Positions 1 through 64,000 of a stretch of DNA of 64,000 nt are shown piece after piece; position 1 is the stretch's first letter, and the number at the start of each line of letters is the position of its first letter. The translations under genes were made by a program, and so were the position numbers. The stretch covers positions 23,695 through 87,694 of the forward strand of contig JAABSH010000012.1 of assembly GCA_011390465.1 (NCBI GenBank). Direction: 5' to 3'. Under the pieces are notes generated by a model, which was not told where the DNA came from, searched no databases, and saw only the letters and a program-made list of their open reading frames with translations. Source of the stretch: Desulfobacteraceae bacterium. Its GTDB lineage: Bacteria > Desulfobacterota > Desulfobacteria > Desulfobacterales > Desulfosalsimonadaceae.

Positions 1-296
1 AGCCTGAAATTTTTCAGCGCATTTCCCGTAAGCCGGTCTTTGGCCGACAAAAGGTAAACCGTTACCGGAATACCGGCGTTTGCCAGGTACCGGGCAATGA
101 CAAATCCGTCGCCGCCGTTGTTGCCCCGGCCCGCTATTACCGCTCCCCGGCCGGATGAGAGCTCCGGAAAGGTTCGCATGAGAATCCGGGCAGCTCCCCG
201 GCCCGCGTTTTCCATCAATACCCTGCCGGGCAGACCAAAGGATTCAATGGTCTGCCGGTCCATTTCCCGCATTTCTTCGGCCGTGACTAAATGCAT
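1..296 (-). CDS. nnr: NAD(P)H-hydrate epimerase (YjeF N-domain), 3' part cut by window edge
   Basis: This gene is not in the ORF track because it has no stop inside the window. Reading the minus strand from ATG at 296 gives MHLVTAEEMREMDRQTIESFG, then LMENAGRG, then a glycine-rich GRGNNGGDGFVIARYL stretch. These are the hallmark motifs of the YjeF_N/NnrE domain, which epimerises damaged NAD(P)HX. About 98 residues are visible. In most bacteria this domain is fused to an ADP/ATP-dependent NAD(P)HX dehydratase (NnrD), which would lie beyond the left edge. It sits last in the minus-strand phoH-pgpH-ybeY-pdxJ series, 145 bp after pdxJ, with repeat DNA in between. Domain identity is secure; the bifunctional architecture is inferred. 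Confidence 0.9.
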   Translation of the reverse strand, partial: MHLVTAEEMREMDRQTIESFGLPGRVLMENAGRGAARILMRTFPELSSGRGAVIAGRGNNGGDGFVIARYLANAGIPVTVYLLSAKDRLTGNALKNFR

Positions 297-328
297 ATTT
301 TATTTTATCCCCAAAAAAGAATTTATTT

Positions 329-359
329 AACCACAGAGAACTCAGAGATCTCTGTGGTT
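329..359. repeat. CACAGAG-type hairpin repeat
   Basis: Perfect 11-bp inverted repeat aaccacagaga / tctctgtggtt with a 9-base loop, in the pdxJ-nnr gap. The arm matches the CACAGAG/CGCAGAG theme of two further hairpins in the window (14537-14593 and 27887-27950). It looks like a dispersed intergenic element rather than a terminator, since no T-run follows on either strand. Confidence 0.75.
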
Positions 360-395
360 AATTTTTGTTACAAATTCAACGAACTGAATTTCCTT

Positions 396-434
396 ATTCG
401 ACGTTGGATGTTCAACGTTCGATGTCCAACGTTC
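396..434. repeat. TTCGA/CAACGTT-type intergenic repeat
   Basis: A run of near-repeating attcgacgtt, gatgttcaacgttc and gatgtccaacgttc words. It contains a perfect 8-bp inverted repeat, acgttgga (401-408) / tccaacgt (425-432). It ends eight bases before the pdxJ stop and resembles the longer inverted element at 25603-25697, so it is probably the same dispersed family. Confidence 0.55.
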
Positions 435-441
435 AGGCCGT

Positions 442-1161
442 CTATAACGCGTTAACTAAATTTAACATGTCCTTCACTGCCTGCTGCATTCCCACCAGGG
501 CGGCCCGGGCAATGATGCTGTGGCCGATGGAGAATTCATCAATTTCGTTTAATCCGCGAAACCATTTAATGGTGTTGTAGCACAGGCCGTGGCCCGCGTT
601 GACCCCCAGGTTGAGCCGTGCCGCTGTTTTGGCGGCCTCTATGATGGCGGCAAAGGCCGTGTCTTTTTCCGCCGGCGTACGGGCGTCGCAAAAGGCGCCG
701 GTATGAATTTCAATCATGTCCGCATCAATGTCCCGGGCTTTTTGGATTTGATCAGTGGCCGGGTCAATGAACAGGCTGACCTTGATTTTGTGCCGGTGAA
801 GCGTGGCAATGGCCTTTGCCACGGTGTCTGCGTGGGTGATAACATCAAGGCCGCCTTCAGTGGTGAGCTCTTCTCGTTTTTCCGGCACCAGGGTGACCAG
901 TTCCGGTTTTACATCCGCGGCAATGGTGAGCATTTTATCGGTGGCCGCCATTTCCAGAATCAGTTTGGATAAAACGGTTTTGCGCAGCAGGTAAACGTCC
1001 CGGTCCTGAATATGCCGCCGGTCTTCCCGAAGATGCACCACAATGCCGTCCGCGCCGGCCAGTTCCGCCAGCACCGCGGCCGCCACCGGGTCCGGATAAT
1101 TGACACCCCGGGCCTGCCGCAGCGTCGCGATATGATCTACATTTACTGCCAGTCCTGCCAT
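442..1161 (-). CDS. pdxJ: Pyridoxine 5'-phosphate synthase
   Basis: PdxJ condenses 1-deoxy-D-xylulose 5-phosphate with 3-amino-2-oxopropyl phosphate to form pyridoxine 5'-phosphate in the cytoplasm, the last ring-forming step of the DXP-dependent B6 route. The protein opens with LAVNVDHIATLRQARG and continues with DGIVVHLREDRRHIQDRD, both diagnostic. The C-terminal NAGHGLCY and EFSIGHSIIARA motifs bind phosphate in the TIM barrel. I start at the ATG at 1161 (MAGLAVNVDH, 239 aa, normal family length). A ribosome-binding site AAAGGA precedes it, and the extra 29 residues of the longer ORF are not PdxJ-like. It begins four bases after the ybeY stop, so the two are translationally linked. Confidence 0.97.
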   Translation of the reverse strand: MAGLAVNVDHIATLRQARGVNYPDPVAAAVLAELAGADGIVVHLREDRRHIQDRDVYLLRKTVLSKLILEMAATDKMLTIAADVKPELVTLVPEKREELTTEGGLDVITHADTVAKAIATLHRHKIKVSLFIDPATDQIQKARDIDADMIEIHTGAFCDARTPAEKDTAFAAIIEAAKTAARLNLGVNAGHGLCYNTIKWFRGLNEIDEFSIGHSIIARAALVGMQQAVKDMLNLVNAL

Positions 1162-1165
1162 GGTT

Positions 1166-1606
1166 CTATTCCTTTGATATGATGTTGAATAATGCTTCGG
1201 TTTTGCGGTCCATTTCCGCTTCATCCGCCTTGCTTCGCTCATGGTCATATCCGAAAAGATGCAGAATACCGTGAATCAGAAGAAAGTCAAGGCGCCGGGT
1301 GAAGCTGATATTGAGCACATCGGCTTCCCGGGCCGCGGTTTCCGCGGAAATAACCACATCGCCGAGCAGTTCCGGGGTGAGATCGGCAAATTCCCCTTCT
1401 TTCATGGAAAAGGCCAGCACATTGGTGGGGCCGTTCCGGTGCCGGTACTGCTCGTTGAGCTGTGCGATTTGCCCATCATCCATGATGACAATGGACAGTT
1501 CGGCATCAGGACTGCCCAAGGCGTTTAAGAGTGCTTGGGCCGTCGTCTGCATCCGGGTCAGGGAGATCCGGTGCCGGTTCTGGAGGTTGTCGATCAGTAT
1601 GCCCAT
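1166..1606 (-). CDS. ybeY: Endoribonuclease YbeY (rRNA maturation / ribosome quality control)
   Basis: Zinc-dependent endoribonuclease needed for 16S rRNA 3'-end processing and 70S quality control. The catalytic metal motif HGILHLFGYDHE is intact, as is the family signature NGPTNVLAFSM upstream. I choose ATG 1606 (MGILIDNLQ, 146 aa) because AAAGGA lies six bases upstream and the family normally starts with this short beta strand; ATG 1624 is possible. The gene starts inside the 3' end of pgpH (101-bp overlap), which is long for this well-known phoH-pgpH-ybeY neighbourhood, and it is followed directly by pdxJ. Confidence 0.95.
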   Translation of the reverse strand: MGILIDNLQNRHRISLTRMQTTAQALLNALGSPDAELSIVIMDDGQIAQLNEQYRHRNGPTNVLAFSMKEGEFADLTPELLGDVVISAETAAREADVLNISFTRRLDFLLIHGILHLFGYDHERSKADEAEMDRKTEALFNIISKE

Positions 1607-3917
1607 TTTTTTCCTTTGGTTCACCGGAAGTGATACCGGCGGCGGATTTGGGGGAAAATTTTTCCGGATATTCTACCCGGTGATGATAAATGCCGTTTAA
1701 TATTTTATTAAAACTGCGCGCAATGTTGTGCAGGTCCTTGAGGGTGAGCGGGCATTCATCCAGCTGGTTGTCTGAAAACAGTTTGTTGAAAAGCTGCTGC
1801 ACCAGCCCCTGAATGCGCGCCGGCGTGGGATGCTCAAGGGTTCGGGAGGCTGCCTCCACCACATCCGCCAGCATGATAAGAGCGGTTTCCCGGGTCTGGG
1901 GCTTGGGGCCGGGATACCGGAAATTGTCCATATTTACCACCTGGTCTTCTTTGGCCTGCTGTTTGGCTTTGTTGTAAAAAAAACTGATCAGGTTGGTGCC
2001 GTGGTGTTGTTGAATGGCATCCACAATCTGCTGGCCGAGTTTTTTTTCTTTTGCCAGTTCAATACCGTTTTTCACATGGGCGGTCAGGATCAGGCAGGAC
2101 ATGGACGGGGCCAGTTTGTTGTGGATGTTTTTGCAGTCCCGTTGATTTTCAATGAAATAGAGAGGGTTTTTCAGCTTGCCGATGTCATGGTAATATCCGC
2201 ATACTTTTGCCAGCAGGGGATTGGCCCCGATCTCTGATGCGGCCGCTTCCGCAAGAGATCCCACAATCACGGAATGGTGATAGGTGCCCGGTGCTTCCAG
2301 CATGAGGCGCCGCAGCAGGGGCTGATCCAGATTGGCCAGCTCGTGCAGGGTGCTGTCCGTGGTGTAGCCAAAGGAAAGCTCCATGAGCGGGGTGAGACCG
2401 GCAGCGATAATGCCGCTGATGATGCCGCCGGAAAAGGCGAATGTCCAGTCCCACATCAGCTTGAAGCCGGAGAAGTCAATGAGGTAAATGTCAATGATCA
2501 GGGCCAGCACCATGTTCAGCAGCCCCACTTTGACCCCGGCCTGAATCAATCCCTTACGTTCCTTGCAGTTCTGGATCCAGAAAGCGCCCATGATGCCGTT
2601 GAGCAGAAAATACAGGCAGAAGGCATAGCTGTTTTCAAAAGTAATGGCGGCAATCAGAGATAATACAATGGCAAAGGGAAAGGCGATGTTGAATCCCAGA
2701 AACTGGCAGATGGTCATGGGCCCGGCGGCCAGGGGAACGCTGTAGTAAATGGAGGACGGGGACAGGGCAAAAGAGGCGTCCGGGGCAATGGACTGGGCCA
2801 GGGAGGTGACAAACTGCAGAATCAGCAGAAACAGGATCACCACGCTGCTGATGAAAAAAAGGTTTTTATTGTGGTAAACCAGGATTTTCCGCTGGTATTT
2901 CAAATGGATCAGATAGGTGATGGTGAGCAGGGCCAGGATGATGAGGGCGGTGCCGATGCCTTTTTCAATGGCCTGTTTTTTCCCGGCCTGTTCTTTCAGG
3001 GCCTGGAGTTTCAAAACATGTAAAGGGGTGACCCGTTCTCCTTCCCGAAGGATCATTTCTCCTTTTTGGATTTTATAATTGATCGTGTTTATCAGGTTTT
3101 CGGCATTTGTTTTCCGCTGCTCCGTATCGCTGCGGTTCAGGGTGATATTGGGCTGAATCAGGCGCTGGGTGAAATCAACAATCAGGTTGACCACAGTGTA
3201 ATCCGTGTTTTTCAGGATGGGTTCTCCCACAATCCGCACCATGGTCTTGGCCTGGTCCAGGCCGTAAAACTGCCGGAGATTTCTTACAATTTTTTCGTCT
3301 TTTTCGCCAATGGTTTTGAGAACAATGCCTTTTTCATTTTCCCGCAGCAGCAGATCCTTGTTGGCAACCACACCGTTTCTCAGGATTTTGGTCAGAATTT
3401 CAATGATCAGTTCGGAAACCGCCGGGGAAAATTTTTCTTTTTCCAGAATGGAATAGGCCCCGTCATCTACCGGAATGCCCAGGGTTTTTTCAAATTCAGG
3501 TTTCAACTGTATGATTTTAAGGTGAAGGTCGGTGGCAGCGGCAACATCAGCGGCTGCAGTCGTGCTGTCCTTTGCGGCAGTCTCAAAAACCGACCGGGGC
3601 AGGGCAAAAGCCTTTTCAATCTGCCGCCCAAGGGTGTCGGCAAGGGGTTTGTTGTAATCATAAACCGTCAGCACACTGTTGCGGGCAATTTCCCGCTGCC
3701 GGGCCGTGGCGGCTTCGTCCTCGATAAAAAAATTCGAAGTGGCTTTGACGTTTTTATCCGCAATTTCCCCCAGCTCATAGGTGGTGCTCATGACCACCAG
3801 GCGGGGGGAGAGAATCAGGGTGGAGAGGATGGTCACTGAAAACAGAAGCCCCCACATAATCCAGAAATCGGCGGAAAAGCGTTTTTTGATCGAAATATCG
3901 CTGGGTTTTGTATTCAT
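1506..3917 (-). CDS. pgpH: 7TMR-HD family membrane phosphodiesterase (PgpH-like)
   Basis: An 803-residue membrane protein with one N-terminal helix (about residues 18-40) and a large extracytoplasmic 7TMR-HDED region to about residue 320. A block of seven hydrophobic helices follows to about residue 520, then a cytoplasmic HD domain. The HD motif is visible as YHHSVIVGSLAEAAA (about 545) and YYHDIGKLKNP (about 576). Characterised members hydrolyse c-di-AMP; that substrate is inferred here. The Pro/Asp-rich C-terminal tail (about 30 residues after the HD domain) is encoded in the DNA shared with ybeY and has no obvious domain, so the overlap may reflect drift of the stop codon. The gene lies 99 bp downstream of phoH in the same direction. 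Confidence 0.92.
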   Translation of the reverse strand: MNTKPSDISIKKRFSADFWIMWGLLFSVTILSTLILSPRLVVMSTTYELGEIADKNVKATSNFFIEDEAATARQREIARNSVLTVYDYNKPLADTLGRQIEKAFALPRSVFETAAKDSTTAAADVAAATDLHLKIIQLKPEFEKTLGIPVDDGAYSILEKEKFSPAVSELIIEILTKILRNGVVANKDLLLRENEKGIVLKTIGEKDEKIVRNLRQFYGLDQAKTMVRIVGEPILKNTDYTVVNLIVDFTQRLIQPNITLNRSDTEQRKTNAENLINTINYKIQKGEMILREGERVTPLHVLKLQALKEQAGKKQAIEKGIGTALIILALLTITYLIHLKYQRKILVYHNKNLFFISSVVILFLLILQFVTSLAQSIAPDASFALSPSSIYYSVPLAAGPMTICQFLGFNIAFPFAIVLSLIAAITFENSYAFCLYFLLNGIMGAFWIQNCKERKGLIQAGVKVGLLNMVLALIIDIYLIDFSGFKLMWDWTFAFSGGIISGIIAAGLTPLMELSFGYTTDSTLHELANLDQPLLRRLMLEAPGTYHHSVIVGSLAEAAASEIGANPLLAKVCGYYHDIGKLKNPLYFIENQRDCKNIHNKLAPSMSCLILTAHVKNGIELAKEKKLGQQIVDAIQQHHGTNLISFFYNKAKQQAKEDQVVNMDNFRYPGPKPQTRETALIMLADVVEAASRTLEHPTPARIQGLVQQLFNKLFSDNQLDECPLTLKDLHNIARSFNKILNGIYHHRVEYPEKFSPKSAAGITSGEPKEKNGHTDRQPPEPAPDLPDPDADDGPSTLKRLGQS

Positions 3918-4016
3918 AGGACCTGTCCGGTTATCTGTCCGGTCATGGGGTTCAAAAAATCATGCAAAAAAATCAGGACCGCCGCATAAAAAAAACTATA
4001 GCAGAAAATTGAAAGA

Positions 4017-5018
4017 TTATGCAACCGTCGCCGGTGCTGCTTTCTGCTTTCGGGCTTCCTGCTGTTCATAAGCATTGATGATTTTCTGGACCAGTTTGTG
4101 CCGCACCACGTCGTGCCGGGTGAAAAAGACAAATCCAATGCCCTTGATGCCGTAGAGCAGCTCTTTTGCCTCAATCAGTCCGGAGACACGATTGCCCGGC
4201 AGATCACTCTGGGTGATGTCGCCGGTGATAACGGCCTTGGAGTTAAATCCGATGCGGGTGAGAAACATTTTCATCTGTTCCGAGGTGGCGTTCTGGGCTT
4301 CATCAAGAATGATAAACGAATCGTTCAGGGTCCGGCCCCGCATAAAGGCCAGCGGTGCCACTTCAATGACATCCTGCTGCATCAGGCCGGCGGCTTTTTC
4401 AAAACTCATCATGTCATGCAGGGCGTCATACAGGGGCCGCAGGTAGGGATTGACTTTTTCCGCCAGGTCGCCGGGCAGAAACCCCAGGGCTTCGCCGGCC
4501 TCCACCGCCGGACGGGTGAGAATAATACGGCTGACCTTTTTTTTTGCCAGGGCCGCCACTGCCATGGCCATGGCCAGGTAGGTTTTGCCCGTGCCGGCCG
4601 GGCCGATGCCAAAGGCAATGTCATGGTGACGGATGGCATCAATATATTCTTTCTGATTGGGATTTTTGGGGGTAATGGTGCGTTTTTTGGCTGTGACATA
4701 AACCGTATCCATGAAAATGGATTTCAGCGCCACGCGGCTGTCCCGGCGCAGCACATTGATGGCGTATTCCACGTCTTTTTCATAGACCGGATATCCCTCC
4801 CGGATCAGGTTGTACAGCTGATTGAGGATGTTTTCAGCCAGATCAGCGCTGATGGTGTCCCCGGAAATGGAAACCATGTTTCCCCGGGCGGTGATGGTCG
4901 TCTCCACTGCGTCCGCAATCTGCTTCAGGTGGCTGTTGTGCACGCCAAAAAGCGCGTGGGCCGCGTGGTTGTCGGAAAAAGTGAGTTCCCTGACGGTTTG
5001 CTCTTGATAATTGTTCAT
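4017..5018 (-). CDS. phoH: PhoH-family ATPase (YbeZ type)
   Basis: Cytoplasmic P-loop ATPase of the PhoH/YbeZ family, genetically tied to YbeY and RNA metabolism. Walker A is GPAGTGKTYLA near residues 137-145. Walker B appears as SFIILDEAQNAT, followed by the sensor-like MFLTRIGFNSKAVITGD. The N-terminal 100 residues carry a KH-like segment (ISGDTISADLAENILNQLY). At 333 aa it has the usual length. The ATG at 5018 lacks a strong ribosome-binding site, but no better start is visible. It is the first gene of the minus-strand operon leading into pgpH, ybeY and pdxJ. Confidence 0.95.
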   Translation of the reverse strand: MNNYQEQTVRELTFSDNHAAHALFGVHNSHLKQIADAVETTITARGNMVSISGDTISADLAENILNQLYNLIREGYPVYEKDVEYAINVLRRDSRVALKSIFMDTVYVTAKKRTITPKNPNQKEYIDAIRHHDIAFGIGPAGTGKTYLAMAMAVAALAKKKVSRIILTRPAVEAGEALGFLPGDLAEKVNPYLRPLYDALHDMMSFEKAAGLMQQDVIEVAPLAFMRGRTLNDSFIILDEAQNATSEQMKMFLTRIGFNSKAVITGDITQSDLPGNRVSGLIEAKELLYGIKGIGFVFFTRHDVVRHKLVQKIINAYEQQEARKQKAAPATVA

Positions 5019-5328
5019 ATAAACCAGACGGTTGTTTAAATAAGGATCTGGGGTTGCATTTAAATGAAAATTGTATGAGATTCAATTACACCTGAAGATA
5101 GTGAAAAAACAAGAATTTTCTTGACCCGAACCACCGGCTTGATTAGGGTAACCTGCTGATACAGTTATTTTTTACGGGTTATCCAGCTGCCGGGAGGTCA
5201 GTTTTCGATCCCGATCCCGATTTCGATCCCGATCCCGATCTTGATTTTGCATTTGATCTCAAAAAACAGCATTGTTCAGGGGGTGAACCGCCCCTTGTGC
5301 GAACCGGACACCCCGAAAAAGGAGATTC
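5019..5328. other. Divergent intergenic region phoH / cvpA
   Basis: A 310-bp gap between divergently transcribed operons, so it should hold both promoters. On the plus strand TTGACC and TAGGGT about 17 bp apart (near 5122-5150) are a weak sigma-70 candidate. The right half contains the GATNNN hexamer array listed separately. No small ORF with a ribosome-binding site was recognised. Confidence 0.4.
5206..5248. repeat. Degenerate hexanucleotide array (GATCCC/GATTTC units)
   Basis: About seven consecutive 6-base units beginning with GAT: GATCCC, GATCCC, GATTTC, GATCCC, GATCCC, GATCTT, GATTTT. The period is strictly six. A similar GATNNN array on the opposite strand sits before gspG (13286-13325). 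It lies about 80 bp upstream of the cvpA start. Confidence 0.8.
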
Positions 5329-5859
5329 ATGAATCCGTTTGACATGATGATTGTTGTGGTGCTTGTTTACTGTATTGTCCGGGGTATTTTTCGGGGACTG
5401 ATCCGGGAAGTGGCGTCTATCGTCGGCCTGGTGGCCGGATTTTATGTAGCATATTCCTATCACAGCGCCCTTGGGCCGCTTTTTGCGAAATGGATTACCA
5501 CTCCCGCCTATCTTCATATCACCTGTTTTATCATCTTGTTTTGCAGTGTATTTCTGATGATTGTGCTGGCCGGCATGCTGGTGCGGTTTTTTATCCGGCT
5601 GGTGCTTCTGGGGGTGGTGGACCGGATTTTCGGCGGGGTCTTCGGCGTCCTGAAGGCCGTGCTGATCGTGTCTTTTGCCTATATTCTGCTGGTGACATTT
5701 TTGCCGGCCGGGGGCAGCGCGCTGGTGCGGGAATCCACCCTGGCACCCCAGATCAACCGGATTTCCAGTGGCATGATCCGGCTGGCGCCGGCGGATGTCC
5801 GGACATCCTGGCAGCAAAAACTCTCTGATCTTAAGCAAAAATGGGACAATCCATCTTGA
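5329..5859 (+). CDS. cvpA: CvpA family inner-membrane protein
   Basis: A 176-residue protein with four hydrophobic helices. It carries the CvpA signature FDMMIVVVLVYCIVRGIFRG with GLIREVASIVGLVAG, and a later LGVVDRIFGGVFGVLKA segment typical of the third and fourth helices. CvpA proteins are linked to colicin V production, envelope homeostasis and bile or stress tolerance; the molecular role is unclear. A strong ribosome-binding site AAGGAG is five bases before the ATG. It is followed after 118 bp by hisH in the same direction. Confidence 0.92.
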   Translation: MNPFDMMIVVVLVYCIVRGIFRGLIREVASIVGLVAGFYVAYSYHSALGPLFAKWITTPAYLHITCFIILFCSVFLMIVLAGMLVRFFIRLVLLGVVDRIFGGVFGVLKAVLIVSFAYILLVTFLPAGGSALVRESTLAPQINRISSGMIRLAPADVRTSWQQKLSDLKQKWDNPS

Positions 5860-5872
5860 TCGGTTTTAAAAA

Positions 5873-5902
5873 TTGACAGCCGTCCCGTAATTTGGGTATT
5901 TG
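5873..5902 (+). promoter_or_regulatory. Possible weak promoter upstream of hisH
   Basis: TTGACA followed after 18 bp by TATTTG, 75 bp before the hisH ATG. The -35 box is perfect but the -10 box is poor. It could give hisHF expression independent of cvpA. Confidence 0.3.
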
Positions 5903-5977
5903 ATGGTTTTTGAAATTTGAAATTGCATTGCCGGCGCGTAGCCGGGAAATGAAACCAGAACAGGCACAGAGGCAGCA

Positions 5978-6607
5978 ATGATTGCAGTTATTGATTATGA
6001 CGCAGGGAACCTGACCAGCGTGTCCCGGGCCCTGACGCATATAGAGGTTGAAAATGCGGTCACCAGTGACCGGGATATTATTGCCGCGGCAGACCGGATT
6101 ATTTTTCCCGGGGTGGGGGCTGCCGGGTCGGCCATGAAAAGTCTTGTCCGGCTGGGACTGGATCAGGTGATCCGTCAGGCGGTGGCAGATGGAAAACCCG
6201 TGCTGGGCATTTGTCTCGGTACCCAGATTATTCTGGGGTTCAGCCGGGAAAATCAGACCCCGTGTCTTGGCATCGTAGACGGCACGGTGGCGTCGTTTTC
6301 CGAAGTTTTTGCCGCAAGCGGCATCAAAGGATTGAAAATTCCCCACATGGGATGGAACCGGATTCAGATGAAAATCGCTCATCCGGTGTTTGCCGGGATA
6401 GATGAAAGCGATGAATTTTATTTTGTGCATGGATTTTTTCCGCAGCCAAAGGACGAGGCCCAGGTACTTGCCACAACAGATTACGGCATTGACTTTCCGT
6501 CCGTCATTGGAAGCGGCAACCTGGTGGCCACCCAGTTTCATCCCGAAAAAAGCGGCCCTCCGGGGTTGATGATGCTTAAAAATTTCAGCAGGTGGCAGCC
6601 ATGTTAA
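5978..6607 (+). CDS. hisH: Imidazole glycerol phosphate synthase, glutaminase subunit
   Basis: HisH hydrolyses glutamine and channels ammonia to HisF in histidine biosynthesis. The triad-type glutaminase motifs are present: nucleophile cysteine in [13 protein letters not shown] (about residue 78) and the HPEKSG histidine/glutamate pair (about 187). The start [15 protein letters not shown] and the HMGWNRI motif are classic HisH. The ATG is preceded by GAGG. At 209 aa the length is normal. It overlaps hisF by seven bases, as expected for subunits made in equal amounts. No other his genes are in the window, so this is a split histidine locus. Confidence 0.96.
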
Positions 6608-7380
6608 GCAAGCGGATTATTCCCTGTCTGGATGTACACGCGGGCCGCACCACCAAAGGGGTGAAGTTTAAAAACAATGTGGATATCGGCGACCCCGTGG
6701 AAATGGCCCGCATGTATTACGAAGGGGGTGCGGATGAGCTTGTTTTTTATGACATCACGGCCTCCCATGAAAACCGCGACATTATGATTGACGTGGTGCG
6801 GCGGGTGGCGGAAACCATTTTTATTCCGTTTTCCGTGGGCGGCGGCATCCGGACCCTGGAGGACATGCGGCAGGTGCTGCTGGCCGGAGCGGAAAAAGTC
6901 AGCGTGAATTCGGCTGCTGTCCGAAATCCGGATATCATTGCCCGGGGAGCGGCCGCCTTTGGCAGCCAGTGCATTGTGCTGGGCATGGATGTAAAAAAAG
7001 TTGAGAAAAGTGAAAAAATTCCCTCCGGCTATGAAATTGTGATCAACGGTGGCCGTCAATACATGGGCATGGATGCCCTGGCCTGGGCCCTTGAGGCCCA
7101 GGCTCTGGGTGCCGGCGAAATCTGCCTGAATTCCATTGACGCGGACGGCACCAAAGACGGATATGAACTGACGTTGACGGAACTGATTGCTACCCGCGTG
7201 AATATTCCGGTGATCGCCTCCGGTGGGGCCGGAACACCGGTTCATTTAAAAGATGTCCTGACAGCAGGCAAGGCAGACGCGGCCCTGATTGCCTCTATGG
7301 TTCATTACGGCACTTATACGGTTGCCGGAATTAAGCAATATCTGGCGGATCAGGGGGTGCGGGTGCGGCAGACGTGGTAG
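6601..7380 (+). CDS. hisF: Imidazole glycerol phosphate synthase, cyclase subunit
   Basis: HisF uses ammonia from HisH to convert PRFAR to imidazole glycerol phosphate and AICAR. Both catalytic aspartates fall where expected when ATG 6601 is used: Asp11 in RIIPCLDV and Asp130 in LGMDVK. Phosphate-binding [12 protein letters not shown] and [14 protein letters not shown] are intact, giving a full 259-residue beta/alpha barrel. I prefer MLSKRI at 6601 over the ORF-track start at 6592 because it restores family numbering exactly. No terminator was seen after the TAG stop. Confidence 0.97.
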
Positions 7381-7475
7381 GCGGCAAGGGCCGGGGGGAA
7401 GTTATTGGTTCCGGAGAAATTCTTCAATGCTTATGGAAATGTCTTTCATTCATTGAAACTCCCTCAATGCTTTGT

Positions 7476-7886
7476 TTATGTTTTTTCAGGGTCTTTTTCA
7501 GTCTCATCCGATTTTCTTAAATTGCGGAGTAAAAAATCAGAATCCTGAATTTTCATGGCAGTGAAAATTTTTTTTCCGGTTGCGGTAATCCTGTTGTACC
7601 GGATGGCTTCCGTTTCCGGGTCGGCTTCCGGGTTGGCTTCCGGGGGATGCGGGGCGGTGGTGATAATGCGCGGCCCAGTCCCGGACCGGGTAATGTTTTC
7701 AATGATAACCGTGGATATTTTGTCAATGATAACCCGGCGTTTTGCCTGCGCGGAATCGGAAAAGCCTGTGTCGTCGTCTGCATCGTCTGCACCGGCAATA
7801 TCGCCGTTGCGGCATGCCTGCTGTTTTGCCAAACCCCGGGTATAGGCATCCAGTACATTATAAATCTGATGGGCGGGTATTTGCAT
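7476..7886 (-). CDS. Hypothetical protein resembling the DVU0524 (FlgM-associated) family
   Basis: A small, mostly helical protein. The start MQIPAHQIYNVLDAYTRGLAKQQ and the later AQAKRRVIIDKISTVIIENIT segment resemble the DVU0524-type family, which often lies beside flagellar flgM in Desulfobacterota. No flagellar gene is nearby, so the functional link is not supported here. I start at ATG 7886 (136 aa) because the longer ORF extends into frame-shifted Nudix sequence; the start overlaps the nudix gene by 29 bp, suggesting translational coupling, and no strong ribosome-binding site is visible. The middle holds a short repeat reading PEANPEADPETEA, encoded by near-identical 12-base units (about 7610-7650). 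Confidence 0.6.
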   Translation of the reverse strand: MQIPAHQIYNVLDAYTRGLAKQQACRNGDIAGADDADDDTGFSDSAQAKRRVIIDKISTVIIENITRSGTGPRIITTAPHPPEANPEADPETEAIRYNRITATGKKIFTAMKIQDSDFLLRNLRKSDETEKDPEKT

Positions 7887-8379
7887 AAGCTGAATAATAG
7901 AGTTTGATAAATTTCCAGTGGCTGTCAAAGGCAATTTCCGGCAGATCGTCGGCCGTAAACCAGGCAACCGCATCCGCATCGTCTCCGGCAACAAGATTTC
8001 CGGAAAATGACCGGACCAGAAATCCGGTCATCATCACGGTTTCGTAAAGGGTGCTGTGATTGCTGGTAACCCCTAAAAGCATGTCGATTTTTCCCTTGAG
8101 GCCGGTTTCCTCGGCCAGTTCCCGCAGGCCGCCCTGTTCCGGTGTTTCCCCCAGTTCCATAAATCCGCCTGGAAGACACCACCAGCCTTTTTTGGGATCC
8201 ACGCTGCGTTTTACCAAAAGCAGCCGGTCCCGGGCGTCCACCGTGACCATGCAGGTGGCGGGCACGGGATTTTCATAAATCGGCATCTGGCAGGCGTCGC
8301 AATACAGCCGCTGTCTGCCTTCATGATATTTTTTGCTCAGCAGGCCGCCGCAGAAATGGCAGTGGGTTTTTTTCAGCAT
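7858..8379 (-). CDS. Nudix hydrolase with N-terminal zinc ribbon
   Basis: A 173-residue protein with a four-cysteine zinc ribbon at the N-terminus (Cys7, Cys10, Cys27, Cys30: CHFCGG and YCDAC), then a Nudix fold. The Nudix box is complete: GGFMELGETPEQGGLRELAEETG matches Gx5Ex7REUxEExGU. The arrangement resembles NudC-like NADH pyrophosphatases, but the protein is shorter and lacks the SQPWPFPxS NudC signature, so the substrate (NADH, ADP-ribose or another nucleotide) cannot be read from sequence. It lies downstream of the aldolase gene on the same strand, beyond a long hairpin repeat, and is followed by the DVU0524-like gene. Confidence 0.9.
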   Translation of the reverse strand: MLKKTHCHFCGGLLSKKYHEGRQRLYCDACQMPIYENPVPATCMVTVDARDRLLLVKRSVDPKKGWWCLPGGFMELGETPEQGGLRELAEETGLKGKIDMLLGVTSNHSTLYETVMMTGFLVRSFSGNLVAGDDADAVAWFTADDLPEIAFDSHWKFIKLYYSAYANTRPSDL

Positions 8380-8429
8380 TTCTGAGTCTTTTTATTATGA
8401 TGCAATCGTAAAAACTTGGAGTTAGGCGG

Positions 8430-8547
8430 CAAAGTATAAAAGTTCAAATGCAAGGCGCGCAAATCCCCAGCAATGAGGCGTACTTGGCGTACGTTGAAGC
8501 AGCTGGGGATGCAGCGCAACAAAGAATTTGGACTTTTTACGAAGCCG
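8430..8547. repeat. Long imperfect hairpin element directly after the aldolase stop
   Basis: Left arm aaaagttcaaatgcaagg... (from 8438) pairs with right arm ...aagaatttggactttt (to 8537). Together they form a stem of roughly 35 bp with small bulges. The centre holds cgtac-ttg-gcgtacg. The element starts immediately after the fba TGA, reading the minus strand as CGGCTTCGTAAAAAGTCC. I recall similar GGCTTCGTAAAAAGTC hairpins as dispersed repeats in Desulfobacteraceae (from memory). It may also act as a transcript end or stabiliser. Confidence 0.75.
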
Positions 8548-9837
8548 TCAGTCGTCAAAATTACCTTCCGGCCCCTTGTCGCCGTCAATGGCCCCTGCTT
8601 TTTCCGCGATTTTTGCCGGGGTCCAGTCGTCCGGATTTTCAATACGGCCGGCTTTGGGGCCGGGATCATGGGAGCCCGCCTTGATAATCGCGTCAATGGC
8701 CAGATCCGCCGTATCCTGACTGTTGAACACATTCACCAGCAGGTTATAAACAAAATCTTCCACGCGTTTTGCCATGCGTTCCCGGATATCCGCGGGCTGA
8801 GACAGAAGCAGGTTTTCAAAAGGCAGATTGAGTTTTTTGAAATCCCCTTTTTTGAGTCCCCGCTCAGCCGCGTACGCGGTCATTTTTTTCCAGTTATCCT
8901 CGGACATGCCTTCGTTTTCAACTTTGATGAAATTGCCGTCATCATCCAGCTGGGCATTGCCGTAATCATTAACCGTCAACCCCCAGGAAATCATCTGAAG
9001 GGCCGTGGCCACGTTGGCTTTGGTGGTGCGGGTGCTGACAGCGATTTTGCGCAGGCGCTCGGAGCTGTTGCCCGAAGTGCCGTGCTGGGCCCCGGAAATA
9101 TGATAGGGGGCCAAGGCCTCATGAATTTTGGCGGTAAGTTCCACCTGGATGCCTTCGGCCCCGGCTTCAATGCCGTGGGTGGTGCCGTTGTTCAAGGCGA
9201 TCCAGTCCGGAAAAATGTCATGGGCGTTGAGCCCCTGAATCAGAAACAGGGCTTCTTCAACGGTGGAGAGGCCGTGTTTGCCTTTTATTTCACCAACTTC
9301 GGTTTCATAACCCGCCCAGTTGGGAATATACGAATTCAGGGTGAGATTGGCTTCGAGATTTTCCTTGTCCGGCAGATGGGAGGCGTCAATGGCAATGGAG
9401 GTCATGCCCGCGTCAAACATGGACGGAATTTCAGTTCTGGCGGTTTCAACGTCTTTGGGTCCTTTGATACCGTAATGGTCCGCGTGAATGGCCACGGGAA
9501 CGGTAATGGCGAACTGGTTGCACAGGTCATCCACCAGACGGGCAATATTCCAGTAATTGACCGCGCAATAGGCATTGGTGCCGCCTTCGGACTTGGCGAT
9601 TTCAATCATCAGGGTGGAATTGGCGCGCTGGGCCGCTTTTAACGCGCCCTGAATGACAAACAGATTTCTGCCGTTGGCAGCAATGGAAATGGCATTTCCT
9701 TTGGCCAGCATGGCCCGGTCAATGAATTTCCCGCTCACAATAAGGGCTCTGGAATGGGGAAAAAGGGATACAATATTGGGCGGTCTGCCGATTTCAAGGG
9801 CTTTTTCAAAAGATGCGTGTTTTTTGGATTCATTCAT
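8548..9837 (-). CDS. Class II fructose-bisphosphate aldolase family protein
   Basis: A 429-residue zinc aldolase of the class II family, predicted to cleave or form fructose 1,6-bisphosphate or a related ketose bisphosphate. Metal-binding HADHYG is in VPVAIHADHYGIKGP, and a second histidine motif is in SGAQHGTSGNSSERL. The GMTSIAIDASHLP stretch matches the FbaA/KbaY barrel. It is longer than the usual 300-360 residues because of a C-terminal extension ending in DDWTPAKIAEKAGAIDGDKGPEGNFDD. This long form occurs in several anaerobes, so substrate specificity (FBP or tagatose-BP) is open. It is downstream of the DUF2007 gene and may be co-transcribed with it. Confidence 0.88.
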   Translation of the reverse strand: MNESKKHASFEKALEIGRPPNIVSLFPHSRALIVSGKFIDRAMLAKGNAISIAANGRNLFVIQGALKAAQRANSTLMIEIAKSEGGTNAYCAVNYWNIARLVDDLCNQFAITVPVAIHADHYGIKGPKDVETARTEIPSMFDAGMTSIAIDASHLPDKENLEANLTLNSYIPNWAGYETEVGEIKGKHGLSTVEEALFLIQGLNAHDIFPDWIALNNGTTHGIEAGAEGIQVELTAKIHEALAPYHISGAQHGTSGNSSERLRKIAVSTRTTKANVATALQMISWGLTVNDYGNAQLDDDGNFIKVENEGMSEDNWKKMTAYAAERGLKKGDFKKLNLPFENLLLSQPADIRERMAKRVEDFVYNLLVNVFNSQDTADLAIDAIIKAGSHDPGPKAGRIENPDDWTPAKIAEKAGAIDGDKGPEGNFDD

Positions 9838-9893
9838 GGGGCACCCCTTTTCTGTGTATTTTATAAAAATTAAAGTAAAATAAAATCGGTATA

Positions 9894-10160
9894 TTATTCT
9901 AATGTGGGTTGCTGATCCGTATTTCGTATTTCATCAAGGATTTTTTGGATTGCTGTTTTCCGGCGCTGCGGCCCCTTGATTTCACCCCATCCTTTCTGAA
10001 GCTGATACAGACCGTCATAAGCGGTATCGTGATGGGAGATGATCTGGTGAGGGATTTCCTGTTCCGTTAAAATGGAGGAGATGAGCTGCGCTTCAATGGC
10101 ATTGTCGATCACATCAATGGTGACAAAAGACGCGTTATGAGCATTGCTTGTTTTCTCCAT
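9894..10160 (-). CDS. DUF2007-like small protein
   Basis: An 88-residue cytoplasmic protein. The opening FVTIDVIDNAIEAQLISSILTEQEIPHQI matches the ferredoxin-like DUF2007 (putative signal-transducing) pattern: a strand, a helix that begins with a conserved EAxLI, then IPxxI. The HHDTAYDGLYQLQKGWGEI segment is probably the second half of the fold. It starts with ATG at 10160 and is 56 bp upstream of the aldolase gene on the same strand. No catalytic residues are evident and the role is unknown. Confidence 0.7.
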   Translation of the reverse strand: MEKTSNAHNASFVTIDVIDNAIEAQLISSILTEQEIPHQIISHHDTAYDGLYQLQKGWGEIKGPQRRKTAIQKILDEIRNTDQQPTLE

Positions 10161-10508
10161 TTTATACCATCCAGCCGGTAGCAGGTTTTTATGTTTTTGG
10201 GTGTACGGCGCATGGTATTGCGCGCTCCGGTTTTCATTTTTTGCAGTTTACAGGTAAACTATAAATTTAATAAGAGAAAAGAGTCAAGGCAAAAGCAGTT
10301 GGACGGATTCTGAAACAAAGGTATTGTTTCCCCGGTCCAAGTCATATTAGACTGCCCTTGCTTTCCGGCGGTGGTTGAATATAGTGGCACCTGAATTTGC
10401 GCAATTATCCAGGTGGCAGCAACGCCGCAAACAAATTTCAGTTAATATGGTATGAAATTTGCTATATAGTAATTGCAATCAAACAACTCCTAAAAAAAAC
10501 AGACAAAA
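10161..10508. other. Divergent intergenic region before the gsp operon
   Basis: A 348-bp gap between the DUF2007 gene (minus) and gspE (plus), so it should hold promoters for both. A 7-bp palindrome AGTTTAC-AG-GTAAACT at 10245-10260 is a possible operator. No convincing -35/-10 pair or sigma-54 box was found by eye, and no ORF. Confidence 0.4.
10245..10260. promoter_or_regulatory. Palindrome AGTTTAC-AG-GTAAACT, possible operator
   Basis: Perfect 7-bp inverted repeat with 2-bp spacer, 85 bp upstream of the DUF2007 start and 249 bp upstream of gspE. The size and symmetry suit a dimeric regulator; nothing identifies which. Confidence 0.4.
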
Positions 10509-12026
10509 ATGGAAATTTTAGCTTCAACCGATTATCCCGCAGAACCCGTGGTGCTTGAAAAACTCTCTGCCAAGTTTATGAAGCAGTCCAGATTTGTGCC
10601 CCTGTCCATGGATGGCCGAACCCTGTGTATTGCCATGGTGGATCCGAATGATTTCTGGACCATTGATGCATTAAAGCAGGGGCTTGGGGTGGATGTGGAA
10701 GTTGCCGCCGGAAATGAAGCAGATGTGATCGAAGCAGTGGAACGGCTGTACGGCGCCGGCACCCAGTCCCTTGAAACCATCATAGAGGAAGCGGGCCGGG
10801 ATATTTTTGAGATTTCAGGCACCGGCAAGGAGGATGTGGCCCAGCTGCGGGATCTGGCGTCTGAAGCGCCCATCATCCGGCTGGTAAACCGGATTATTTT
10901 AAAAGCCATTGAGTTTCGGGCCAGTGACATCCATTTTGAGCCGTTTGAAGACCAGTTCAAGGTCCGGTTCCGGGTGGACGGGGTGCTTCATGAAATTGAA
11001 TCTCCACCCAAACGGCTCCAGGCCGCCATTATTTCCAGAATTAAAATCATGGCGGATCTGGACATTGCCGAACGCCGCCTGCCCCAGGACGGCCGCATCA
11101 AACTCAAAATTGCGTCCCGGGACGTTGATTTCCGGATTTCCACCATTCCCACCCTGTTTGGGGAAAGTCTGGTTATGCGCGTGCTGGACCGGGACATGCT
11201 GATTCTGGATCTTGAAAAGATCGGATTCCCGCGCCGTCTGCTGGAGCGGTATATGACCCTGATTCATCAGCCCTACGGCATGATTCTGGTGACCGGTCCC
11301 ACGGGCAGCGGCAAGACCTCCACCCTGTATACGTCTCTTGCCAAAATCAATGCGCCGGAAAATAAAATTATTACGCTGGAAGACCCGGTGGAATATTATC
11401 TTTCCGGGGTGAACCAGATTCAGGTGAACCGCAAAATCGGCATGACGTTTGCCAGCGGTTTGCGGGCCATTGTACGGCAGGACCCGGATATTATTCTGGT
11501 AGGGGAAATCCGGGACCGCGAAACCGCGGAAATCGCCATCCAGTCGGCCCTTACCGGGCATCTGCTCTTTTCCACCCTGCATACCAATGACGCGGTGGGC
11601 GCCATCAGCCGGCTTTTGGACATGGGAGTGGAAGGCTTTCTTTTGAGTTCCACCCTGCTGGGAGTTCTGGCCCAGCGGCTGGTGCGGGTGATCTGCGAGA
11701 ACTGCAAACAGCCGGTGGCGCCGGATGAAAAGCATCTGAGCGCAATGGGGCTTTCGGAAAAGGATATTGAAGGGGTCACTTTTTACAGCGGCAAAGGGTG
11801 CGAAAGCTGTCGCCACACCGGGTTTTCCGGCCGGACCGCGCTTTTTGAATATCTTGCCATTGACGCGGACATTCGCAATGAAATTTCCAAAAAATCCGAT
11901 TCGGAAACAATTAAAAAAATTGCCCTGGAAAAAGGGCTTAAAACCCTGCGCCAGAACGGGTGGGAAAAAATAAAAGACGGGGTGACCACCTTGTCCGAAG
12001 TTCTGCGGGTGACATTAGAGAAATAA
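10509..12026 (+). CDS. gspE: Type II secretion ATPase GspE
   Basis: Cytoplasmic hexameric ATPase that powers pseudopilus assembly. The 505-residue protein has an N-terminal N2-like domain to about residue 100. The catalytic domain follows, with Walker A GPTGSGKTSTLY (about 262-273), the Asp box ITLEDPVEYY, Walker B RQDPDIILVGEIRDRETAEIA and the His box LLFSTLHTNDA. The CM zinc element is present as CENCKQ (about 396) and CESCRHTG (about 431), typical of GspE rather than PilT. Only this first gene has a long upstream gap, so the operon promoter should lie in 10161-10508. It is followed by gspF after a single base. Confidence 0.96.
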   Translation: MEILASTDYPAEPVVLEKLSAKFMKQSRFVPLSMDGRTLCIAMVDPNDFWTIDALKQGLGVDVEVAAGNEADVIEAVERLYGAGTQSLETIIEEAGRDIFEISGTGKEDVAQLRDLASEAPIIRLVNRIILKAIEFRASDIHFEPFEDQFKVRFRVDGVLHEIESPPKRLQAAIISRIKIMADLDIAERRLPQDGRIKLKIASRDVDFRISTIPTLFGESLVMRVLDRDMLILDLEKIGFPRRLLERYMTLIHQPYGMILVTGPTGSGKTSTLYTSLAKINAPENKIITLEDPVEYYLSGVNQIQVNRKIGMTFASGLRAIVRQDPDIILVGEIRDRETAEIAIQSALTGHLLFSTLHTNDAVGAISRLLDMGVEGFLLSSTLLGVLAQRLVRVICENCKQPVAPDEKHLSAMGLSEKDIEGVTFYSGKGCESCRHTGFSGRTALFEYLAIDADIRNEISKKSDSETIKKIALEKGLKTLRQNGWEKIKDGVTTLSEVLRVTLEK

Positions 12027-12027
12027 T

Positions 12028-13257
12028 ATGCCGGTATTTTCCTATAAAGCCAGTGACGCGTCTGGCAACGTGGTAACAGGGGCCCTTGAGGCGGCCGAAG
12101 AAAAGGATGCCGCAGTTAAACTCCAGGCCATGGATTACATTCCTATCCGGATTCAGGCTGATAGCGGCAGAAGCAGGGGGGTATCGCTGAACCGCTCGAT
12201 TGATATTTCCGCCCTGTTCCAGCGGGTGACAACAAAAGACGTGATGATGTTCACCCTGGATTTGCACGCGCTTCTGCATGCGGGCCTGCCTGTGGACAAG
12301 GCGCTGTCGCTTTTGATCAACGTGGCGGAAAAAGCAAAATTTAAAACGGTCATTGCCGGTATATTGAAAAATGTGCAGTCCGGGAATTCTCTTTCCGAGG
12401 CCCTGGCAAAATACCCGAAAATTTTTCCCACGCTTTATATTAATATGGTGAAAGCCGGGGAAACCGGCGGGGTGCTGCCCGCCGTGCTGGAGCGGCTGGG
12501 CAGTTTTCTGGAAAATTCACAGGACTTGAAAGATTATATCACGTCTGCCATGGTGTATCCCCTGTTTCTGGTGTTTGTGGGCGGGATTTCCATTGTGGTC
12601 ATGCTGGCTTTTGTGGTGCCCCGGTTTGCCATTATTTTTGAGGATATGGGGCAGGCAATGCCCGCGTCGACCCAGATGCTGCTGGGAATCAGCCACGGGA
12701 TCAGGAATTACTGGTGGCTGATTTTACTGGTAATCGGCGGCATCGTTTATATTGTGAAAAGATATGTGCGCACGCCGGATGGCCGGTTGCGGACGGATCG
12801 CGCCAAGGTTGCCGCGCCGGTGGTAGGGAATCTGGTAAAATCCGTGGAAGCGGCCCGTTTTACCCGGACCCTGGGCACGCTGATGAACAGCGGGGTGCCC
12901 ATTCTCCAGGCCCTGCGGCTGGTACAGGAAATTATAACCAACCACATGATCGCAAATGAATTGGAAAAGGTCTATCACCGGGTCAAGGAAGGGGACAATC
13001 TGTCCGGCCCCCTTGCGCAGGCGGATGTGTTCCCGCCCCTGGCCGTGCAGATGATTTCCGTGGGAGAGGAAACCGGCAAGCTGGACCAGATGCTCTTGCG
13101 GGTGGCGGAAAATTATGAAAAAACCGTGCGCAACATGATCAAGCGGTTTGTCAATCTCCTGGAGCCGGTAATGATTCTGGCCATGGGGCTGATGGTGGGC
13201 TTTATCGTGATTTCCATGCTCATGGCCGTGTTCAGCATGAACGAGGTTCCGTTTTGA
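12028..13257 (+). CDS. gspF: Type II secretion inner-membrane platform protein GspF
   Basis: Polytopic platform protein that couples the GspE ATPase to pseudopilin insertion. The 409-residue sequence starts MPVFSYKASDASGNVVTGALEA and has two T2SSF repeats. The first is around MFTLDLHALLHAGLPVDKALSLL and the second around FTRTLGTLMNSGVPILQALRLV, each followed by a membrane helix. The SVGEETGKLDQML motif and the C-terminal helix EPVMILAMGLMVGFIVISML are characteristic. It is immediately downstream of gspE. Confidence 0.96.
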   Translation: MPVFSYKASDASGNVVTGALEAAEEKDAAVKLQAMDYIPIRIQADSGRSRGVSLNRSIDISALFQRVTTKDVMMFTLDLHALLHAGLPVDKALSLLINVAEKAKFKTVIAGILKNVQSGNSLSEALAKYPKIFPTLYINMVKAGETGGVLPAVLERLGSFLENSQDLKDYITSAMVYPLFLVFVGGISIVVMLAFVVPRFAIIFEDMGQAMPASTQMLLGISHGIRNYWWLILLVIGGIVYIVKRYVRTPDGRLRTDRAKVAAPVVGNLVKSVEAARFTRTLGTLMNSGVPILQALRLVQEIITNHMIANELEKVYHRVKEGDNLSGPLAQADVFPPLAVQMISVGEETGKLDQMLLRVAENYEKTVRNMIKRFVNLLEPVMILAMGLMVGFIVISMLMAVFSMNEVPF

Positions 13258-13285
13258 TGGCTGCGGAAAACAGCTGTGCTGGGCA

Positions 13286-13325
13286 ATTCCAATCGAAATC
13301 AAAATCGTTATCGAAATCTGATTTT
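13286..13325. repeat. Degenerate GATNNN hexamer array before gspG
   Basis: On the minus strand this reads GATTTC GATAAC GATTTT GATTTC GATTGG, the same GATNNN six-base periodicity as the array at 5206-5248. It lies in the 121-bp gspF-gspG gap. Confidence 0.6.
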
Positions 13326-13378
13326 TTACGGTTTTGTATATTGAAACTATATATAAGGATAAAGGAGTATCAGGGATA

Positions 13379-13825
13379 ATGCATCGTCATCTCAGAGACA
13401 GAGACAGAGACAGAGACAGAGGGTTTACTTTAATTGAGTTGTTAATCGTAATGATTATTCTGGGGCTCCTGGCAGCCCTGGTGGGACCGCGGATGTTCGG
13501 CAAGGTGGGAAAATCCCAGCAGAAAGCGGCCAAATCCCAGATATCGCTTTTTGAAACCGCCATTGATACTTACCGGCTGGATGTGGGACGCTTCCCAACG
13601 GCCCAGCAAGGACTGTCCGCGCTCCGGGAAAAGCCTGATGACGCGGATAACTGGGACGGGCCGTACTTGTCCAAGGAATTGCCCTTGGATCCCTGGGGAG
13701 AGCCTTATGTATATAAATATCCGTCCGAGCACAGCGATTATGAAATCATTTCCTATGGCGCGGACAAACAGCCCGGCGGGGACGGGGATGATGCGGATAT
13801 ATACAGCTGGAAAAGCCTTGAGTGA
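13379..13825 (+). CDS. gspG: Major pseudopilin GspG
   Basis: The major subunit of the type II pseudopilus. The class III signal is cut at G^FTLIELLIVMIILGLL. The globular domain holds the GspG hallmarks DTYRLDVGRFPTAQQGLSAL, WDGPYLSKELPLDPWGEPYVYKYP and DIYSWKSLE, including the calcium-site region. I start at ATG 13379 (AAAGGAG 11 bases upstream), giving 148 aa. The leader is unusual: MHRHLRDRDRDRDRG, written by five near-perfect CAGAGA hexamers. The stop overlaps the gspH start. Confidence 0.95.
   Translation: MHRHLRDRDRDRDRGFTLIELLIVMIILGLLAALVGPRMFGKVGKSQQKAAKSQISLFETAIDTYRLDVGRFPTAQQGLSALREKPDDADNWDGPYLSKELPLDPWGEPYVYKYPSEHSDYEIISYGADKQPGGDGDDADIYSWKSLE
13393..13422 (+). repeat. CAGAGA hexanucleotide microsatellite in the gspG leader
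   Basis: Five tandem copies of CAGAGA (the last is CAGAGG) encode the RD dipeptide repeat in the prepilin leader just before the Gly-Phe cleavage site. Copy-number change would keep the frame and only change leader length and charge. Confidence 0.9.
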
Positions 13826-14328
13826 TGAAAAACGGGTTTACCCTGATTGAACTGCTGGTGGTGCTGGTGATTATATCGCTGGTGTCGGCTTTTGTGGCAC
13901 CGCGGTTTATTTCGCCCATGGGTAATCTGCAGCTGAAAACCGCGTCCAAAAAAATTGCCGGTGCCATGCGGTACAGCCGGAGTCTGGCGGTGGCTGAAAA
14001 ACAGGCCCGCGTATGTGTGTTTGATTTTGACATTCAGCAATTGTCCATATTTGCGGGCATCATGCCGGACAACGGAGATGCGGCGGCAGAAGGTTCAGGC
14101 ACACCTCCGGAAATCCGATATGATCTGCCGGAAAAGGTTTTTTTAAAAAAAGCCATGACCGGAGATGCAGTGTTTGAAAACGGAAAATTCCGGGTGATTT
14201 TTTTTGCCAATGGCAGCGCCAGCGGCGGTGAGATTGTGCTTACCAATGACCGGGACCGGTCCGCGACGATTCGCATTGATTTTATCACCGGCATGGTGTC
14301 TCTGCCGGCAGCGGAAGCGGCCGGGTGA
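13825..14328 (+). CDS. gspH: Minor pseudopilin GspH
   Basis: Minor pseudopilin with prepilin signal MKNG^FTLIELLVVLVIISLVSA and a GspH-type beta domain (KTASKKIAGAMRYSRSLAVAEKQ, then short strands ending in DFITGMVSL). I start at ATG 13825, which overlaps the gspG TGA; the ORF track begins one codon earlier at GTG. The protein is 167 aa. It is followed by a 337-bp gap before gspI, the only large break within the gsp operon. Confidence 0.9.
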   Translation: MKNGFTLIELLVVLVIISLVSAFVAPRFISPMGNLQLKTASKKIAGAMRYSRSLAVAEKQARVCVFDFDIQQLSIFAGIMPDNGDAAAEGSGTPPEIRYDLPEKVFLKKAMTGDAVFENGKFRVIFFANGSASGGEIVLTNDRDRSATIRIDFITGMVSLPAAEAAG

Positions 14329-14665
14329 AAAGCGCGGGATCAGGATAAAGGTATTACCAAGGGAGACTGAATTTTTTAATGCACGGTTTTTGATTCTCTG
14401 ATCATAGACTGCAGGCTGAAGGAATTTAGGCTGAAGAACCAAAGGATTTGATTCTTTTTTATTCCTTCCCTTGAGTCTTTAGCCTATTGATAAATATTTG
14501 TATTTTAAAATTTTCCCGGCCTCCAACACAAATTTTCCCGCAGAGACGCAGAGTCGCTGAGATTTTACTCTGCGAGCTCTGCGTCTCTGCGGGGAATAAT
14601 GGTTTTTGAACCGAATTGAGTTAAAAGCGTTCCATTGCGGTCATTTTAGGTAAGTAGCAGTTTTT
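14329..14665. other. Gap between gspH and gspI containing a hairpin repeat
   Basis: 337 bp with no supported gene. It holds the 17-bp CGCAGAG-type hairpin at 14537-14593 and AT-rich flanks. A frame with a ribosome-binding site is not seen. The gap may be an insertion of repeat DNA into an otherwise tightly packed operon. Confidence 0.5.
14537..14593. repeat. CGCAGAG-type hairpin repeat
   Basis: Perfect 17-bp inverted repeat cccgcagagacgcagag / ctctgcgtctctgcggg with a 23-base loop that itself contains gctgag and ctctgcg echoes. It is related to the CACAGAG hairpins at 329-359 and 27887-27950. It sits inside the gsp operon. Confidence 0.85.
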
Positions 14666-15139
14666 ATGAGATTTTTTTTATTTCAGCCGAAAAATTTAAT
14701 TTCCCCGGAAAAAGGGTTTACCCTCATCGAAACCCTGGTCGCCATTATGATTCTGAGCATTTCCCTGGTGGTGATCATGCAGCTTTTTTCCGGTGGGCTC
14801 AAGGCCGGCAAGATCTCAGATGATTATTTACATGGCATATTTCATGCAAGAGAGAAGATGGAAGAATTGCTGATATCCGATGATCTGCTTCCCGGCAATT
14901 ACAGCGGCACATTTGAAGACGGCTATCAGTGGGCGGCAGCGGTTGATATTGTTGAAAATCCGGTGGAAACCGAAGAACAGGCGGAAATTTCAGAAAAAAT
15001 GCCGGTGGTGCTTCTGCAGATTGATTTGGCGATCACCTGGACGACCGGCCTCCGGGAAAAGCATTACCGGCTTTCCACCACACAGCTCATTGACAAAAAA
15101 TTGGTTTCAGAAGATCCCCAGGACAACAGAAATTCATGA
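14666..15139 (+). CDS. gspI: Minor pseudopilin GspI
   Basis: Minor pseudopilin with a long leader ending EKG^FTLIETLVAIMILSISLVVIMQLFSGGLKAG. The Leu-Val-Ala-Ile-Met-Ile-Leu-Ser pattern and the following HAREKMEELL are characteristic of GspI/PilV-type tip-complex subunits. The protein is 157 aa, slightly longer than classical GspI. The ATG has only a weak ribosome-binding site. Its TGA overlaps the gspJ ATG, so translation is coupled onward. Confidence 0.85.
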   Translation: MRFFLFQPKNLISPEKGFTLIETLVAIMILSISLVVIMQLFSGGLKAGKISDDYLHGIFHAREKMEELLISDDLLPGNYSGTFEDGYQWAAAVDIVENPVETEEQAEISEKMPVVLLQIDLAITWTTGLREKHYRLSTTQLIDKKLVSEDPQDNRNS

Positions 15140-15795
15140 GACCGGCCCGGAACAGCAGGGGATTTACCCTGATTGAGCTGTTGATCTCCATGACCATTAC
15201 GGGAATGATTCTGGTGGTCATCATGGGGGCTTTTCGTATTGGCATCCGGGCATGGGAAAAAGGAGAACAGGACATTGAACAGTCCCAGCGTCAGCAGATC
15301 GTGCTTTCCCTGCTGAAACGCCAGCTGGCATCGGCCTGCCTGCATCCTGTTCCCATAGAAGACGACGATCCGTTTGTTTTTTCCGGGGACGGTCAAACTG
15401 TGGATTTTATTTCCAGCATGCCGGTGGTGCCGGGGCCGGATACCGGCCGGGTGCGGGCCACCTACCGGGTGCGCCGGGAGCGGAGTCCGGAGCGTGGTAG
15501 CGATGTATATGTCCTGGAAATCGCGGAACGGGGATTTCTCTCCGGCGGCCTTGGTCAGCCAATCGACGAATTGGATGAGGACCGGATTTACACGCTGATA
15601 CCCCATGCGCACGCGGTAAAATTTGAGTTTTTGACGCCGGCTTCAGAAGAATCGCCCGGCGAGTGGCAGCCGGAATGGGAAAACAATCCGGCCACGGGGC
15701 TGCCGGCAGCCGTAAAGTGTGTTCTTCAGATGGATGAAAGCGCTGCACCGGTTACCATGATTGCGCGGATTTTTTCCCGGGAGGATGTATTATAG
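15136..15795 (+). CDS. gspJ: Minor pseudopilin GspJ
   Basis: Minor pseudopilin with leader MRPARNSRG^FTLIELLISMTITGMILVVIMGAFRIG and a beta-rich C-terminal domain. The pattern GAFRIGIRAWEKGEQDIEQSQRQQIVLSLLKRQLASA matches GspJ, where the N-terminal helix continues into Arg-rich turns. The protein is 219 aa. It overlaps gspI by four bases and precedes gspK by three. Confidence 0.88.
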   Translation: MRPARNSRGFTLIELLISMTITGMILVVIMGAFRIGIRAWEKGEQDIEQSQRQQIVLSLLKRQLASACLHPVPIEDDDPFVFSGDGQTVDFISSMPVVPGPDTGRVRATYRVRRERSPERGSDVYVLEIAERGFLSGGLGQPIDELDEDRIYTLIPHAHAVKFEFLTPASEESPGEWQPEWENNPATGLPAAVKCVLQMDESAAPVTMIARIFSREDVL

Positions 15796-15798
15796 CTG

Positions 15799-16872
15799 AT
15801 GATGTTGTGCGGCAACAAAAAAGGCGTGGTCCTGCTGATGGTGCTGTGGGTATTGATGCTGCTGACGGTGATTGTCGGTGAATTCTGTTACGCCATGCGG
15901 ACCCGGGTGAATATTACCCGGAATTTCAAGGAATCCACGGAAGCTTATTACATTGCCGTGGCCGGTCTGAACAAGGCCATTGAGCAGATGATCCGGCAGG
16001 AGATCGTTCCGCCCAAACGGGTTTCGGTCGACCCCAAAACCGGTGAACCGCTTGAGGGAGTGGAAGAAACGCCGGTCTGGCGCACCGGCACGGACCTGCC
16101 GCCCATGGATTTCGGCGGCGGCACCTTTAGGGTCCGTATGCGCAATGAAAGCGGCCGGGTGAATATCAATCAGGCCAATGACGTCATGCTGAAAACCCTT
16201 TTGGAAGGATTTGATCTGGACCCGTCAGAAAAGAGCGTGATCGTGGATTCGATCCAGGACTGGCGGGATACGGACCGGAATCACCGGTTAAACGGGGCGG
16301 AAGATGATTATTATCAGTCTCTTGACACTCCCTATGCGTGCAAGGACGCTCCCTTTGACACCCCGGAGGAACTGTTTTTTGTCCGGGGGATAACCCGTGA
16401 AATCTACAACCGCTTGAAAGACCGGGTGACGGTGTTCCCCAAAGAATCAACATTGGCGGAAAAAACCCTGGGTAGCCGGTCCCGGCAAAAGAATAAGAAA
16501 AAAGGGTTTAATTTTGATCAGTTGAATGTAAATTCGCTGTCTGCTGCCATGTGGGCGGCGCTTCCCGGGATGACCGAAGATCTGGCCGCAGATATTATGG
16601 CGTTTCGGGCGGAGCAGGATTTTCAATCTTTGACTGAAGTCCAGGATATTATCGGCATGGAAGTTTTCCGGGGGTTTGCCCGGCATCTGACCCTGGAAAC
16701 CATTCCCTATTACACCATCAGTGTGGCAGGGAATGTTGCCGGCACCCTGACCATGGACGGGGTCACTGCGGTGGTCCGGTTGGATCGGCAGCATCAGGAA
16801 AATTTTCAGATTGTGGAGTGGATTGACGCAGCGGAACACCGGCCGGGGCAAATTCATGGGCCGGCGTTATGA
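15799..16872 (+). CDS. gspK: Minor pseudopilin / tip protein GspK
   Basis: GspK caps the pseudopilus with GspI and GspJ. It starts MMLCGNKKGVVLLMVLWVLMLLTVIVGEF, the GspK type of prepilin signal that lacks the usual Phe-Thr-Leu-Ile-Glu. SVIVDSIQDWRDTDRNHRLNGAEDDYYQSL and PFDTPEELFFVRGITREIYNRL are signature sequences of the alpha domain and metal-binding loop. The protein is 357 aa. A helix-hairpin-helix-like stretch (LNVNSLSAAMWAALPGM) lies near residue 250. Confidence 0.93.
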   Translation: MMLCGNKKGVVLLMVLWVLMLLTVIVGEFCYAMRTRVNITRNFKESTEAYYIAVAGLNKAIEQMIRQEIVPPKRVSVDPKTGEPLEGVEETPVWRTGTDLPPMDFGGGTFRVRMRNESGRVNINQANDVMLKTLLEGFDLDPSEKSVIVDSIQDWRDTDRNHRLNGAEDDYYQSLDTPYACKDAPFDTPEELFFVRGITREIYNRLKDRVTVFPKESTLAEKTLGSRSRQKNKKKGFNFDQLNVNSLSAAMWAALPGMTEDLAADIMAFRAEQDFQSLTEVQDIIGMEVFRGFARHLTLETIPYYTISVAGNVAGTLTMDGVTAVVRLDRQHQENFQIVEWIDAAEHRPGQIHGPAL

Positions 16873-16938
16873 TTTTATGCCGGTTTGCGGATTTCAGTGC
16901 ATTATTAAACACAGCCAGCGGTTGAGAGGATAAAACTT

Positions 16939-18333
16939 TTGCTTTTTAATTCAAGCATCGGCATCGATATAAATGACCATCAGGTGAGCATTGTTTACCT
17001 GAAGGGGTCTTTTAAGGGCATGCATCTGGCGGCAGAGACGGATTTTCATCCGGCGCGCGGCATGTCACAACCTGATACGTCCAAAAAGGATATTCAGAAA
17101 GAAACCATAGATTTTATAAATAATTTTGTCAAAACCGAAAAAATAGCCGCCGCAGATATGTTTATGGGGATTTCCGGAGATCAGGTGATGCTGCGGGAAA
17201 TTGAATTTCCCCTGGCAGTCCGGGAAAATCTCAGGACGACCCTGAGTTATGAAATCGAAAAGTATTTTCCCCTGCCGGCGGATGATGTTTATTTTGATTT
17301 TCATATCATTTCAGACGACAAGGAAACTGAAAAACTCCGGCTGCTGCTTGCAGCGGTAAAAAAAGATGTTTTTGCGCCTTATCTGGAAATTGCGGAACAG
17401 ATTGAAAACGGGATTTCCGGAATCAGCATCATGCCGGCGGCCCTGGTTAATTATTTTTTAAATGGCTGGCCAAAGCTTGAAAAACCGGTGTTGCTGTTTT
17501 ACTGGACAGGGTCGCGCTGTGAAATCGCGGTCGTCAAAAACAAGGCCCTGATTTACGGGAAATCAATGTCTGTGGCCGATATTCCCGTTGCGCCAGGTGA
17601 ATGGACCAAACAACAGGCCTTGAGCCTTCAGGAAATTTTCTGCGCAGATGAAACTGCCGGCATTGCGGTGTACGGTCTTCCCGCATCGGAACGGCCTGTT
17701 GAAGCTCTGCTGCCGGAATTAGAAATGATGTCTCCGGACCCGGCGACGCTTCAGAACGACCAGTTTATTCCTGCCTACGGGCTGGCCCTGAACGGCATCG
17801 GCGATGTTCCGGTGGAAATTAACCTGCTGCCGCCGGTGCTGCGCAAAAAACCGGATAAAACCGGTTTTTACACGATGATGGGGCTGATGGTTTTGGTGGT
17901 GCTGGTCTGCGGCATCTGGGCGGGCAGCCATATCGTGCGGCAACGGCAGGCACTGGCGCTGCTGGATGCGGACCTGGCCCGGTTGCGGTCCAGTGCGTCG
18001 GAAATCCAGCAGATTCAGACTGAAACCCTTGAAATGCAAAAAAATCTTGATTATATCCGTTCCCTGCGGCCGGGTAACGCTTTTGCCGTGGAACTTCTTA
18101 ACGAGGTCAGTTCGATTCTGCCGCTGGATGCATGGCTTACGGATTTTAAACTATCCGGCAACAAGATCAGCATTTATGGGGTGGCGGCGTCGGCCACGGA
18201 ACTTATCGCACTGCTGGAGGCATCGCCTTATCTTGCCAGGGCTGAATTTATTTCCACTATCCGCAAAGACCGGGACGGCCGGGAAGTGTTTCGCATCGGA
18301 TGTGTCGTACAGAATGGAGGGCATAAAAAATGA
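16939..18333 (+). CDS. gspL: GspL as PilM-PilN-type fusion (inner-membrane platform)
   Basis: The cytoplasmic half is an actin-like PilM domain: SSIGIDINDHQVSIVYL, later IEFPLAVRENLRTTLSYEIEKYFPL. After the segment VEINLLPPVLRKKPD a single membrane helix follows (about residues 314-334), then a PilN-like periplasmic coiled coil and ferredoxin-like fold. It recruits GspE to the membrane complex. The start is TTG at 16939 with GAGAGGA eight bases upstream; no ATG is better placed. Its TGA overlaps the gspM ATG. The domain layout is closer to type IV pilus PilM plus PilN than to Vibrio GspL. Confidence 0.85.
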   Translation: MLFNSSIGIDINDHQVSIVYLKGSFKGMHLAAETDFHPARGMSQPDTSKKDIQKETIDFINNFVKTEKIAAADMFMGISGDQVMLREIEFPLAVRENLRTTLSYEIEKYFPLPADDVYFDFHIISDDKETEKLRLLLAAVKKDVFAPYLEIAEQIENGISGISIMPAALVNYFLNGWPKLEKPVLLFYWTGSRCEIAVVKNKALIYGKSMSVADIPVAPGEWTKQQALSLQEIFCADETAGIAVYGLPASERPVEALLPELEMMSPDPATLQNDQFIPAYGLALNGIGDVPVEINLLPPVLRKKPDKTGFYTMMGLMVLVVLVCGIWAGSHIVRQRQALALLDADLARLRSSASEIQQIQTETLEMQKNLDYIRSLRPGNAFAVELLNEVSSILPLDAWLTDFKLSGNKISIYGVAASATELIALLEASPYLARAEFISTIRKDRDGREVFRIGCVVQNGGHKK

Positions 18334-18911
18334 TGTTTGACAATGTGGAAATGACCCGGGAACGAAAATTTATTCTGATTGCAGGGGCGGTTTTGCTGGT
18401 ACTGGGCGTGATTTACCGGTTCTGGCCGGCCATTGCATCTACGGTGTCGGTTGCCGATGAAATTGCCCTGAAAACGGAACATGTGGAAAAGTACCAACGG
18501 ATTGCGGCGCGCAAGGATCAGGTGGTAAAAGAAAACGCGGCTGTCCGTAAACAGTTCCGGCAAATGGAAAATCGCCTGCTCTCCGGATCCACCCCGAGTC
18601 TGGCTGCCGTGGAAATTCAGAACACCCTGAATACCATTGCTGAAAATGTTAACGTAAAGTTTTCCACCATGCGGGTGATGAAGCCGCCGGAAGATGAAAT
18701 CGCCGATTATATGCGGGTGCCGGTGCAGTTTTCCGTGGATCTGGATATTGTTCAGTTTAAGGATATGATTTACCAGATTGAAACCAGTTCCCGGCTGCTG
18801 CTGGTGGTGAGTGAGCTGGATATCCGCCAGCTGCGGTCCCGGGACGGATATCGCATCCGGTCTGTGGTCACGGTGGAGGGGGTAATGAAAGCCCCGGCGG
18901 TTGCCGGATAA
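18330..18911 (+). CDS. gspM: GspM / PilO-like platform protein
   Basis: A 193-residue protein with one N-terminal membrane helix (FILIAGAVLLVLGVIYRFWPAI), a periplasmic coiled coil (EHVEKYQRIAARKDQVVKENAAVRKQFRQMENRLL), and a C-terminal fold like T2SSM_b/PilO. It should pair with the PilN-like half of GspL. It overlaps gspL in an ATGA arrangement and precedes gspC by 27 bp. Confidence 0.82.
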   Translation: MMFDNVEMTRERKFILIAGAVLLVLGVIYRFWPAIASTVSVADEIALKTEHVEKYQRIAARKDQVVKENAAVRKQFRQMENRLLSGSTPSLAAVEIQNTLNTIAENVNVKFSTMRVMKPPEDEIADYMRVPVQFSVDLDIVQFKDMIYQIETSSRLLLVVSELDIRQLRSRDGYRIRSVVTVEGVMKAPAVAG

Positions 18912-18938
18912 AGCGCTGCGGCGGGGAAAGGACAAAAA

Positions 18939-19673
18939 ATGTTTTTAAATTCAAAAATCTGGCTGGTCAACGGGCTGCTGCTTCTTGCCCTGGGGATTGG
19001 CTGTGTAAAGATATGGGACGTGTGGCAGACACCATCAACGGTTTTGGCCGGCAGTAGTCCGGCCGCCAATGAAAAAACCGGCCGGGCGGTAAAATCAACG
19101 CCGGAGAAGCGTCTGGCCATTGACGCCCGTTACGCGGAGATTGTGGACCAGAATCTCTTTTCACCGGATCGTGCCCCGGCGCCGCCGCCACCGCCGGAAT
19201 CGGTGGAAGCGACACCGGAGCCTGAAGAAGTTAAAGCGGAAGTTCGGATTTCCGGTGAAAAAGTAGAACTCTATGGGGTTGTTATGCTGGATGAGTATAA
19301 AAAAGCCCTGACCAATGACCCGGCCGACCGGACGGTCCAGACCCGTTGGGTCAGTGAAGGCGATAAAATCGGAAATCTGGTGGTCCGGGAAATCTCCCAG
19401 GATACTGTTTTGCTCTCAGATGCGGAAAAGACCTACCGGGTGTTGTTGTATGATCCGAAAAAAATTGCAAAGTCCGGTTCGAAAACACCACACAGATCTC
19501 CGGAAAGCGGCAGTCCGCAAATTGTCAGTGCAGGAAGCGCTCCCCGGCAGGCCACATCCGGATCGCCAGCTGCAAAGACAGATAATGTTTCAAAACCAGC
19601 GGCATCAAATGATCAGGATGAATACGAAACGATTGTAACCCCGTTCGGTACAATTAAAAGAAAGAAGAGATGA
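18939..19673 (+). CDS. gspC: GspC-like inner-membrane linker lacking a PDZ domain
   Basis: A short cytoplasmic tail and one membrane helix (IWLVNGLLLLALGIGCVKIW), then a Pro/Glu-rich stretch (PAPPPPPESVEATPEPEEVKAEV). A homology-region-like domain follows (ELYGVVMLDEYKKALTN, VSEGDKIGNLVVREISQDTVLLSD), then a low-complexity Ser/Ala/Pro tail. This matches GspC's HR domain, which contacts secretin domain N0. No PDZ or coiled-coil specificity module follows. At 244 aa it is between GspC and GspP/PilP-like proteins. Its stop overlaps the gspD start. Confidence 0.75.
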   Translation: MFLNSKIWLVNGLLLLALGIGCVKIWDVWQTPSTVLAGSSPAANEKTGRAVKSTPEKRLAIDARYAEIVDQNLFSPDRAPAPPPPPESVEATPEPEEVKAEVRISGEKVELYGVVMLDEYKKALTNDPADRTVQTRWVSEGDKIGNLVVREISQDTVLLSDAEKTYRVLLYDPKKIAKSGSKTPHRSPESGSPQIVSAGSAPRQATSGSPAAKTDNVSKPAASNDQDEYETIVTPFGTIKRKKR

Positions 19674-21700
19674 TAGTGAAAAAAAATAAAATCAAGCAAT
19701 TACTGGTTGGTGTGGGATGTGCGCTCATGGTGACGGCCCTCAGTGTTGGCGGGTTTTTGCAGCCGGCATTTGCGGCGCCCGAGGAAGTTGGGGAATCAGG
19801 TGATGCCGCTGGCCAGGCAGATGCGTCAGTGCTGAGCGAAAACGGAAAGCTCGTGCTGAATTTTGACAATGCCGATTTGGTGGAGGTCATCCGGACCCTG
19901 GCGGATCTTCTGGGGATCAATTACATGGTGGATACCGGGGTGGGCGGCAAGGTGACCATTCATACAGCCGGTGAATTGACCCGGGAGGATCTCTTTCCTG
20001 TTTTTTACCAGGTATTGGAGATCAACGGGATGACAGCGGTAAAAGACAAGGATATTTATAAAATAGTTCCCCTGAAAGACGCCTCCCGGCGACCGGTTAT
20101 CATGTCCCGGATCGGGGCCAAAGAAAGCATCCCCCCTGATGAACGGGTGATTATCCAGGTGATTCCCCTGGCCTCTCTGGCGGCGCCTGAAATGACCAAG
20201 CTGCTCACGCCTTTTCTTTCAGCGGAAGGAACAATCGTATCTCAGGACAGCCGCAACCTTCTGGTGGTGGTGGACCGGGCCGAAAATATCGACAAGATTC
20301 TGCGGCTGGTGCGGGTGTTTGACACGGATGTGTTTGAAAAAGTGGATTATCGTTTTTATCCCCTGTCCTACAGCGATGTGGAAGAGATGGTAAAAATCAT
20401 CAATGACTTTTTTGTGCCGTTTGGGGATGCCGTGAAAACCACCACCAGCCTGATTCCTATCATTCGGTTGAATACGCTTCTGGTGGTCAGCAGCAATGAA
20501 AAAGTGTTCGATATGGTGACGGCTTTTTTAGATGATTATGATGTCCCGAGCCTGAACACGGAACCCAGTGTTTATGTTTATCCCCTTGTGAACGGCAGAG
20601 CCGAAGATATCGCCGATATTCTGGGACAGGTGTTTTCCGGAAAAAACGCCGATGATAAAAATCAGTGGAATTCCCAGGTTTCGGCCGCCACCCGAAATCC
20701 TCTGGGAAAAGCGGCAAAAGCCGAAAAATCCGCGGCTGCTCCGGCTTCAGCCGAATCTGCGCCGATGGCAGCAGGAGCAGACAGCTCCATCGGCTCTGGC
20801 ACCTTGCGGGGTGAAATCAATATTACGGAAGATAAAAGCAGAAATGCCCTTATTATCGAGGCAACGCCGGGGGATTATCAGATAGTAAAAAAATTACTGC
20901 AAAAATTGGATGTTATGCCCCGCCAGGTGCTTATTGAAGTGACATTTGCGGAAATTACCCTGGATGAATCCACTGCCATGGGCGTGGAATGGGCGTATAA
21001 TAAGGGCGATGCCAATTTAAGCACCAGCCTCATGAAAGCCACCATGGGAGATTCCGGGCTGAATTTCACCATTGGCAATCCAGACCGGTGGACCGCGGCC
21101 CTGTCCGCCCTGGCCACGGAAAACAAGGTCAATATTTTATCCAATCCTTCGGTTATGGCATCCAACAGCCTGCCGGCCAATATTGATATTTCCCAGGAAA
21201 TTCCCATTGCCAGTTCCCAGTATCAGTACACCACCGGAGATGATGCGCTTCTGGAAACCGATATTCAATACCGGGACACCGGAATCATGCTGTCGGTAAC
21301 GCCCAATATCAATGAAAACGGGCTGGTGACCATGGAAATCGATCAGGAAATCAGCGAGCAGGCATCCAATGTGTCTGTGGGGGGAAAAGATTACCCCTCA
21401 TTTTTTAAACGCAGCACCGCCACAACCCTCACGGTGCAAAGCGGCCAGACCATTGCCATCGGCGGCCTGATTCGGGAGACCGTATCTGACGGGTCCTCCG
21501 GTACTCCCTGGTTTGTCAGAATCCCGATCATCGGTTTTTTGTTCGGCCAGACATCGGATTCCATTTCAAAAACAGAACTGGTAATTTTAATTTCACCTTA
21601 TGTCATTGCCACTCCGGATGACGTGGACGTGGTAACCCGGGAGTTCCAGGCCAGAATTACGGGCCTGTCAACGGACGTGAAAGAATCGGGCCAGCGGTAA
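19670..21700 (+). CDS. gspD: Secretin GspD (outer-membrane channel)
   Basis: A 676-residue precursor with a signal peptide (MIVKKNKIKQLLVGVG... ending FAAP). Then come the N0 domain (LNFDNADLVEVIRTLADLLGINYMVD), N1-N3 repeats with VYPLVNGRAEDIADILGQVF, and a secretin core from about residue 415 with QVLIEVTFAEITLDESTAMGVEW, VNILSNPSVMASNS and FLFGQTSDSISKTELVILISPYVI. It forms the outer-membrane gate. The linker between N3 halves is Ala-rich. No S-domain pilotin-binding extension is obvious after the core, and no pilotin gene follows. It is the last gsp gene here; gspO (prepilin peptidase) is absent from the window. Confidence 0.95.
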   Translation: MIVKKNKIKQLLVGVGCALMVTALSVGGFLQPAFAAPEEVGESGDAAGQADASVLSENGKLVLNFDNADLVEVIRTLADLLGINYMVDTGVGGKVTIHTAGELTREDLFPVFYQVLEINGMTAVKDKDIYKIVPLKDASRRPVIMSRIGAKESIPPDERVIIQVIPLASLAAPEMTKLLTPFLSAEGTIVSQDSRNLLVVVDRAENIDKILRLVRVFDTDVFEKVDYRFYPLSYSDVEEMVKIINDFFVPFGDAVKTTTSLIPIIRLNTLLVVSSNEKVFDMVTAFLDDYDVPSLNTEPSVYVYPLVNGRAEDIADILGQVFSGKNADDKNQWNSQVSAATRNPLGKAAKAEKSAAAPASAESAPMAAGADSSIGSGTLRGEINITEDKSRNALIIEATPGDYQIVKKLLQKLDVMPRQVLIEVTFAEITLDESTAMGVEWAYNKGDANLSTSLMKATMGDSGLNFTIGNPDRWTAALSALATENKVNILSNPSVMASNSLPANIDISQEIPIASSQYQYTTGDDALLETDIQYRDTGIMLSVTPNINENGLVTMEIDQEISEQASNVSVGGKDYPSFFKRSTATTLTVQSGQTIAIGGLIRETVSDGSSGTPWFVRIPIIGFLFGQTSDSISKTELVILISPYVIATPDDVDVVTREFQARITGLSTDVKESGQR

Positions 21701-21741
21701 CGGCATGGGATGTCTGATAAAGATTTAGCTGAACCGGCCTT

Positions 21742-22710
21742 ATGAAATTTTCCTGCACGGCAAATAAACGGCTCCTTTATTTTGTGGCAGTGTTCGTGCT
21801 GATGTGGAGTTTTGCCGGCTTTGCCCATTGCCGGGAACCTGAAACCCACCGGATTTTCCTTTTTGTTTCAAAAAATATCAAACCCTATGTGGAAGCGGTG
21901 GACGGCTTTCGCAGCGGACTTGAAGCTCCTGCTATCGCATTGCCAGATGTAAATCTCGAAGTCATCATGCTGGATCGCTACACTGAGGCATCTTTGGTGG
22001 ATCTGGCAGGCCGAATGGCCAATCAGGCAGATATCCGGCTTGCGGCAGCCGTAGGACCTGAGGCGGCGGCTTTTGTCTGGGAAACATTTCCCGGGCCAAG
22101 CGTTGAAAAAATGTATTTTCTGATTCTAAATCCGGAAAAAGTCATCCCGGGCATCTCCCCGGCCGCCGGCGTTTCCCTGAATATCCCGCCACCTGATCAA
22201 TTGCGGCTGATTCATAAAAGCCTTTCCCCTGTGTCCCGGGTGGGGCTTTTTTATGATCCTGCCCATAACACGGATTTTTTTACAGCAGCGGCCGCTGCCT
22301 CTCTGGAACTGGACATCACTCTGGTGCCGCTGGCGGTAGGTTCCAAAAAGGATATACCCTTTCTGCTGGAAGAATGCTGGGATTCTATTGATTGTGTCTG
22401 GTTGATACCGGATCGCACGGTCATATCGGAAAGCATTGCCCAGTATATTATCAAACAGGCGGTATTGAAAAAAGTGCCGGTTGTGGGATACAACCGGTTT
22501 TTTTATGATTCCGGCGCGGCCGCAGCCTTTGTTTTTGACTATGCGGATCTCGGCCGCCAGGCCGCGGGCCTGGCAATGGATATGTTGCGGGGCCGGGCCA
22601 GGGGGAAGGTGTCTCCGATGTTCCATGTCTGGTTGAACGCATCGGTTTTTCAAAAAACAGGCATTCCCCTGCCGGAACCCGTAGAACTGCCGCTGAAGGT
22701 GGGCCCGTGA
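21742..22710 (+). CDS. ABC-type substrate-binding protein (PF04392-like), probable sensory partner
   Basis: A 322-residue periplasmic protein with signal peptide (RLLYFVAVFVLMWSFAGFAHC) and a two-lobed periplasmic-binding fold of the ABC_sub_bind type: FVSKNIKPYVEAVDGFRSGL, RVGLFYDPAHNT, VPVVGYNRFFYDSGAAAAFVFDYADLGRQAAGLAMDMLRG. No permease or ATPase gene follows. Instead it overlaps the start of a histidine kinase gene by four bases (GTGA), so a ligand-sensing role for the kinase is more likely than transport. The cysteine at the signal-peptide end (FAHC) could make it a lipoprotein, although the box is not canonical. Confidence 0.82.
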   Translation: MKFSCTANKRLLYFVAVFVLMWSFAGFAHCREPETHRIFLFVSKNIKPYVEAVDGFRSGLEAPAIALPDVNLEVIMLDRYTEASLVDLAGRMANQADIRLAAAVGPEAAAFVWETFPGPSVEKMYFLILNPEKVIPGISPAAGVSLNIPPPDQLRLIHKSLSPVSRVGLFYDPAHNTDFFTAAAAASLELDITLVPLAVGSKKDIPFLLEECWDSIDCVWLIPDRTVISESIAQYIIKQAVLKKVPVVGYNRFFYDSGAAAAFVFDYADLGRQAAGLAMDMLRGRARGKVSPMFHVWLNASVFQKTGIPLPEPVELPLKVGP

Positions 22711-24143
22711 AACGGCCCGGCATCCACGCAAGACTTCTGGTCACGGCGTTTCTGGTGATCAGCCTGACGGCCTTTGCGTTGGGCACCCTTGGGGTGAAAA
22801 TGTTTCATGATTTTGCCCAGGACCGGTTTGTGGACCGGTTTGAATTTCTGGCCCGGTATCTGGCGCTTAATTCAGAACTGGGCATTTTGATTGACCAGCG
22901 GACCATGCTGGTCCAATTGGCCGAAAACCTGCTGGCGGAAGCAGATGTGGCCCGGGTGGAGATACAAAACAATGCCGGGGATATGCTGGCCCAGGCTGCC
23001 AGGGATCTTCCCCGGCCCCATGGATCGGTGACGGCCGCGGTTCGTCTGAAGGCAACCAGCGAGGAAGGCCAGGCATTTGGATGGTCGTTTCCCTCTGCTG
23101 TGAACGGGGGGGCTTCGGATGTGATCGGTAATGTCCGGATTGTTTACAGCACCTACCAGATCAACCGTCTGCTGAAAGCCCTGACGGTCCGGTATCTGTG
23201 GCTGACCGCGGGACTGGCCGGATTATGTCTGGTGATTTTTTATGTTATTTCCCGGTCCCTGGTGGCGCCGCTCACCCGGTTGGCCCAGACCGCCCGGAAA
23301 GTCGGGGAAGGGGAGCTTCAGCGGCGGATGATGCCGGGCAATGTTCCGGAAACCCGGGAAGTGTCCCTGGCGTTCAATGCCATGCTGGATTCCCTGGAGC
23401 GGGGCCGGCGGGCAGTGGAAGAAGCCCAGCAGGAAATGGCCCGGCAGAATCTGCTGGCCGAGATGGGAAAATTTTCCATGATGATCGCCCATGAACTTAA
23501 AAATCCCTTAGGGATTATTAAAAGTTCTTTTGATCTTTTGAAAAAAGATCCCGCTGATCCTGCCAATGCCATCCTTGTGGCGTACATTGACGAGGAGATC
23601 CTCCGGATCAACGGCCTGATTGAGGACTTTCTGTCTTTTGCCAAACCGTCCAAACCGTCTTTCCGGGTGGTGGATGCCAACAGCATGCTGCGGGACTGTG
23701 TTGAGCGGTTTGGAAGGATGGACACGGCCCGGGAGATTATGTTTAAAGAAAATGTGCCGGATGTATCGTGCCTGTCGTATCTGGATCCGGATTTATTCCG
23801 GCGGGCCATTGATAATATTTTAAAAAATGCGGTAGAAGCCTGCGAAGAGCGGGGCACGATTTTTGTGGATGCAGTGTGCGGGGAAGAATCGTGGCGGGTG
23901 GAAATCAGCGATGACGGATGCGGCATACCGGAAGAGGTAATGGAAAAAATTTTCAATCCGTTTGTTACCACCCGGACCAAAGGCACGGGGCTGGGGCTGG
24001 CGTACACCGCCCAGGTGATTCAGGCCCACAACGGCACCATCCAGGTGCGGAACCGGAAGGCAAAAGGCGCCTGTTTTACCGTTGAAATCCCCAGAGAGCC
24101 CAAAATGATTGATTTGTTTGAGCAAGATGACGTAAGAAGGTAG
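22707..24143 (+). CDS. Membrane sensor histidine kinase
   Basis: A 478-residue kinase. TM1 is at about 8-30 and a periplasmic sensor domain runs to about 150. TM2 (YLWLTAGLAGLCLVIFYVISRSLV) and a HAMP domain follow, then DHp with FSMMIAHELKNPLGIIKSSF (phospho-His in HELKNP). The HATPase has DPDLFRRAIDNILKNAVEA (N box), SDDGCGIPEE (G1), FNPFVTTRTKGTGLGL (F/G2). Translation starts at GTG 22707, overlapping the previous stop. It should signal to the NtrC-type regulator 94 bp downstream. Confidence 0.94.
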   Translation: MKRPGIHARLLVTAFLVISLTAFALGTLGVKMFHDFAQDRFVDRFEFLARYLALNSELGILIDQRTMLVQLAENLLAEADVARVEIQNNAGDMLAQAARDLPRPHGSVTAAVRLKATSEEGQAFGWSFPSAVNGGASDVIGNVRIVYSTYQINRLLKALTVRYLWLTAGLAGLCLVIFYVISRSLVAPLTRLAQTARKVGEGELQRRMMPGNVPETREVSLAFNAMLDSLERGRRAVEEAQQEMARQNLLAEMGKFSMMIAHELKNPLGIIKSSFDLLKKDPADPANAILVAYIDEEILRINGLIEDFLSFAKPSKPSFRVVDANSMLRDCVERFGRMDTAREIMFKENVPDVSCLSYLDPDLFRRAIDNILKNAVEACEERGTIFVDAVCGEESWRVEISDDGCGIPEEVMEKIFNPFVTTRTKGTGLGLAYTAQVIQAHNGTIQVRNRKAKGACFTVEIPREPKMIDLFEQDDVRR

Positions 24144-24164
24144 GGCAGGCCCACCGTGCCTGCC
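24144..24164. repeat. Small REP-like hairpin GGCAGGC-N7-GCCTGCC
   Basis: Perfect 7-bp inverted repeat with a 7-base loop immediately after the kinase stop. It resembles widespread GTAGGGCAGGC... intergenic repeats. Without a T-run it is not a canonical terminator. Confidence 0.55.
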
Positions 24165-24237
24165 TGAAAAACAGGATGAAGTTACGGTGCTGTAAAGCAC
24201 ATATTGGTTTGATACAGATGACGTGGGTGAGTCAGTC

Positions 24238-25593
24238 ATGGCATATATTTTAGTTGTTGATGATGAAGAAAAAATGCAGCACCTGCTGTCCATTATGCTG
24301 GGCCGGCAGGGGTACAGTGTGGACCGGGCCGGGGATGGTGTTAAAGCCCTTGAAATGATAAAGGAAAATCCCTATGATCTCGTGATATCCGATATCCGGA
24401 TGCCCAAAATGGACGGCATGACCCTTCTCTCTGAGATGAAAACGGCGGATATTTGCTGCCCCGTGGTGTTCATCACCGCGTTTGCCACGGTTGATTCCGC
24501 GGTGGACGCCATGCGGCAGGGGGTGGCCGATTATATCACCAAGCCTTTTGACGAGGAGCGGATTCTGCTGACCGTGGAGCGCACCCTGGGCATTTCCCGG
24601 ATAATTGCGGAAAACAGAGAATTAAAACAGCAGTTGCTGGATGTTTCCGGGGGCCGGGAAATTGTGTATGTATCCAAAGAAATGGCCCGGGTTATGGAAA
24701 ACGCCGCAAAGGTGGCGGCCGCGGAAACGGCAGTGCTTATCACCGGCGAATCCGGCACTGGAAAAGAAGTGGTGGCGGCGTATATCCACCAGTCCAGCCA
24801 CCGGGCGAAAAGCCGGTTTGTACCGGTCAATTGCGCGGCCATCTCCCCCAATCTTGTGGAATCGGAACTTTTCGGGTATGAAAAAGGGGCGTTTACCGGC
24901 GCGGATCGCCGCACCAAGGGAAAATTTGAGTATGCCAACGGCGGCACATTGTTTCTGGATGAAATCGGGGATCTGCCCCTGGAAGCCCAGGCAAAACTTT
25001 TGCGGGCGCTTCAGGAAAAAAAGGTCCAGCGAGTCGGGGGGAATGAGGAAATTCCCCTGGATGTCCGTATCCTTTGCGCCACCAATCAAGATCTGGCCGG
25101 TCTGGTCAAAAAAGGGACCTTTCGCCAGGATTTGTATTACCGAATCAATGTGTTTCCCATTGAAACGCCGCCACTGCGGGATCGTATTGATGATATCGTT
25201 CCCCTGGCGGAATATTTCTTAGGTCAGCTCTCAGAGGGCCGGGAGATCGGGTTTACCGACGGTGCGGTCCGGACCCTGCAGTCCTACAACTGGCCGGGAA
25301 ACGTGCGGGAGCTGGCCAATGCCATGGAGCGGGTGATGATTCTTGCCGGCAGTGACGGCCGGGTGACCGCTGAAACCCTGTCATTTTTGCGGGCCGGGGC
25401 AAACGGGTGCGGGGCCTTTGAAGACCTGGCCCTGCCGCCGGAAGGGATTTCCCTGGAAAAACTCCAGTATAACCTGGCGCGAAGGGCCATGGAACAGACG
25501 GGCAATAACCAGTCCGCCGCCGCCACTCTTTTGGGGTTGACCCGGGCAAAGTTCCGGGTGCTGTTAAGGCAGGCGGAGGAGAATGATGAATAA
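24238..25593 (+). CDS. Sigma-54-dependent response regulator (NtrC family)
   Basis: A receiver domain (ILVVDDEEKMQ, phosphoacceptor Asp in LVISDIRMPKMDG, about residue 52, TAFAT, and KPFDEE) is followed by an AAA+ domain. It has Walker A GESGTGKE, the sigma-54 contact loop GAFTGA intact, Walker [12 protein letters not shown] and an Arg finger region. A Fis-type HTH ends the protein (NNQSAAATLLGLTRAKFRVLLRQ). I use ATG 24238 (MAYILVVDDE), with GGGTGAG seven bases upstream, rather than GTG 24223. It should activate sigma-54 promoters in response to the upstream kinase. Confidence 0.95.
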   Translation: MAYILVVDDEEKMQHLLSIMLGRQGYSVDRAGDGVKALEMIKENPYDLVISDIRMPKMDGMTLLSEMKTADICCPVVFITAFATVDSAVDAMRQGVADYITKPFDEERILLTVERTLGISRIIAENRELKQQLLDVSGGREIVYVSKEMARVMENAAKVAAAETAVLITGESGTGKEVVAAYIHQSSHRAKSRFVPVNCAAISPNLVESELFGYEKGAFTGADRRTKGKFEYANGGTLFLDEIGDLPLEAQAKLLRALQEKKVQRVGGNEEIPLDVRILCATNQDLAGLVKKGTFRQDLYYRINVFPIETPPLRDRIDDIVPLAEYFLGQLSEGREIGFTDGAVRTLQSYNWPGNVRELANAMERVMILAGSDGRVTAETLSFLRAGANGCGAFEDLALPPEGISLEKLQYNLARRAMEQTGNNQSAAATLLGLTRAKFRVLLRQAEENDE

Positions 25594-25602
25594 TGAATTA
25601 CG

Positions 25603-25697
25603 AATATCGAACAAGGAATGATGAATGTTGAAGTGGAGTCATAGGCCAGGCAGTGTAAACTTCGTCATTCGACATTCGGTGTTCAAAATTCGATATT
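25603..25697. repeat. TTCGA-type imperfect inverted repeat
   Basis: Left arm aatatcgaacaaggaatg... (25603-25634) and right arm ...tgttcaaaattcgatatt (25659-25697) are imperfect reverse complements separated by 24 bases. They occupy most of the gap between the regulator and the TonB receptor gene. The words resemble those at 396-434. Confidence 0.7.
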
Positions 25698-27788
25698 ATG
25701 TTTTTTGAAGCCAATTATTTGCAAGGTACTGTAAGAGTGTGTCATCAGGCTTTTAAAATATTGTCAGTCTCTGTGGTCATTGCCTGTTTTCTGTGGCCAA
25801 AAGCAACTCTTGCGTCTGAGATGGAAGACACCATGCTCATGTTTGTGGGCGAGGAACTGGATGTGCTGTCTATTGCCTCCCGCCGGGAGGAAAGCGCGCG
25901 CCAGGCGCCGGCCGTGGCAAGCGTCATCACCCGGGACATGATGGAAACCCGGGGAATGTACACTGTCAGTCAGGCCCTTGCCCAGATGCCCGGGTTTTAC
26001 CTGGCGCAAAAAGAATGGGGCTCCCGGCCGTATTTGCGGGGGATTCCGGATTCTGTCCTGTTTTTGTATGATACTGTTCCCATGCAATCGGATACTTCCA
26101 AGTCCGTGCATCCCCTGGATGATGAGCTGTCTCTTGCGCCGGTCAAGCGCATTGAAATTGTCCGGGGGCCCGGGTCCGTACTCTGGGGCGCGGACGCATT
26201 TGCCGGTATTGTCAATATTGTGCCCATGACCGGAAAGGACCTGAACGGCGTAGAAACCGGTATCTCCTATGGTGATCCGGGTGACTTTAAGGGGTATCAC
26301 ATCAATGCCGGGCATGACGGCGGCGCATGGGATGGATTTATTTCCCTGATCGGGCGGGAAGGCGCGGCTGATGACCGGACGGCCAATGTTGTGCGTTTTC
26401 AGGGAAATCAACAGCAAGATCCCACCGGCATACCCGTACCGCCGGATGAGCGGTATGGATACGAACGGGCTGACCGGCCCCAATTTATCGAACTGGTAGG
26501 CAACTTCAATGTCCGGGACTGGCTCACCGTGTCCGGCCGGTATTCGGACTATACCCGGCCCTATTCCATGGCGGACCGGGACCAGGAACGGGTGTGGCTG
26601 GAAAAGCGCAGCAATCCCATGAACTATCTCAAGCTGGAAGGCAAAAAAAATGTGGGCGTGAATTCCGCCCTGCGGTTTACGGGGTATTATTCAGCCATTG
26701 ATTCATCTTATAAAGTCATCGACATGGGCTTTGAGCCCAGTGAATACACAACCTATGGGGAGCTGATTTATGATCATGATTTCCTGTCCGGCAAAGGCCT
26801 GCTCACCGCGGGCACGGCCTGGCGAAATAAAAGTGTGTCGGACGCGCCCATCTGGGACAGTTATCTGCCGGACTTTCTGGGTCCTGAAAATACCACGTTT
26901 CTGCCGGGCATCACACAAGAAGATTACCGGACCGAGCTGTGGTCCTTTTTTGGCCAGTATTCCCATAAAATCGGCAAATTGGATGTGTCCGCGGGCCTCC
27001 GTCATGACGCCCACGATGCATATGAGAACAGTTTGAGTTATAATCTGGGGGTTGTCTGGTCTCCGGCCGCTGCCTGGACATTAAAGGCGCTGTATGGCAC
27101 CGGATACCGCACGCCTTTTGCCAGTCAGCTCCTGGAAGCCGAAAAGCCGGATCTTGAAGAAATCAACACGGCAAATCTGGAAGTGTCCTGGCAGCCGGAC
27201 CATTGCTGGGGATTGACCCTTGGCGGATTTGTCAATCATATCTCGGATCATATCATGGAAGACCCCTATGCCGGGCTGTCGGATTCCAATCACCAGAAGA
27301 TTTACGGCGTGGAAATGGAAGGCCGGATTCAACCAGTCGATTCGCTGGAACTTGCCGCCAATATCACGGTGATGAACAATTCCGGGCCGGATGAGGCTTA
27401 TTTTTACAATGATTATACCTTCCTGCGGCCGGACGGCACCCTGGAGAAGCATTATGTCGAGATCAATTATCCCTTTGACACCGGGCCGGACACTCTGCTG
27501 AACTTTACGGCTGAATGGACGCCCATGGACCGGATTTCCCTGTTCTGCCGGACCGGTTATGTGTCGTCTCAGGATGTTATCTGTTCCACCTGCGACACCT
27601 GTGACAAGGTTTCCGGAGAGTGGATTGCGGATGCCGCCGCAACCGTCCGGGATATCCTGTTGCCCGGTCTGGACCTGCGTCTGTATATGAAAAATATCAC
27701 AGACAGGGAATACAATCTTCCCGGCACCAACAGCACCATTGAAGGAGAACCGTTTTCCCTGCAGTTGATGCTTATCAAAAAGTGGTAA
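25698..27788 (+). CDS. TonB-dependent outer-membrane receptor
   Basis: Precursor of about 696 residues with signal peptide (FKILSVSVVIACFLWPKATLAS). A plug domain follows: RQAPAVASVITRDMMETRGMYTVSQALAQMPGF, RPYLRGIPDSVLFLYDTVP, VKRIEIVRGPGSVLWGADAFAGIVNIV. The rest is a 22-strand barrel ending ...SLQLMLIKKW with the expected terminal aromatic. The fold is that of siderophore/vitamin receptors and the ligand is unknown. A late loop holds CSTCDTCDK, three cysteines that could bind metal or form disulfides. The ATG at 25698 lies in a repeat and has no ribosome-binding site; GTG 25737, with AAGG about ten bases upstream, is an equally good start. Regulation by the upstream two-component system is likely. 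Confidence 0.9.
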   Translation: MFFEANYLQGTVRVCHQAFKILSVSVVIACFLWPKATLASEMEDTMLMFVGEELDVLSIASRREESARQAPAVASVITRDMMETRGMYTVSQALAQMPGFYLAQKEWGSRPYLRGIPDSVLFLYDTVPMQSDTSKSVHPLDDELSLAPVKRIEIVRGPGSVLWGADAFAGIVNIVPMTGKDLNGVETGISYGDPGDFKGYHINAGHDGGAWDGFISLIGREGAADDRTANVVRFQGNQQQDPTGIPVPPDERYGYERADRPQFIELVGNFNVRDWLTVSGRYSDYTRPYSMADRDQERVWLEKRSNPMNYLKLEGKKNVGVNSALRFTGYYSAIDSSYKVIDMGFEPSEYTTYGELIYDHDFLSGKGLLTAGTAWRNKSVSDAPIWDSYLPDFLGPENTTFLPGITQEDYRTELWSFFGQYSHKIGKLDVSAGLRHDAHDAYENSLSYNLGVVWSPAAAWTLKALYGTGYRTPFASQLLEAEKPDLEEINTANLEVSWQPDHCWGLTLGGFVNHISDHIMEDPYAGLSDSNHQKIYGVEMEGRIQPVDSLELAANITVMNNSGPDEAYFYNDYTFLRPDGTLEKHYVEINYPFDTGPDTLLNFTAEWTPMDRISLFCRTGYVSSQDVICSTCDTCDKVSGEWIADAAATVRDILLPGLDLRLYMKNITDREYNLPGTNSTIEGEPFSLQLMLIKKW

Positions 27789-27886
27789 TTTTATTTTATT
27801 GGCCAAACCTGACCATGTCTGGCTAAATATAGCCAGCTTCTCAACCTGGGTGTGTGCCTGAAAAATGCAGCAAAAAAAACTATTAC

Positions 27887-27950
27887 ACCACAGAGGACAC
27901 CGAGAACACGGAGAAAAAAATCCCTCTGTGATCTCTGGATCCTCTGTGGT
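27887..27950. repeat. CACAGAG-type hairpin repeat
   Basis: Arms accacagaggacaccgaga and tctctggatcctctgtggt pair imperfectly (about 15 of 19), flanking a gagaaaaaaatccctc centre. Same theme as 329-359 and 14537-14593. It is in-frame with the ORF-track version of the downstream CAP gene, which is why that ORF appears extended. Confidence 0.8.
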
Positions 27951-28064
27951 TTAAAATCATTCTGCATAATTTTTTTCAAATTTTCAGATCTTTTCCGTAT
28001 ATTTTCAGGTGAAATGCACTGGGCCAGTGATTATGGCACCATGATTGCAAGGTATAAAAACAAT

Positions 28065-29609
28065 ATGAAAACACGATTCCGACATATTGTTTTAATTATA
28101 ACCATTGCGGTGATCACCCTGGCATTTCCGGCAGTCACTGTTGCGGACGATTCAGCCGCAGAGGAAACAGCAACGTATGAAACAGCAGTTCAGGATGCCC
28201 AGCCGGGGATGGATGAAAATGAGACCGCGCTTTTCACCCTCATCAACGCGGCCCGGCGGGATCCGTTGGGCATGGCTGAATCTCTGGGGATGAATCGCGA
28301 TGAAGTTTTAAGCAGCTTGCCGGAATTATGCGATATTCTGATCAACGGGCTTCCTGAACTCTGTTTTAACAAGGCGCTTTACCGGTCAGCGGGTGCGCAT
28401 AACCGGGATATGCTGGATCAAAATTATTACGCGTATGCATCTATTGACGGAAAAACACCAGAGCAGCGGATGATGGAAGCCGGATATGTGCCGGCTGTTG
28501 CCGGAGAAGTCCTTGGAATGATGTTTTTCAATAATTTTATCGATCCGAATTTGGCGGTTTCCCGGATATTTGAAAACATCTTCAAAGATGAGCTGTCCCC
28601 TGAACGGACAGCCCCGCGTCGCATTCTTAACCCGGATTTCAGTGATATCGGCGTGAGTATCGGCGGTGGTATCTACCAGATGAATAATTTCACAAGTAAT
28701 GTTTATCTGGGGGTTTTTGATTTCGGCGCTTCGGTAAAACCTCATGAAATTCAGCTTCTGGCGCTGATCAATCAATTACGAAGCAAACCTGGAGCAGTGA
28801 CCCGGAATTTTGGCATAGAAGTGGAGGAAATACTTGATTTGTTTCCTGAATACACACAGTTTTATTCGGAAGGCCTTCCTCCGCTGACTTTTAACGGTTT
28901 GCTGTATACTGCCGCAGATGTTCAGATTTCGGATATGCTGGAAAACAGCTATTGGGGGCATATTTCACCTGATGGCACCACTCCTCTCATGCGGATTCGT
29001 GCTCAGGGGTATGCACCGACGTGGGTAGCAGAATCAAAATACCGGCTTTCCACATGCAATAGAGTTATTTCTCCAACCAATACAATTCATGTTATTTTCA
29101 AAAATATGTTTTTAAATGCATTCAAGAGCGGAACGTATCGGGACCGCAATATGCTGTCCGAAAAAGCCAGGGAAGCTGGATTTCGCATTGTGGCCACTGA
29201 ATGGGAATTAATTGAAAGTCTGTGCGGTAATCAAATGCATATAACACTTTGTGATTATGGTGCTTCAAACGTGTTTGAGGGTTTTAATGGTGAAAATAAA
29301 ATTATACCAGCTTTAACCGGTGTCGTGTATGCAGACGGAAATGACAACGGACTTTATGATGCAGGAGAAGGCGCACAAAATTTTGCGGTAAAAATAGAAA
29401 GCCAGGAAACCAATGAACAAATAAAAATCGTTTTCAGCGGGGAAACAGGTTTTTATTCAGCGTATCTTTATCCGGGTAAATATGAGGTATCTGTGAGTTC
29501 AACGAGAACAGGCAAAGAAATAAACAGCCAGCAGGTTGCTGTTGAAGTGGAAAATACCTGTAACACATGGCTTCCGTTTTTAGTAAATTCAATCCCTTCT
29601 GATTTTTAG
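28065..29609 (+). CDS. Secreted protein with two CAP/SCP domains and a C-terminal SdrD-like B domain
   Basis: I start at ATG 28065 (MKTRFRHIVLIITIAVITLAF, signal peptide, 514 aa). The upstream 71 residues of the tracked ORF are translated repeat DNA. Two CAP (SCP/PR1) units follow: ETALFTLINAARRDPLGMAE with AGAHNRDML, and IQLLALINQLRSKPGAV with ISDMLENSYWGHISPDG. The C-terminus has GVVYADGNDNGLYDAGEGAQNFAVKIES, an SdrD/Cna-B-like calcium-binding prealbumin fold. CAP proteins bind lipids or ligands outside the cell; the exact role is unknown. Duplicated CAP domains are uncommon. ATG 28041 is an alternative start; the ribosome-binding site is weak. Confidence 0.82.
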   Translation: MKTRFRHIVLIITIAVITLAFPAVTVADDSAAEETATYETAVQDAQPGMDENETALFTLINAARRDPLGMAESLGMNRDEVLSSLPELCDILINGLPELCFNKALYRSAGAHNRDMLDQNYYAYASIDGKTPEQRMMEAGYVPAVAGEVLGMMFFNNFIDPNLAVSRIFENIFKDELSPERTAPRRILNPDFSDIGVSIGGGIYQMNNFTSNVYLGVFDFGASVKPHEIQLLALINQLRSKPGAVTRNFGIEVEEILDLFPEYTQFYSEGLPPLTFNGLLYTAADVQISDMLENSYWGHISPDGTTPLMRIRAQGYAPTWVAESKYRLSTCNRVISPTNTIHVIFKNMFLNAFKSGTYRDRNMLSEKAREAGFRIVATEWELIESLCGNQMHITLCDYGASNVFEGFNGENKIIPALTGVVYADGNDNGLYDAGEGAQNFAVKIESQETNEQIKIVFSGETGFYSAYLYPGKYEVSVSSTRTGKEINSQQVAVEVENTCNTWLPFLVNSIPSDF

Positions 29610-29645
29610 CAAACAGATGGTTGGTCAAATAGAAAGACGAAAGGG

Positions 29646-29674
29646 TTGACGAAACTTGTTTTTTTGTTTATATA
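29646..29674 (+). promoter_or_regulatory. Strong sigma-70 promoter candidate
   Basis: TTGACG and TATATA separated by exactly 17 bp, in a strongly AT-rich 250-bp leader. It is about 185 bp upstream of the cysteine-rich protein ATG. A weaker sigma-54-like TGGCATGTTTTTTGAA near 29733 lacks the conserved -12 C and is less convincing. Confidence 0.65.
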
Positions 29675-29860
29675 TCAAATTTAATTATATTATTGTGAAT
29701 TATATAAAATTAAAGGGGGTGGTTGGGTTTTTTGGCATGTTTTTTGAATATTATTATATTGCAAGGTAAAGAGATTTTTTGAATGTTGAAATAGTATTTA
29801 TTTTATATTGTTATTTTTTTTAGCACCTAATAATGTTAATCTACAAAATGGAGGAAACAA

Positions 29861-31087
29861 ATGAAAAAAGTAATTACTGTGTTAATGGCATTGACCATGG
29901 TATTTGGTATTGCCGGAATCGTGTCTGCTGAGGCAATTGATGCGACGAACTGTGCCGGTGATGGTGGCAATCTTATCGTTCCGGGATGCGGCTTTCAACC
30001 AACAGAACAAGGGCCGCCCATGGATTGTGGACCTTTTGATTTTGAAGCAGACCGATGCACCGGCAAACAGGAAAATCGTGCCCTTTTCCCGGTTTGTGAG
30101 TGCGTTGAAGAAGGTTATTATGACGAATTATTGACAGATACGGAATATGGGATTCGCATGACCATTCTGGTGGACAAACATGACGGCCAGGGTCCCGTGG
30201 AAGGTGACAATTTTGTTTACTGGGCTGGAGAAGGCGATGCCGGCGGTGATGGCATAGCAGATCTTAACGATGGTATTGATGTGATGATTTTTGACCGGGA
30301 AGGTCAGGCTTGTGAAACAGACTCTTTAGGTAATTACACAGGCGCACCGCTTGCTTCTCCTGTTGAACCTAACGCCTTTGGGGCTTCCTTTGATGATTTT
30401 GATTTCAGACTGGCCAATGGCAATGCCGGTACACCGGATGCCTGTGCGAAACCGAATGATGATTGCGGAAACTGCGCTGATTTGTGGCGGGTGGTTGAAC
30501 TTGAACTTAAGGACACGGTTGAAGGGTTTTTGACCGAATCCGGCGACAGCAGCAACTGGGTCATTGACATTCCGGATATGTGGGCTGATTTACCGAACGC
30601 CCAGGCAGGTTGGACCGTGTACGTTGAAGTTTGCCTGAATCAGAGAGGCGATGCTGGTCAGGGCAGAGAAAATATGTGTGTTGACTGCAACTGTTGCTTC
30701 ATGCTTGAAGTGGGGACCCTGTGCTGTGACTCAGCTCCTTCAAGCTGCGAAGATATTCTGACCTTCCCCTACTTTCCGAGCAAAGATAATTTCTGGCTGG
30801 GAATGGCCATTACCAACACGGGCAGCGAGGAAGGCACGGCTACGATCACTATTTATGAAACTAATGGTGAAACAGCAACTATTACAGAAACAGTTGCCGC
30901 AAATTCAACAAAAATTATAACGGATTTCGCTGCCAACACAAGCGGTGGTGCTGTTCAGGCCTATGCGAAAGCGGTTTGTGAGTTCCCGGCATCCGGATTT
31001 GCCATGTTTGGCCAGGTGGGTGCAGGAGATGAATCGCTGGGCTACCTTGCTGAAAGATGCGGTACCTGCTCTTCATGTGATCACTAA
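29861..31087 (+). CDS. Cysteine-rich secreted protein with C-terminal beta-sandwich repeat domain
   Basis: 408 residues. The signal peptide is MKKVITVLMALTMVFGIAGIVSA and a very good ribosome-binding site (GGAGG) precedes the ATG. The mature part is acidic, with about 22 cysteines, clustered as VCECVEE, DACAKPNDDCGNCADLW, MCVDCNCCFMLEVGTLCC and a terminal ERCGTCSSCDH, suggesting disulfides or metal sites. The last about 110 residues (LTFPYFPSKDNFWLGMAITNTGSEEGTATITIYETNGE) match in pattern the repeats in the protein at 31904-34399. The N-terminal region is unrecognised. It has its own promoter and terminator, so it is probably highly expressed and exported. Confidence 0.75.
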   Translation: MKKVITVLMALTMVFGIAGIVSAEAIDATNCAGDGGNLIVPGCGFQPTEQGPPMDCGPFDFEADRCTGKQENRALFPVCECVEEGYYDELLTDTEYGIRMTILVDKHDGQGPVEGDNFVYWAGEGDAGGDGIADLNDGIDVMIFDREGQACETDSLGNYTGAPLASPVEPNAFGASFDDFDFRLANGNAGTPDACAKPNDDCGNCADLWRVVELELKDTVEGFLTESGDSSNWVIDIPDMWADLPNAQAGWTVYVEVCLNQRGDAGQGRENMCVDCNCCFMLEVGTLCCDSAPSSCEDILTFPYFPSKDNFWLGMAITNTGSEEGTATITIYETNGETATITETVAANSTKIITDFAANTSGGAVQAYAKAVCEFPASGFAMFGQVGAGDESLGYLAERCGTCSSCDH

Positions 31088-31138
31088 TCGATTAAATGAA
31101 GTAAACTGATAATTAAAATAATTTCAGTAAAACAAAAC

Positions 31139-31175
31139 CGGGGAAAGGGGGCAACTCCTTTCCCCGTTGTTTTTT
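31139..31175 (+). terminator. Rho-independent terminator after the cysteine-rich gene
   Basis: Stem cggggaaaggggg / ctcctttccccg with loop caa, followed by TTGTTTTTT. It separates the cysteine-rich gene from the next gene, whose start lies just beyond. Confidence 0.88.
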
Positions 31176-31205
31176 ATGGTTGGCACCTTCAATTGGGGGC
31201 AAATA

Positions 31206-31868
31206 TTGAAAACCTTATACCTGTTTATTATTATTTGCGGATTGGTTGTGGGAAGCGTATGGCCCTGCAGTGTTTCTGCCCACCGCCCATATGCGCCGGA
31301 ATTACCCATCGCGGTTAAGACCGAATTGATAGTCACCGATACCCATCACCACACTCAATTCTTCCGTACCATGATTCGCGTCACGCAAAAAACCGAAACC
31401 AATTTTAAAATCGGATTTTTCCCCTCGGACCAGGACGATGCTGCAGGCATGTTGGATTTCGATTTTTTAGGGACGATTTCCTGGAGTGGTGTCGGTCAGA
31501 CAGCGCCCACTTTCCATGCGAAAAATCTTTTTATTGTCTCTGGTGTAACCCTGCCCATTGATGTGCTTCCTGTCCAAATGATTATCAACGCAGGTACACC
31601 GCTTGAATATGAATTTACACAGATTGCCGGTGGGCGGAAGTTTTTCCGCAGAATTCAGATGACCGCAAGTCCTGTTAGTCGTGACGAAGCCCGTCAGGTC
31701 GGGTGGATTCTTTGTGACGACTGCTTTTGTGATGCTGTTGAGCTTCAAATGATCGTGGTGACGGATTTGCAGACTGGCGACCTGATCGTTAAGCAGCTTT
31801 GGGCTGCTGATGGTTGCTGGTGGCTTTACGAGCAGACCCCTTTGCGCCGTTCCTGGCGCGTTCAATAA
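31206..31868 (+). CDS. Secreted protein of unknown function
   Basis: I favour TTG 31206 as start (220 aa): GGGGGC lies five bases upstream and it gives a clean signal peptide, MKTLYLFIIICGLVVGSVWPCSVSA-HRP. The tracked ORF starts inside the preceding terminator. The mature protein is beta-rich (FKIGFFPSDQDDAAGMLDFDFLGTISW, PLEYEFTQIAGGRKFFRRIQM) with a late CDDCFC cluster and GCWWLYEQ. No family recognised. It ends 36 bases before the start of the transglutaminase-like gene, so the two are probably co-transcribed and both exported. Confidence 0.65.
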   Translation: MKTLYLFIIICGLVVGSVWPCSVSAHRPYAPELPIAVKTELIVTDTHHHTQFFRTMIRVTQKTETNFKIGFFPSDQDDAAGMLDFDFLGTISWSGVGQTAPTFHAKNLFIVSGVTLPIDVLPVQMIINAGTPLEYEFTQIAGGRKFFRRIQMTASPVSRDEARQVGWILCDDCFCDAVELQMIVVTDLQTGDLIVKQLWAADGCWWLYEQTPLRRSWRVQ

Positions 31869-31903
31869 ATTCAGTGACCCAATTTATCAAGGGAAATTTT
31901 ATC

Positions 31904-34399
31904 GTGTTTATGCGTTTTCTATTTCTTTTCCTGTTTATTGTGGGGCAGCTTTTTTTTGCACAGCATAATTTTTGTTCAGCCCAACAATTTGTCAGCGCTG
32001 ACCCCGTGCCCTGGTCCGGCCACTGGTGGCCTTTTAGTCAAGGAAGTATTGGTACCGGTATTGGATACCGCGGTCATCCGTCCCCATTGGAAAAATATTT
32101 GCTTTTAACGACCGGGACAGAATCCGGCCCGGCACTCGACTGGTATCTGGAATATTATTATGATCCATTTGCTGATGACTGGTGGGGTCTGTGCCCGGCC
32201 TATGCCCGGTCCGCGGTAAAAGAAACATATTCTATATTACCGTCTGTTCATGACAATATCGTTTTTCGGGTGGGAGACAAAAAAGGACTGCTCGCTCTCT
32301 GCCACGATTCCAGGGGCGGTGTCATCTATACCACAGGCAATCCGGTGAATTTCCATTTTTGGCTTCTGGATTATATTCATGACCAGAAAAAAGCCTTTGC
32401 CGCGGATTTGATATTAGGAGAGGAAGTCTGGTATTTTCCGGTGTATGCCTATGAAATGACATCCGTTAGAAGCGGCCTTACGGAAAATGTTAATGTTGCT
32501 ATTTTGTATGCCGCCCACATGGGACCGGATTATATGGGAACCCAGGCGATGGAGGCAGGGCCGTATACTTACAGCCTTGATCTGGATGCTCAGGGTAATA
32601 TTGTCGGTGGCAGATGGACCGGGGACAGTGTTTTTAACCATCCTGAAACACTTTCTTATCCTGAATCCCCCGGATCGGAAAACCCTTACCTGAGCGCACA
32701 CGATTGTACCAAAATCAAACAAATTGCGCGGGCCAAAGATGATGAACTGGAATTGGCCGGGGAATCAATTGCCAGACTTCTGCCGGGCGCTTATCATCTG
32801 GTATTGCTGGACGAGGATGTTTACAGCATTGAGGGTGAGGCGGGCGATATTGTAAATCTTGATATTTTTCGGGAAAATGGATCCAATCAGGCAATGGATG
32901 TTGTCCTTGCGGATTCAGATGAGGTATTGATCTGGGAACACCTTTTTGAGAAAAGTGATGATCCTGAAGTTTTTGAATTTACGCTTGCCAACCCGCCTTA
33001 TACACTGAGGGTAACTCAGGAAAATTATGTGACGGATCCTAATATTTATTGTCTGACAATGGATTATCGCGGCGCCTATGACTGTATTATCCCCTATATC
33101 CCCAAAAACGGCCCCTGGTCCGGTTTTGCCGTGACCAACGCTTCGGTGCAAGAAACAGCTGAAGTGATGCTGGTGACACAGGATATGAATGGGATTCCTC
33201 TCCAGACCGTGTTTGGTCCTGATGTTCTTAAACCGGGCAAAAAGAATTTGTTTCACCTTTCAAGTCTACCAATACGGGAACATGAATTTTCCGGGACCGG
33301 CGGACTGAAACTGATTTCCAATCAACCTGTCAGCATGGTGAATCTGTTTGCGGATGACCAGGGGCCCATGGCCGGGTTTAACGTTGCCGGACTCACCGGA
33401 AACCGGATTATCATACCGGATATTTATGACAATGACCCTTGGGATCCGCAGTATATGACCGGTGCGGTGGTCAATGAAACATCCGGAAATATGGAAACGA
33501 CCTGGAATTTTTATTCGGAACAGGGCGATTTAATTGATTCGTTTTCTGAAAATCTGTCGCCTTACAAAAAAATTTATATTGAGCCTGGAAGTGCTCCTTT
33601 TTTTAACGTCCCGGATGGCGGCTGGATGGAGGTTCTTGCCTCTGATGTTTCGGCAGCACTTAGCGGATACTTTTATATCAGCAGCCAGAAAAATCAGCAA
33701 AAGATTCTTGAAACCAGCCATGCACTGCTGGTTTCAGATGAAACACTGTACATCCAGCATGTCACACTCCCTTCCGGCCCATGGCAGACCACATTGACCC
33801 TTATTAATCCGAATCCTTATAAAAACAGGGTGGTTGTGCATCCTTTAAGAACAGAGGGGATCAAGCCGGCGGATATGATTATGCTTTTGAATCCCTATGA
33901 AAAGCGGTTGATCTCTCTTAGTTTGGACTTTGGAACGGATATCAATCGTTCTGTTCTGGAAATTTCCGGCAGTGCCGCGCTGTGCGGGCATGTTTCTTAT
34001 GAGGGCAAAAGGGGGGATGCAGCTTTTTTGGAGATGCTTACAGATGATGATTTTAAGCCTGAACTCGTTTTGCCCCATACAGCATCCAACACGGATCGCT
34101 GGTGGACCGGGGTCGGGGTTTGCAATCCCAATTTCTATCCCGTGACCGCGTTGGTGATACCCTCTGACAAAAGCGGCGATCCCCTTATGTCAGAGGAGAC
34201 AGAACTGGTCCTTGCGCCTGGTGGTTATGAAATTTTTACAATTAAACAGATGTTTGGACCCATGGCTCAGGATATTGCGTTTTTGAAAATTTTTACGGAC
34301 CCGCTGGATTCAGGAAATATTGGCGGATTTTATCTTTATGGAAACAGGGAAACGCAGGATCTTAAGGCACAGAGCCAGGTGACCGGCGGGAATATGTAA
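31904..34399 (+). CDS. Secreted transglutaminase-elicitor-like protein with four beta-sandwich-like repeats
   Basis: I start at GTG 31904 (AAGGGA nine bases upstream); ATG 31910 is the alternative. The signal peptide is RFLFLFLFIVGQLFFAQHNFCSA. Residues about 30-240 resemble the oomycete/bacterial transglutaminase-elicitor family (PF16683 type): PVPWSGHWWP near the start, WWGLCPAYARSAVKET with the candidate nucleophile cysteine (about residue 97), FRVGDKKGLLALC, then NPVNFHFWLLDYI and GEEVWYFPVYAYEM. This assignment rests on motif memory. After about residue 390 come four repeats beginning IIPYIPKNGPWSGFAVTN, IIPDIYDNDPW, IQHVTLPSGPWQTTLTLIN and VLPHTASNTDRWWTGVGVCN, related to the C-terminal domain of the upstream cysteine-rich protein. 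Confidence 0.7.
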   Translation: MFMRFLFLFLFIVGQLFFAQHNFCSAQQFVSADPVPWSGHWWPFSQGSIGTGIGYRGHPSPLEKYLLLTTGTESGPALDWYLEYYYDPFADDWWGLCPAYARSAVKETYSILPSVHDNIVFRVGDKKGLLALCHDSRGGVIYTTGNPVNFHFWLLDYIHDQKKAFAADLILGEEVWYFPVYAYEMTSVRSGLTENVNVAILYAAHMGPDYMGTQAMEAGPYTYSLDLDAQGNIVGGRWTGDSVFNHPETLSYPESPGSENPYLSAHDCTKIKQIARAKDDELELAGESIARLLPGAYHLVLLDEDVYSIEGEAGDIVNLDIFRENGSNQAMDVVLADSDEVLIWEHLFEKSDDPEVFEFTLANPPYTLRVTQENYVTDPNIYCLTMDYRGAYDCIIPYIPKNGPWSGFAVTNASVQETAEVMLVTQDMNGIPLQTVFGPDVLKPGKKNLFHLSSLPIREHEFSGTGGLKLISNQPVSMVNLFADDQGPMAGFNVAGLTGNRIIIPDIYDNDPWDPQYMTGAVVNETSGNMETTWNFYSEQGDLIDSFSENLSPYKKIYIEPGSAPFFNVPDGGWMEVLASDVSAALSGYFYISSQKNQQKILETSHALLVSDETLYIQHVTLPSGPWQTTLTLINPNPYKNRVVVHPLRTEGIKPADMIMLLNPYEKRLISLSLDFGTDINRSVLEISGSAALCGHVSYEGKRGDAAFLEMLTDDDFKPELVLPHTASNTDRWWTGVGVCNPNFYPVTALVIPSDKSGDPLMSEETELVLAPGGYEIFTIKQMFGPMAQDIAFLKIFTDPLDSGNIGGFYLYGNRETQDLKAQSQVTGGNM

Positions 34400-34433
34400 T
34401 ATTTACAAATAAAACAAAGGAAATTAGAAGAAG

Positions 34434-34871
34434 ATGAATCAGGTTGTTTCAAAATCGAATTTGTTTGCATTATTCATTGCGGTATTATTCATGACAGGTG
34501 GCTGTCAATCCTTTTTGTTTCAGCCAATTTCCGCGGAAGAGGCGATTGAAAATCGGGTCGTGGAAATGATGAGTGCGCGTGTGAATGGCGATTGGGGCAG
34601 AGTATATAAATATTTGTGCCCGGAATACAAAAATGCCGTTTCCAAAGAAAGTTTTATGGCCAAGCCAAGAAATATGTTATTCCGCAATTTTAATGTGGAG
34701 TCTGTCGAAATGGATTCTTCGGCTGAAAAAGCAACTGTCATTGTTTCGTATGACATGACGGTGATGAGTTATGAGGTTCCGGACCAGCGCGAGACTCAAA
34801 AATGGATAAGAAAAGGTGGAAACTGGTACTTTGTGATAAAGAATGTGTCACCTTTTGGGGGTGTTGATTAA
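34434..34871 (+). CDS. Small lipoprotein, NTF2/DUF4878-like
   Basis: 145 residues. The signal peptide ends in a lipobox-like LFMTGGC, so it should be lipid-anchored. The mature part (EEAIENRVVEMMSARVNGDWGRVYKYLCPEYKN ... WIRKGGNWYFVIKN) has the helix-then-curved-sheet pattern of NTF2-like DUF4878 proteins, ending in a W-x-I-x-K-x-G-G-x-W-Y-F motif. A ribosome-binding site AAGGAAA is upstream. It is 34 bp after the transglutaminase-like gene and is closed by a bidirectional terminator. Its role with the neighbouring secreted proteins is unknown. Confidence 0.75.
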   Translation: MNQVVSKSNLFALFIAVLFMTGGCQSFLFQPISAEEAIENRVVEMMSARVNGDWGRVYKYLCPEYKNAVSKESFMAKPRNMLFRNFNVESVEMDSSAEKATVIVSYDMTVMSYEVPDQRETQKWIRKGGNWYFVIKNVSPFGGVD

Positions 34872-34933
34872 AATCAGCACAGTAGTAAGACGGGAGACCA
34901 AGCAGTCCTTATTGCAACTGGTTTTTAGGAAAT

Positions 34934-34963
34934 AAAAAGAGCCGCCGAATGGCGGCTCTTTTT
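34934..34963. terminator. Bidirectional rho-independent terminator
   Basis: Perfect 13-bp stem aaaaagagccgcc / ggcggctcttttt with loop gaat. It serves the lipoprotein gene (plus) and the convergent PKD/rhodanese gene (minus), whose stop is 31 bp away. Confidence 0.93.
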
Positions 34964-34993
34964 ATTTCTGGTGTGTTTAATGTTATAAAGAAA

Positions 34994-37570
34994 TTAATGC
35001 AAAGAAGAGATAAAGCATCCACTGCTGCCTCCGCCGCCTGTCCGTACACGGACATCTACTTCATCTGTATCTGTTTTTCCACTGTAGTCTGTGACGGTGA
35101 GAGAAAAAGAGAGGATGTCTTTATCGTTTATCTGGTCTGGGACGGTAAATTCAGGTTGTTTTGCCGAAGCATCTGACAGGGACACCGGCTCTCCCTGGGT
35201 CTGTTGCCAGAAATAATTTGCAATCCCGTCATCCGGATCAGAAGAACCGGAACCATCCAGAACAACTGTTCCCCCTTTTTTAACTTCCTGATCAATTCCC
35301 GCATTAGCGGTGGGTGCGATTTCTGATTTTCGGACCACAATTTTTACCTGGTCTGATCCGTAGAGACCTGTTGCATCAATGACTGTCAGTTCAAATATCA
35401 GCTGGGCGGTTTCTTCAGTAATAACCGGTGCGGTAAACCTGGGAGAAAAACTGGCTGCCCGTGATAATGTGACATCTGGACCACTGACCTGAATCCAATG
35501 GTATGATTGAACTTGGCCATCCGCATCAAAAGAAGCAGACCCGTCTAAAATAATTTTCCAGCCCTCGTAAACAGGGTTTTGATCCGTTCCGGCATCAGCC
35601 GTTGGCGGATCACCTGCATCATTCACGGTGACAGTCATTGTATCCACGCTCTGGGATCCGGAAGGATCTGTGACCGTCAATCGAAATTCAAGTGTCATGT
35701 TACCGGAAACAACTTCCGGGGCAGTAAAAGAGGGTTTTTTTTCTGTCGGGCTTGAAAGACGAACGTTAGCGCTTCCACCCACCTGGGTCCAGGCAAAATT
35801 GATGCTTTCCCTATCCGGATCATGAGAGCCGGATCCGTCTAGTTGAACCGGTTGGGTCTCAAGAACGGTCTGGTCAGGTCCAGCGTTTGCTACCGGCGGT
35901 GTGTTGTTTTGAGTGACAAGGATGGTAACCTCGGCAGAATCCGAAAGTCCGCCTTTATCTGTCACGGTCAGCCGGAAAATCAGTTCAGCCTCCGGTGTGT
36001 CAATATCCGGCGCAGAGAAACGGGCGATTTGAAATGTTGCGTCTTTTATGGTCACTGCCGGGCCGGAAGTCTGTTCCCACAACCAGGAATTGATACCGTC
36101 ATCCCGGTCCCAGGAGGCAGAGCCGTCTAAAGTAACAGTGGCTTTTTCCGGCGCGGATTGAAACGTACCCGCATCCGCCACCGGTTCCGAATTTGCCCAG
36201 GTGACGTTTATTTTGACGCTGTCTGTATCCTGATTGCCCTGGGTATCCGTTACCGTAAGGTAAATCATCAGGTCTTCACCGCCAGGATTTACGTAAGGAG
36301 TTGTTAAGAAAGGTTTTTGAGCATCAGAATTGTCAAATCTTACATCTTTATCACCGTCATAGAACCAGTTATAGGTCAGTGCGTCCTCTTTTGCCGTCTT
36401 GGAACCGGAGCCGTCCAACTGAACCTGAATGCTTTCCGCAGCCGTTGTATCGTCCCCAGCCAAGGCCATGGGCGGTAAGGAACATTCACAACTAAATTTG
36501 TCGTTTACTGTCTCATATCCGTTTTTGATCCAGGCATCAAGCCCGCCGGCCATGTGGTGGACGGCGGAGAATCCATTCTCGGCCATGAGAACAGCAGCAT
36601 AGCCGCTATTTTTTTCATCCTGGTCATAGAGGATAATCGAAAAATCTTCAAAACCGAGAAATCGTTCTATGTTTATGGTGCTGAAGACACCCTCCCACTC
36701 CGTATTTTCAGCACATAAAATGTGGCTGGCATTAAAATCAAGAGGATCACTGACATCCACCACAATAATGGCCGGATTTTCATCCAGCATTTTTTTGGCT
36801 TCTGCCGGGGTGATATCTGTCGGCTCATAAAGCGGCGGCGGCGGAACATCCACATGTGCATAACCGGAATCCGGGGCGCTGAAAGGACTGTCGCCATACT
36901 GGTTTTCAGCCCTGACCCAATAATAATAAACATTATCGCCATAAGTACGCGTGTCTGTGTATGTGGTGGCCGATGTGTTTGCAAGCCAGCTTTTTTCGCC
37001 CTGCCTTGAATCCGCCCAGTACACTGAATAAGAAGCTGCGCCTCCCGCAATATCCCATGTTATGAGGACTTTTTCTGTTTCCGTGCCGTCTGTTGCCAAA
37101 ACATTTTCCGGGGCTTGCGGAGGAGCTGCCACGGCTTCAAAATAAGCGGTTATTTCTCGTGGGTCATCGTAAGTCACATCATCATGTCCGTCATAAAGCA
37201 AAAATGTATTTGCGAAGGATATAAGACTGGATGTTTTATCCGTTCTCTCATCGAGATCTGATGGCCAGTAATTAAAATCCCAGTATCGGAATTGAAAGCC
37301 GTTTTTGGGTATGGCCGTCAGTGTAACAATTTCATTGCTGTGAAAGCAGGTATATGTTTCAGAAGGATAGGAGGTCGGTGTCTTGTAATCGCCTGACGAG
37401 CCCTGCAAGGTAATATTTCCGGCATTTTTAGGGCTGACATTCACGGTCAGCGGTGGGCCGCCTCAGGCTCCTTTTGCCGGCAGAGGATGGATAAGAATAC
37501 TTCCCAAAAGCATTAATGCTGCAAGAAAAAGAGGTAACACACGAGAAAAATTGTATAATTGGTTTTTCAT
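34994..37570 (-). CDS. Secreted FN3-rhodanese-PKD protein with in-frame UGA (candidate selenoprotein)
   Basis: The ORF track lists 34994-37444, starting at a GTG without a ribosome-binding site. Reading upstream in the same frame gives ATG 37570 with GGAG six bases before it and a 35-residue signal peptide MKNQLYNFSRVLPLFLAA... ending HPLPAKGA. One TGA (codon 36) then precedes GGPPLTVNVSPKNAG. A SECIS-like hairpin follows. The full protein would be 858 residues: an N-terminal beta region, an FN3 domain (PPQAPENVLATDG), a rhodanese domain (AKKMLDENPAIIVVDVSDPLDFNASHI) whose active loop LYDQDEKNSGY lacks the catalytic cysteine, five PKD/Ig-like repeats with LDGSGS motifs, and a tail GGGGSSGCFISSLH. 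Alternative: a nonsense-mutated or misread gene. Confidence 0.7.
37433..37451 (-). promoter_or_regulatory. Candidate bacterial SECIS hairpin
   Basis: In mRNA sense GCUGAC-CGUGAAU-GUCAGC: a perfect 6-bp stem and 7-base loop whose second and third bases are GU. The stem begins 11 bases after the in-frame UGA and the loop 17 bases after it. Both distances fit the known bacterial SECIS layout (loop 16-37 bases downstream, G among its first two bases). Confidence 0.55.
37463..37465 (-). other. In-frame TGA between signal peptide and mature protein
   Basis: The only stop codon between ATG 37570 and the natural TAA end at 34994. The flanking codons encode PAKGA before and GGPPL after it. A cysteine here would sit exactly at a signal-peptidase boundary. 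Confidence 0.85.
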
Positions 37571-37820
37571 TAAAATCTCCATTTTTATGTTTTATTTGAG
37601 GATAAGTATTTGATTTTTTATCGTATAGGGTATTAACTTCTTTTTTCAGTATATTGATTCACATTGTGTCGCGTGCTGAAGTTTGTAAAGAAAGGCTTAT
37701 GTCTGTCACGCATAAAATTATCGAAAACCTATCACAATGTGACAGTTAGTCAATAAAAAAATGTTTGCCATTGAGCGATGACAGAATTGTGTCCACTGAG
37801 CCGTTCCAAAGAGATGCGTA
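37571..37820. other. Gap upstream of the PKD gene
   Basis: 250 bp between two minus-strand genes. It should contain the promoter for the PKD/rhodanese gene. An inverted repeat CTGTCAC (37698-37704) / GTGACAG (37739-37745), 34 bases apart, is visible and could be an operator pair. No gene is seen. Confidence 0.4.
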
Positions 37821-39719
37821 TCAATAAAATTTAGAGAGGTTAAGGAGGACATCCGATCGGCAGGATGCAAACCGTGGATCTTTTTCAATAAATTCCATTG
37901 CTTTGTCAAACCCTTTCTGCTGTGCCCGATAAATCCATCGGGCTGCGTTTTTTGGTTTGCTTTTCATCGCCCAGATAGCCCCGATAAGGTAATCGACGTT
38001 CGGATAAATATCCGGTTTGATGGTAACTGCCAGCATTAAATGATCCATTGCCTTGTCAGGCTGGTTTAAATCCAGGTATGCCTTACCCAAATTATAATGC
38101 GTGTCAGGTTGTTCATTGTCGATCTGCACAGCCTTTTCAAAATATCGAATTCCTTTTTCGATTTGGTTTTGTTTCATATAGACCACCGCAAGGTTGTTAT
38201 GCGCCTCGGCAAATCGCGGAAGCCGTTCAATGCTTTGAAGAAAAAGGGCTTCCGCCTTCTTGAAGCTGCCTCTCTGGACATAAATTTTTCCCAGATTGCA
38301 ATAAGGCCATGCGTAAGATGGAGAGGCTGCAATGGCATTTTTAAATGCGGCAAAGGCAGCCTGCTGGTTGCCGTTTAAGAAAAGCGCATCACCGTAATTA
38401 TTCCAGGCTCTTGCATTGTGAGGCGCTTTTTTTGCTGCATCCTGCCACAACAAAAATTCACTTTGCCAGATCTGTGTTCTTATGAAAATACTGATGGCGA
38501 AAATTAAAAATACTCCGATTGAAATAAAAAGAGCTAATACTTTCTGGCTTTGCGCGAATTTGAGCATTAAAAAAGCGAAAATCATACAGATCCCTGGCAA
38601 TGCCAGGTACACCCGGTGTTCAAACATGGCGTCCCGGATCGGCAGAATGCTTGATTCCACGGAAAGGGCGATAAAAAACCAGAAGATCCCAAAAGAGATA
38701 ATTTTGAATTTTCTGGCATATATTACAGACAGGATCAACAGAATAAGAAGAATTAAGCATGCGTAGGGTGTGAAGCCATGAAAAAATTCATTTTTCATGG
38801 GATAGCCATGGTCAATATTCAATCCGTTGGGAAATGCGATCAGGCGCATATATAAAAGGATAACGGTGAACTGTGTCATTAGATACTGCCAGCGGGAGAC
38901 TTCCGTGGTTTCACGGGTCAGGCGGTCGATACGCTGCAAAACACCGGTAAGGTTACCCCCGAACGTTCCCGCAAGCCAGGCAAAGCAAAGAACCAGGAAA
39001 CTGATTATTATGAGCAGAATTGCAATTTTTTTTATCTCTCTGGAACGAAAATCCGTAAAAATCATTAATTCTATCATTAAAATCATTAATGGCAGACTGG
39101 CGGCGTTTTTTTTGGATAAAAAAGCCATCATTGCAAACAGGATACATAAGACAAAAAATAAAAAGGATTTGATGTTTTGAAGGTTTTCTTTTTGCAGCAT
39201 GCGGGCCTGGATATAGAAAATTGTGGACAGCAAATAAAAAAAGCAGGCCATCAGGGCCGCTCGCTGGGAAATATAGATGACAGCCTGGGACTGGATCGGG
39301 TGAAGGGCAAACAGACTCGCCGCGAAAAAAGGAGCCAGTCGCGCTACGGAAGCAAAAGTTTTGTCTGTTTTTTCTGTTTTCAGGGAAAGAGAGAAAATCT
39401 GGCGCGTCAGAAAAAAAACCAAAAATGTGTTCAAGAGATGAAAGAGCAGATTGGTGGCATGATAGATGCCGACATCCAGTCCGGCAATCTGATAGTTGAG
39501 CGCAAAACTGAGATTTACGAGCGGACGTGCGCTGAAAATTTCCCGAGCATCCAGAAAATTGGAAATATCCCTTATCTTGAGGCTTCTTTCCACCACCCGG
39601 GGATCGTCAAGAACAAACGGCGCATCCATGGCGTCAATGTAGGCGGCGATGACAACTGTCATGAGCAGCAGCAAAAAGACAGATTGACGAAAAAACTGAT
39701 GAATTTTAAAGGATACCAT
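37821..39719 (-). CDS. TMTC-like polytopic membrane protein with C-terminal TPR repeats
   Basis: 632 residues. The N-terminal about 400 residues hold ten or more membrane helices with a first luminal loop FVLDDPRVVERS, like the D-D/E motif of GT-C transferases, then HATNLLFHLLNTFLVFFLTRQIF and FALHPIQSQAVIYISQRAALMACFFYLLS, which are typical of TMTC-type proteins. The C-terminus has about five TPRs (ARAWNNYGDALFLNGNQQAAF, AEAHNNLAVVYMKQNQIEKGI, PDTHYNLGKAYLDLNQPDKAM). Such proteins transfer sugars from lipid carriers to exported proteins. It faces away from the glycan locus across a 200-bp gap, so it may glycosylate envelope proteins or the surface proteins next door. The ribosome-binding site is weak. 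Confidence 0.8.
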   Translation of the reverse strand: MVSFKIHQFFRQSVFLLLLMTVVIAAYIDAMDAPFVLDDPRVVERSLKIRDISNFLDAREIFSARPLVNLSFALNYQIAGLDVGIYHATNLLFHLLNTFLVFFLTRQIFSLSLKTEKTDKTFASVARLAPFFAASLFALHPIQSQAVIYISQRAALMACFFYLLSTIFYIQARMLQKENLQNIKSFLFFVLCILFAMMAFLSKKNAASLPLMILMIELMIFTDFRSREIKKIAILLIIISFLVLCFAWLAGTFGGNLTGVLQRIDRLTRETTEVSRWQYLMTQFTVILLYMRLIAFPNGLNIDHGYPMKNEFFHGFTPYACLILLILLILSVIYARKFKIISFGIFWFFIALSVESSILPIRDAMFEHRVYLALPGICMIFAFLMLKFAQSQKVLALFISIGVFLIFAISIFIRTQIWQSEFLLWQDAAKKAPHNARAWNNYGDALFLNGNQQAAFAAFKNAIAASPSYAWPYCNLGKIYVQRGSFKKAEALFLQSIERLPRFAEAHNNLAVVYMKQNQIEKGIRYFEKAVQIDNEQPDTHYNLGKAYLDLNQPDKAMDHLMLAVTIKPDIYPNVDYLIGAIWAMKSKPKNAARWIYRAQQKGFDKAMEFIEKDPRFASCRSDVLLNLSKFY

Positions 39720-39919
39720 TGGAAGTTATTACTGCTCAATTGTGTGGGGGTTAATAAATTTTGATTAAATTATTGAGGATTACGCGAAATATCAAGTATT
39801 TTTATTGAAACATGCCGAAGGTTATGCCATAAGGGAAAGCTGATAAATTGAAGGATTTTATGTGTCAGAGGTCTCTATGCTTTCGACATGCGCCAGCCCG
39901 TCATTTTTGTCTTTAGGAC
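39720..39919. other. Divergent intergenic region before the glycan locus
   Basis: 200 bp, AT-rich, between the TMTC-like gene (minus) and the first sulfotransferase (plus). Promoters for both should be here; no clear box was found by eye. Confidence 0.35.
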
Positions 39920-40897
39920 TTGGAAGGTTTCCAATCAACTGGACGCAGATTGTCCTTGAAACGTTTTTTTGGAATGGAAATGCAAACTTTTCCCACAGTT
40001 TTTCATATTACCCATCATAAAGCCGGATCCCAGTGGGTGGCGGAGATTCTAAAATATTGTGCTTTGGATCGATTCCAGCGTCCGGATGTTGATTTGTCTT
40101 TTTTTTACAATGTGCCGATCAAGCTGGAAACGGTTTATTTGACGGTTTATGTCCCCAAAAAAGATTTTAATCATATTACAGCAGCTCAGCCCTTGTTTTC
40201 AAGATCGGGGATAAAGTATGCGATAGTCCACCCGTCCGTTTATCTGAAAAACTGGATTAATTTTCGCAGAAAAGAAATGCCTTGCAGACATTTCGTGGTG
40301 ATTCGTGATCTCAGAGATACGCTGGTGTCTTTATATTTCAGCTGGAAAATCAGTCATGCGTTTCATTTTCCGTGGCAATTTAAATCCCGTGAAATATTGA
40401 ATAAGGTATCCGTGGAACAAGGATTGGCCGCCTGGATTGGAGATGGTGAACGATCAGTATATAATGGTCTGTTGGATCCGCCTTTTCTGAGAAAACATTA
40501 TGACCGCATGAATAATGCCGATGAAAACGGTATCATGGCTTTTTTGCAAAATATTCTTGATTATATCGCAGATATTCAGGCCTCATGGATGAATGATGAT
40601 GCATTGATGATTCGATATGAGGATCTTATCTCCGATGAAATAGGTGGTTTTGAAAAAATTGTGGATCACTGCCAGATACCGGTCAGTCGTGAACGACTGC
40701 ATGAGATTATTCATTATAACCGGTTTGAAACTGTTACGGGGAGGCATCCCGGTGAAGAAGATGTTCAGGCCCACCAGCGGAAGGGCATCTCCGGAGACTG
40801 GCGCAATTATTTTTCTCTGTCTGTGAAAGAAAAGTTTAAATCACGCTTTGGCGATGTTTTGATTAAAACCGGATATGAATCTGATTTAAACTGGTAG
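39920..40897 (+). CDS. Sulfotransferase A
   Basis: PAPS-dependent sulfotransferase fold. The 5'-phosphosulfate loop is FHITHHKAGSQWVAEIL and the 3'-phosphate motif is FVVIRDLRDTLVSLYFSW; a late RKGISGDWRNYF resembles the RKGxxGDWKNxF PAPS-binding motif of cytosolic sulfotransferases. It is a close paralogue of the gene at 51729, with the same ending pattern TGYExDxxW. It carries about 60 extra residues, mainly between the two PAPS motifs. The start is uncertain: TTG 39920 gives an N-terminus aligned to the paralogue, while ATG 39974 is safer by codon. It probably sulfates the polysaccharide built by the downstream genes; the acceptor is unknown. Confidence 0.85.
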   Translation: MEGFQSTGRRLSLKRFFGMEMQTFPTVFHITHHKAGSQWVAEILKYCALDRFQRPDVDLSFFYNVPIKLETVYLTVYVPKKDFNHITAAQPLFSRSGIKYAIVHPSVYLKNWINFRRKEMPCRHFVVIRDLRDTLVSLYFSWKISHAFHFPWQFKSREILNKVSVEQGLAAWIGDGERSVYNGLLDPPFLRKHYDRMNNADENGIMAFLQNILDYIADIQASWMNDDALMIRYEDLISDEIGGFEKIVDHCQIPVSRERLHEIIHYNRFETVTGRHPGEEDVQAHQRKGISGDWRNYFSLSVKEKFKSRFGDVLIKTGYESDLNW

Positions 40898-40928
40898 TGA
40901 AAAAATATTACATAAATTTTATATAACT

Positions 40929-41432
40929 ATGTTTAGGAAGCTATCTTTATATTTGTATACTGCTATCAGTCACTGGCTTTCGGCACAGAAAGACCGGCAG
41001 CTAAAAGCGGCCATGCATTTTTGCGGCAAAGATGTGACGTTGTATCATCCGGTGATTTTTTATGGGGCGGAAGCGTTGGATGTAGGGGACAATACATCTG
41101 TGGCACCATACGTGCATATGTGGTGCGGCGGCCGGGTCATTATCGGCGCCCGGTGCATGATCGGCAGCCATACCGCCATTACGTCCCTGACCCATGATTA
41201 TGATGCGCCGGAAATGTGGAAAACAATTAAAGCTGCGCCGGTGATTATCGGTGATGATGTGTGGATTGGGTCGCATGCGGTGATATTACCTGGAGTGAAG
41301 ATCCAAAATGGCGCTGTAATAGGCGCGGGAAGTATTGTTTCCAGGGATGTGCCGGAAAATGCTGTGGTATATGGAAGTCCGGCAGCAGTTCAGGCGTATC
41401 GACAAATTTCAGATGTAAAAAAACAGGCGTAA
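40929..41432 (+). CDS. Left-handed beta-helix acyltransferase (hexapeptide repeat)
   Basis: 167 residues with hexapeptide repeats: VGDNTSVAPYVHMWCGGRVIIGARCMIGSHTAITSLTHDY, then APVIIGDDVWIGSHAVILPGVKIQNGAVIGAGSIVSRDVPENAVVYGSPA. The terminal GSPA motif and the His in TSLTHDY are typical of WbbJ/maltose-O-acetyltransferase-like enzymes, so sugar O-acetylation is the likely reaction. It lies between sulfotransferase A and a glycosyltransferase in the same direction. Confidence 0.9.
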   Translation: MFRKLSLYLYTAISHWLSAQKDRQLKAAMHFCGKDVTLYHPVIFYGAEALDVGDNTSVAPYVHMWCGGRVIIGARCMIGSHTAITSLTHDYDAPEMWKTIKAAPVIIGDDVWIGSHAVILPGVKIQNGAVIGAGSIVSRDVPENAVVYGSPAAVQAYRQISDVKKQA

Positions 41433-41446
41433 TGGAGTTATAATAC

Positions 41447-43354
41447 ATGGGAGCGATCAGCTTCTCCATTGATAAAGATCTTGTGGAGTTTTTCAGCCGG
41501 CATCTGCCGTTTGATGTTTTTGTTGAAACCGGAACGTATAAAGGTGATTCCATTGACCGCGTCAAACCCTATTTCAAAGCGTTTTATTCCGTGGAGCTGT
41601 CTGAATATTATGCTGATTTTGCAAGGGATCGGTTTTTAAAAGATCCGATGGTGCAGATTGTTTGTGGCAATGCGCCTGATGAGATCCGGCGGCTTCAGTC
41701 TGAGATAAAAGACAGATCGGTTTTGTATTGGCTGGATTCCCACTGGTGCGATGCCCAGGCCACACAAGGAAAGACCTCCCAGTGCACGTTGGCGGGGGAA
41801 CTCAAGGCTATTGAGAACCTCAACAAAAACAGTGTGATATTGATTGATGATGCCCGCCTTTTTTTAAGCCCTCCCGGCCCCCCGCATGATTATACCCAAT
41901 GGCCGAATCTGAATGAAATCATCCAGTTGTTGAAAGTAATATCCGGCAGCCATGAGTTGATGGTCTTGAATGACGTGTTGGTGTATTGTCCGGAGCATAT
42001 CAGGGAACATATTCGCAAATATGCTCATGAGAAGGGAGTTGACTGGCTGACCATTGCGGATATGTATCGGCAGACCGAGGCGCTTCTGGCTGAAATAGAG
42101 GCGAAGGAAAAAGAAATTGCCTCCATTTCCCTTGAAAATAAAATCCTGGTAAAGGAAATTGAATCCAAGGAATCTGAAATCCAGCTAAAGCAGCATGAAA
42201 TCAAAAATATAGCATCTGTGGCGGACCAGCGACTCTTTGTCCTTCAGCAGTTTGAGGATGCCAAAGAGGCCATTCGTGTTGCCATGGCAGCGGAAAATGT
42301 AGAAAAACAGAAGCATATCGAAACACTGAAAGCGCTTTATGAAGAAAAAGACAGACATATTGCAAAAGTGGAGGCGATTTCCGAATCCCGGCTTCAGGTC
42401 ATTCAGGAGCAGGAAAACGCCATCAACGCGCTTCGCCGCCGCCGGATCAAAGACCGGCTTCGCCAATGGCTTCAGCCTCGTCTGGGACTGTTGTATCATT
42501 ATCCGCCCCGACCCTTGAAAATCCCTCCAAAATATTCCAGAGAACAGGAAAAGCAGTTTCCGCCCGGGGGATGGCCCCTGATATCCATTGTTACGCCTTC
42601 TTACAATCAGGCGGATTTTATTGAGCGGACCCTTCAAAGTGTTTTGGAGCAGCGTTATCCGAAGCTGGAGTATCTGATTCAGGACGGGGCATCGAATGAC
42701 GGTACTGTGGAAGTTCTTAAAGAATATGAAGATCAACTGGCGCGCTGGGAATCTGCTGAAGATGAAGGGCAATCCGATGCATTGAACAAAGGGTTTGCCC
42801 ATGCCACCGGCGCTGTCATGGCCTATCTGAATTCTGATGATCTGCTGCTGCCGGGGGCGCTTTATTATGTGGCTGATTATTTTGCCCGGCATCCGGAAGT
42901 GGATGTGGTGTATGGCCACCGGGTGCTGGTGGATGAATACAGCCAGGAGATCGGCCGCTGGGTCATGCCGCCTCATGATGATGCGGTGCTGTCCTGGGCG
43001 GATTACATTCCTCAGGAAACCATGTTCTGGCGGCGGGAAATCTGGGAAAAAGCCGGCGGTTTTATAGATAAAAATTTTAAATTTGCCATGGACTGGGATC
43101 TGATTTTACGATTTCGGGAAGCCGGTGCCAAAATTGTCTGTCTGCCCCGGTTTCTGGGGGCCTTCCGGGTGCACCCCCACCAGAAAACATCTGCGGAAAT
43201 TTCCAGCCAGGGGGATCGGGAAATGCAGCAGCTCAGAAAAAGAAGTCTTGGCCGTACCGTATCTGAGGCGGAAATTAATCAGAACATTAAAAAATATCTT
43301 ACCCGGCATGTGTTTTATCAGAAACTTTACCGGGCCGGGCTATTGAGATATTAA
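41447..43354 (+). CDS. Fusion of methyltransferase-like domain, coiled coil and GT2 glycosyltransferase
   Basis: 635 residues. Residues 1 to about 200 have a Rossmann methyltransferase-like start (PFDVFVETGTYKGDSIDRV, FYSVELSEYYADFARDRF, VLYWLDSHWCDAQAT, SVILIDDARLF). Residues about 205-330 form a long Glu/Lys-rich coiled coil. Residues about 375-590 are a family 2 glycosyltransferase: PLISIVTPSYNQADFIERTL, DGASNDGTVEVL, MAYLNSDDLLLPGAL (DxD-like SDD), MDWDLILRF. The methyltransferase-like part could modify the growing chain or set its length, but cofactor binding is not proven by sequence. Confidence 0.85.
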   Translation: MGAISFSIDKDLVEFFSRHLPFDVFVETGTYKGDSIDRVKPYFKAFYSVELSEYYADFARDRFLKDPMVQIVCGNAPDEIRRLQSEIKDRSVLYWLDSHWCDAQATQGKTSQCTLAGELKAIENLNKNSVILIDDARLFLSPPGPPHDYTQWPNLNEIIQLLKVISGSHELMVLNDVLVYCPEHIREHIRKYAHEKGVDWLTIADMYRQTEALLAEIEAKEKEIASISLENKILVKEIESKESEIQLKQHEIKNIASVADQRLFVLQQFEDAKEAIRVAMAAENVEKQKHIETLKALYEEKDRHIAKVEAISESRLQVIQEQENAINALRRRRIKDRLRQWLQPRLGLLYHYPPRPLKIPPKYSREQEKQFPPGGWPLISIVTPSYNQADFIERTLQSVLEQRYPKLEYLIQDGASNDGTVEVLKEYEDQLARWESAEDEGQSDALNKGFAHATGAVMAYLNSDDLLLPGALYYVADYFARHPEVDVVYGHRVLVDEYSQEIGRWVMPPHDDAVLSWADYIPQETMFWRREIWEKAGGFIDKNFKFAMDWDLILRFREAGAKIVCLPRFLGAFRVHPHQKTSAEISSQGDREMQQLRKRSLGRTVSEAEINQNIKKYLTRHVFYQKLYRAGLLRY

Positions 43355-43377
43355 GCCGTCAATTTGATTGAATCCCC

Positions 43378-44472
43378 ATGCCGCATTTTTCTATTGTCAT
43401 CCCCAATCTGAACCAGAGCGATTTTTTGCCGGATGCGCTGGAAAGCCTTTGTCACCAAAATGTTTCCTTTGCGCTTGCGGTGATGGACGGCGGCTCTTCT
43501 GATGGGGTTGGCGAGATTGTAGAGAAATATTCAGATATTATCACTTATTTTCAATCCGGTCCGGATGGCGGGCAGGCACATGCCATCAGAGAGGGGTTCA
43601 GCCGGATCGACGGAGAGGTTATCGCCTGGCTGAATGCAGATGATTATTATTTCCCCGGCGCTTTGAATAAGGTTTTGGATTTTTTTGAAAAAAATCCAGG
43701 AGTGGATGTTGTTTACGGCGATGCCGTTCATGTGAGGCCGGATGGCGCATTTATATCTTATTTTCCTGCTATCGAGGATTTTGATTCCAAAAAACTGCCG
43801 TTTTCCTGTTTTATCTGTCAGCCGGCCTGTTTTGTGAGGCGAAGTGCCTATGATGCAGTTGGCGGCATAAATCCTGCATTAACATATGCCATGGACTGGG
43901 ACCTCTGGTGCCGGTTGGCAGCCTGTGGTGCCCGGTTTGAACGCTTGCACGATGTGCTGGCTGCTGTTCGTTATTACCCGGAAACCAAAACTTTGAGCGG
44001 GGGCAAGCGGCGATATCTGGAAATATGGAAAATTGGAAGAAAATACGGCGGGCAGCTTTTGCCGGTATCATGGCCGGCCTTTTATCGGTTTGACCTGTCT
44101 TTTAAAAGCAATAGATCTGCCGGGGAAAATTTTGTGTTTCACTTACTGGAAGGCGCCAGGTATTTGAAAAAGAAATTTTTTAAAAAAAAATCCTTGCCCC
44201 TTTACGGCTTTTACCCATGGCAGGCCCGGGTAGCCGGCTGTGCTCTCATTCAGTTTCCGTGTTATCACGATTTTTCCCCCCAGTCCCTGACGTTAAATAT
44301 TTTTCCTGAAAATGCAAAGTTTAATGTTGAAATTGACGGGAAATCTTTTCAGACAATACATGCCCGGGGGAATGTCCTGACTATTGACATGCCGGTATCT
44401 GAAGCCCCGTGCCGCCGGGTTGCCATCTGGTGTTTGGGACAGGAAAACTGGGAAATAATCGCATTTTTATGA
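43378..44472 (+). CDS. GT2 family glycosyltransferase
   Basis: 364 residues. GT-A fold motifs: FSIVIPNLNQSDFLPDALESL, VMDGGSSDGVGEIVEKY, VIAWLNADDYYFPGAL (metal-binding ADD) and TYAMDWDLWCRLAACG. The N-terminal 220 residues are closely similar in pattern to the GT2 half of the preceding fusion protein. The last 100 residues (GCALIQFPCYHDFSPQSLTLNIF ... WCLGQENWEIIAFL) form an extra beta domain of unknown role. Confidence 0.9.
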   Translation: MPHFSIVIPNLNQSDFLPDALESLCHQNVSFALAVMDGGSSDGVGEIVEKYSDIITYFQSGPDGGQAHAIREGFSRIDGEVIAWLNADDYYFPGALNKVLDFFEKNPGVDVVYGDAVHVRPDGAFISYFPAIEDFDSKKLPFSCFICQPACFVRRSAYDAVGGINPALTYAMDWDLWCRLAACGARFERLHDVLAAVRYYPETKTLSGGKRRYLEIWKIGRKYGGQLLPVSWPAFYRFDLSFKSNRSAGENFVFHLLEGARYLKKKFFKKKSLPLYGFYPWQARVAGCALIQFPCYHDFSPQSLTLNIFPENAKFNVEIDGKSFQTIHARGNVLTIDMPVSEAPCRRVAIWCLGQENWEIIAFL

Positions 44473-44488
44473 TTGTCACCGTACGGGT

Positions 44489-45298
44489 ATGGAATCTGCA
44501 AGGCATAAAAGAAAAAAATCCAGTACCAGTGGCCCGGTAATGCCGCTGGTCAGTATTATCACCCCGGTTTTGAATTGTGGCAGGATGGTAGAAAATTACA
44601 TTCGCCACATACATGCGCAAACCTATGAAAGAATCGAACTTTTAATTATTGACGGCGGCTCTAGTGATGATACGATAACTATTTTAAAATTATCAGACGC
44701 CAAAATAAATTTTTGGGTTTCTGCGCCGGATAACGGGATTTATGACGCCATGAACAAAGGCATTGATATGGCCAGGGGAGACTGGTTGTTTTTTTCCGGT
44801 GTTGATGACAGTTTTATTCATCCTGAAATTCTTGAAACCGTATTTTTAAATAGTGAAATTCCTGACTGTATACAGTTGATCTGCGGCAACATTATCAGAA
44901 GTGACGGAAAAAAGATAACCAGCAGATTCAACAGACAATTGTATATGAAAAACACCATGCCCCATCAGGGTGTTTTCTATCGGCGGGATTTGTTTGACCA
45001 TTATCGGTATACCGGCTCTGGCAAGCACGGGCCGGGGCGTTTTTATCAAATATCTGGTGATTATCATTTAAATTTATTTTTGTACAGGTGTGGGGCAAGA
45101 CATCAGTATATTGATTTGACCATCATGCAGTGCGGTCAGGGGAAATCCATGGCCGGAAATTTTCGCGGGTATTGGGAAGAAATTTTGATTCGGCATCAGC
45201 TGCTCGGGCACACCACCAGTATATTGTTTGATGGACTGACCCTGCTACGGTATTTGAGGCAGAGATGCAGGCCAAAGTTAACCGTTGAAAAGCGGTAA
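44489..45298 (+). CDS. GT2 family glycosyltransferase
   Basis: 269 residues: PLVSIITPVLNCGRMVENYIRHI, LLIIDGGSSDDTITIL, DNGIYDAMNKGIDMARGDWLFFSGVDDSF. The SAPDNGIYDAMNKGI signature is typical of WcaA/SpsA-like bacterial enzymes that add sugars to surface polysaccharide. It contains HQGVFYRRDLF, the usual acceptor-side motif. The coding end overlaps the next gene by 14 bp. Confidence 0.9.
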   Translation: MESARHKRKKSSTSGPVMPLVSIITPVLNCGRMVENYIRHIHAQTYERIELLIIDGGSSDDTITILKLSDAKINFWVSAPDNGIYDAMNKGIDMARGDWLFFSGVDDSFIHPEILETVFLNSEIPDCIQLICGNIIRSDGKKITSRFNRQLYMKNTMPHQGVFYRRDLFDHYRYTGSGKHGPGRFYQISGDYHLNLFLYRCGARHQYIDLTIMQCGQGKSMAGNFRGYWEEILIRHQLLGHTTSILFDGLTLLRYLRQRCRPKLTVEKR

Positions 45299-46217
45299 AA
45301 CTTGGATTTGGAATGGATTCACGGACAGATGTATTCAGGATGCGTATCCTTTGCTTGATATTATCATAATTAATTATAACAGTACGGATTGTCTAATTCA
45401 GTGTCTTGGGTCGTTAGCAGAAGCAGCAGGCCGCATTCAAATCAATGTTTTGGTGGCAGACAACAATTCCCGGGACCATGCCCAGCGGATTGCGGCCATG
45501 TTTCCCGGGGTTCAACTGCTTGCTAACCACAAGAACATTGGATTTGCAAAGGCTGTCAACCAATGTATTCTAAAAAGCAGCTCCCCGTATCTGATGCTCC
45601 TGAATCCGGATACCATTGCAGCACCGGGCGCTTTCGCTTCTATGCTGTCGTATATGGAATCCCACTCAGATGTGGGAATCCTCGGGCCGGCAATTTATGA
45701 TCATGACCGGAAAATTCAGGGGTCAGCCCGGTCTTTTCCAACGCCGTTTACGGCATTCTTCGGCCGCAGTTCTCTGCTGACCCGATTGTTTCCGAATAAC
45801 CGGGTCACATGCAGAAATATATTAAACAAGGCATCTGATGGTGAAACCCCCATTCCGGTAGATTGGCTGTCCGGTGCCTGTATGCTGGTCCGGAGCAAGG
45901 CTGTGAAGGAGGTTGGTCTGTTGGACAGTAATTTTTTTATGTACTGGGAGGATGCGGACTGGTGTCGCCGGATGACGAAAAAAGGCTGGAAAGTGGTTTA
46001 TTACCCAAACGCATCCGTAACACATTATATCGGTGTGAGCAGTGAACAGAACCTGACCCGGGCTGTGGTTGAATTTCACAAAAGTGCCTATTATCTGTTC
46101 AATAAATATTACCCGTCTACTCCGGGCAGCGCCAAAATATTGGTAATGCTGGGATTGACGGCTCGTGCAGGCTTTTTAATGGCGCTTCATTGGCTCCGCC
46201 GCCGGTATCTGCGCTAA
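45285..46217 (+). CDS. GT2 family glycosyltransferase (rhamnosyltransferase-like)
   Basis: 310 residues beginning at TTG 45285, within the end of the preceding gene. Motifs DIIIINYNSTDCLIQCLGSL, VADNNSRD, ANHKNIGFAKAVNQCI, LMLLNPDTIAAPG and PVDWLSGACMLVRSKAVKEVGLLDSNFFMYWEDADWCRRM are those of WbbL-like dTDP-rhamnosyltransferases. Sugar donor inferred only from family resemblance. The C-terminal helix LMALHWLRRRYLR is membrane-associating. Confidence 0.9.
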   Translation: MKSGKTWIWNGFTDRCIQDAYPLLDIIIINYNSTDCLIQCLGSLAEAAGRIQINVLVADNNSRDHAQRIAAMFPGVQLLANHKNIGFAKAVNQCILKSSSPYLMLLNPDTIAAPGAFASMLSYMESHSDVGILGPAIYDHDRKIQGSARSFPTPFTAFFGRSSLLTRLFPNNRVTCRNILNKASDGETPIPVDWLSGACMLVRSKAVKEVGLLDSNFFMYWEDADWCRRMTKKGWKVVYYPNASVTHYIGVSSEQNLTRAVVEFHKSAYYLFNKYYPSTPGSAKILVMLGLTARAGFLMALHWLRRRYLR

Positions 46218-46275
46218 TGGTATTTTAACTCGAGGCGTCCTTTGAAAAATAAAGGATAAAGACAGGGCTGGATTT

Positions 46276-47244
46276 ATGAAAATATTGATTACGGGAGGAG
46301 CGGGATTTATTGGCTCTCATCTGGTGGACAGGCTGGTCCGTGACGGTCATGATGTGACATCAGTTGATGATCTGAGTACCGGCAGTATGAAAAATATCCG
46401 GCAGCACCAGAATAACGGCCGGTTTAAGCTGGTTGTGGACACAATTTTAAATGAACGCCTTATGGATGAGATGGTGTCGGCATGCGATCAGGTTTACCAT
46501 TTGGCTGCGGCGGTCGGTGTGAAGTTGATTATGAATCGTCCCGTGGAAACCCTGGAGACCAATGTCAAGGGCACGGAAATGGTGCTTTCCATGGCCAACA
46601 AATACAAAAAAAAAGTCTTAATCGCGTCCACCAGCGAAGTATATGGCAAAATTATGAATGGCAACGGCACGCCTCCGTTGAAGGAAGACACGGACCGGTT
46701 GATGGGGGCTACTACCAAGCGCAGGTGGGCCTATGCCTGTTCCAAGGCCTTTGATGAGTTTTTGGCCCTGGCCTATTATGAAGAAAAACGCCTGCCGGTG
46801 ATTATTGCGAGACTTTTTAATACTGTGGGCCCTCGGCAGACAGGCCAATACGGCATGGTGCTGCCGAATTTTGTGCAGAAGGCATTGATTGGTAAACCCA
46901 TCATTGTTTACGGGGACGGGTTCCAGTCCAGAAGTTTTACCCATATTGACGATGTGGTGGAAGCCCTGGTTTGTTTAATGGCGGAGCCTGCGGCGGTGGG
47001 GCAGGTGATTAATGTGGGAAATGAAGAAGAGATCACCATTAAGGAGCTTGCGCTGATGGTGAAAAAGATGACCCAAAGCAGTTCGGAGATTGAATCCATC
47101 ACCTATGACCGCGCCTATGGTCCGGGTTTTGAAGACATGCAACGCCGGTCTCCGGATATCAGCAAATTAAGATCATTGATCGGGTTTGAGCCCCGCGGTG
47201 ATCTTCATTCCATCATTCAAAGCGTTATTGATTATTATCTTTAA
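46276..47244 (+). CDS. Extended SDR nucleotide-sugar epimerase/dehydratase (UXS/GalE-like)
   Basis: 322 residues. NAD-binding ITGGAGFIGSHLVDRL, VDDLSTGS, the catalytic TSEVYG and YACSK (Tyr-x-x-x-Lys) motifs, then RLFNTVGPRQTGQYGMVLPNFV. The closest textbook relatives are UDP-glucuronate decarboxylase and UDP-glucose 4-epimerase; the exact product cannot be read from sequence. CAGGG precedes the ATG. It supplies an activated sugar for the glycan locus and is followed at once by the WecA-type gene. Confidence 0.9.
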   Translation: MKILITGGAGFIGSHLVDRLVRDGHDVTSVDDLSTGSMKNIRQHQNNGRFKLVVDTILNERLMDEMVSACDQVYHLAAAVGVKLIMNRPVETLETNVKGTEMVLSMANKYKKKVLIASTSEVYGKIMNGNGTPPLKEDTDRLMGATTKRRWAYACSKAFDEFLALAYYEEKRLPVIIARLFNTVGPRQTGQYGMVLPNFVQKALIGKPIIVYGDGFQSRSFTHIDDVVEALVCLMAEPAAVGQVINVGNEEEITIKELALMVKKMTQSSSEIESITYDRAYGPGFEDMQRRSPDISKLRSLIGFEPRGDLHSIIQSVIDYYL

Positions 47245-47246
47245 CA

Positions 47247-49082
47247 ATGATTCCGCTTACGGCTTACAGTGCTGCATTTTTTATCGCACTTGGCGGTGCG
47301 CTTGCGCTTACTCCCCTTGTCAGGCATATTGCTGTTAAATATCATTATGTGGCAGAGCCGCGAGCTGATCGGTGGCACCAAAAAACCACCGGGCTTTTTG
47401 GTGGCGTCAGTATTTTTGTCAGCATGATGGTTGCATGGCTGGTGGTGTCGGGCCTTTTTTTTTCGTATTCGCAGGTTCTTCAGCCGCTTTTGCCTGTTGC
47501 AATAGGCGGTGCTGCAATGTTTTTCCTGGGTTTGGTCGACGATATTACTGAAATTAATCCGCAGTATAAACTGATCGGTCAGGTTATCATCGCATCGGTG
47601 CTGGTAATTTTCGGGTTTCAATTCAGCTGGTTTGATTCCAGGACAGCTAACCTGCTTGTCAGTATTTTCTGGATTGTGGGTATTACCAATGCCTTTAACC
47701 TGCTGGACAATATGGACGGTCTTTCTGCCGGTGTTGCCTGTATATCCGGTTTTTTCCTTTTTTTATGGCAGGTTATCGGTACCATTAGCCCGCTGACGAT
47801 ACCGGTCCAGCTGATGCTTTCGGCCTATATCGGTGCGCTTTTGGGATTTTTGGTGTATAATTTCAACCCGGCATCCATTTTCATGGGGGATGCTGGCAGT
47901 CTTTTTATCGGGTTTATGATGGCCTGTCTCGCGTTATCGGAAACTCCCGCCAAAACACAGGCCTCTCCTTTTTTTAATCAGCTTTCCGTTATTGCCATAC
48001 CCTGCCTGATCATGCTGATACCGATTCTGGATACGGCGTTTGTCAGTATTATGCGAAAATTGTTTGACCGGTCCATTTTTCAGGGGGGGCGGGATCATTC
48101 CTCGCATCGGATGGTGGCCATCGGGTTTTCAGAAAAAAAAGCCGTGATTGTTTTATATGTTTTCGCCTTTTTGTCCGGACTTCTGGCCATGTGTCTCCAT
48201 CCTCTGGATGCCGGTATCAGCTGGGTGATAGTTACGCTTTATCTGATTTTGATTTTGTTTTTCTGGGCGTATCTGGCAAAAGTGGAAGTTTATTCACAAG
48301 ATTCCAATACGCTCAACCGATCCTCAAAAACCTTACTGCCCCGATGGATAGAAATTGGTTACGGCCAGACCCTGCTGTCGGTTTTAATGGATTTAATTTT
48401 AATTACCATTGCCTATTATGCAGCCTATCTGTTACGGTTCGGCGGCGCAATCGGGCAGGATTTTGATTTTTTTATAAAATCCCTTCCTATTTTGTATGCC
48501 TGCCAGATATTCAGTTTGTATATCTCCGGGGTTTATCAGCGCTTGTGGTGGGGGTCGCGGCTCGGGGATGTTGCCGTTTATGTTAAAGGTGTTACCGGCG
48601 GCACCGTGCTGACAATGCTGGTTTTGCTTTTTTTGTATCGGTTTCAGAGTTTTTCCAGGGCCGTGTTTATTATTTACTGGGCCATCATATTGATTTTTAT
48701 TTCATTCTCGCGGTTTTTTTTCAGGCTGCTGGATGAATGGGTCAGCCGGGGCAACCGGAACGGAAAACCCGCCCTGATTTACGGTGCTGGTATTGGTGGG
48801 CAGATGATGCTTCGGGAAATCCAGACCAACAGCAGTCTGGGGTTGTCTCTGGTGGGGTTTATCGACGACGATCCCGGAAAAAAAGGAAAAAAAATTAATG
48901 GTTATCCTGTGATCGGCAATGGGCGGCAATTGGAATCGGTTATCAATCAATACAACATTGAATCGGTGATTGTCTCGTTTCAGATTAATGGGGATGAAAA
49001 AAAACGGGAAATCCAGCAGTTGTGTGTTCGCAAAGGACTGGATACAAAAATTACCCGTATGCGCCTGATTCTTAATCCATAG
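47247..49082 (+). CDS. Fusion of WecA/TagO-type sugar-phosphate transferase with CapD-like membrane/CoA-binding half
   Basis: 611 residues. The first about 350 are a polytopic GT4 initiating transferase: RADRWHQKTTGLFGGVSIF, FFLGLVDDITEINPQYKL (DD catalytic), AFNLLDNMDGLSAG, FMGDAGSLFIGFM and GGRDHSSHRMVAIGFSEKKA. Such enzymes attach the first sugar-1-phosphate to undecaprenyl phosphate. The remainder (four more helices, then ALIYGAGIGGQMMLREIQ and VGFIDDDPGKKGKKINGYPVIG) is the N-terminal and CoA-binding-like half of CapD/WbpM proteins, without the SDR catalytic domain. It sits between the epimerase and the exporter genes and should start glycan assembly. Confidence 0.9.
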   Translation: MIPLTAYSAAFFIALGGALALTPLVRHIAVKYHYVAEPRADRWHQKTTGLFGGVSIFVSMMVAWLVVSGLFFSYSQVLQPLLPVAIGGAAMFFLGLVDDITEINPQYKLIGQVIIASVLVIFGFQFSWFDSRTANLLVSIFWIVGITNAFNLLDNMDGLSAGVACISGFFLFLWQVIGTISPLTIPVQLMLSAYIGALLGFLVYNFNPASIFMGDAGSLFIGFMMACLALSETPAKTQASPFFNQLSVIAIPCLIMLIPILDTAFVSIMRKLFDRSIFQGGRDHSSHRMVAIGFSEKKAVIVLYVFAFLSGLLAMCLHPLDAGISWVIVTLYLILILFFWAYLAKVEVYSQDSNTLNRSSKTLLPRWIEIGYGQTLLSVLMDLILITIAYYAAYLLRFGGAIGQDFDFFIKSLPILYACQIFSLYISGVYQRLWWGSRLGDVAVYVKGVTGGTVLTMLVLLFLYRFQSFSRAVFIIYWAIILIFISFSRFFFRLLDEWVSRGNRNGKPALIYGAGIGGQMMLREIQTNSSLGLSLVGFIDDDPGKKGKKINGYPVIGNGRQLESVINQYNIESVIVSFQINGDEKKREIQQLCVRKGLDTKITRMRLILNP

Positions 49083-49135
49083 TTGCGGGTCAGGTTTTTT
49101 TATTGTTTACATGCAGTTAATTTCAGTATCAGAAT

Positions 49136-50008
49136 ATGTCAGACATTAAGATTATAACCAAAACTTCAGGTGGCGGATTTGTAGCGTATTTGAATCCGCT
49201 GTCTCTTTTGAAGAGCATTAAACGTCATGGCTCACTCCTGCATCAGTTTGTACGGTGGGAAGTAAATGACCGGTACCGGGGATCCGCTTTGGGCATGCTG
49301 TGGACGGTTATTGTGCCGCTGCTGCGGCTCTCGGTCTATACCCTGGTCTTTTCCATTCTTCTGGGCGGAAAAAAGGTGGTCTGGGGTCTGGAATCCAACT
49401 TTGCGGTGGGAGAGATGATTTTTTGCGGATTTATTCTGTTCAATGTGTTTTCCGAAGCGGTTGGCAAAGCCTCCCGGCTGATGTGGATAAACAAGTCCTA
49501 TGTAAAAAATATTGTTTTTCCCCTGGAGATTATTCCGGTTATCAGTATGGGCGTAGCGGTTGTGCATTCTTTTATCGGTATGATGGTCCTGGTGTTTCTG
49601 GAAGCGGTGTTTGGGGGGGGTATTCACTGGACCCTGATCTATCTGCCATTGATATATCTTCCCCTGATTTTTTTTGTCACAGGAATTTCGTGGATACTTT
49701 CAGTGCTTGGAGTGTTCAGCCGGGATATCGACAATCTGATGCAGAGTCTGATTCAGATGCTGTTTCTTCTATCCGCCATTATTTTTCCACTGGAACGGCT
49801 GATGGGGATGGTTCCGGACGGATGGCACTGGGTTCTGCGGCTGAATATTATTGCATCAGTGGTTGATGATGCCCGTCGTATTGTGCTGGAAGGAATCTCT
49901 CCAGACTGGTACTGGCTGATTGTCAATACAATTGCGGCATCAGCATTGTTGCTTATCGGATATGCCTGGTTTATGAGTCGCAAAAAGGATTTTGCGGATG
50001 TTGTCTGA
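49136..50008 (+). CDS. wzm: ABC-2 polysaccharide exporter permease (Wzm type)
   Basis: 290 residues with six membrane helices. The N-terminal amphipathic segment is LLHQFVRWEVNDRYRGSALGMLWTVIVPLL, and the pattern WINKSYVKNIVFPLEIIPV is conserved in Wzm/TagG permeases. It pairs with the ATPase gene that overlaps its 3' end by 11 bp. It would move the undecaprenyl-linked polysaccharide across the inner membrane. The ATG has a weak ribosome-binding site. Confidence 0.93.
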   Translation: MSDIKIITKTSGGGFVAYLNPLSLLKSIKRHGSLLHQFVRWEVNDRYRGSALGMLWTVIVPLLRLSVYTLVFSILLGGKKVVWGLESNFAVGEMIFCGFILFNVFSEAVGKASRLMWINKSYVKNIVFPLEIIPVISMGVAVVHSFIGMMVLVFLEAVFGGGIHWTLIYLPLIYLPLIFFVTGISWILSVLGVFSRDIDNLMQSLIQMLFLLSAIIFPLERLMGMVPDGWHWVLRLNIIASVVDDARRIVLEGISPDWYWLIVNTIAASALLLIGYAWFMSRKKDFADVV

Positions 50009-50795
50009 ACGATTTTCCGAACTCGATTTTTTTAAAAAGTCGGATAATGTTATATCTGTCCGGAATATAAGTAAAATTTTTCCGCTTTATGACAACCCGC
50101 TGGATCGGCTAAAGCAGCAGATGTTCAGAAGCAGTACATACTATAAAGAATTCTGGGCGTTGCGGAATATCAGTTTTGATATGAAAAAAGGGGAAGCCAG
50201 AGGCATCATGGGACATAACGGTGCCGGCAAAAGTACGTTGCTGAGAATTCTGGCGGGCACCATTTCTCCGAGTGCCGGAAAAATATTTATCAAGGGCCGG
50301 GTCGGAGCTATCATGACCATGGGCAGCGGGTTTAAACAGGATTTTACCGGCAGGGAAAATGTTTATGTGCTGGGGGCGCTTATGGATATCCCTAACGACC
50401 GGGTGGCGGCACGGATGGAACAGGTCCGGGAGTTTGCCGGACTTGGAATATTTTTTGACAAACCGGTGCGTACCTATTCCAGTGGCATGCTGGCCCGGCT
50501 GGCCTTTGCGGTGTATACGAATATGGAGCCGGACATCCTGATTGTAGATGAGGCCATTAACGTGGGGGACGCGGATTTCAAGCGTAAATGCCTGGAGCAT
50601 GTTTCAGTACTGGTAGAAAAAGGGATGTCGCTTTTACTGGTATCTCACAGTCCTCTGATTGTTGAGCAGTTTTGCCGGACAGCAACGGTTTTTAGAAAAG
50701 GTGAGATTGTTTTTGACGGCGATGTCAAAACTGCCGTGGCGGTATACAACAATAACCGTCCTTCGGGCTCAGGTAAAGAACATGTTGCCTTTTAA
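49998..50795 (+). CDS. wzt: Polysaccharide exporter ATPase (Wzt/KpsT type)
   Basis: 265 residues. Walker A GHNGAGKSTLLRILAG, signature YSSGMLARLAFAVYTNMEPDILIVDEAINVGD. There is no C-terminal carbohydrate-binding domain, so chain length is probably controlled elsewhere, as in KpsT/TagH-like exporters. ATG 49998 is chosen (AAGGA eight bases upstream) over TTG 49992. It overlaps the permease gene. Confidence 0.93.
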   Translation: MLSERFSELDFFKKSDNVISVRNISKIFPLYDNPLDRLKQQMFRSSTYYKEFWALRNISFDMKKGEARGIMGHNGAGKSTLLRILAGTISPSAGKIFIKGRVGAIMTMGSGFKQDFTGRENVYVLGALMDIPNDRVAARMEQVREFAGLGIFFDKPVRTYSSGMLARLAFAVYTNMEPDILIVDEAINVGDADFKRKCLEHVSVLVEKGMSLLLVSHSPLIVEQFCRTATVFRKGEIVFDGDVKTAVAVYNNNRPSGSGKEHVAF

Positions 50796-50860
50796 AAAAA
50801 TCGTAAAAATTGTCCTGAATATTTTTAAACCCTCTGTTTTTGACAAAAACGGGTGAACAA

Positions 50861-51670
50861 ATGAAGTATCCTGTTTTTTTAGATTCCGTGCCGAAATCCG
50901 GCACTCATTTGCTGGCAAAAGCCCTGATGGGGTTTCCGAAAATGGATCACAGCGGCAGGCATATGGATCGTAAGACCATTGCGGAGTTTGTGGATAACGA
51001 TGTGGAATTTCCTACGGAAGGCCGTGAAGATATCAATATTCAATCTGATTTTCCCTGGATAAAGCGACTGTTGCAGTCTGTTCCGGCCGGGCGGTTTATC
51101 ACGGCCCACTTACCCTATCATTTTAAGATTCATCAAATCCTTGAGCAGATGAATTTCAAAATACTTGTGATGATGCGTGACCCCAGAGACGTGGTGCTTT
51201 CCTGGGCCGACTACATCGCCAAAGAAAAAAATCACCTTTTGTATCCCTTTTTCAGGAATACGGACCGCGAATACCGGATTATCTGCGGAATTAAAGGCGT
51301 CAGCAGTGATATCACCAAAACCCGACCTCAGCCGCCGATTGCACAGTTGATAAACGGCCATATGAAATGGAAACGGCAGGGCGGTGCATTCCTGGTGCAG
51401 TTTGAACAGCTTGTGGGGGAAAAGGGGGGCGGCACCAGGGAAAGCCAGTACCGGTTACTGGAACAATTGAGGGATTATCTGGAAATCGAAAAGGCTCCCA
51501 AATCATTGGAACATATCTGTGATACGCTTTTTGGGGGGACATATACATTTAACAGCGGAACCATCGGCCGGTGGCGCACCCAATTTAGTGATAAACACAA
51601 AGCAATTTTTAAGCAGGAGACCGGAAGGCTGCTGATCGACGCAGGGTATGAAAAAGATACCAATTGGTAG
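50861..51670 (+). CDS. Sulfotransferase B
   Basis: 269 residues from ATG 50861 (GGGTGA just upstream). PAPS-binding motifs: FLDSVPKSGTHLLAKAL (5' loop) and LVMMRDPRDVVLSWADYI (3' loop), plus a late GTIGRWRTQFSDKHKAIFKQETG. It is less similar to sulfotransferases A and C but shares the end pattern AGYEKDTNW. It follows the exporter ATPase after 65 bp. Sulfation of the exported glycan is the simplest role, but a protein or lipid acceptor is possible. Confidence 0.87.
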   Translation: MKYPVFLDSVPKSGTHLLAKALMGFPKMDHSGRHMDRKTIAEFVDNDVEFPTEGREDINIQSDFPWIKRLLQSVPAGRFITAHLPYHFKIHQILEQMNFKILVMMRDPRDVVLSWADYIAKEKNHLLYPFFRNTDREYRIICGIKGVSSDITKTRPQPPIAQLINGHMKWKRQGGAFLVQFEQLVGEKGGGTRESQYRLLEQLRDYLEIEKAPKSLEHICDTLFGGTYTFNSGTIGRWRTQFSDKHKAIFKQETGRLLIDAGYEKDTNW

Positions 51671-51728
51671 GGACCTTGCATCTCTGATAAAGGATCATTG
51701 TTGAAAAGGACGTTTTTGTGGGGCTGTT

Positions 51729-52499
51729 TTGAAATATATCAATAAGGTTAAAGAAAAATTTAATTTGAAGAAATCTTTTACGGAATCGTTGCCTTCCGTA
51801 TTTCATATTACCCACTACAAATCCGGCTCCCAGTGGGTGCTGGCGGTTTTAAACGAGGTGGCGAAAAACCGGATTGTCGCCCCCCAGGTGGGAGCAGCCC
51901 ATGTCACGGATAAGCCGATGATGCCAGGGATGATTTATCCCTGTGTCTATTTGCCCCGGCCAGCTTTTATCGCATCCAATCCTCCGGAAAATAAACGGAT
52001 TTTCATTGTGATGCGGGATTTGCGGGATACCCTGGTGTCCCTTTATTTCAGTGTGCGGAACAGTCACCAGATTGTGAATTCTGCCCAGCAGGAGTTAAGA
52101 GATGCGTTAAGGGCAAAAAAGACGAGCGAAGGCCTGCTTCTTTTGATGGATAAAAGACTTCATGTATCAGCACGGATACAGACTACCTGGATAGATAGCG
52201 AAAATCTGATGGTGCGGTATGAAGATTTGATCCGGGACGAGCAGGCTGAGTTTCAAAAAATCATATCTTACTGCAATATTGATATTACGGATGATGCTTT
52301 GTTTGCAGCGGTGAATCGTCATTCCTTTGAGAACCGCGTCGGCCGAAAGCGAGGGGAAGAGGATGTGAATTCCCACCACAGGAAAGGAGTAAGCGGTGAC
52401 TGGCAAAATTATTTTGATGAAAAGTTGATTCGGGAGTTTAAAAAACGCTATGGGGATGTCCTTATACAGACTGGATATGAAAAAGACACTGCCTGGTAG
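51729..52499 (+). CDS. Sulfotransferase C (paralogue of A)
   Basis: 256 residues from TTG 51729. FHITHYKSGSQWVLAVLNEV and FIVMRDLRDTLVSLYFSVRNSH are near-identical in pattern to sulfotransferase A, as are the C-terminal RKGVSGDWQNYFDEKLIREFKKRYGDVLIQTGYEKDTAW residues. A and C thus bracket the glycan locus, one at each end. This is probably a duplication in which each copy sulfates a different position. Confidence 0.87.
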   Translation: MKYINKVKEKFNLKKSFTESLPSVFHITHYKSGSQWVLAVLNEVAKNRIVAPQVGAAHVTDKPMMPGMIYPCVYLPRPAFIASNPPENKRIFIVMRDLRDTLVSLYFSVRNSHQIVNSAQQELRDALRAKKTSEGLLLLMDKRLHVSARIQTTWIDSENLMVRYEDLIRDEQAEFQKIISYCNIDITDDALFAAVNRHSFENRVGRKRGEEDVNSHHRKGVSGDWQNYFDEKLIREFKKRYGDVLIQTGYEKDTAW

Positions 52500-52566
52500 A
52501 CGGTTTGTTTGATACTTGTTCCGGGTCGTGTTTTACAATCTGTTAAATTGATACAAAATTGCGGCT

Positions 52567-53268
52567 TTAATCTTTTCCTGTTTTTTGGATTTTTCGGTTA
52601 TAATCTTCAATGGCAGCCTGAAGCGTTTTTTTTTCTTTTTTGTAGTGTTTGATTTTTAAGTTTAATATTTTTACATTTTTATTGTATTCCAGAACGCTTT
52701 TTTCGTTATTTTCATTAACACTGCTTTCAAGTTTTTCTTTTTCCTGCATCAATTCCTGAAATTTCTGGTTTAATGCTGCTTTTTTTTCAGCCAGGGTTTT
52801 CCGGGTGATTTGAAGGACTGCGAATTTCAGGTAGACGTCTTTTTCCTTGGCTTCTTTTTCAGCAATATTTTTTTGATCATCAAAGGTGGCAGCGGGTGTT
52901 TCCGATGAAGCAGCAGCCTGTTTGGGTTGCGGGCTATCCGGTGGTTTTTTATCGCTCAGTTCGGGTCGATGATCTAGGGGAACCGGCATTTTCAGCTCAA
53001 TTTTCGGGGTAACGGTCTTTTCCCCTTCTGGCAGTTGCAGCGCCTTTTTTTCAAGGGCCTGGATATCCGTATCCCGGGGCAGGTTTTTGATTTCAGCATA
53101 GGCTTCAAGCTGGCAGCGGTATTCAGCAGGCACGGAATAAATATTATCTGTCAGGCGGGTGATGCCGTTTTGATCTTTGTACTGATACAGCTCCGCGCCT
53201 GCCGGCAGGGCAGCGGAGCATAATAAAAAAACAAGACCGGCGGCGATCAGTTTTGAAATGTGCGGCAT
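52567..53268 (-). CDS. DUF4124 protein with coiled coil
   Basis: I start at ATG 53268 (233 aa; AGAGGAGA upstream). The signal peptide is MPHISKLIAAGLVFLLCSAALPAGA, then the DUF4124 opening ELYQYKDQNGITRLTDNIYSVP, which is found in periplasmic proteins. A Pro/Ala-rich linker (PQPKQAAASSETPAA) and a long Lys/Glu coiled coil (about residues 150-230, TLAEKKAALNQKFQELMQEKEKL) follow. It is probably a cell-wall-associated periplasmic protein of unknown role. Confidence 0.78.
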   Translation of the reverse strand: MPHISKLIAAGLVFLLCSAALPAGAELYQYKDQNGITRLTDNIYSVPAEYRCQLEAYAEIKNLPRDTDIQALEKKALQLPEGEKTVTPKIELKMPVPLDHRPELSDKKPPDSPQPKQAAASSETPAATFDDQKNIAEKEAKEKDVYLKFAVLQITRKTLAEKKAALNQKFQELMQEKEKLESSVNENNEKSVLEYNKNVKILNLKIKHYKKEKKTLQAAIEDYNRKIQKTGKD

Positions 53269-53303
53269 TGACGCATTCTCCTCTGGTGTATAAAAATTAA
53301 TGA

Positions 53304-53352
53304 CTATCATAACGCCTGATAAACATAAAGTATTTATCAGGCGTTATGATAG
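53304..53352. promoter_or_regulatory. Perfect 20-bp inverted repeat between divergent genes
   Basis: ctatcataacgcctgataaa / tttatcaggcgttatgatag around the 9-base centre cataaagta. It is 36 bp upstream of the DUF4124 start and about 140 bp upstream of the lipoprotein gene. Without flanking T-runs it does not look like a terminator, so an operator or cruciform-type element is more likely. Confidence 0.6.
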
Positions 53353-53494
53353 GATCAGTTTTTCAGGGGTGATATTGACCGAAGCACGCTGATATTTTAT
53401 TCTTGTGCTTGATTGCGGGCTGCTTTTTTGATTTATAAGAAGCAAAAGCACTGAGCGGGATCAGACAAAAAAACCAAACACGGATAACCAGCAG

Positions 53495-55564
53495 ATGAAC
53501 CGTAACATACAGATTTTTATTGTTATTTTAATGGGATTGGCCTTGTCGTGCGGTTGTGCCCGGCGGGGAGTGCAGCCCGGGCAGGGCACGCCGTCGGAAC
53601 AATTATTTTACGCGGCCGGGCAGCAGTTTGCGGCCGGGCATTATGATACTGCCGCGGAACTCTATCACCAGTATCTGAATCAGTTTCCAGATGCCGGGCA
53701 GGTGCCGGCAGCCCTTGTAAAATTGGGCATGGCCCGGGTTTATCTCGGTCAGTACGGGGTCGCCGGCAATATATTTTCCCGGATTCAGGCACAATATCCC
53801 GGCAACCGCCATGCCCTGGAAGCAGAGATCGGCCAGCTCATGATTCATCATCAAACCGGCGCATATGAAAAAGGGGTTGCCCGGGCCGGGGAATTGCTGC
53901 GCCAGCCGCTTTCCCAAGCGCAGCGACTGCGTGTGGAACTGCTTGCCGGGGATTCCTGGATGGCGCTTAACTTTCCAAAAGATGCTTATCAGGCCTATTT
54001 GAATGCTTTTGCGGCCGCATCCGGAGACGAGGAGATTCAAAAAGTGATTTCCCGGATGAAAACCGCCCTTGCCATGATGGAAATGACGGATTTGTCTGAT
54101 GCGCTGGCAGATTTGGGAAATCGTCATCCGGCCGGCTATCTCATGTATCAGCTGGGTCTCCGGTACATGGATGCCGGGTTTGCAGGGGATGCAGTGGCCA
54201 TGTTTTCCACCCTGCTCAGAGAGTTTCCCGGCCATGAACACGCTGCCTCCGCACAACAATTCATGGAAGCGATAAATGCTTCGGCTGCTTCGGACCAGCA
54301 CATTATCGGCTGTCTGCTGCCCCTGTCCGGCAAGTATGCCACCTTTGGCCATCAGGCCCTAAACGGCATTGAATTTGCCTTGTCAGAATTTTCCCGGGCC
54401 CGGGGCATTGATTCTATCCGTATTCTGGTAAAAGACACGGCTGCTGATCCTGAAACCGCTCTGGCGGCGCTGGAAGAACTGAACGCGGCCCATGTATCCG
54501 CGGTTATCGGTCCCATTGCCACGGCTGACCAGGTGGCGGTTCGGGCCCAGGCGTTGAGAATACCGCTGATTGCCCTGACCCAGAAACCGGGCATCACGGA
54601 AACCGGGGAATATGTTTTCAGAAATTTTCTCACCCCTGCCATGCAGCTCCGGACCCTTGTGAACTATGCCAGCGACTCCCTCGGGGCCAGACGGTTTGCC
54701 ATTCTTTATCCGGATGAAAATTACGGGGATGTTTTCATGAACCGCTTCTGGGATGAGGTGCTGCAAGCCGGCGGGAAAGTGGTGGGCGTGGAAGCCTATG
54801 ATCCGGACGGAACCGATTTTGCCGATCCCATTAAAAAGCTGGCCGGGTTGTATTATGATATTCCCGAAGATCTGGTGGAAGCCCCGTCCACAACACCGCT
54901 GGCGTATAATGAAAGCATGCGCCCGGAATTTCCCCGGGAATCCCCGGACATATCCGATGTTTTAACTGCTTATGATACCGACCAGTGGCATGCGGAATTG
55001 ATGGAAGCCATTCAGGCCCGGCGCCGGGCATGGGAAACAGCAACAGCGGAAAAACAGGGGCCGGCCCCCATTGTGGATTTTGATGCCGTCTTCATACCGG
55101 ATTCTCCGGCCAAGGCCGGACTGATCATTCCCCAGCTGGCGTACTATGATATCAGCAGAATGCAGCTTCTGGGAACCAATTTATGGCACGCGGACAAACT
55201 GATTCACATGGCAAAACGCTATGTTCAGGGGGCGGTGGTGCCGGAAGGATTTTTTTCAGGCAGCCGGACCGTGCAGGTGAACCGGTTTGTGAACCGGTTC
55301 AGACATACCTACACCGGCCTGATCCCCGGGTTTATGGAGGCCGTGAGTTATGACACGGCATGGATACTGTTTGATCTGGTCACCCCTCCGGAAGTCCGGT
55401 TCCGGGCCCAGGTCAAACAGGGATTGTACGCCATGCCCCCGTTTTCCGGGGTCACGGGGACAACAACATTTGATCCGTCCGGTGAAGCGATCAAGGATAT
55501 TTATCTGCTGAAGGTCCAGGGCCGGCGGTTTGTGGAGATTGTCAAAAAAGGAAATTTACCCTGA
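53495..55564 (+). CDS. Lipoprotein with TPR domain and periplasmic-binding domain (LpoA-like)
   Basis: 689 residues with a lipoprotein-type signal (MGLALSCGCARRG). Residues about 35-260 are TPRs in the YbgF/BamD style (AGQQFAAGHYDTAAELYHQYLNQFPDAGQVP, AMFSTLLREFPGHEHAASAQQF). Residues about 270-685 are a type I periplasmic-binding fold: IIGCLLPLSGKYATFGHQALNGIEFAL, AAHVSAVIGPIATADQVAV, RRFAILYPDENYGDVFMNRFWDEV, VDFDAVFIPDSPAKAGLIIPQLAYY. The same TPR plus PBP combination defines LpoA, the activator of penicillin-binding protein 1A; here that role is inferred. The binding domain carries an insert around 450-510 relative to amino-acid binding proteins. Confidence 0.85.
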   Translation: MNRNIQIFIVILMGLALSCGCARRGVQPGQGTPSEQLFYAAGQQFAAGHYDTAAELYHQYLNQFPDAGQVPAALVKLGMARVYLGQYGVAGNIFSRIQAQYPGNRHALEAEIGQLMIHHQTGAYEKGVARAGELLRQPLSQAQRLRVELLAGDSWMALNFPKDAYQAYLNAFAAASGDEEIQKVISRMKTALAMMEMTDLSDALADLGNRHPAGYLMYQLGLRYMDAGFAGDAVAMFSTLLREFPGHEHAASAQQFMEAINASAASDQHIIGCLLPLSGKYATFGHQALNGIEFALSEFSRARGIDSIRILVKDTAADPETALAALEELNAAHVSAVIGPIATADQVAVRAQALRIPLIALTQKPGITETGEYVFRNFLTPAMQLRTLVNYASDSLGARRFAILYPDENYGDVFMNRFWDEVLQAGGKVVGVEAYDPDGTDFADPIKKLAGLYYDIPEDLVEAPSTTPLAYNESMRPEFPRESPDISDVLTAYDTDQWHAELMEAIQARRRAWETATAEKQGPAPIVDFDAVFIPDSPAKAGLIIPQLAYYDISRMQLLGTNLWHADKLIHMAKRYVQGAVVPEGFFSGSRTVQVNRFVNRFRHTYTGLIPGFMEAVSYDTAWILFDLVTPPEVRFRAQVKQGLYAMPPFSGVTGTTTFDPSGEAIKDIYLLKVQGRRFVEIVKKGNLP

Positions 55565-55635
55565 GAAGAAAGCCACATGGGGCAATGCCATTAATGCGTA
55601 TGGCATACGCCCGTCCCGGAAAATTTCATCGCAGG

Positions 55636-55654
55636 GGCGAATGCTATTCGCCCG
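55636..55654. repeat. REP-like hairpin GGGCGAAT-gct-ATTCGCCC
   Basis: Perfect 8-bp inverted repeat in the convergent gap between the LpoA-like gene and pfkA. It is paired with a second copy at 55708-55726. Confidence 0.8.
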
Positions 55655-55707
55655 TACGGGAGACGCTGATCACATTTATCAGGCAGGCGATTTTCCAGTA
55701 TCGAACG

Positions 55708-55726
55708 GGCGAACGGCGTTCGCCCA
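55708..55726. repeat. REP-like hairpin GGGCGAAC-ggc-GTTCGCCC
   Basis: Second hairpin of the pair, 54 bp after the first and 20 bp before the pfkA stop. The same GGGCGAA stem core with a compensating base pair (AAT/ATT versus AAC/GTT) suggests the stem is what is conserved. Confidence 0.8.
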
Positions 55727-55746
55727 TGATTGCCATTCGTCCAGCC

Positions 55747-57081
55747 CTATTTTTTCGCGTTGGTCAGAACCCCCTGGCCGGTAGCCCCCAGCACGGTCTG
55801 CCAGAGTTTGCCGCTGGGATTGACCTGTTTGCGTCGGCCGGCGGTCATGGGAATGGGAACATGGACGAAAAAATTGTTCCAGTGTCCGATGATCATGTTG
55901 GTTTTCCCGGTCATTCCCGCATGCACCGCATCCCGCCCCAGAAATCCGCAGTAAACATGGTCGTTGGGGTTGGCCGGAAGGCTTCGGATCATATAACTGG
56001 GATCAATGTATTTGATGGTGACTTCTATGGATTTTTCATGGAAATAGGCACGGATCCGATCTTTTAAGAACACGCCGATATCATAGAGTTTGAGATTGCC
56101 GGAAGCATCATATTCCGGCGTGGTGTCTTTGAAAAAACGCTGGCCCGCGCCTTCCGCCACCACAATAACAGCGTGATTCCGTTCCTTGAGACGACGCTCC
56201 AGGCGCATAAAAAGACCATTTTCCCCTTCAAGGTCAAATTCGATTTCCGGAATCAGCACAAAATTGACATCCTGCTGGGCCAGGGTGGCAGTGGCGGCAA
56301 TGAATCCGGAATGCCGGCCCATGAGCTTGATCAGGCCGATGCCGTTGCGGTAGCCTTCGGCTTCCTTGTGAGCGCCTTTGATGGCTTCCGTGGCAATATC
56401 CACGGCTGTATCAAACCCAAAGGATTTAGCCACCCGGTAGATATCATTGTCAATGGTTTTGGGAACCCCGATAACGCTGATTTTTGCCTTTCGTTTTTTT
56501 ATTTCTTCGACAATTTTGGACGCCGCCATGAGGGTGCCGTCCCCGCCGATCATAAACAGAATGCCGATATTGATTCTTTCCAGACAATCCACAATGGCTT
56601 CGATGTTCTGGGGGCCTCTGGAAGAGCCCAGGATGGAGCCGCCCATTTCATGAATATTCACCACTTTTTCAGGGTTAAGCTCCACCAGTTCATGGCGGTA
56701 TTCCGGAATAAAGCCTTCCAGGCCGTAACGGATGCCGTAAATGTGTTTGACCTGGTAGCGGTAATGCAGCTCCAGAACAATGGCCCGGATGACGTTGTTG
56801 AGCCCCGGGCACAGACCGCCGCAGGTGACAAGGGCGCATTTAAGCTTGCTGGGATCAAAATAAATTTTTTCCCGGGGACCCGCCAGTTCAAAAGCGGCCA
56901 AATTTTCCGGTGTGTTCAGGTTCTCTATGATTGTGGCCGGGTTGACATCAATTAAAATCCGGTCATCATCGGTTTTAAACATTTCATGACTGGTGCCGAT
57001 GGCGTCGTGAAGCAGCAGGGAATTAATTTTGGCTTCGCCAAGGGCCTCAATATGGGTATCTTCAGGATGAGAACGGTTCAT
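55747..57081 (-). CDS. pfkA: 6-phosphofructokinase of the PPi-PFK-like group (group X/plant type)
   Basis: 444 residues, longer than E. coli PfkA. Nucleotide-binding CALVTCGGLCPGLNNVIRAIV. The phosphoryl-donor site reads FMIGGDGTLMAA (Gly, as in ATP enzymes) together with VPKTIDND (Lys, as in PPi enzymes). This Gly/Lys hybrid is typical of the plant/trypanosome/TP0108-like group, where ATP is usually the donor, so ATP use is predicted but not certain. The N-terminal about 70 residues before the core are characteristic of the group. It is downstream of kdsD and ends next to the REP-like pair. Confidence 0.9.
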   Translation of the reverse strand: MNRSHPEDTHIEALGEAKINSLLLHDAIGTSHEMFKTDDDRILIDVNPATIIENLNTPENLAAFELAGPREKIYFDPSKLKCALVTCGGLCPGLNNVIRAIVLELHYRYQVKHIYGIRYGLEGFIPEYRHELVELNPEKVVNIHEMGGSILGSSRGPQNIEAIVDCLERINIGILFMIGGDGTLMAASKIVEEIKKRKAKISVIGVPKTIDNDIYRVAKSFGFDTAVDIATEAIKGAHKEAEGYRNGIGLIKLMGRHSGFIAATATLAQQDVNFVLIPEIEFDLEGENGLFMRLERRLKERNHAVIVVAEGAGQRFFKDTTPEYDASGNLKLYDIGVFLKDRIRAYFHEKSIEVTIKYIDPSYMIRSLPANPNDHVYCGFLGRDAVHAGMTGKTNMIIGHWNNFFVHVPIPMTAGRRKQVNPSGKLWQTVLGATGQGVLTNAKK

Positions 57082-57120
57082 AAGGGCTCCTTTGTGCTGT
57101 GAAGGGCGGTTTCAATAACA

Positions 57121-58098
57121 TCACATGCCGTTGAATTTGATGGCGCCTTTTCCCAGAATATCATGAAGATGCAGCACCCCGGCAATTTTCCCAACCGCGT
57201 CAATAACCGGCAGTACGGTGATCTGATGGGTTTCCATGATATTTAACGCATCATAGAGCGGCGCGGTTTCATCAATGGATTTGGGATTTTCGATCATGAG
57301 ATCCCGGGCGGTTTGTTCAAAAACATTGACTTTGGCCACCAGCATGCGCCGCACATCGCCGTCCGTGATGATACCGGAAAGGGTATTGTCCGGCTTTGCG
57401 ATCAGAACAACGCCTATTTTCAGGCGGTCCAGAACATCCAGGGCCGTGGCCATAGGGGTGTCTTCATCTACTTTTGGCACGGCATCGCCGGTGAGCATGA
57501 TGTCTCGGGTGGTGTAGGCGGACAGGCGGTGGCCCAGATTGCCGCCGGGATGAAATTTTTTAAAATCCGTGGAGGTGAATTTCCGGCGGTCAATGAGCAC
57601 CACTGCCAGGGCATCTCCCATGGCCAGAAGCGCCGTGGTGCTGGTGGTGGGGGCCAGGCCCAGGGGGCAGGCTTCTTTTTCTACGCCCACATCAATTACC
57701 AGATCACTGTGTCTGGCAAGGGTGGACCGGGGATTGCCGGTAAAAGCAATGATCGGGCACCCTGCGCTGCGGATGCTGGGAAGGAGGATGTTCAGCTCAT
57801 CGGTTTCGCCGCTGTTGGACAGGGCGATAAAAATATCTTTGTGCGATAAAATTCCCAGATCCCCGTGCATGGCTTCCACCGGATGCAGAAAAATGGCCCG
57901 GGTGCCGGTGCTGCTCAATGTGGCGGCAATTTTTTTGCCGATAATGCCGGATTTTCCAATGCCCGCAACAATTACCCGGCCTCTGGATTTATAGATTAAG
58001 TCTACCAGTCTGGTAAAATTGTCATCAATTTTTTGAATCAGATGGAGAATGCCGTCAGCTTCTGTTTTAAGCACCTGTATGGCTTTTTCAATGGTCAT
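57121..58098 (-). CDS. kdsD: D-arabinose 5-phosphate isomerase (KdsD/KpsF)
   Basis: 325 residues: an SIS domain (VIVAGIGKSGIIGKKIAATLSSTGTRAIFLHPVEAMHGDLG, ALSNSGETDE) and two CBS domains (IMLTGDAVPKVDEDT, DLMIENPKSIDETAP). It converts ribulose 5-phosphate to arabinose 5-phosphate, the precursor of KDO for lipopolysaccharide. HPGGNLGHRL is the family signature. It is first in a two-gene operon with pfkA (39-bp gap). Implies a KDO-containing LPS in this organism. Confidence 0.95.
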   Translation of the reverse strand: MTIEKAIQVLKTEADGILHLIQKIDDNFTRLVDLIYKSRGRVIVAGIGKSGIIGKKIAATLSSTGTRAIFLHPVEAMHGDLGILSHKDIFIALSNSGETDELNILLPSIRSAGCPIIAFTGNPRSTLARHSDLVIDVGVEKEACPLGLAPTTSTTALLAMGDALAVVLIDRRKFTSTDFKKFHPGGNLGHRLSAYTTRDIMLTGDAVPKVDEDTPMATALDVLDRLKIGVVLIAKPDNTLSGIITDGDVRRMLVAKVNVFEQTARDLMIENPKSIDETAPLYDALNIMETHQITVLPVIDAVGKIAGVLHLHDILGKGAIKFNGM

Positions 58099-58294
58099 GG
58101 ATAGGTTCCCCGCGGGTGTGCCGGAACAAATAAGGTTTTAATTTATGTTTAAGGTTGAAAAAGAAGAATCGCAAGTTTTGAGCGGTAAATCAAGATTTGT
58201 TTTAAAAGGTTTCACTCCGGCGGTTTTAGACAATAAGCAGCCGGTGCCATAGCGTAACAAACCGGTAACCCCAAAAAAATTCGCATAAAAAAGA

Positions 58295-58324
58295 TTGACA
58301 GGCCGGGCTGGTATGCATTATCCT
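58295..58324 (+). promoter_or_regulatory. Sigma-70 promoter candidate for the PxxKW gene
   Basis: Perfect TTGACA, 18-bp spacer and TATCCT. Places transcription start about 90 bp before the ATG and just upstream of the leader hairpin. Confidence 0.5.
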
Positions 58325-58350
58325 TTCGACGCTTAATTCAGATGATTTTA

Positions 58351-58387
58351 TAACGGCGCCGGCGATTTTTTACTTGCGGCGCCGTTA
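58351..58387 (+). promoter_or_regulatory. 5'-leader hairpin before the PxxKW gene
   Basis: Perfect 11-bp stem taacggcgccg / cggcgccgtta with a 15-base loop containing tttttt. It ends 30 bp before the start codon and would be in the 5' UTR. Its function may be mRNA stability or attenuation. Confidence 0.6.
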
Positions 58388-58417
58388 TTTATAGAAAAAA
58401 AGAACGGAGGAAACACC

Positions 58418-58696
58418 ATGATTTGTACGACCATAAGAAACGGGGAAGAATGTGTATTTATGACCAAAAACGGATGCTCCTACAAAGGAGGAGCCTGCAA
58501 TCCGATAGTGGAGGCGTGTACTGGATGCAGCCGCTGCAAGGAATATGAAACCGGCTGGTATTGCACGGCAGCGCCGGATCCGGCATTGAAATGGAAAAAC
58601 GGCGACTGCAATCTTGCCACTCATGTCACCATGACCGTAAAAGAAGAAAAAGCCAAGCTGAACCCGATCAAGGCATCCAAGCGCGGCGGTCACTAA
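58418..58696 (+). CDS. PxxKW family cysteine-rich small protein
   Basis: 92 residues with an excellent ribosome-binding site (GGAGG). Nine cysteines occur as ICTTIRNGEECVF, GCSYKGGACNP, EACTGCSRCKEY, WYCTAAPDPALKWKNGDCNLATH; the PALKW element is the family's name motif. The family is known mainly from Deltaproteobacteria and has no assigned function; the cysteines suggest metal or redox chemistry. It has its own promoter, leader hairpin and terminator, suggesting a well-expressed monocistronic transcript. Confidence 0.85.
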   Translation: MICTTIRNGEECVFMTKNGCSYKGGACNPIVEACTGCSRCKEYETGWYCTAAPDPALKWKNGDCNLATHVTMTVKEEKAKLNPIKASKRGGH

Positions 58697-58717
58697 ATTT
58701 TTTGTGTTTTAAAAACG

Positions 58718-58755
58718 AACGGGCGCGGGGATTATCCCCGACGCCCGTTTTTTTT
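58718..58755. terminator. Rho-independent terminator between convergent genes
   Basis: Stem aacgggcgcgggga / tccccgacgcccgtt with one bulged A and a 3-base loop, followed by TTTTTTTT on the plus strand. It ends the PxxKW transcript and may serve the convergent YitT gene. Confidence 0.9.
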
Positions 58756-58763
58756 ATGTTTTG

Positions 58764-59684
58764 TTAGCGCTGATCCAGCTTGGGCGCGTTGAATCCGCCC
58801 CAGGTCTGCTGGGAAATACCCACTACCATGAATGCATCCGGGTCAATACTGGATACAATGTGTTTCACATCGTAAATCCTGGAGCGCATGGCCGTCAAAA
58901 ACAGCATGGTACGATTGGCCTGCGTGTATCCTCCGGTCACTTCCCAATGACTTAATCCCCTTTGCAATTCGTTGATTATCGCCAGCCGGATCGGATCCGG
59001 GTGCTCCGTTATAATGGTGATGGTCCGTGTCTGACTGATGCCTTCCAGCACAAAATCTGAAAAAATACCCACCAGAATCAGGGTGATCACCGCCAGCAGG
59101 GCGATTTCAATCGGGAATACGATTGCGGCCACCAGAATTACTGCCAGATCCGTATAGAGATAGGACTGGCTCATCGGGTATCCGGTTTTGTTGTAGATGA
59201 TTCGGGCCGTGATGGAGGTCCCCCCGATGGTGCCGCCAAACCGGTAGATCAGACCGGTTCCCAGCCCGTAAAGGACGCCCGCATAAATGGCTGCCAGCAG
59301 TCCGTCTTCGGTGACCGCATGATTGTCCATCCAGATGGGCATAAAGTGAGAAAAGATATCCGCGGAAATGGAAAATGCCACCACGGCAACGCTGCTCGAC
59401 CAGACAAACTGCCATCGTCCCAGCCAGTAGAACCCCAGTACAAACAAGGGGATGTTGAACAAAAAGAAAAACAGCCCAACCGGAAATCCGGTCAGGTGAT
59501 TAACAACAATACCCAATCCGGAAACACCGCCCGCGGCAATATTGTGAGGGAGCTGAAAAACAACATATCCCAGGGCCCCAAGCACAGCGCCGATGATGAT
59601 CATGACCTGCTGCACGGTCACCCGGCGGATCATCTGGGCGGTGGTAAGTTCCAATTTTTTTTTTACATTTTTGGGTAATTTCAT
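58764..59684 (-). CDS. YitT/DUF161 family membrane protein with DUF2179 domain
   Basis: I start at ATG 59684 (306 aa; AGGAG eight bases upstream). Five or six membrane helices include the family repeats GVSGLGIVVNHLTGFPVGLFFFLFNIPLFVLGF and YGLGTGLIYRFGGTIGGTSITARII. A cytoplasmic DUF2179 domain follows (TRTITIITEHPDPIRLAIINELQRGLSHWEVTGGYT ... VKHIVSSIDPDAFMVVG). Function unknown, possibly a transporter. Confidence 0.88.
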   Translation of the reverse strand: MKLPKNVKKKLELTTAQMIRRVTVQQVMIIIGAVLGALGYVVFQLPHNIAAGGVSGLGIVVNHLTGFPVGLFFFLFNIPLFVLGFYWLGRWQFVWSSSVAVVAFSISADIFSHFMPIWMDNHAVTEDGLLAAIYAGVLYGLGTGLIYRFGGTIGGTSITARIIYNKTGYPMSQSYLYTDLAVILVAAIVFPIEIALLAVITLILVGIFSDFVLEGISQTRTITIITEHPDPIRLAIINELQRGLSHWEVTGGYTQANRTMLFLTAMRSRIYDVKHIVSSIDPDAFMVVGISQQTWGGFNAPKLDQR

Positions 59685-60144
59685 TATATTGCTCCTTAGG
59701 CTCAGGGGCCTTTGTGTTGGCATTTAAGGTTTTTTTTATTTCAATATATTTGACGCAACCATAAAAACTCGAATTCAGACAGCAAAAAAGTACCACCCTG
59801 CCTCATGCCCGCGTAAGCAGCCACGGCCGGAAAAAACGATTTTTCACTTTTTACGCAACCCTTAACCCGGTTTGATTTTTCAGGAAACCGGTTTGCTACC
59901 TCCATACGGAAATTTTTTGCAGGGGTCAATACAAGCTGGTCTGCAAATCAGGATAATTGCCCCTGTCTGAGGTTTAGCCCGTGTCAGGTATTTGAAATAG
60001 TTAGAATATCGCAAGCCGCCGGGACGGATGAAAGGGGAAAAAGTATAAGTTTGATAAAATATTTCATTTTTTTGAAATATTTAATTTGACAAAACTAAAT
60101 AATTTGTTTTTAATAAATTTAAAAATAAAAATAAGGAAAAACCC
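59685..60144. other. Divergent intergenic region YitT / wHTH regulator
   Basis: 460 bp. An inverted repeat aacccggttt / aaaccggttt (9 of 10) at 59864-59894 lies on the YitT side. The regulator side carries the operator-promoter pair listed separately. No gene was found. Confidence 0.4.
60057..60114 (+). promoter_or_regulatory. Promoter with overlapping palindromic operator for the wHTH gene
   Basis: TTGACA (60086-60091), 17 bp, TTTAAT (60109-60114), about 31 bp before the ATG. Just upstream, aaatatttca (60057-60066) and tgaaatattt (60073-60082) form a perfect 10-bp inverted repeat around six Ts, three bases before the -35 box. This suits autoregulation by the encoded winged-helix protein. 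Confidence 0.65.
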
Positions 60145-60624
60145 ATGCTGACGGATTTATTTACCAACATTGCCAAACTGGGCATTAAAATGCGAATTTT
60201 TCGGGCGATTCAAATGGCCGACAGTGATGCCGAAATTTTAAAGGACCGGGAAATACTGATTCTCGAGCTTCTCAACACCCAGGGGCCCATGAGCATGACG
60301 GAACTTGCAAATTTTTTCCCCGGGGTAAAACAGAGTACCTTGTCCACCGACATCAAAAAGCTCCGCACGGAACTGGGGTTAATTGACATGAAAGTGGATA
60401 CCCAGGATATGCGGATTCACCTGATTGAACTCTCTGAAAAAGGATGCGAAGAAATCAGCGACATCAAAGCCCAGCGGGGCCGGTCCTATAAGCCCCTGGA
60501 AAGTGCCATCGGCAACAATGCCGATGAAATTGATCTGCTGAATCAGGTGGTTCGGCGGGCCATTGCCCTGGTGGACCAGGAGATCAATTCGTTTGCGGAA
60601 CTAAAGACCCAATTAAAGAAATAA
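60145..60624 (+). CDS. MarR-like winged-helix transcriptional regulator
   Basis: 159 residues. The centre reads DREILILELLNTQGPMSMTELANFFPGVKQSTLSTDIKKLRTELGLI, a helix-turn-helix of the MarR type in which MSMTELANFFPGVKQSTLSTDIKKL is the recognition region; a beta wing (VDTQDMRIHLIELSEKG) follows. The C-terminal helix (ALVDQEINSF) would dimerise. A strong palindrome overlaps its promoter. Targets beyond autoregulation are unknown. Confidence 0.82.
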   Translation: MLTDLFTNIAKLGIKMRIFRAIQMADSDAEILKDREILILELLNTQGPMSMTELANFFPGVKQSTLSTDIKKLRTELGLIDMKVDTQDMRIHLIELSEKGCEEISDIKAQRGRSYKPLESAIGNNADEIDLLNQVVRRAIALVDQEINSFAELKTQLKK

Positions 60625-60718
60625 TAAGCGCTAAATTCGGTATCGGCCCTGCAAAAGCGCATGACCGTGAAGCAGGAACAGCGCTTGAGGACAACCACCA
60701 AAATCAAGGAGGTGACCT

Positions 60719-61135
60719 GTGAAAAAGATTATTACCCTGATTATTACGCTAATGATGACAGGTATTTTTTTTCTGACAATGAGTGTTCCCGCGGCCTTTG
60801 CCGGCTCAAAGCAGCGGCACCGGTGGGAGGGAGTGGCCATTGGTGTGGGGGCCGCCATTCTGGGAAGTGCAATTTTTAACAGTGACCGGTGGGATACGCC
60901 CCGGGAGCGGGTGGTGGTGATTGACCGGGATTGCCATAAGCCGCGCCATTATGACCGGCATCGCCCCAAGGACCACTGGGAAGAACGAAAAATCTGGGTG
61001 GAACCGGTATGTGAACGGGTATGGAATCCCGGCCATTATAACCGCCATCATCAGTGGGTGCCGGGCCGGCATATCATTATTGAAAAACGCCCGGGTTACT
61101 GGGACAAAAAGCGTGTCTGGGCGGGATGCCGGTAA
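60719..61135 (+). CDS. Small secreted basic protein with WxPGHY-type repeats
   Basis: 138 residues from GTG 60719, preceded by AAGGAGGTGA, the full complement of the 16S 3' end. The signal peptide is IITLIITLMMTGIFFLTMSVPAAFA. The mature part has a Gly-rich helix (EGVAIGVGAAILGSAIF) and a His/Arg/Trp-rich region with repeats like VWNPGHYNRHHQWVPGRH and RPGYWDKKRVWAGC, similar to the WXXGXW/YXWVPGH proteins of the envelope. The function is unknown. Confidence 0.78.
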   Translation: MKKIITLIITLMMTGIFFLTMSVPAAFAGSKQRHRWEGVAIGVGAAILGSAIFNSDRWDTPRERVVVIDRDCHKPRHYDRHRPKDHWEERKIWVEPVCERVWNPGHYNRHHQWVPGRHIIIEKRPGYWDKKRVWAGCR

Positions 61136-61438
61136 GTTGGTTTTTTTCGTCCGAGCGGGGCGATGGCGGTATCGGGATTGTTTTGTGAACACCCGTATCG
61201 GATAATCAGAAATACAACCCTGAATTCAGATAAGGGCCTGATAACTTTTGCAGGGCTTGCCTGCCGGCAGTGGATACGTTGATCTGTCGGCAGCCAGGCC
61301 CTGTTTTGGTTTGTTTGAACAGGTTGTTTTTTGCCTGAATGAAAATATCCCGGCCAGATTGTTGATTTTAACATTTGTTTCAGATAGTTTCATTTAAAGA
61401 AATCAGTTTGCTGCAAATAAAACACCCTATGGTAACGG
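61136..61438. other. Gap between the secreted basic protein and the NtrC regulator
   Basis: 303 bp with no gene. It holds the long hairpin at 61251-61303. The NtrC promoter should lie in its right half; no clear box was seen. Confidence 0.4.
61251..61303 (+). terminator. Long hairpin, probable terminator
   Basis: cagggcttgcctgccggcag / ctgtcggcagccaggccctg pairs at 17 of 20 positions around a 13-base loop, followed by TTTTGGTTTGTTT. It would end the transcript of the small secreted protein gene. Confidence 0.55.
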
Positions 61439-62812
61439 ATGATAAAACCGGCAGGCCGCCAGATGACACCGCATATTGTTATTATTGATGATGAACCCAT
61501 TACGCTCAAGCAGCTTCGACGGATTCTTGAAAAAGAAGGTTATTCGGTCGCAGCCTTTTCAGGCCCCCAGCGGGCGCTGAAACACATTGAAGGAACATCC
61601 TGTGATCTGGTGATCAGCGACGTCCGGATGCCCACCATGAGCGGCCTGGAATTAATGTCCCGGGTCAAGGCGCGGTTTCCGGAAACGGAAGTGATCCTGA
61701 TTACCGGTTACGCGTCTCTGGACGGAGCCGTGGAAGCCACCCGGGAAGGCGCATTTTATTATCTGGAGAAACCGTTTACCCCGGATCAGGTCCGGGACCG
61801 GGTGGAACAGGCCTTAACCCGTGTCCGCGCCCGATCTGCTGCTGCGGAGAGTGTTGGCGCCGGCACCGGCGAACCCTCTGTTCCGGTCATCATCGGTGAA
61901 AGCACTGCCATCCGTGAGGTGGTCTCCATTATCCGGCAGATCGGCCCCACGGACTGCAACGTGATGATCACCGGAGATTCCGGCAGCGGCAAGGAACTGG
62001 TGGCCCGGGCCATTCACGCCGCCAGCCACCGGTCTGAGAGACCGTTTATGGCCTTTAACTGCGGGGCCTTGAATGAAACCCTGATTGACAATGAACTGTT
62101 CGGCCATGAAAAGGGGGCTTTTACCGGAGCGGAGACCCGGAGCGCCGGGCTGCTGGAAGCGGCCTCCGGCGGCACGCTGTTTCTCGATGAAATCGGGGAA
62201 ATGCCGCATTCCATGCAGGTGAAACTGCTTCGGGTGCTTCAGGAGGGCGAGCTGATGCGGGTGGGCGGCACCCGTCCCATCCCCATTGATGTGCGCATCG
62301 TATCTGCCACCGCCGTGGATGTGAAGGCGGCAGTTGACGCCGGGGTGTTCCGCAAAGACCTGTATTTTCGTATCAATGTGGTCAACATCAAACTGCCCGG
62401 CTTAAGCGACCGCAAGGAAGATATTCCGCTGCTGGCCTATCATATCCTCAGCCGCCTGAGCCGAAAAGGCGGCAAAGACATCCGTGCCATATCCGGCAAT
62501 GCCATGGCCCTGTTGCGCAATTATGCGTTTCCCGGAAATGTGCGGGAGCTGGAAAACATTCTGGAACGGGCCGTGGCGGTGTGCGCGGCCGACGTGATCC
62601 GGGTATGTGATCTCCCGCCGGATCTGATCGCGTTTGAGCTTCAGGCCTACCGGCCCCCGGACGATCAGTTTATGACCCTGGCCGAACTGGAGCAGGACTA
62701 TATCGTCCATCTGCTTCATATCACCGGCGGGGTCCGTACCCGAACCGCTGAAATCCTGGGTATTGACCGTGCGTCGTTGTGGCGCAAAATGAAAAAATAC
62801 GGCCTGGCATAA
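61439..62812 (+). CDS. Sigma-54-dependent response regulator (NtrC family)
   Basis: 457 residues. Receiver: [25 protein letters not shown] (phospho-Asp), [20 protein letters not shown]+ domain: [14 protein letters not shown] intact, [32 protein letters not shown]-terminal Fis HTH ([25 protein letters not shown]) ends the protein. ATG 61463 is an alternative start. No cognate kinase is adjacent. Its probable target is the sigma-54 promoter of the downstream usp gene, with palindromic sites between them. Confidence 0.94.
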
Positions 62813-62815
62813 TCG

Positions 62816-62915
62816 TTTTTGCAACGCCGGTGTTCGTTTTTGCAACAAAGCGTTCCGCGTCCTGTTTTACCTCTCATTTCCCGGATTGATTTTTGATTCC
62901 GTTGCATTCTGCAAC
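62816..62915 (+). promoter_or_regulatory. GTTGCA/TGCAAC palindrome and half-sites, probable NtrC-type enhancer
   Basis: Palindrome GTTGCA-ttc-TGCAAC at 62901-62915 and two direct copies of cgtttttGCAAC (about 62813-62824 and 62834-62845). Placed 75-180 bp upstream of the sigma-54 promoter, as enhancer sites for the neighbouring regulator usually are. Confidence 0.6.
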
Positions 62916-62990
62916 ATTCCGATCCCTGTAGTCTTTCTTGTTTAGAAATAATTATAATCAAATTCAAATAGTTAAAAATTTTTTTTCGCC

Positions 62991-63007
62991 TTGGCAGGCC
63001 TTTTGCA
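62991..63007 (+). promoter_or_regulatory. Sigma-54 promoter of the usp gene
   Basis: TTGGCAGGCCTTTTGCAG matches the consensus TGGCAyrNNNNTTGCW, with GG and GC exactly 10 bases apart. It lies 26 bp upstream of the usp ATG. Confidence 0.88.
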
Positions 63008-63032
63008 GTCCAATACCTGCCAGGAGGCGGCA

Positions 63033-63467
63033 ATGTTCCGTAATATCTTACTGGTATTTGAAAACGAAGAAATTTTTCCGGAAGCTCTGGTCTATGCCCG
63101 GGAATTTGCCCGTCGCATTGATGCAAAAGTCACGCTGCTGATGATCGTCCCCATGTCGTTTGCCGGCCGCACCCTTATCGGTCCCAAAAGAAACACCATC
63201 CGAAATATCGAAATCCGGGGCGGAAAGATTCTGTCCGACTGCCTGCCCGCCTTTATCCAGGAAGGAATTGAAGTCAATTCCGCTCTCAAGATCGGTGACC
63301 CGGCCCAGGAACTCATGAAGTTTCTGGCCGACCGGCCGCCGTTTCAGTCGATTGTCTGGGGCAGCGGCCGGGATCTGCCGGACCGGAACCGGTCCGGTCA
63401 GCGGCACTGGATGGCCGGCGTGGTGGGCAGCCTGGAGTGCCCGCTGCTGACGGTGAGCAAAAGGTAA
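63033..63467 (+). CDS. Universal stress protein (UspA family)
   Basis: 144 residues from ATG 63033 (AGGAGG upstream). The beta-alpha opening is FRNILLVFENEEIFPEALVYAREFARRIDAKVTLLMIVP. The Usp C-terminal signature is GSGRDLPDRNRSGQRHWMAGVVGSLECPLLTVSK, a degraded form of the ATP-binding GxxGxxxx...GSxxxxVx motif. Driven by a sigma-54 promoter and probably controlled by the upstream NtrC-type regulator. It precedes a transporter gene, which may be co-regulated. Confidence 0.88.
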   Translation: MFRNILLVFENEEIFPEALVYAREFARRIDAKVTLLMIVPMSFAGRTLIGPKRNTIRNIEIRGGKILSDCLPAFIQEGIEVNSALKIGDPAQELMKFLADRPPFQSIVWGSGRDLPDRNRSGQRHWMAGVVGSLECPLLTVSKR

Positions 63468-63474
63468 GCGTTCA

Positions 63475-63561
63475 CAGGATACCGCATCTGCTTTGTTCCC
63501 GGGCACTTGAAGTACGAAGAGGACGTCTTCATGCCCGGCGCCTCGCATCTGCGGCATCCTG
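63475..63561. repeat. Long imperfect hairpin element after usp
   Basis: Arms caggataccgcatctgc... (63475-63505) and ...gcatctgcggcatcctg (63532-63561) pair imperfectly around a centre with gaagtacgaagaggacgtcttc. It starts seven bases after the usp stop, in the same position relative to its gene as the element behind fba (8430-8547). Confidence 0.7.
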
Positions 63562-63656
63562 CAAACGTTTATTAGTCAGTAATTTACGAAAAATTTGAAA
63601 CTTTGACCCCGTGAACAGTTACAAAAATGGCCTTAAAATTTTAAAGCGGAGTGAAT

Positions 63657-64000
63657 ATGGAACCTTTGACACTTGATATGATTCTGGTGATGTCCATGAT
63701 CGGGCTGGCCATCTTCCTTTTTATTGTAGAATGGGTCCGGGTGGATGTGGTGGCGATTTTAATGATGGTCAGTCTGCCGCTGCTGCACCTGGTGACGCCG
63801 AAAGAAGCCTTTGTGGGATTGAGCAGTAATGCCGTGGTTTCCATCATCGCGGTGATTATTATCGGTGCCGGTCTGGACCGCACCGGCGTTATCAACAAGC
63901 TGGTGGCGCCGGTGCTGCGGATTGCCGGGAAAAGCACCTCCGGTATTATTACGGCAATTTCCATTACCGTGGCGGTAATTTCCAGCTTTATGCAGAATAT
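63657..64000 (+). CDS. SLC13/DASS-type transporter, N-terminal part cut by window edge
   Basis: Starts at ATG 63657 (GGAG upstream) and continues off the right edge. The visible 114 residues are MEPLTLDMILVMSMIGLAIFLFIVEWVRVDVVAILMMVSLPLLHLVTPKEAFVGLSSNAVVSIIAVIIIGAGLDRTGV... and end in VISSFMQN. The pattern of helices, the GLSSNAVVSIIAVIIIGAGLDRTG stretch and SSFxxN fit SLC13-type permeases, which often carry TrkA-C domains. The substrate (dicarboxylate, sulfate or other) is not readable from this part. Being next to a usp gene suggests stress or ion homeostasis. Confidence 0.8.
   Translation, partial: MEPLTLDMILVMSMIGLAIFLFIVEWVRVDVVAILMMVSLPLLHLVTPKEAFVGLSSNAVVSIIAVIIIGAGLDRTGVINKLVAPVLRIAGKSTSGIITAISITVAVISSFMQN

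Follow-up and report, generated by a model that had tools for sequence, protein, structure and literature searches.

The window analyzed here, a 64,000-nucleotide stretch of Desulfobacteraceae DNA, encodes one intact chain in which a methyltransferase-type domain, a long helical heptad linker and a GT2 glycosyltransferase follow one another. We interpret this fusion, with somewhat better than even confidence, as a chain terminator of an ABC-exported surface polysaccharide, functionally in one class with WbdD, WbbB and ORF6 of the O7 cluster. Full membership of that class is not claimed, since the exporter of the window genus carries no cap-binding domain and the activity is putative.

Architecture of the fusion and its gene cluster

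The first-pass annotation had proposed a Rossmann or methyltransferase-like domain joined through a coiled coil of roughly 125 residues to a GT2 on the same chain, and all three parts hold up (Table 1), the coil being close to the linker that we delimit below. The GT2 matches PF00535 (aa 380-496, E 2.6e-26) and PF13641 (E 3.3e-15), giving Pfam coverage of aa 380-574, and its LNSDD reads as a DxD-like motif. It lies at the C-terminal end, where terminators of the class have a polymerase glycosyltransferase, either fused or recruited, and its own polymerase role is putative.

Table 1. Features of the fusion ORF and of the surrounding export cluster (window positions).
Feature	Position	Strand	Evidence
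Sulfotransferase	39920..40897	+	PF00685 E 1.2e-16
Hexapeptide-repeat acyltransferase	40929..41432	+	PF00132 E 4.8e-14
Fusion ORF, 635 aa + stop	41447..43354	+	ATG start, no internal stop; orthologues found
N-terminal class I SAM-methyltransferase-type domain, aa 1-200	41447..42046	+	AlphaFold2, Foldseek PDB, profile vs PDB, conservation in 40 relatives
Key N-domain residues: E27-G29-G33, E50, D97-H99, E118, D134-D135	within 41447..42046	+	
Coiled-coil linker, aa 202-343	42050..42475	+	3.5-residue periodicity; modeled helices
Polybasic conserved junction RRRRIKDRLRQWLQPRLG, about aa 330-349	42434..42493	+	Conserved in alignment
GT2 domain, about aa 375-575, with LNSDD motif	42569..43171	+	PF00535, PF13641
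GT2b, neighboring GT2	43378..44472	+	Pfam; orthologues adjoin fusion in genus
GT2c	44489..45298	+	PF00535
GT2d	45285..46217	+	PF00535
SDR-type nucleotide-sugar enzyme	46276..47244	+	Sequence reading; 87-89% identical orthologue in genus
WecA/MraY-type initiating transferase fused to CoA_binding_3 domain	47247..49082	+	PF00953 E 1.3e-31, PF13727 E 2.8e-18
Wzm-type ABC-2 permease	49136..50008	+	PF01061
Wzt-type ATPase, 267 aa, without Wzt_C cap-binding domain	49992..50795	+	PF00005, no PF14524

The fusion thus belongs to a Wzm/Wzt (ABC) export cluster, as the published terminators do. Three sulfotransferases flank the glycan cassette (39920-40897, 50840-51670 and 51729-52499), and the glycan product of the cluster may be sulfated. 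GT2b ends in a conserved tail of about 90 aa that has no Pfam match; a displaced cap-binding module was considered for this tail and rejected, as profile comparison revealed no similarity to Wzt_C regions.

The methyltransferase-coil and the GT2 are read as separate adjacent genes in one relative and probably in a second. In the former (G592), about 200 bp separate the end of the methyltransferase-coil from the start of a GT2 gene, which is in a different frame; in the latter, the alphaproteobacterium L048, a single in-frame TGA at 10940-10942 parts the two, so that the genes may be truly separate or the codon may be a nonsense change. This is the same variation as that published for O7 ORF6 orthologues, which occur with fused and with unfused glycosyltransferases (PMC11231755), and it supports the terminator reading.

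The methyltransferase-type domain and the coiled coil

Although the first 200 residues match nothing in Pfam, NCBIfam or PHROGs, with a few relatives giving weak matches to Methyltransf_24, structural comparison places the N-domain among class I SAM methyltransferases. The AlphaFold2 model of residues 1-213 (pLDDT 85, pTM 0.86; 15 relatives as input) found class I SAM methyltransferases by Foldseek against the PDB, including the O-methyltransferases 4oa8 and 4pca (TM 0.56-0.60), and a 40-sequence profile matched PDB methyltransferases from E about 6e-6, with COMT at about 7e-4. Among the 60 PDB matches listed for that profile, judged by chain names, none was a WbdD chain. Across the 40 relatives, which reach down to about 25% identity, E27, G29, E50, L96, D97, H99, E118, D134 and D135 are invariant (40/40) and T28, T30, G33 and G74 nearly so. 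By position, we equate the invariant and nearly invariant residues with motif I, the acid that binds ribose and the metal/catalytic set of COMT-like enzymes. With COMT-type and Methyltransf_24 O-methyltransferases the domain shares the fold and the E-x-G-x3-G, acidic motif II, D-x-H and D-D positions, whereas the relationship is distant and the window N-domain falls under no Pfam model.

Because motif I, the motif II acid and the COMT-like set are conserved in the 40 relatives, the N-domain likely has a SAM site. As an O-methyltransferase it would probably be metal-dependent. A missing SAM pocket, which the first-pass annotation had named as fatal to its idea, is not what structure prediction returned: the predicted fold is that of a methyltransferase and the SAM motifs are conserved. 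On sequence grounds we regard the N-domain as a methyltransferase-type family without a name, also found in mosaic GT10/TPR/GT2 proteins. This family is widespread, with relatives encoded on 107 viral contigs, mostly as stand-alone proteins of about 200 aa, and in two of the viral set L049-L128 (L049 and L071) they are fused to another domain.

Between conserved 'VDWL' and 'PRLG' anchors, the linker of the window protein runs for 142 aa with no Pro and no Gly, and its hydrophobic periodicity peaks at 3.50 residues, a value reached by 8 of 2000 shuffles. The periodicity of five relatives was reached by 1 to 4 of 2000 shuffles, such that the coil is significant in six sequences altogether. The full-length AlphaFold2 model has helices at 200-280 and 287-342, at the low pLDDT expected there for a monomer model of one chain. 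Periodicity and modeled helices together describe an extended coiled coil, with the methyltransferase-type domain predicted at its distal N-terminal end, the position of the catalytic domain in the terminator class.

Linker length varies widely among orthologues (142, 149, 149, 142, 181, 61, 61, 61 and 90 residues), from 142-149 in complete members of the window genus (142 in the window; 142, 149 and 149 in the others) to 181 in G480, 90 in G462 and 61 in three genomes of one genus, with periodicity not significant in the 61-aa genus nor in G462. Fully helical, the window linker would span at most about 21 nm, and the 61-aa linker spans at most about 9 nm. The G480 coil contains a perfect 42-bp tandem copy, placing the 14-residue, two-heptad unit HEKLTTDQAILAKD twice (L153, ORF 7488-9575). 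Indels within the window genus measure 7, 7 and 8 residues, and since the L046 case aligns as 8 residues we reject the notion that they are always whole heptads. We likewise reject a coil conserved in length; variable length had been named beforehand as evidence against a ruler, and a range of 61-181 residues is just that, but the objection is weak because altering the WbdD coil shifts the modal chain length while the ruler persists (PMC5082667). From these alignments we read the coil as real, with its heptad register mostly kept and its length free to change.

Next to the coil, terminators of the class have an amphipathic helix associated with the membrane. At the coil/GT boundary of the window protein the polybasic junction RRRRIKDRLRQWLQPRLG is a possible membrane-proximal segment; it is conserved in the alignment and its hydrophobic moment is not exceptional, and a strong amphipathic membrane helix there is thus not supported.

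Exporters, cap-binding domains and known terminators

The annotated absence of a cap-binding domain from Wzt proved correct and extends further: PF14524 (Wzt_C) matches neither the window Wzt nor anything in the whole window genome, and Wzt proteins of the window genus (254-268 aa) all lack it. In three other genera (G295/G644, G480 and G592) the orthologue occurs with Wzm and a Wzt of 429-483 aa carrying Wzt_C above the curated cut-off; for G592, the end of one contig carries the exporter together with the protein's first residues, and the remainder is on another contig. In G602, a further genome of the G295 genus, a weak match to Wzt_C adjoins the gene at the end of a contig; the L048 genome has no Wzt_C. 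Window-genus Wzm is just 30-37% identical to CBM-linked Wzm, which are 39-66% identical to each other, and this suggests that the exporter was replaced in the window genus rather than stripped of a domain. Within that genus, exactly 5 genomes have the fusion, the same ones whose Wzm reaches at least 58% identity, and it is absent from the others (0/6). One of the five copies, that of G402, is a fragment lying at the end of a contig, and G400 and G402 carry the two genes on separate contigs. Among distant N-domain relatives, 12 loci have no Wzm orthologue nearby.

In WbdD, WbbB, ORF7-O4 and ORF6-O7 a coiled coil bears the terminator at its distal end (PMC11231755, PMC9587256, PMC5082667), and coil control of chain length is established for O9/O3 WbdD and O12 WbbB (PMC5082667, PMC9587256). 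The likeness to WbdD that had been drawn for this protein is reasonable given the domain order, the ABC-exporter cluster and, in three other genera, orthologues that go with a Wzt carrying Wzt_C. In WbdD of E. coli O9a the coiled coil similarly keeps the methyltransferase off the membrane and is of similar size, a separation of about 200 Å set against the 142-aa window linker, whereas the WbdA polymerase is separate, WbdD has a kinase and the exporter reads the cap (PMC3482155, PMC5082667).

Closer in layout are two single-chain systems. WbbB of K. pneumoniae O12 and Raoultella terrigena unites a terminator and a polymerase with a helical spacer on one chain, but its terminator is a beta-Kdo transferase (GT99), it has two polymerase glycosyltransferases and its cognate exporter carries a cap-binding module (PMC9587256, PMC11231755). 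ORF6 of K. pneumoniae O7, compared here by its published description, runs methyltransferase-kinase-CBM-coiled coil-GT2-GT2 (PMC11231755); it shares with the window fusion an N-terminal methyltransferase, a coiled coil and a C-terminal GT2 in an ABC-exporter cluster, along with orthologues with and without fused glycosyltransferase modules, and differs in its added kinase, CBM and second GT2 and in its methyl-phosphate cap. These two systems refute the earlier suggestion that building the ruler into the glycosyltransferase would be something new, and we claim no novelty for the architecture (PMC11231755, PMC9587256). Relative to these terminators, the window fusion has another methyltransferase family, no kinase, one GT2 and a genus exporter without a cap reader. 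The terminator-coil-GT layout is already known; the literature searched gave no description of this methyltransferase family or of its pairing with a cap-reader-less exporter, and the main review of terminator systems (10.1093/glycob/cwz066) could already list relatives. The terminal 2-O-methyl system of V. cholerae O1 Ogawa also joins a terminal methyl to an ABC exporter without a CBM, though there loss of the methyl leaves export unblocked and a coiled-coil fusion is not mentioned (PMC10629545).

A putative mechanism, its alternatives and its meaning

As a terminator, the fusion would work as follows. By itself or together with GT2b-d, its GT2 would act on the lipid-linked chain at the membrane, while the coiled coil would keep the SAM- and probably metal-dependent O-methyltransferase at a distance from the membrane; once a chain had grown far enough to meet this enzyme, its non-reducing end would be O-methylated and growth would stop, with coil length thereby setting chain length. 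Because the window-genus exporter has no cap-binding domain, capping and export would probably be just loosely coupled there, as in V. cholerae O1 Ogawa.

This terminator reading is supported by a domain order the same as that of published terminators, by invariant SAM/metal residues together with O-methyltransferase structural neighbors, by the significant coil and a linker comparable with the WbdD separation (PMC5082667), by orthologues with Wzm and a Wzt_C-bearing Wzt in three genera, and by co-occurrence with the genus Wzm alongside distant relatives without one. Against it stand a window-genus Wzt that lacks the usual cap-reading part, the 61-aa linkers and coils not significant there or in G462, the alphaproteobacterial genome without Wzt_C, the absence of a kinase, of a detected sequence relation to WbdD and of a clear amphipathic membrane helix, and common stand-alone N-domain relatives, such that the domain need not be a terminator. 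These last relatives, and others in glycan enzymes without this coil, lend some weight to a bifunctional, non-terminating enzyme, in which the N-domain would O-methylate the sugar just added by the GT2 in each repeat, or a side chain, and the coil would merely oligomerize or tether. A threefold variation in coil length and a Wzt that reads no cap fit that account as well, yet heptad linkers with 7- and 14-aa indels and the Wzt_C exporter association in three genera are predicted by a terminator and unneeded by such an enzyme, which we consider possible but doubtful.

The separate grouping of window-genus Wzm/Wzt also raises an improbable variant in which a CBM-less exporter replaced the original and the methyltransferase, though still capping, has lost its say over export and chain length. 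Such a loss would agree with the broad range of chain lengths in systems that lack a cap-CBM mechanism (PMC10629545), but every genus member with sequence in that region retains both the SAM motifs and the long coil, and fusion and genus exporter occur together. We find it scarcely credible that the N-domain is catalytically dead, a Rossmann module used for glycan binding or as a scaffold: an activity for its family was not found described in the literature searched, but E27, G29, E50, D97, H99, E118, D134 and D135 do not vary even in the most distant of the 40 relatives.

Returning to the terminator, we entertain only tentatively, and think rather unlikely, its fullest form, a ruler fused to its glycosyltransferase and paired with an exporter without a cap reader, in which the ruler alone would set chain length with no export proofreading and the methyltransferase would belong to the unnamed family. 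As a terminator, the fusion would bring Desulfobacterota into the polymerase-terminator-ruler class, through another methyltransferase family. The loci differ in whether the exporter binds a cap and in linker length (61 to 181 residues), and they offer a natural comparison by which ruler and export checkpoint could be told apart.
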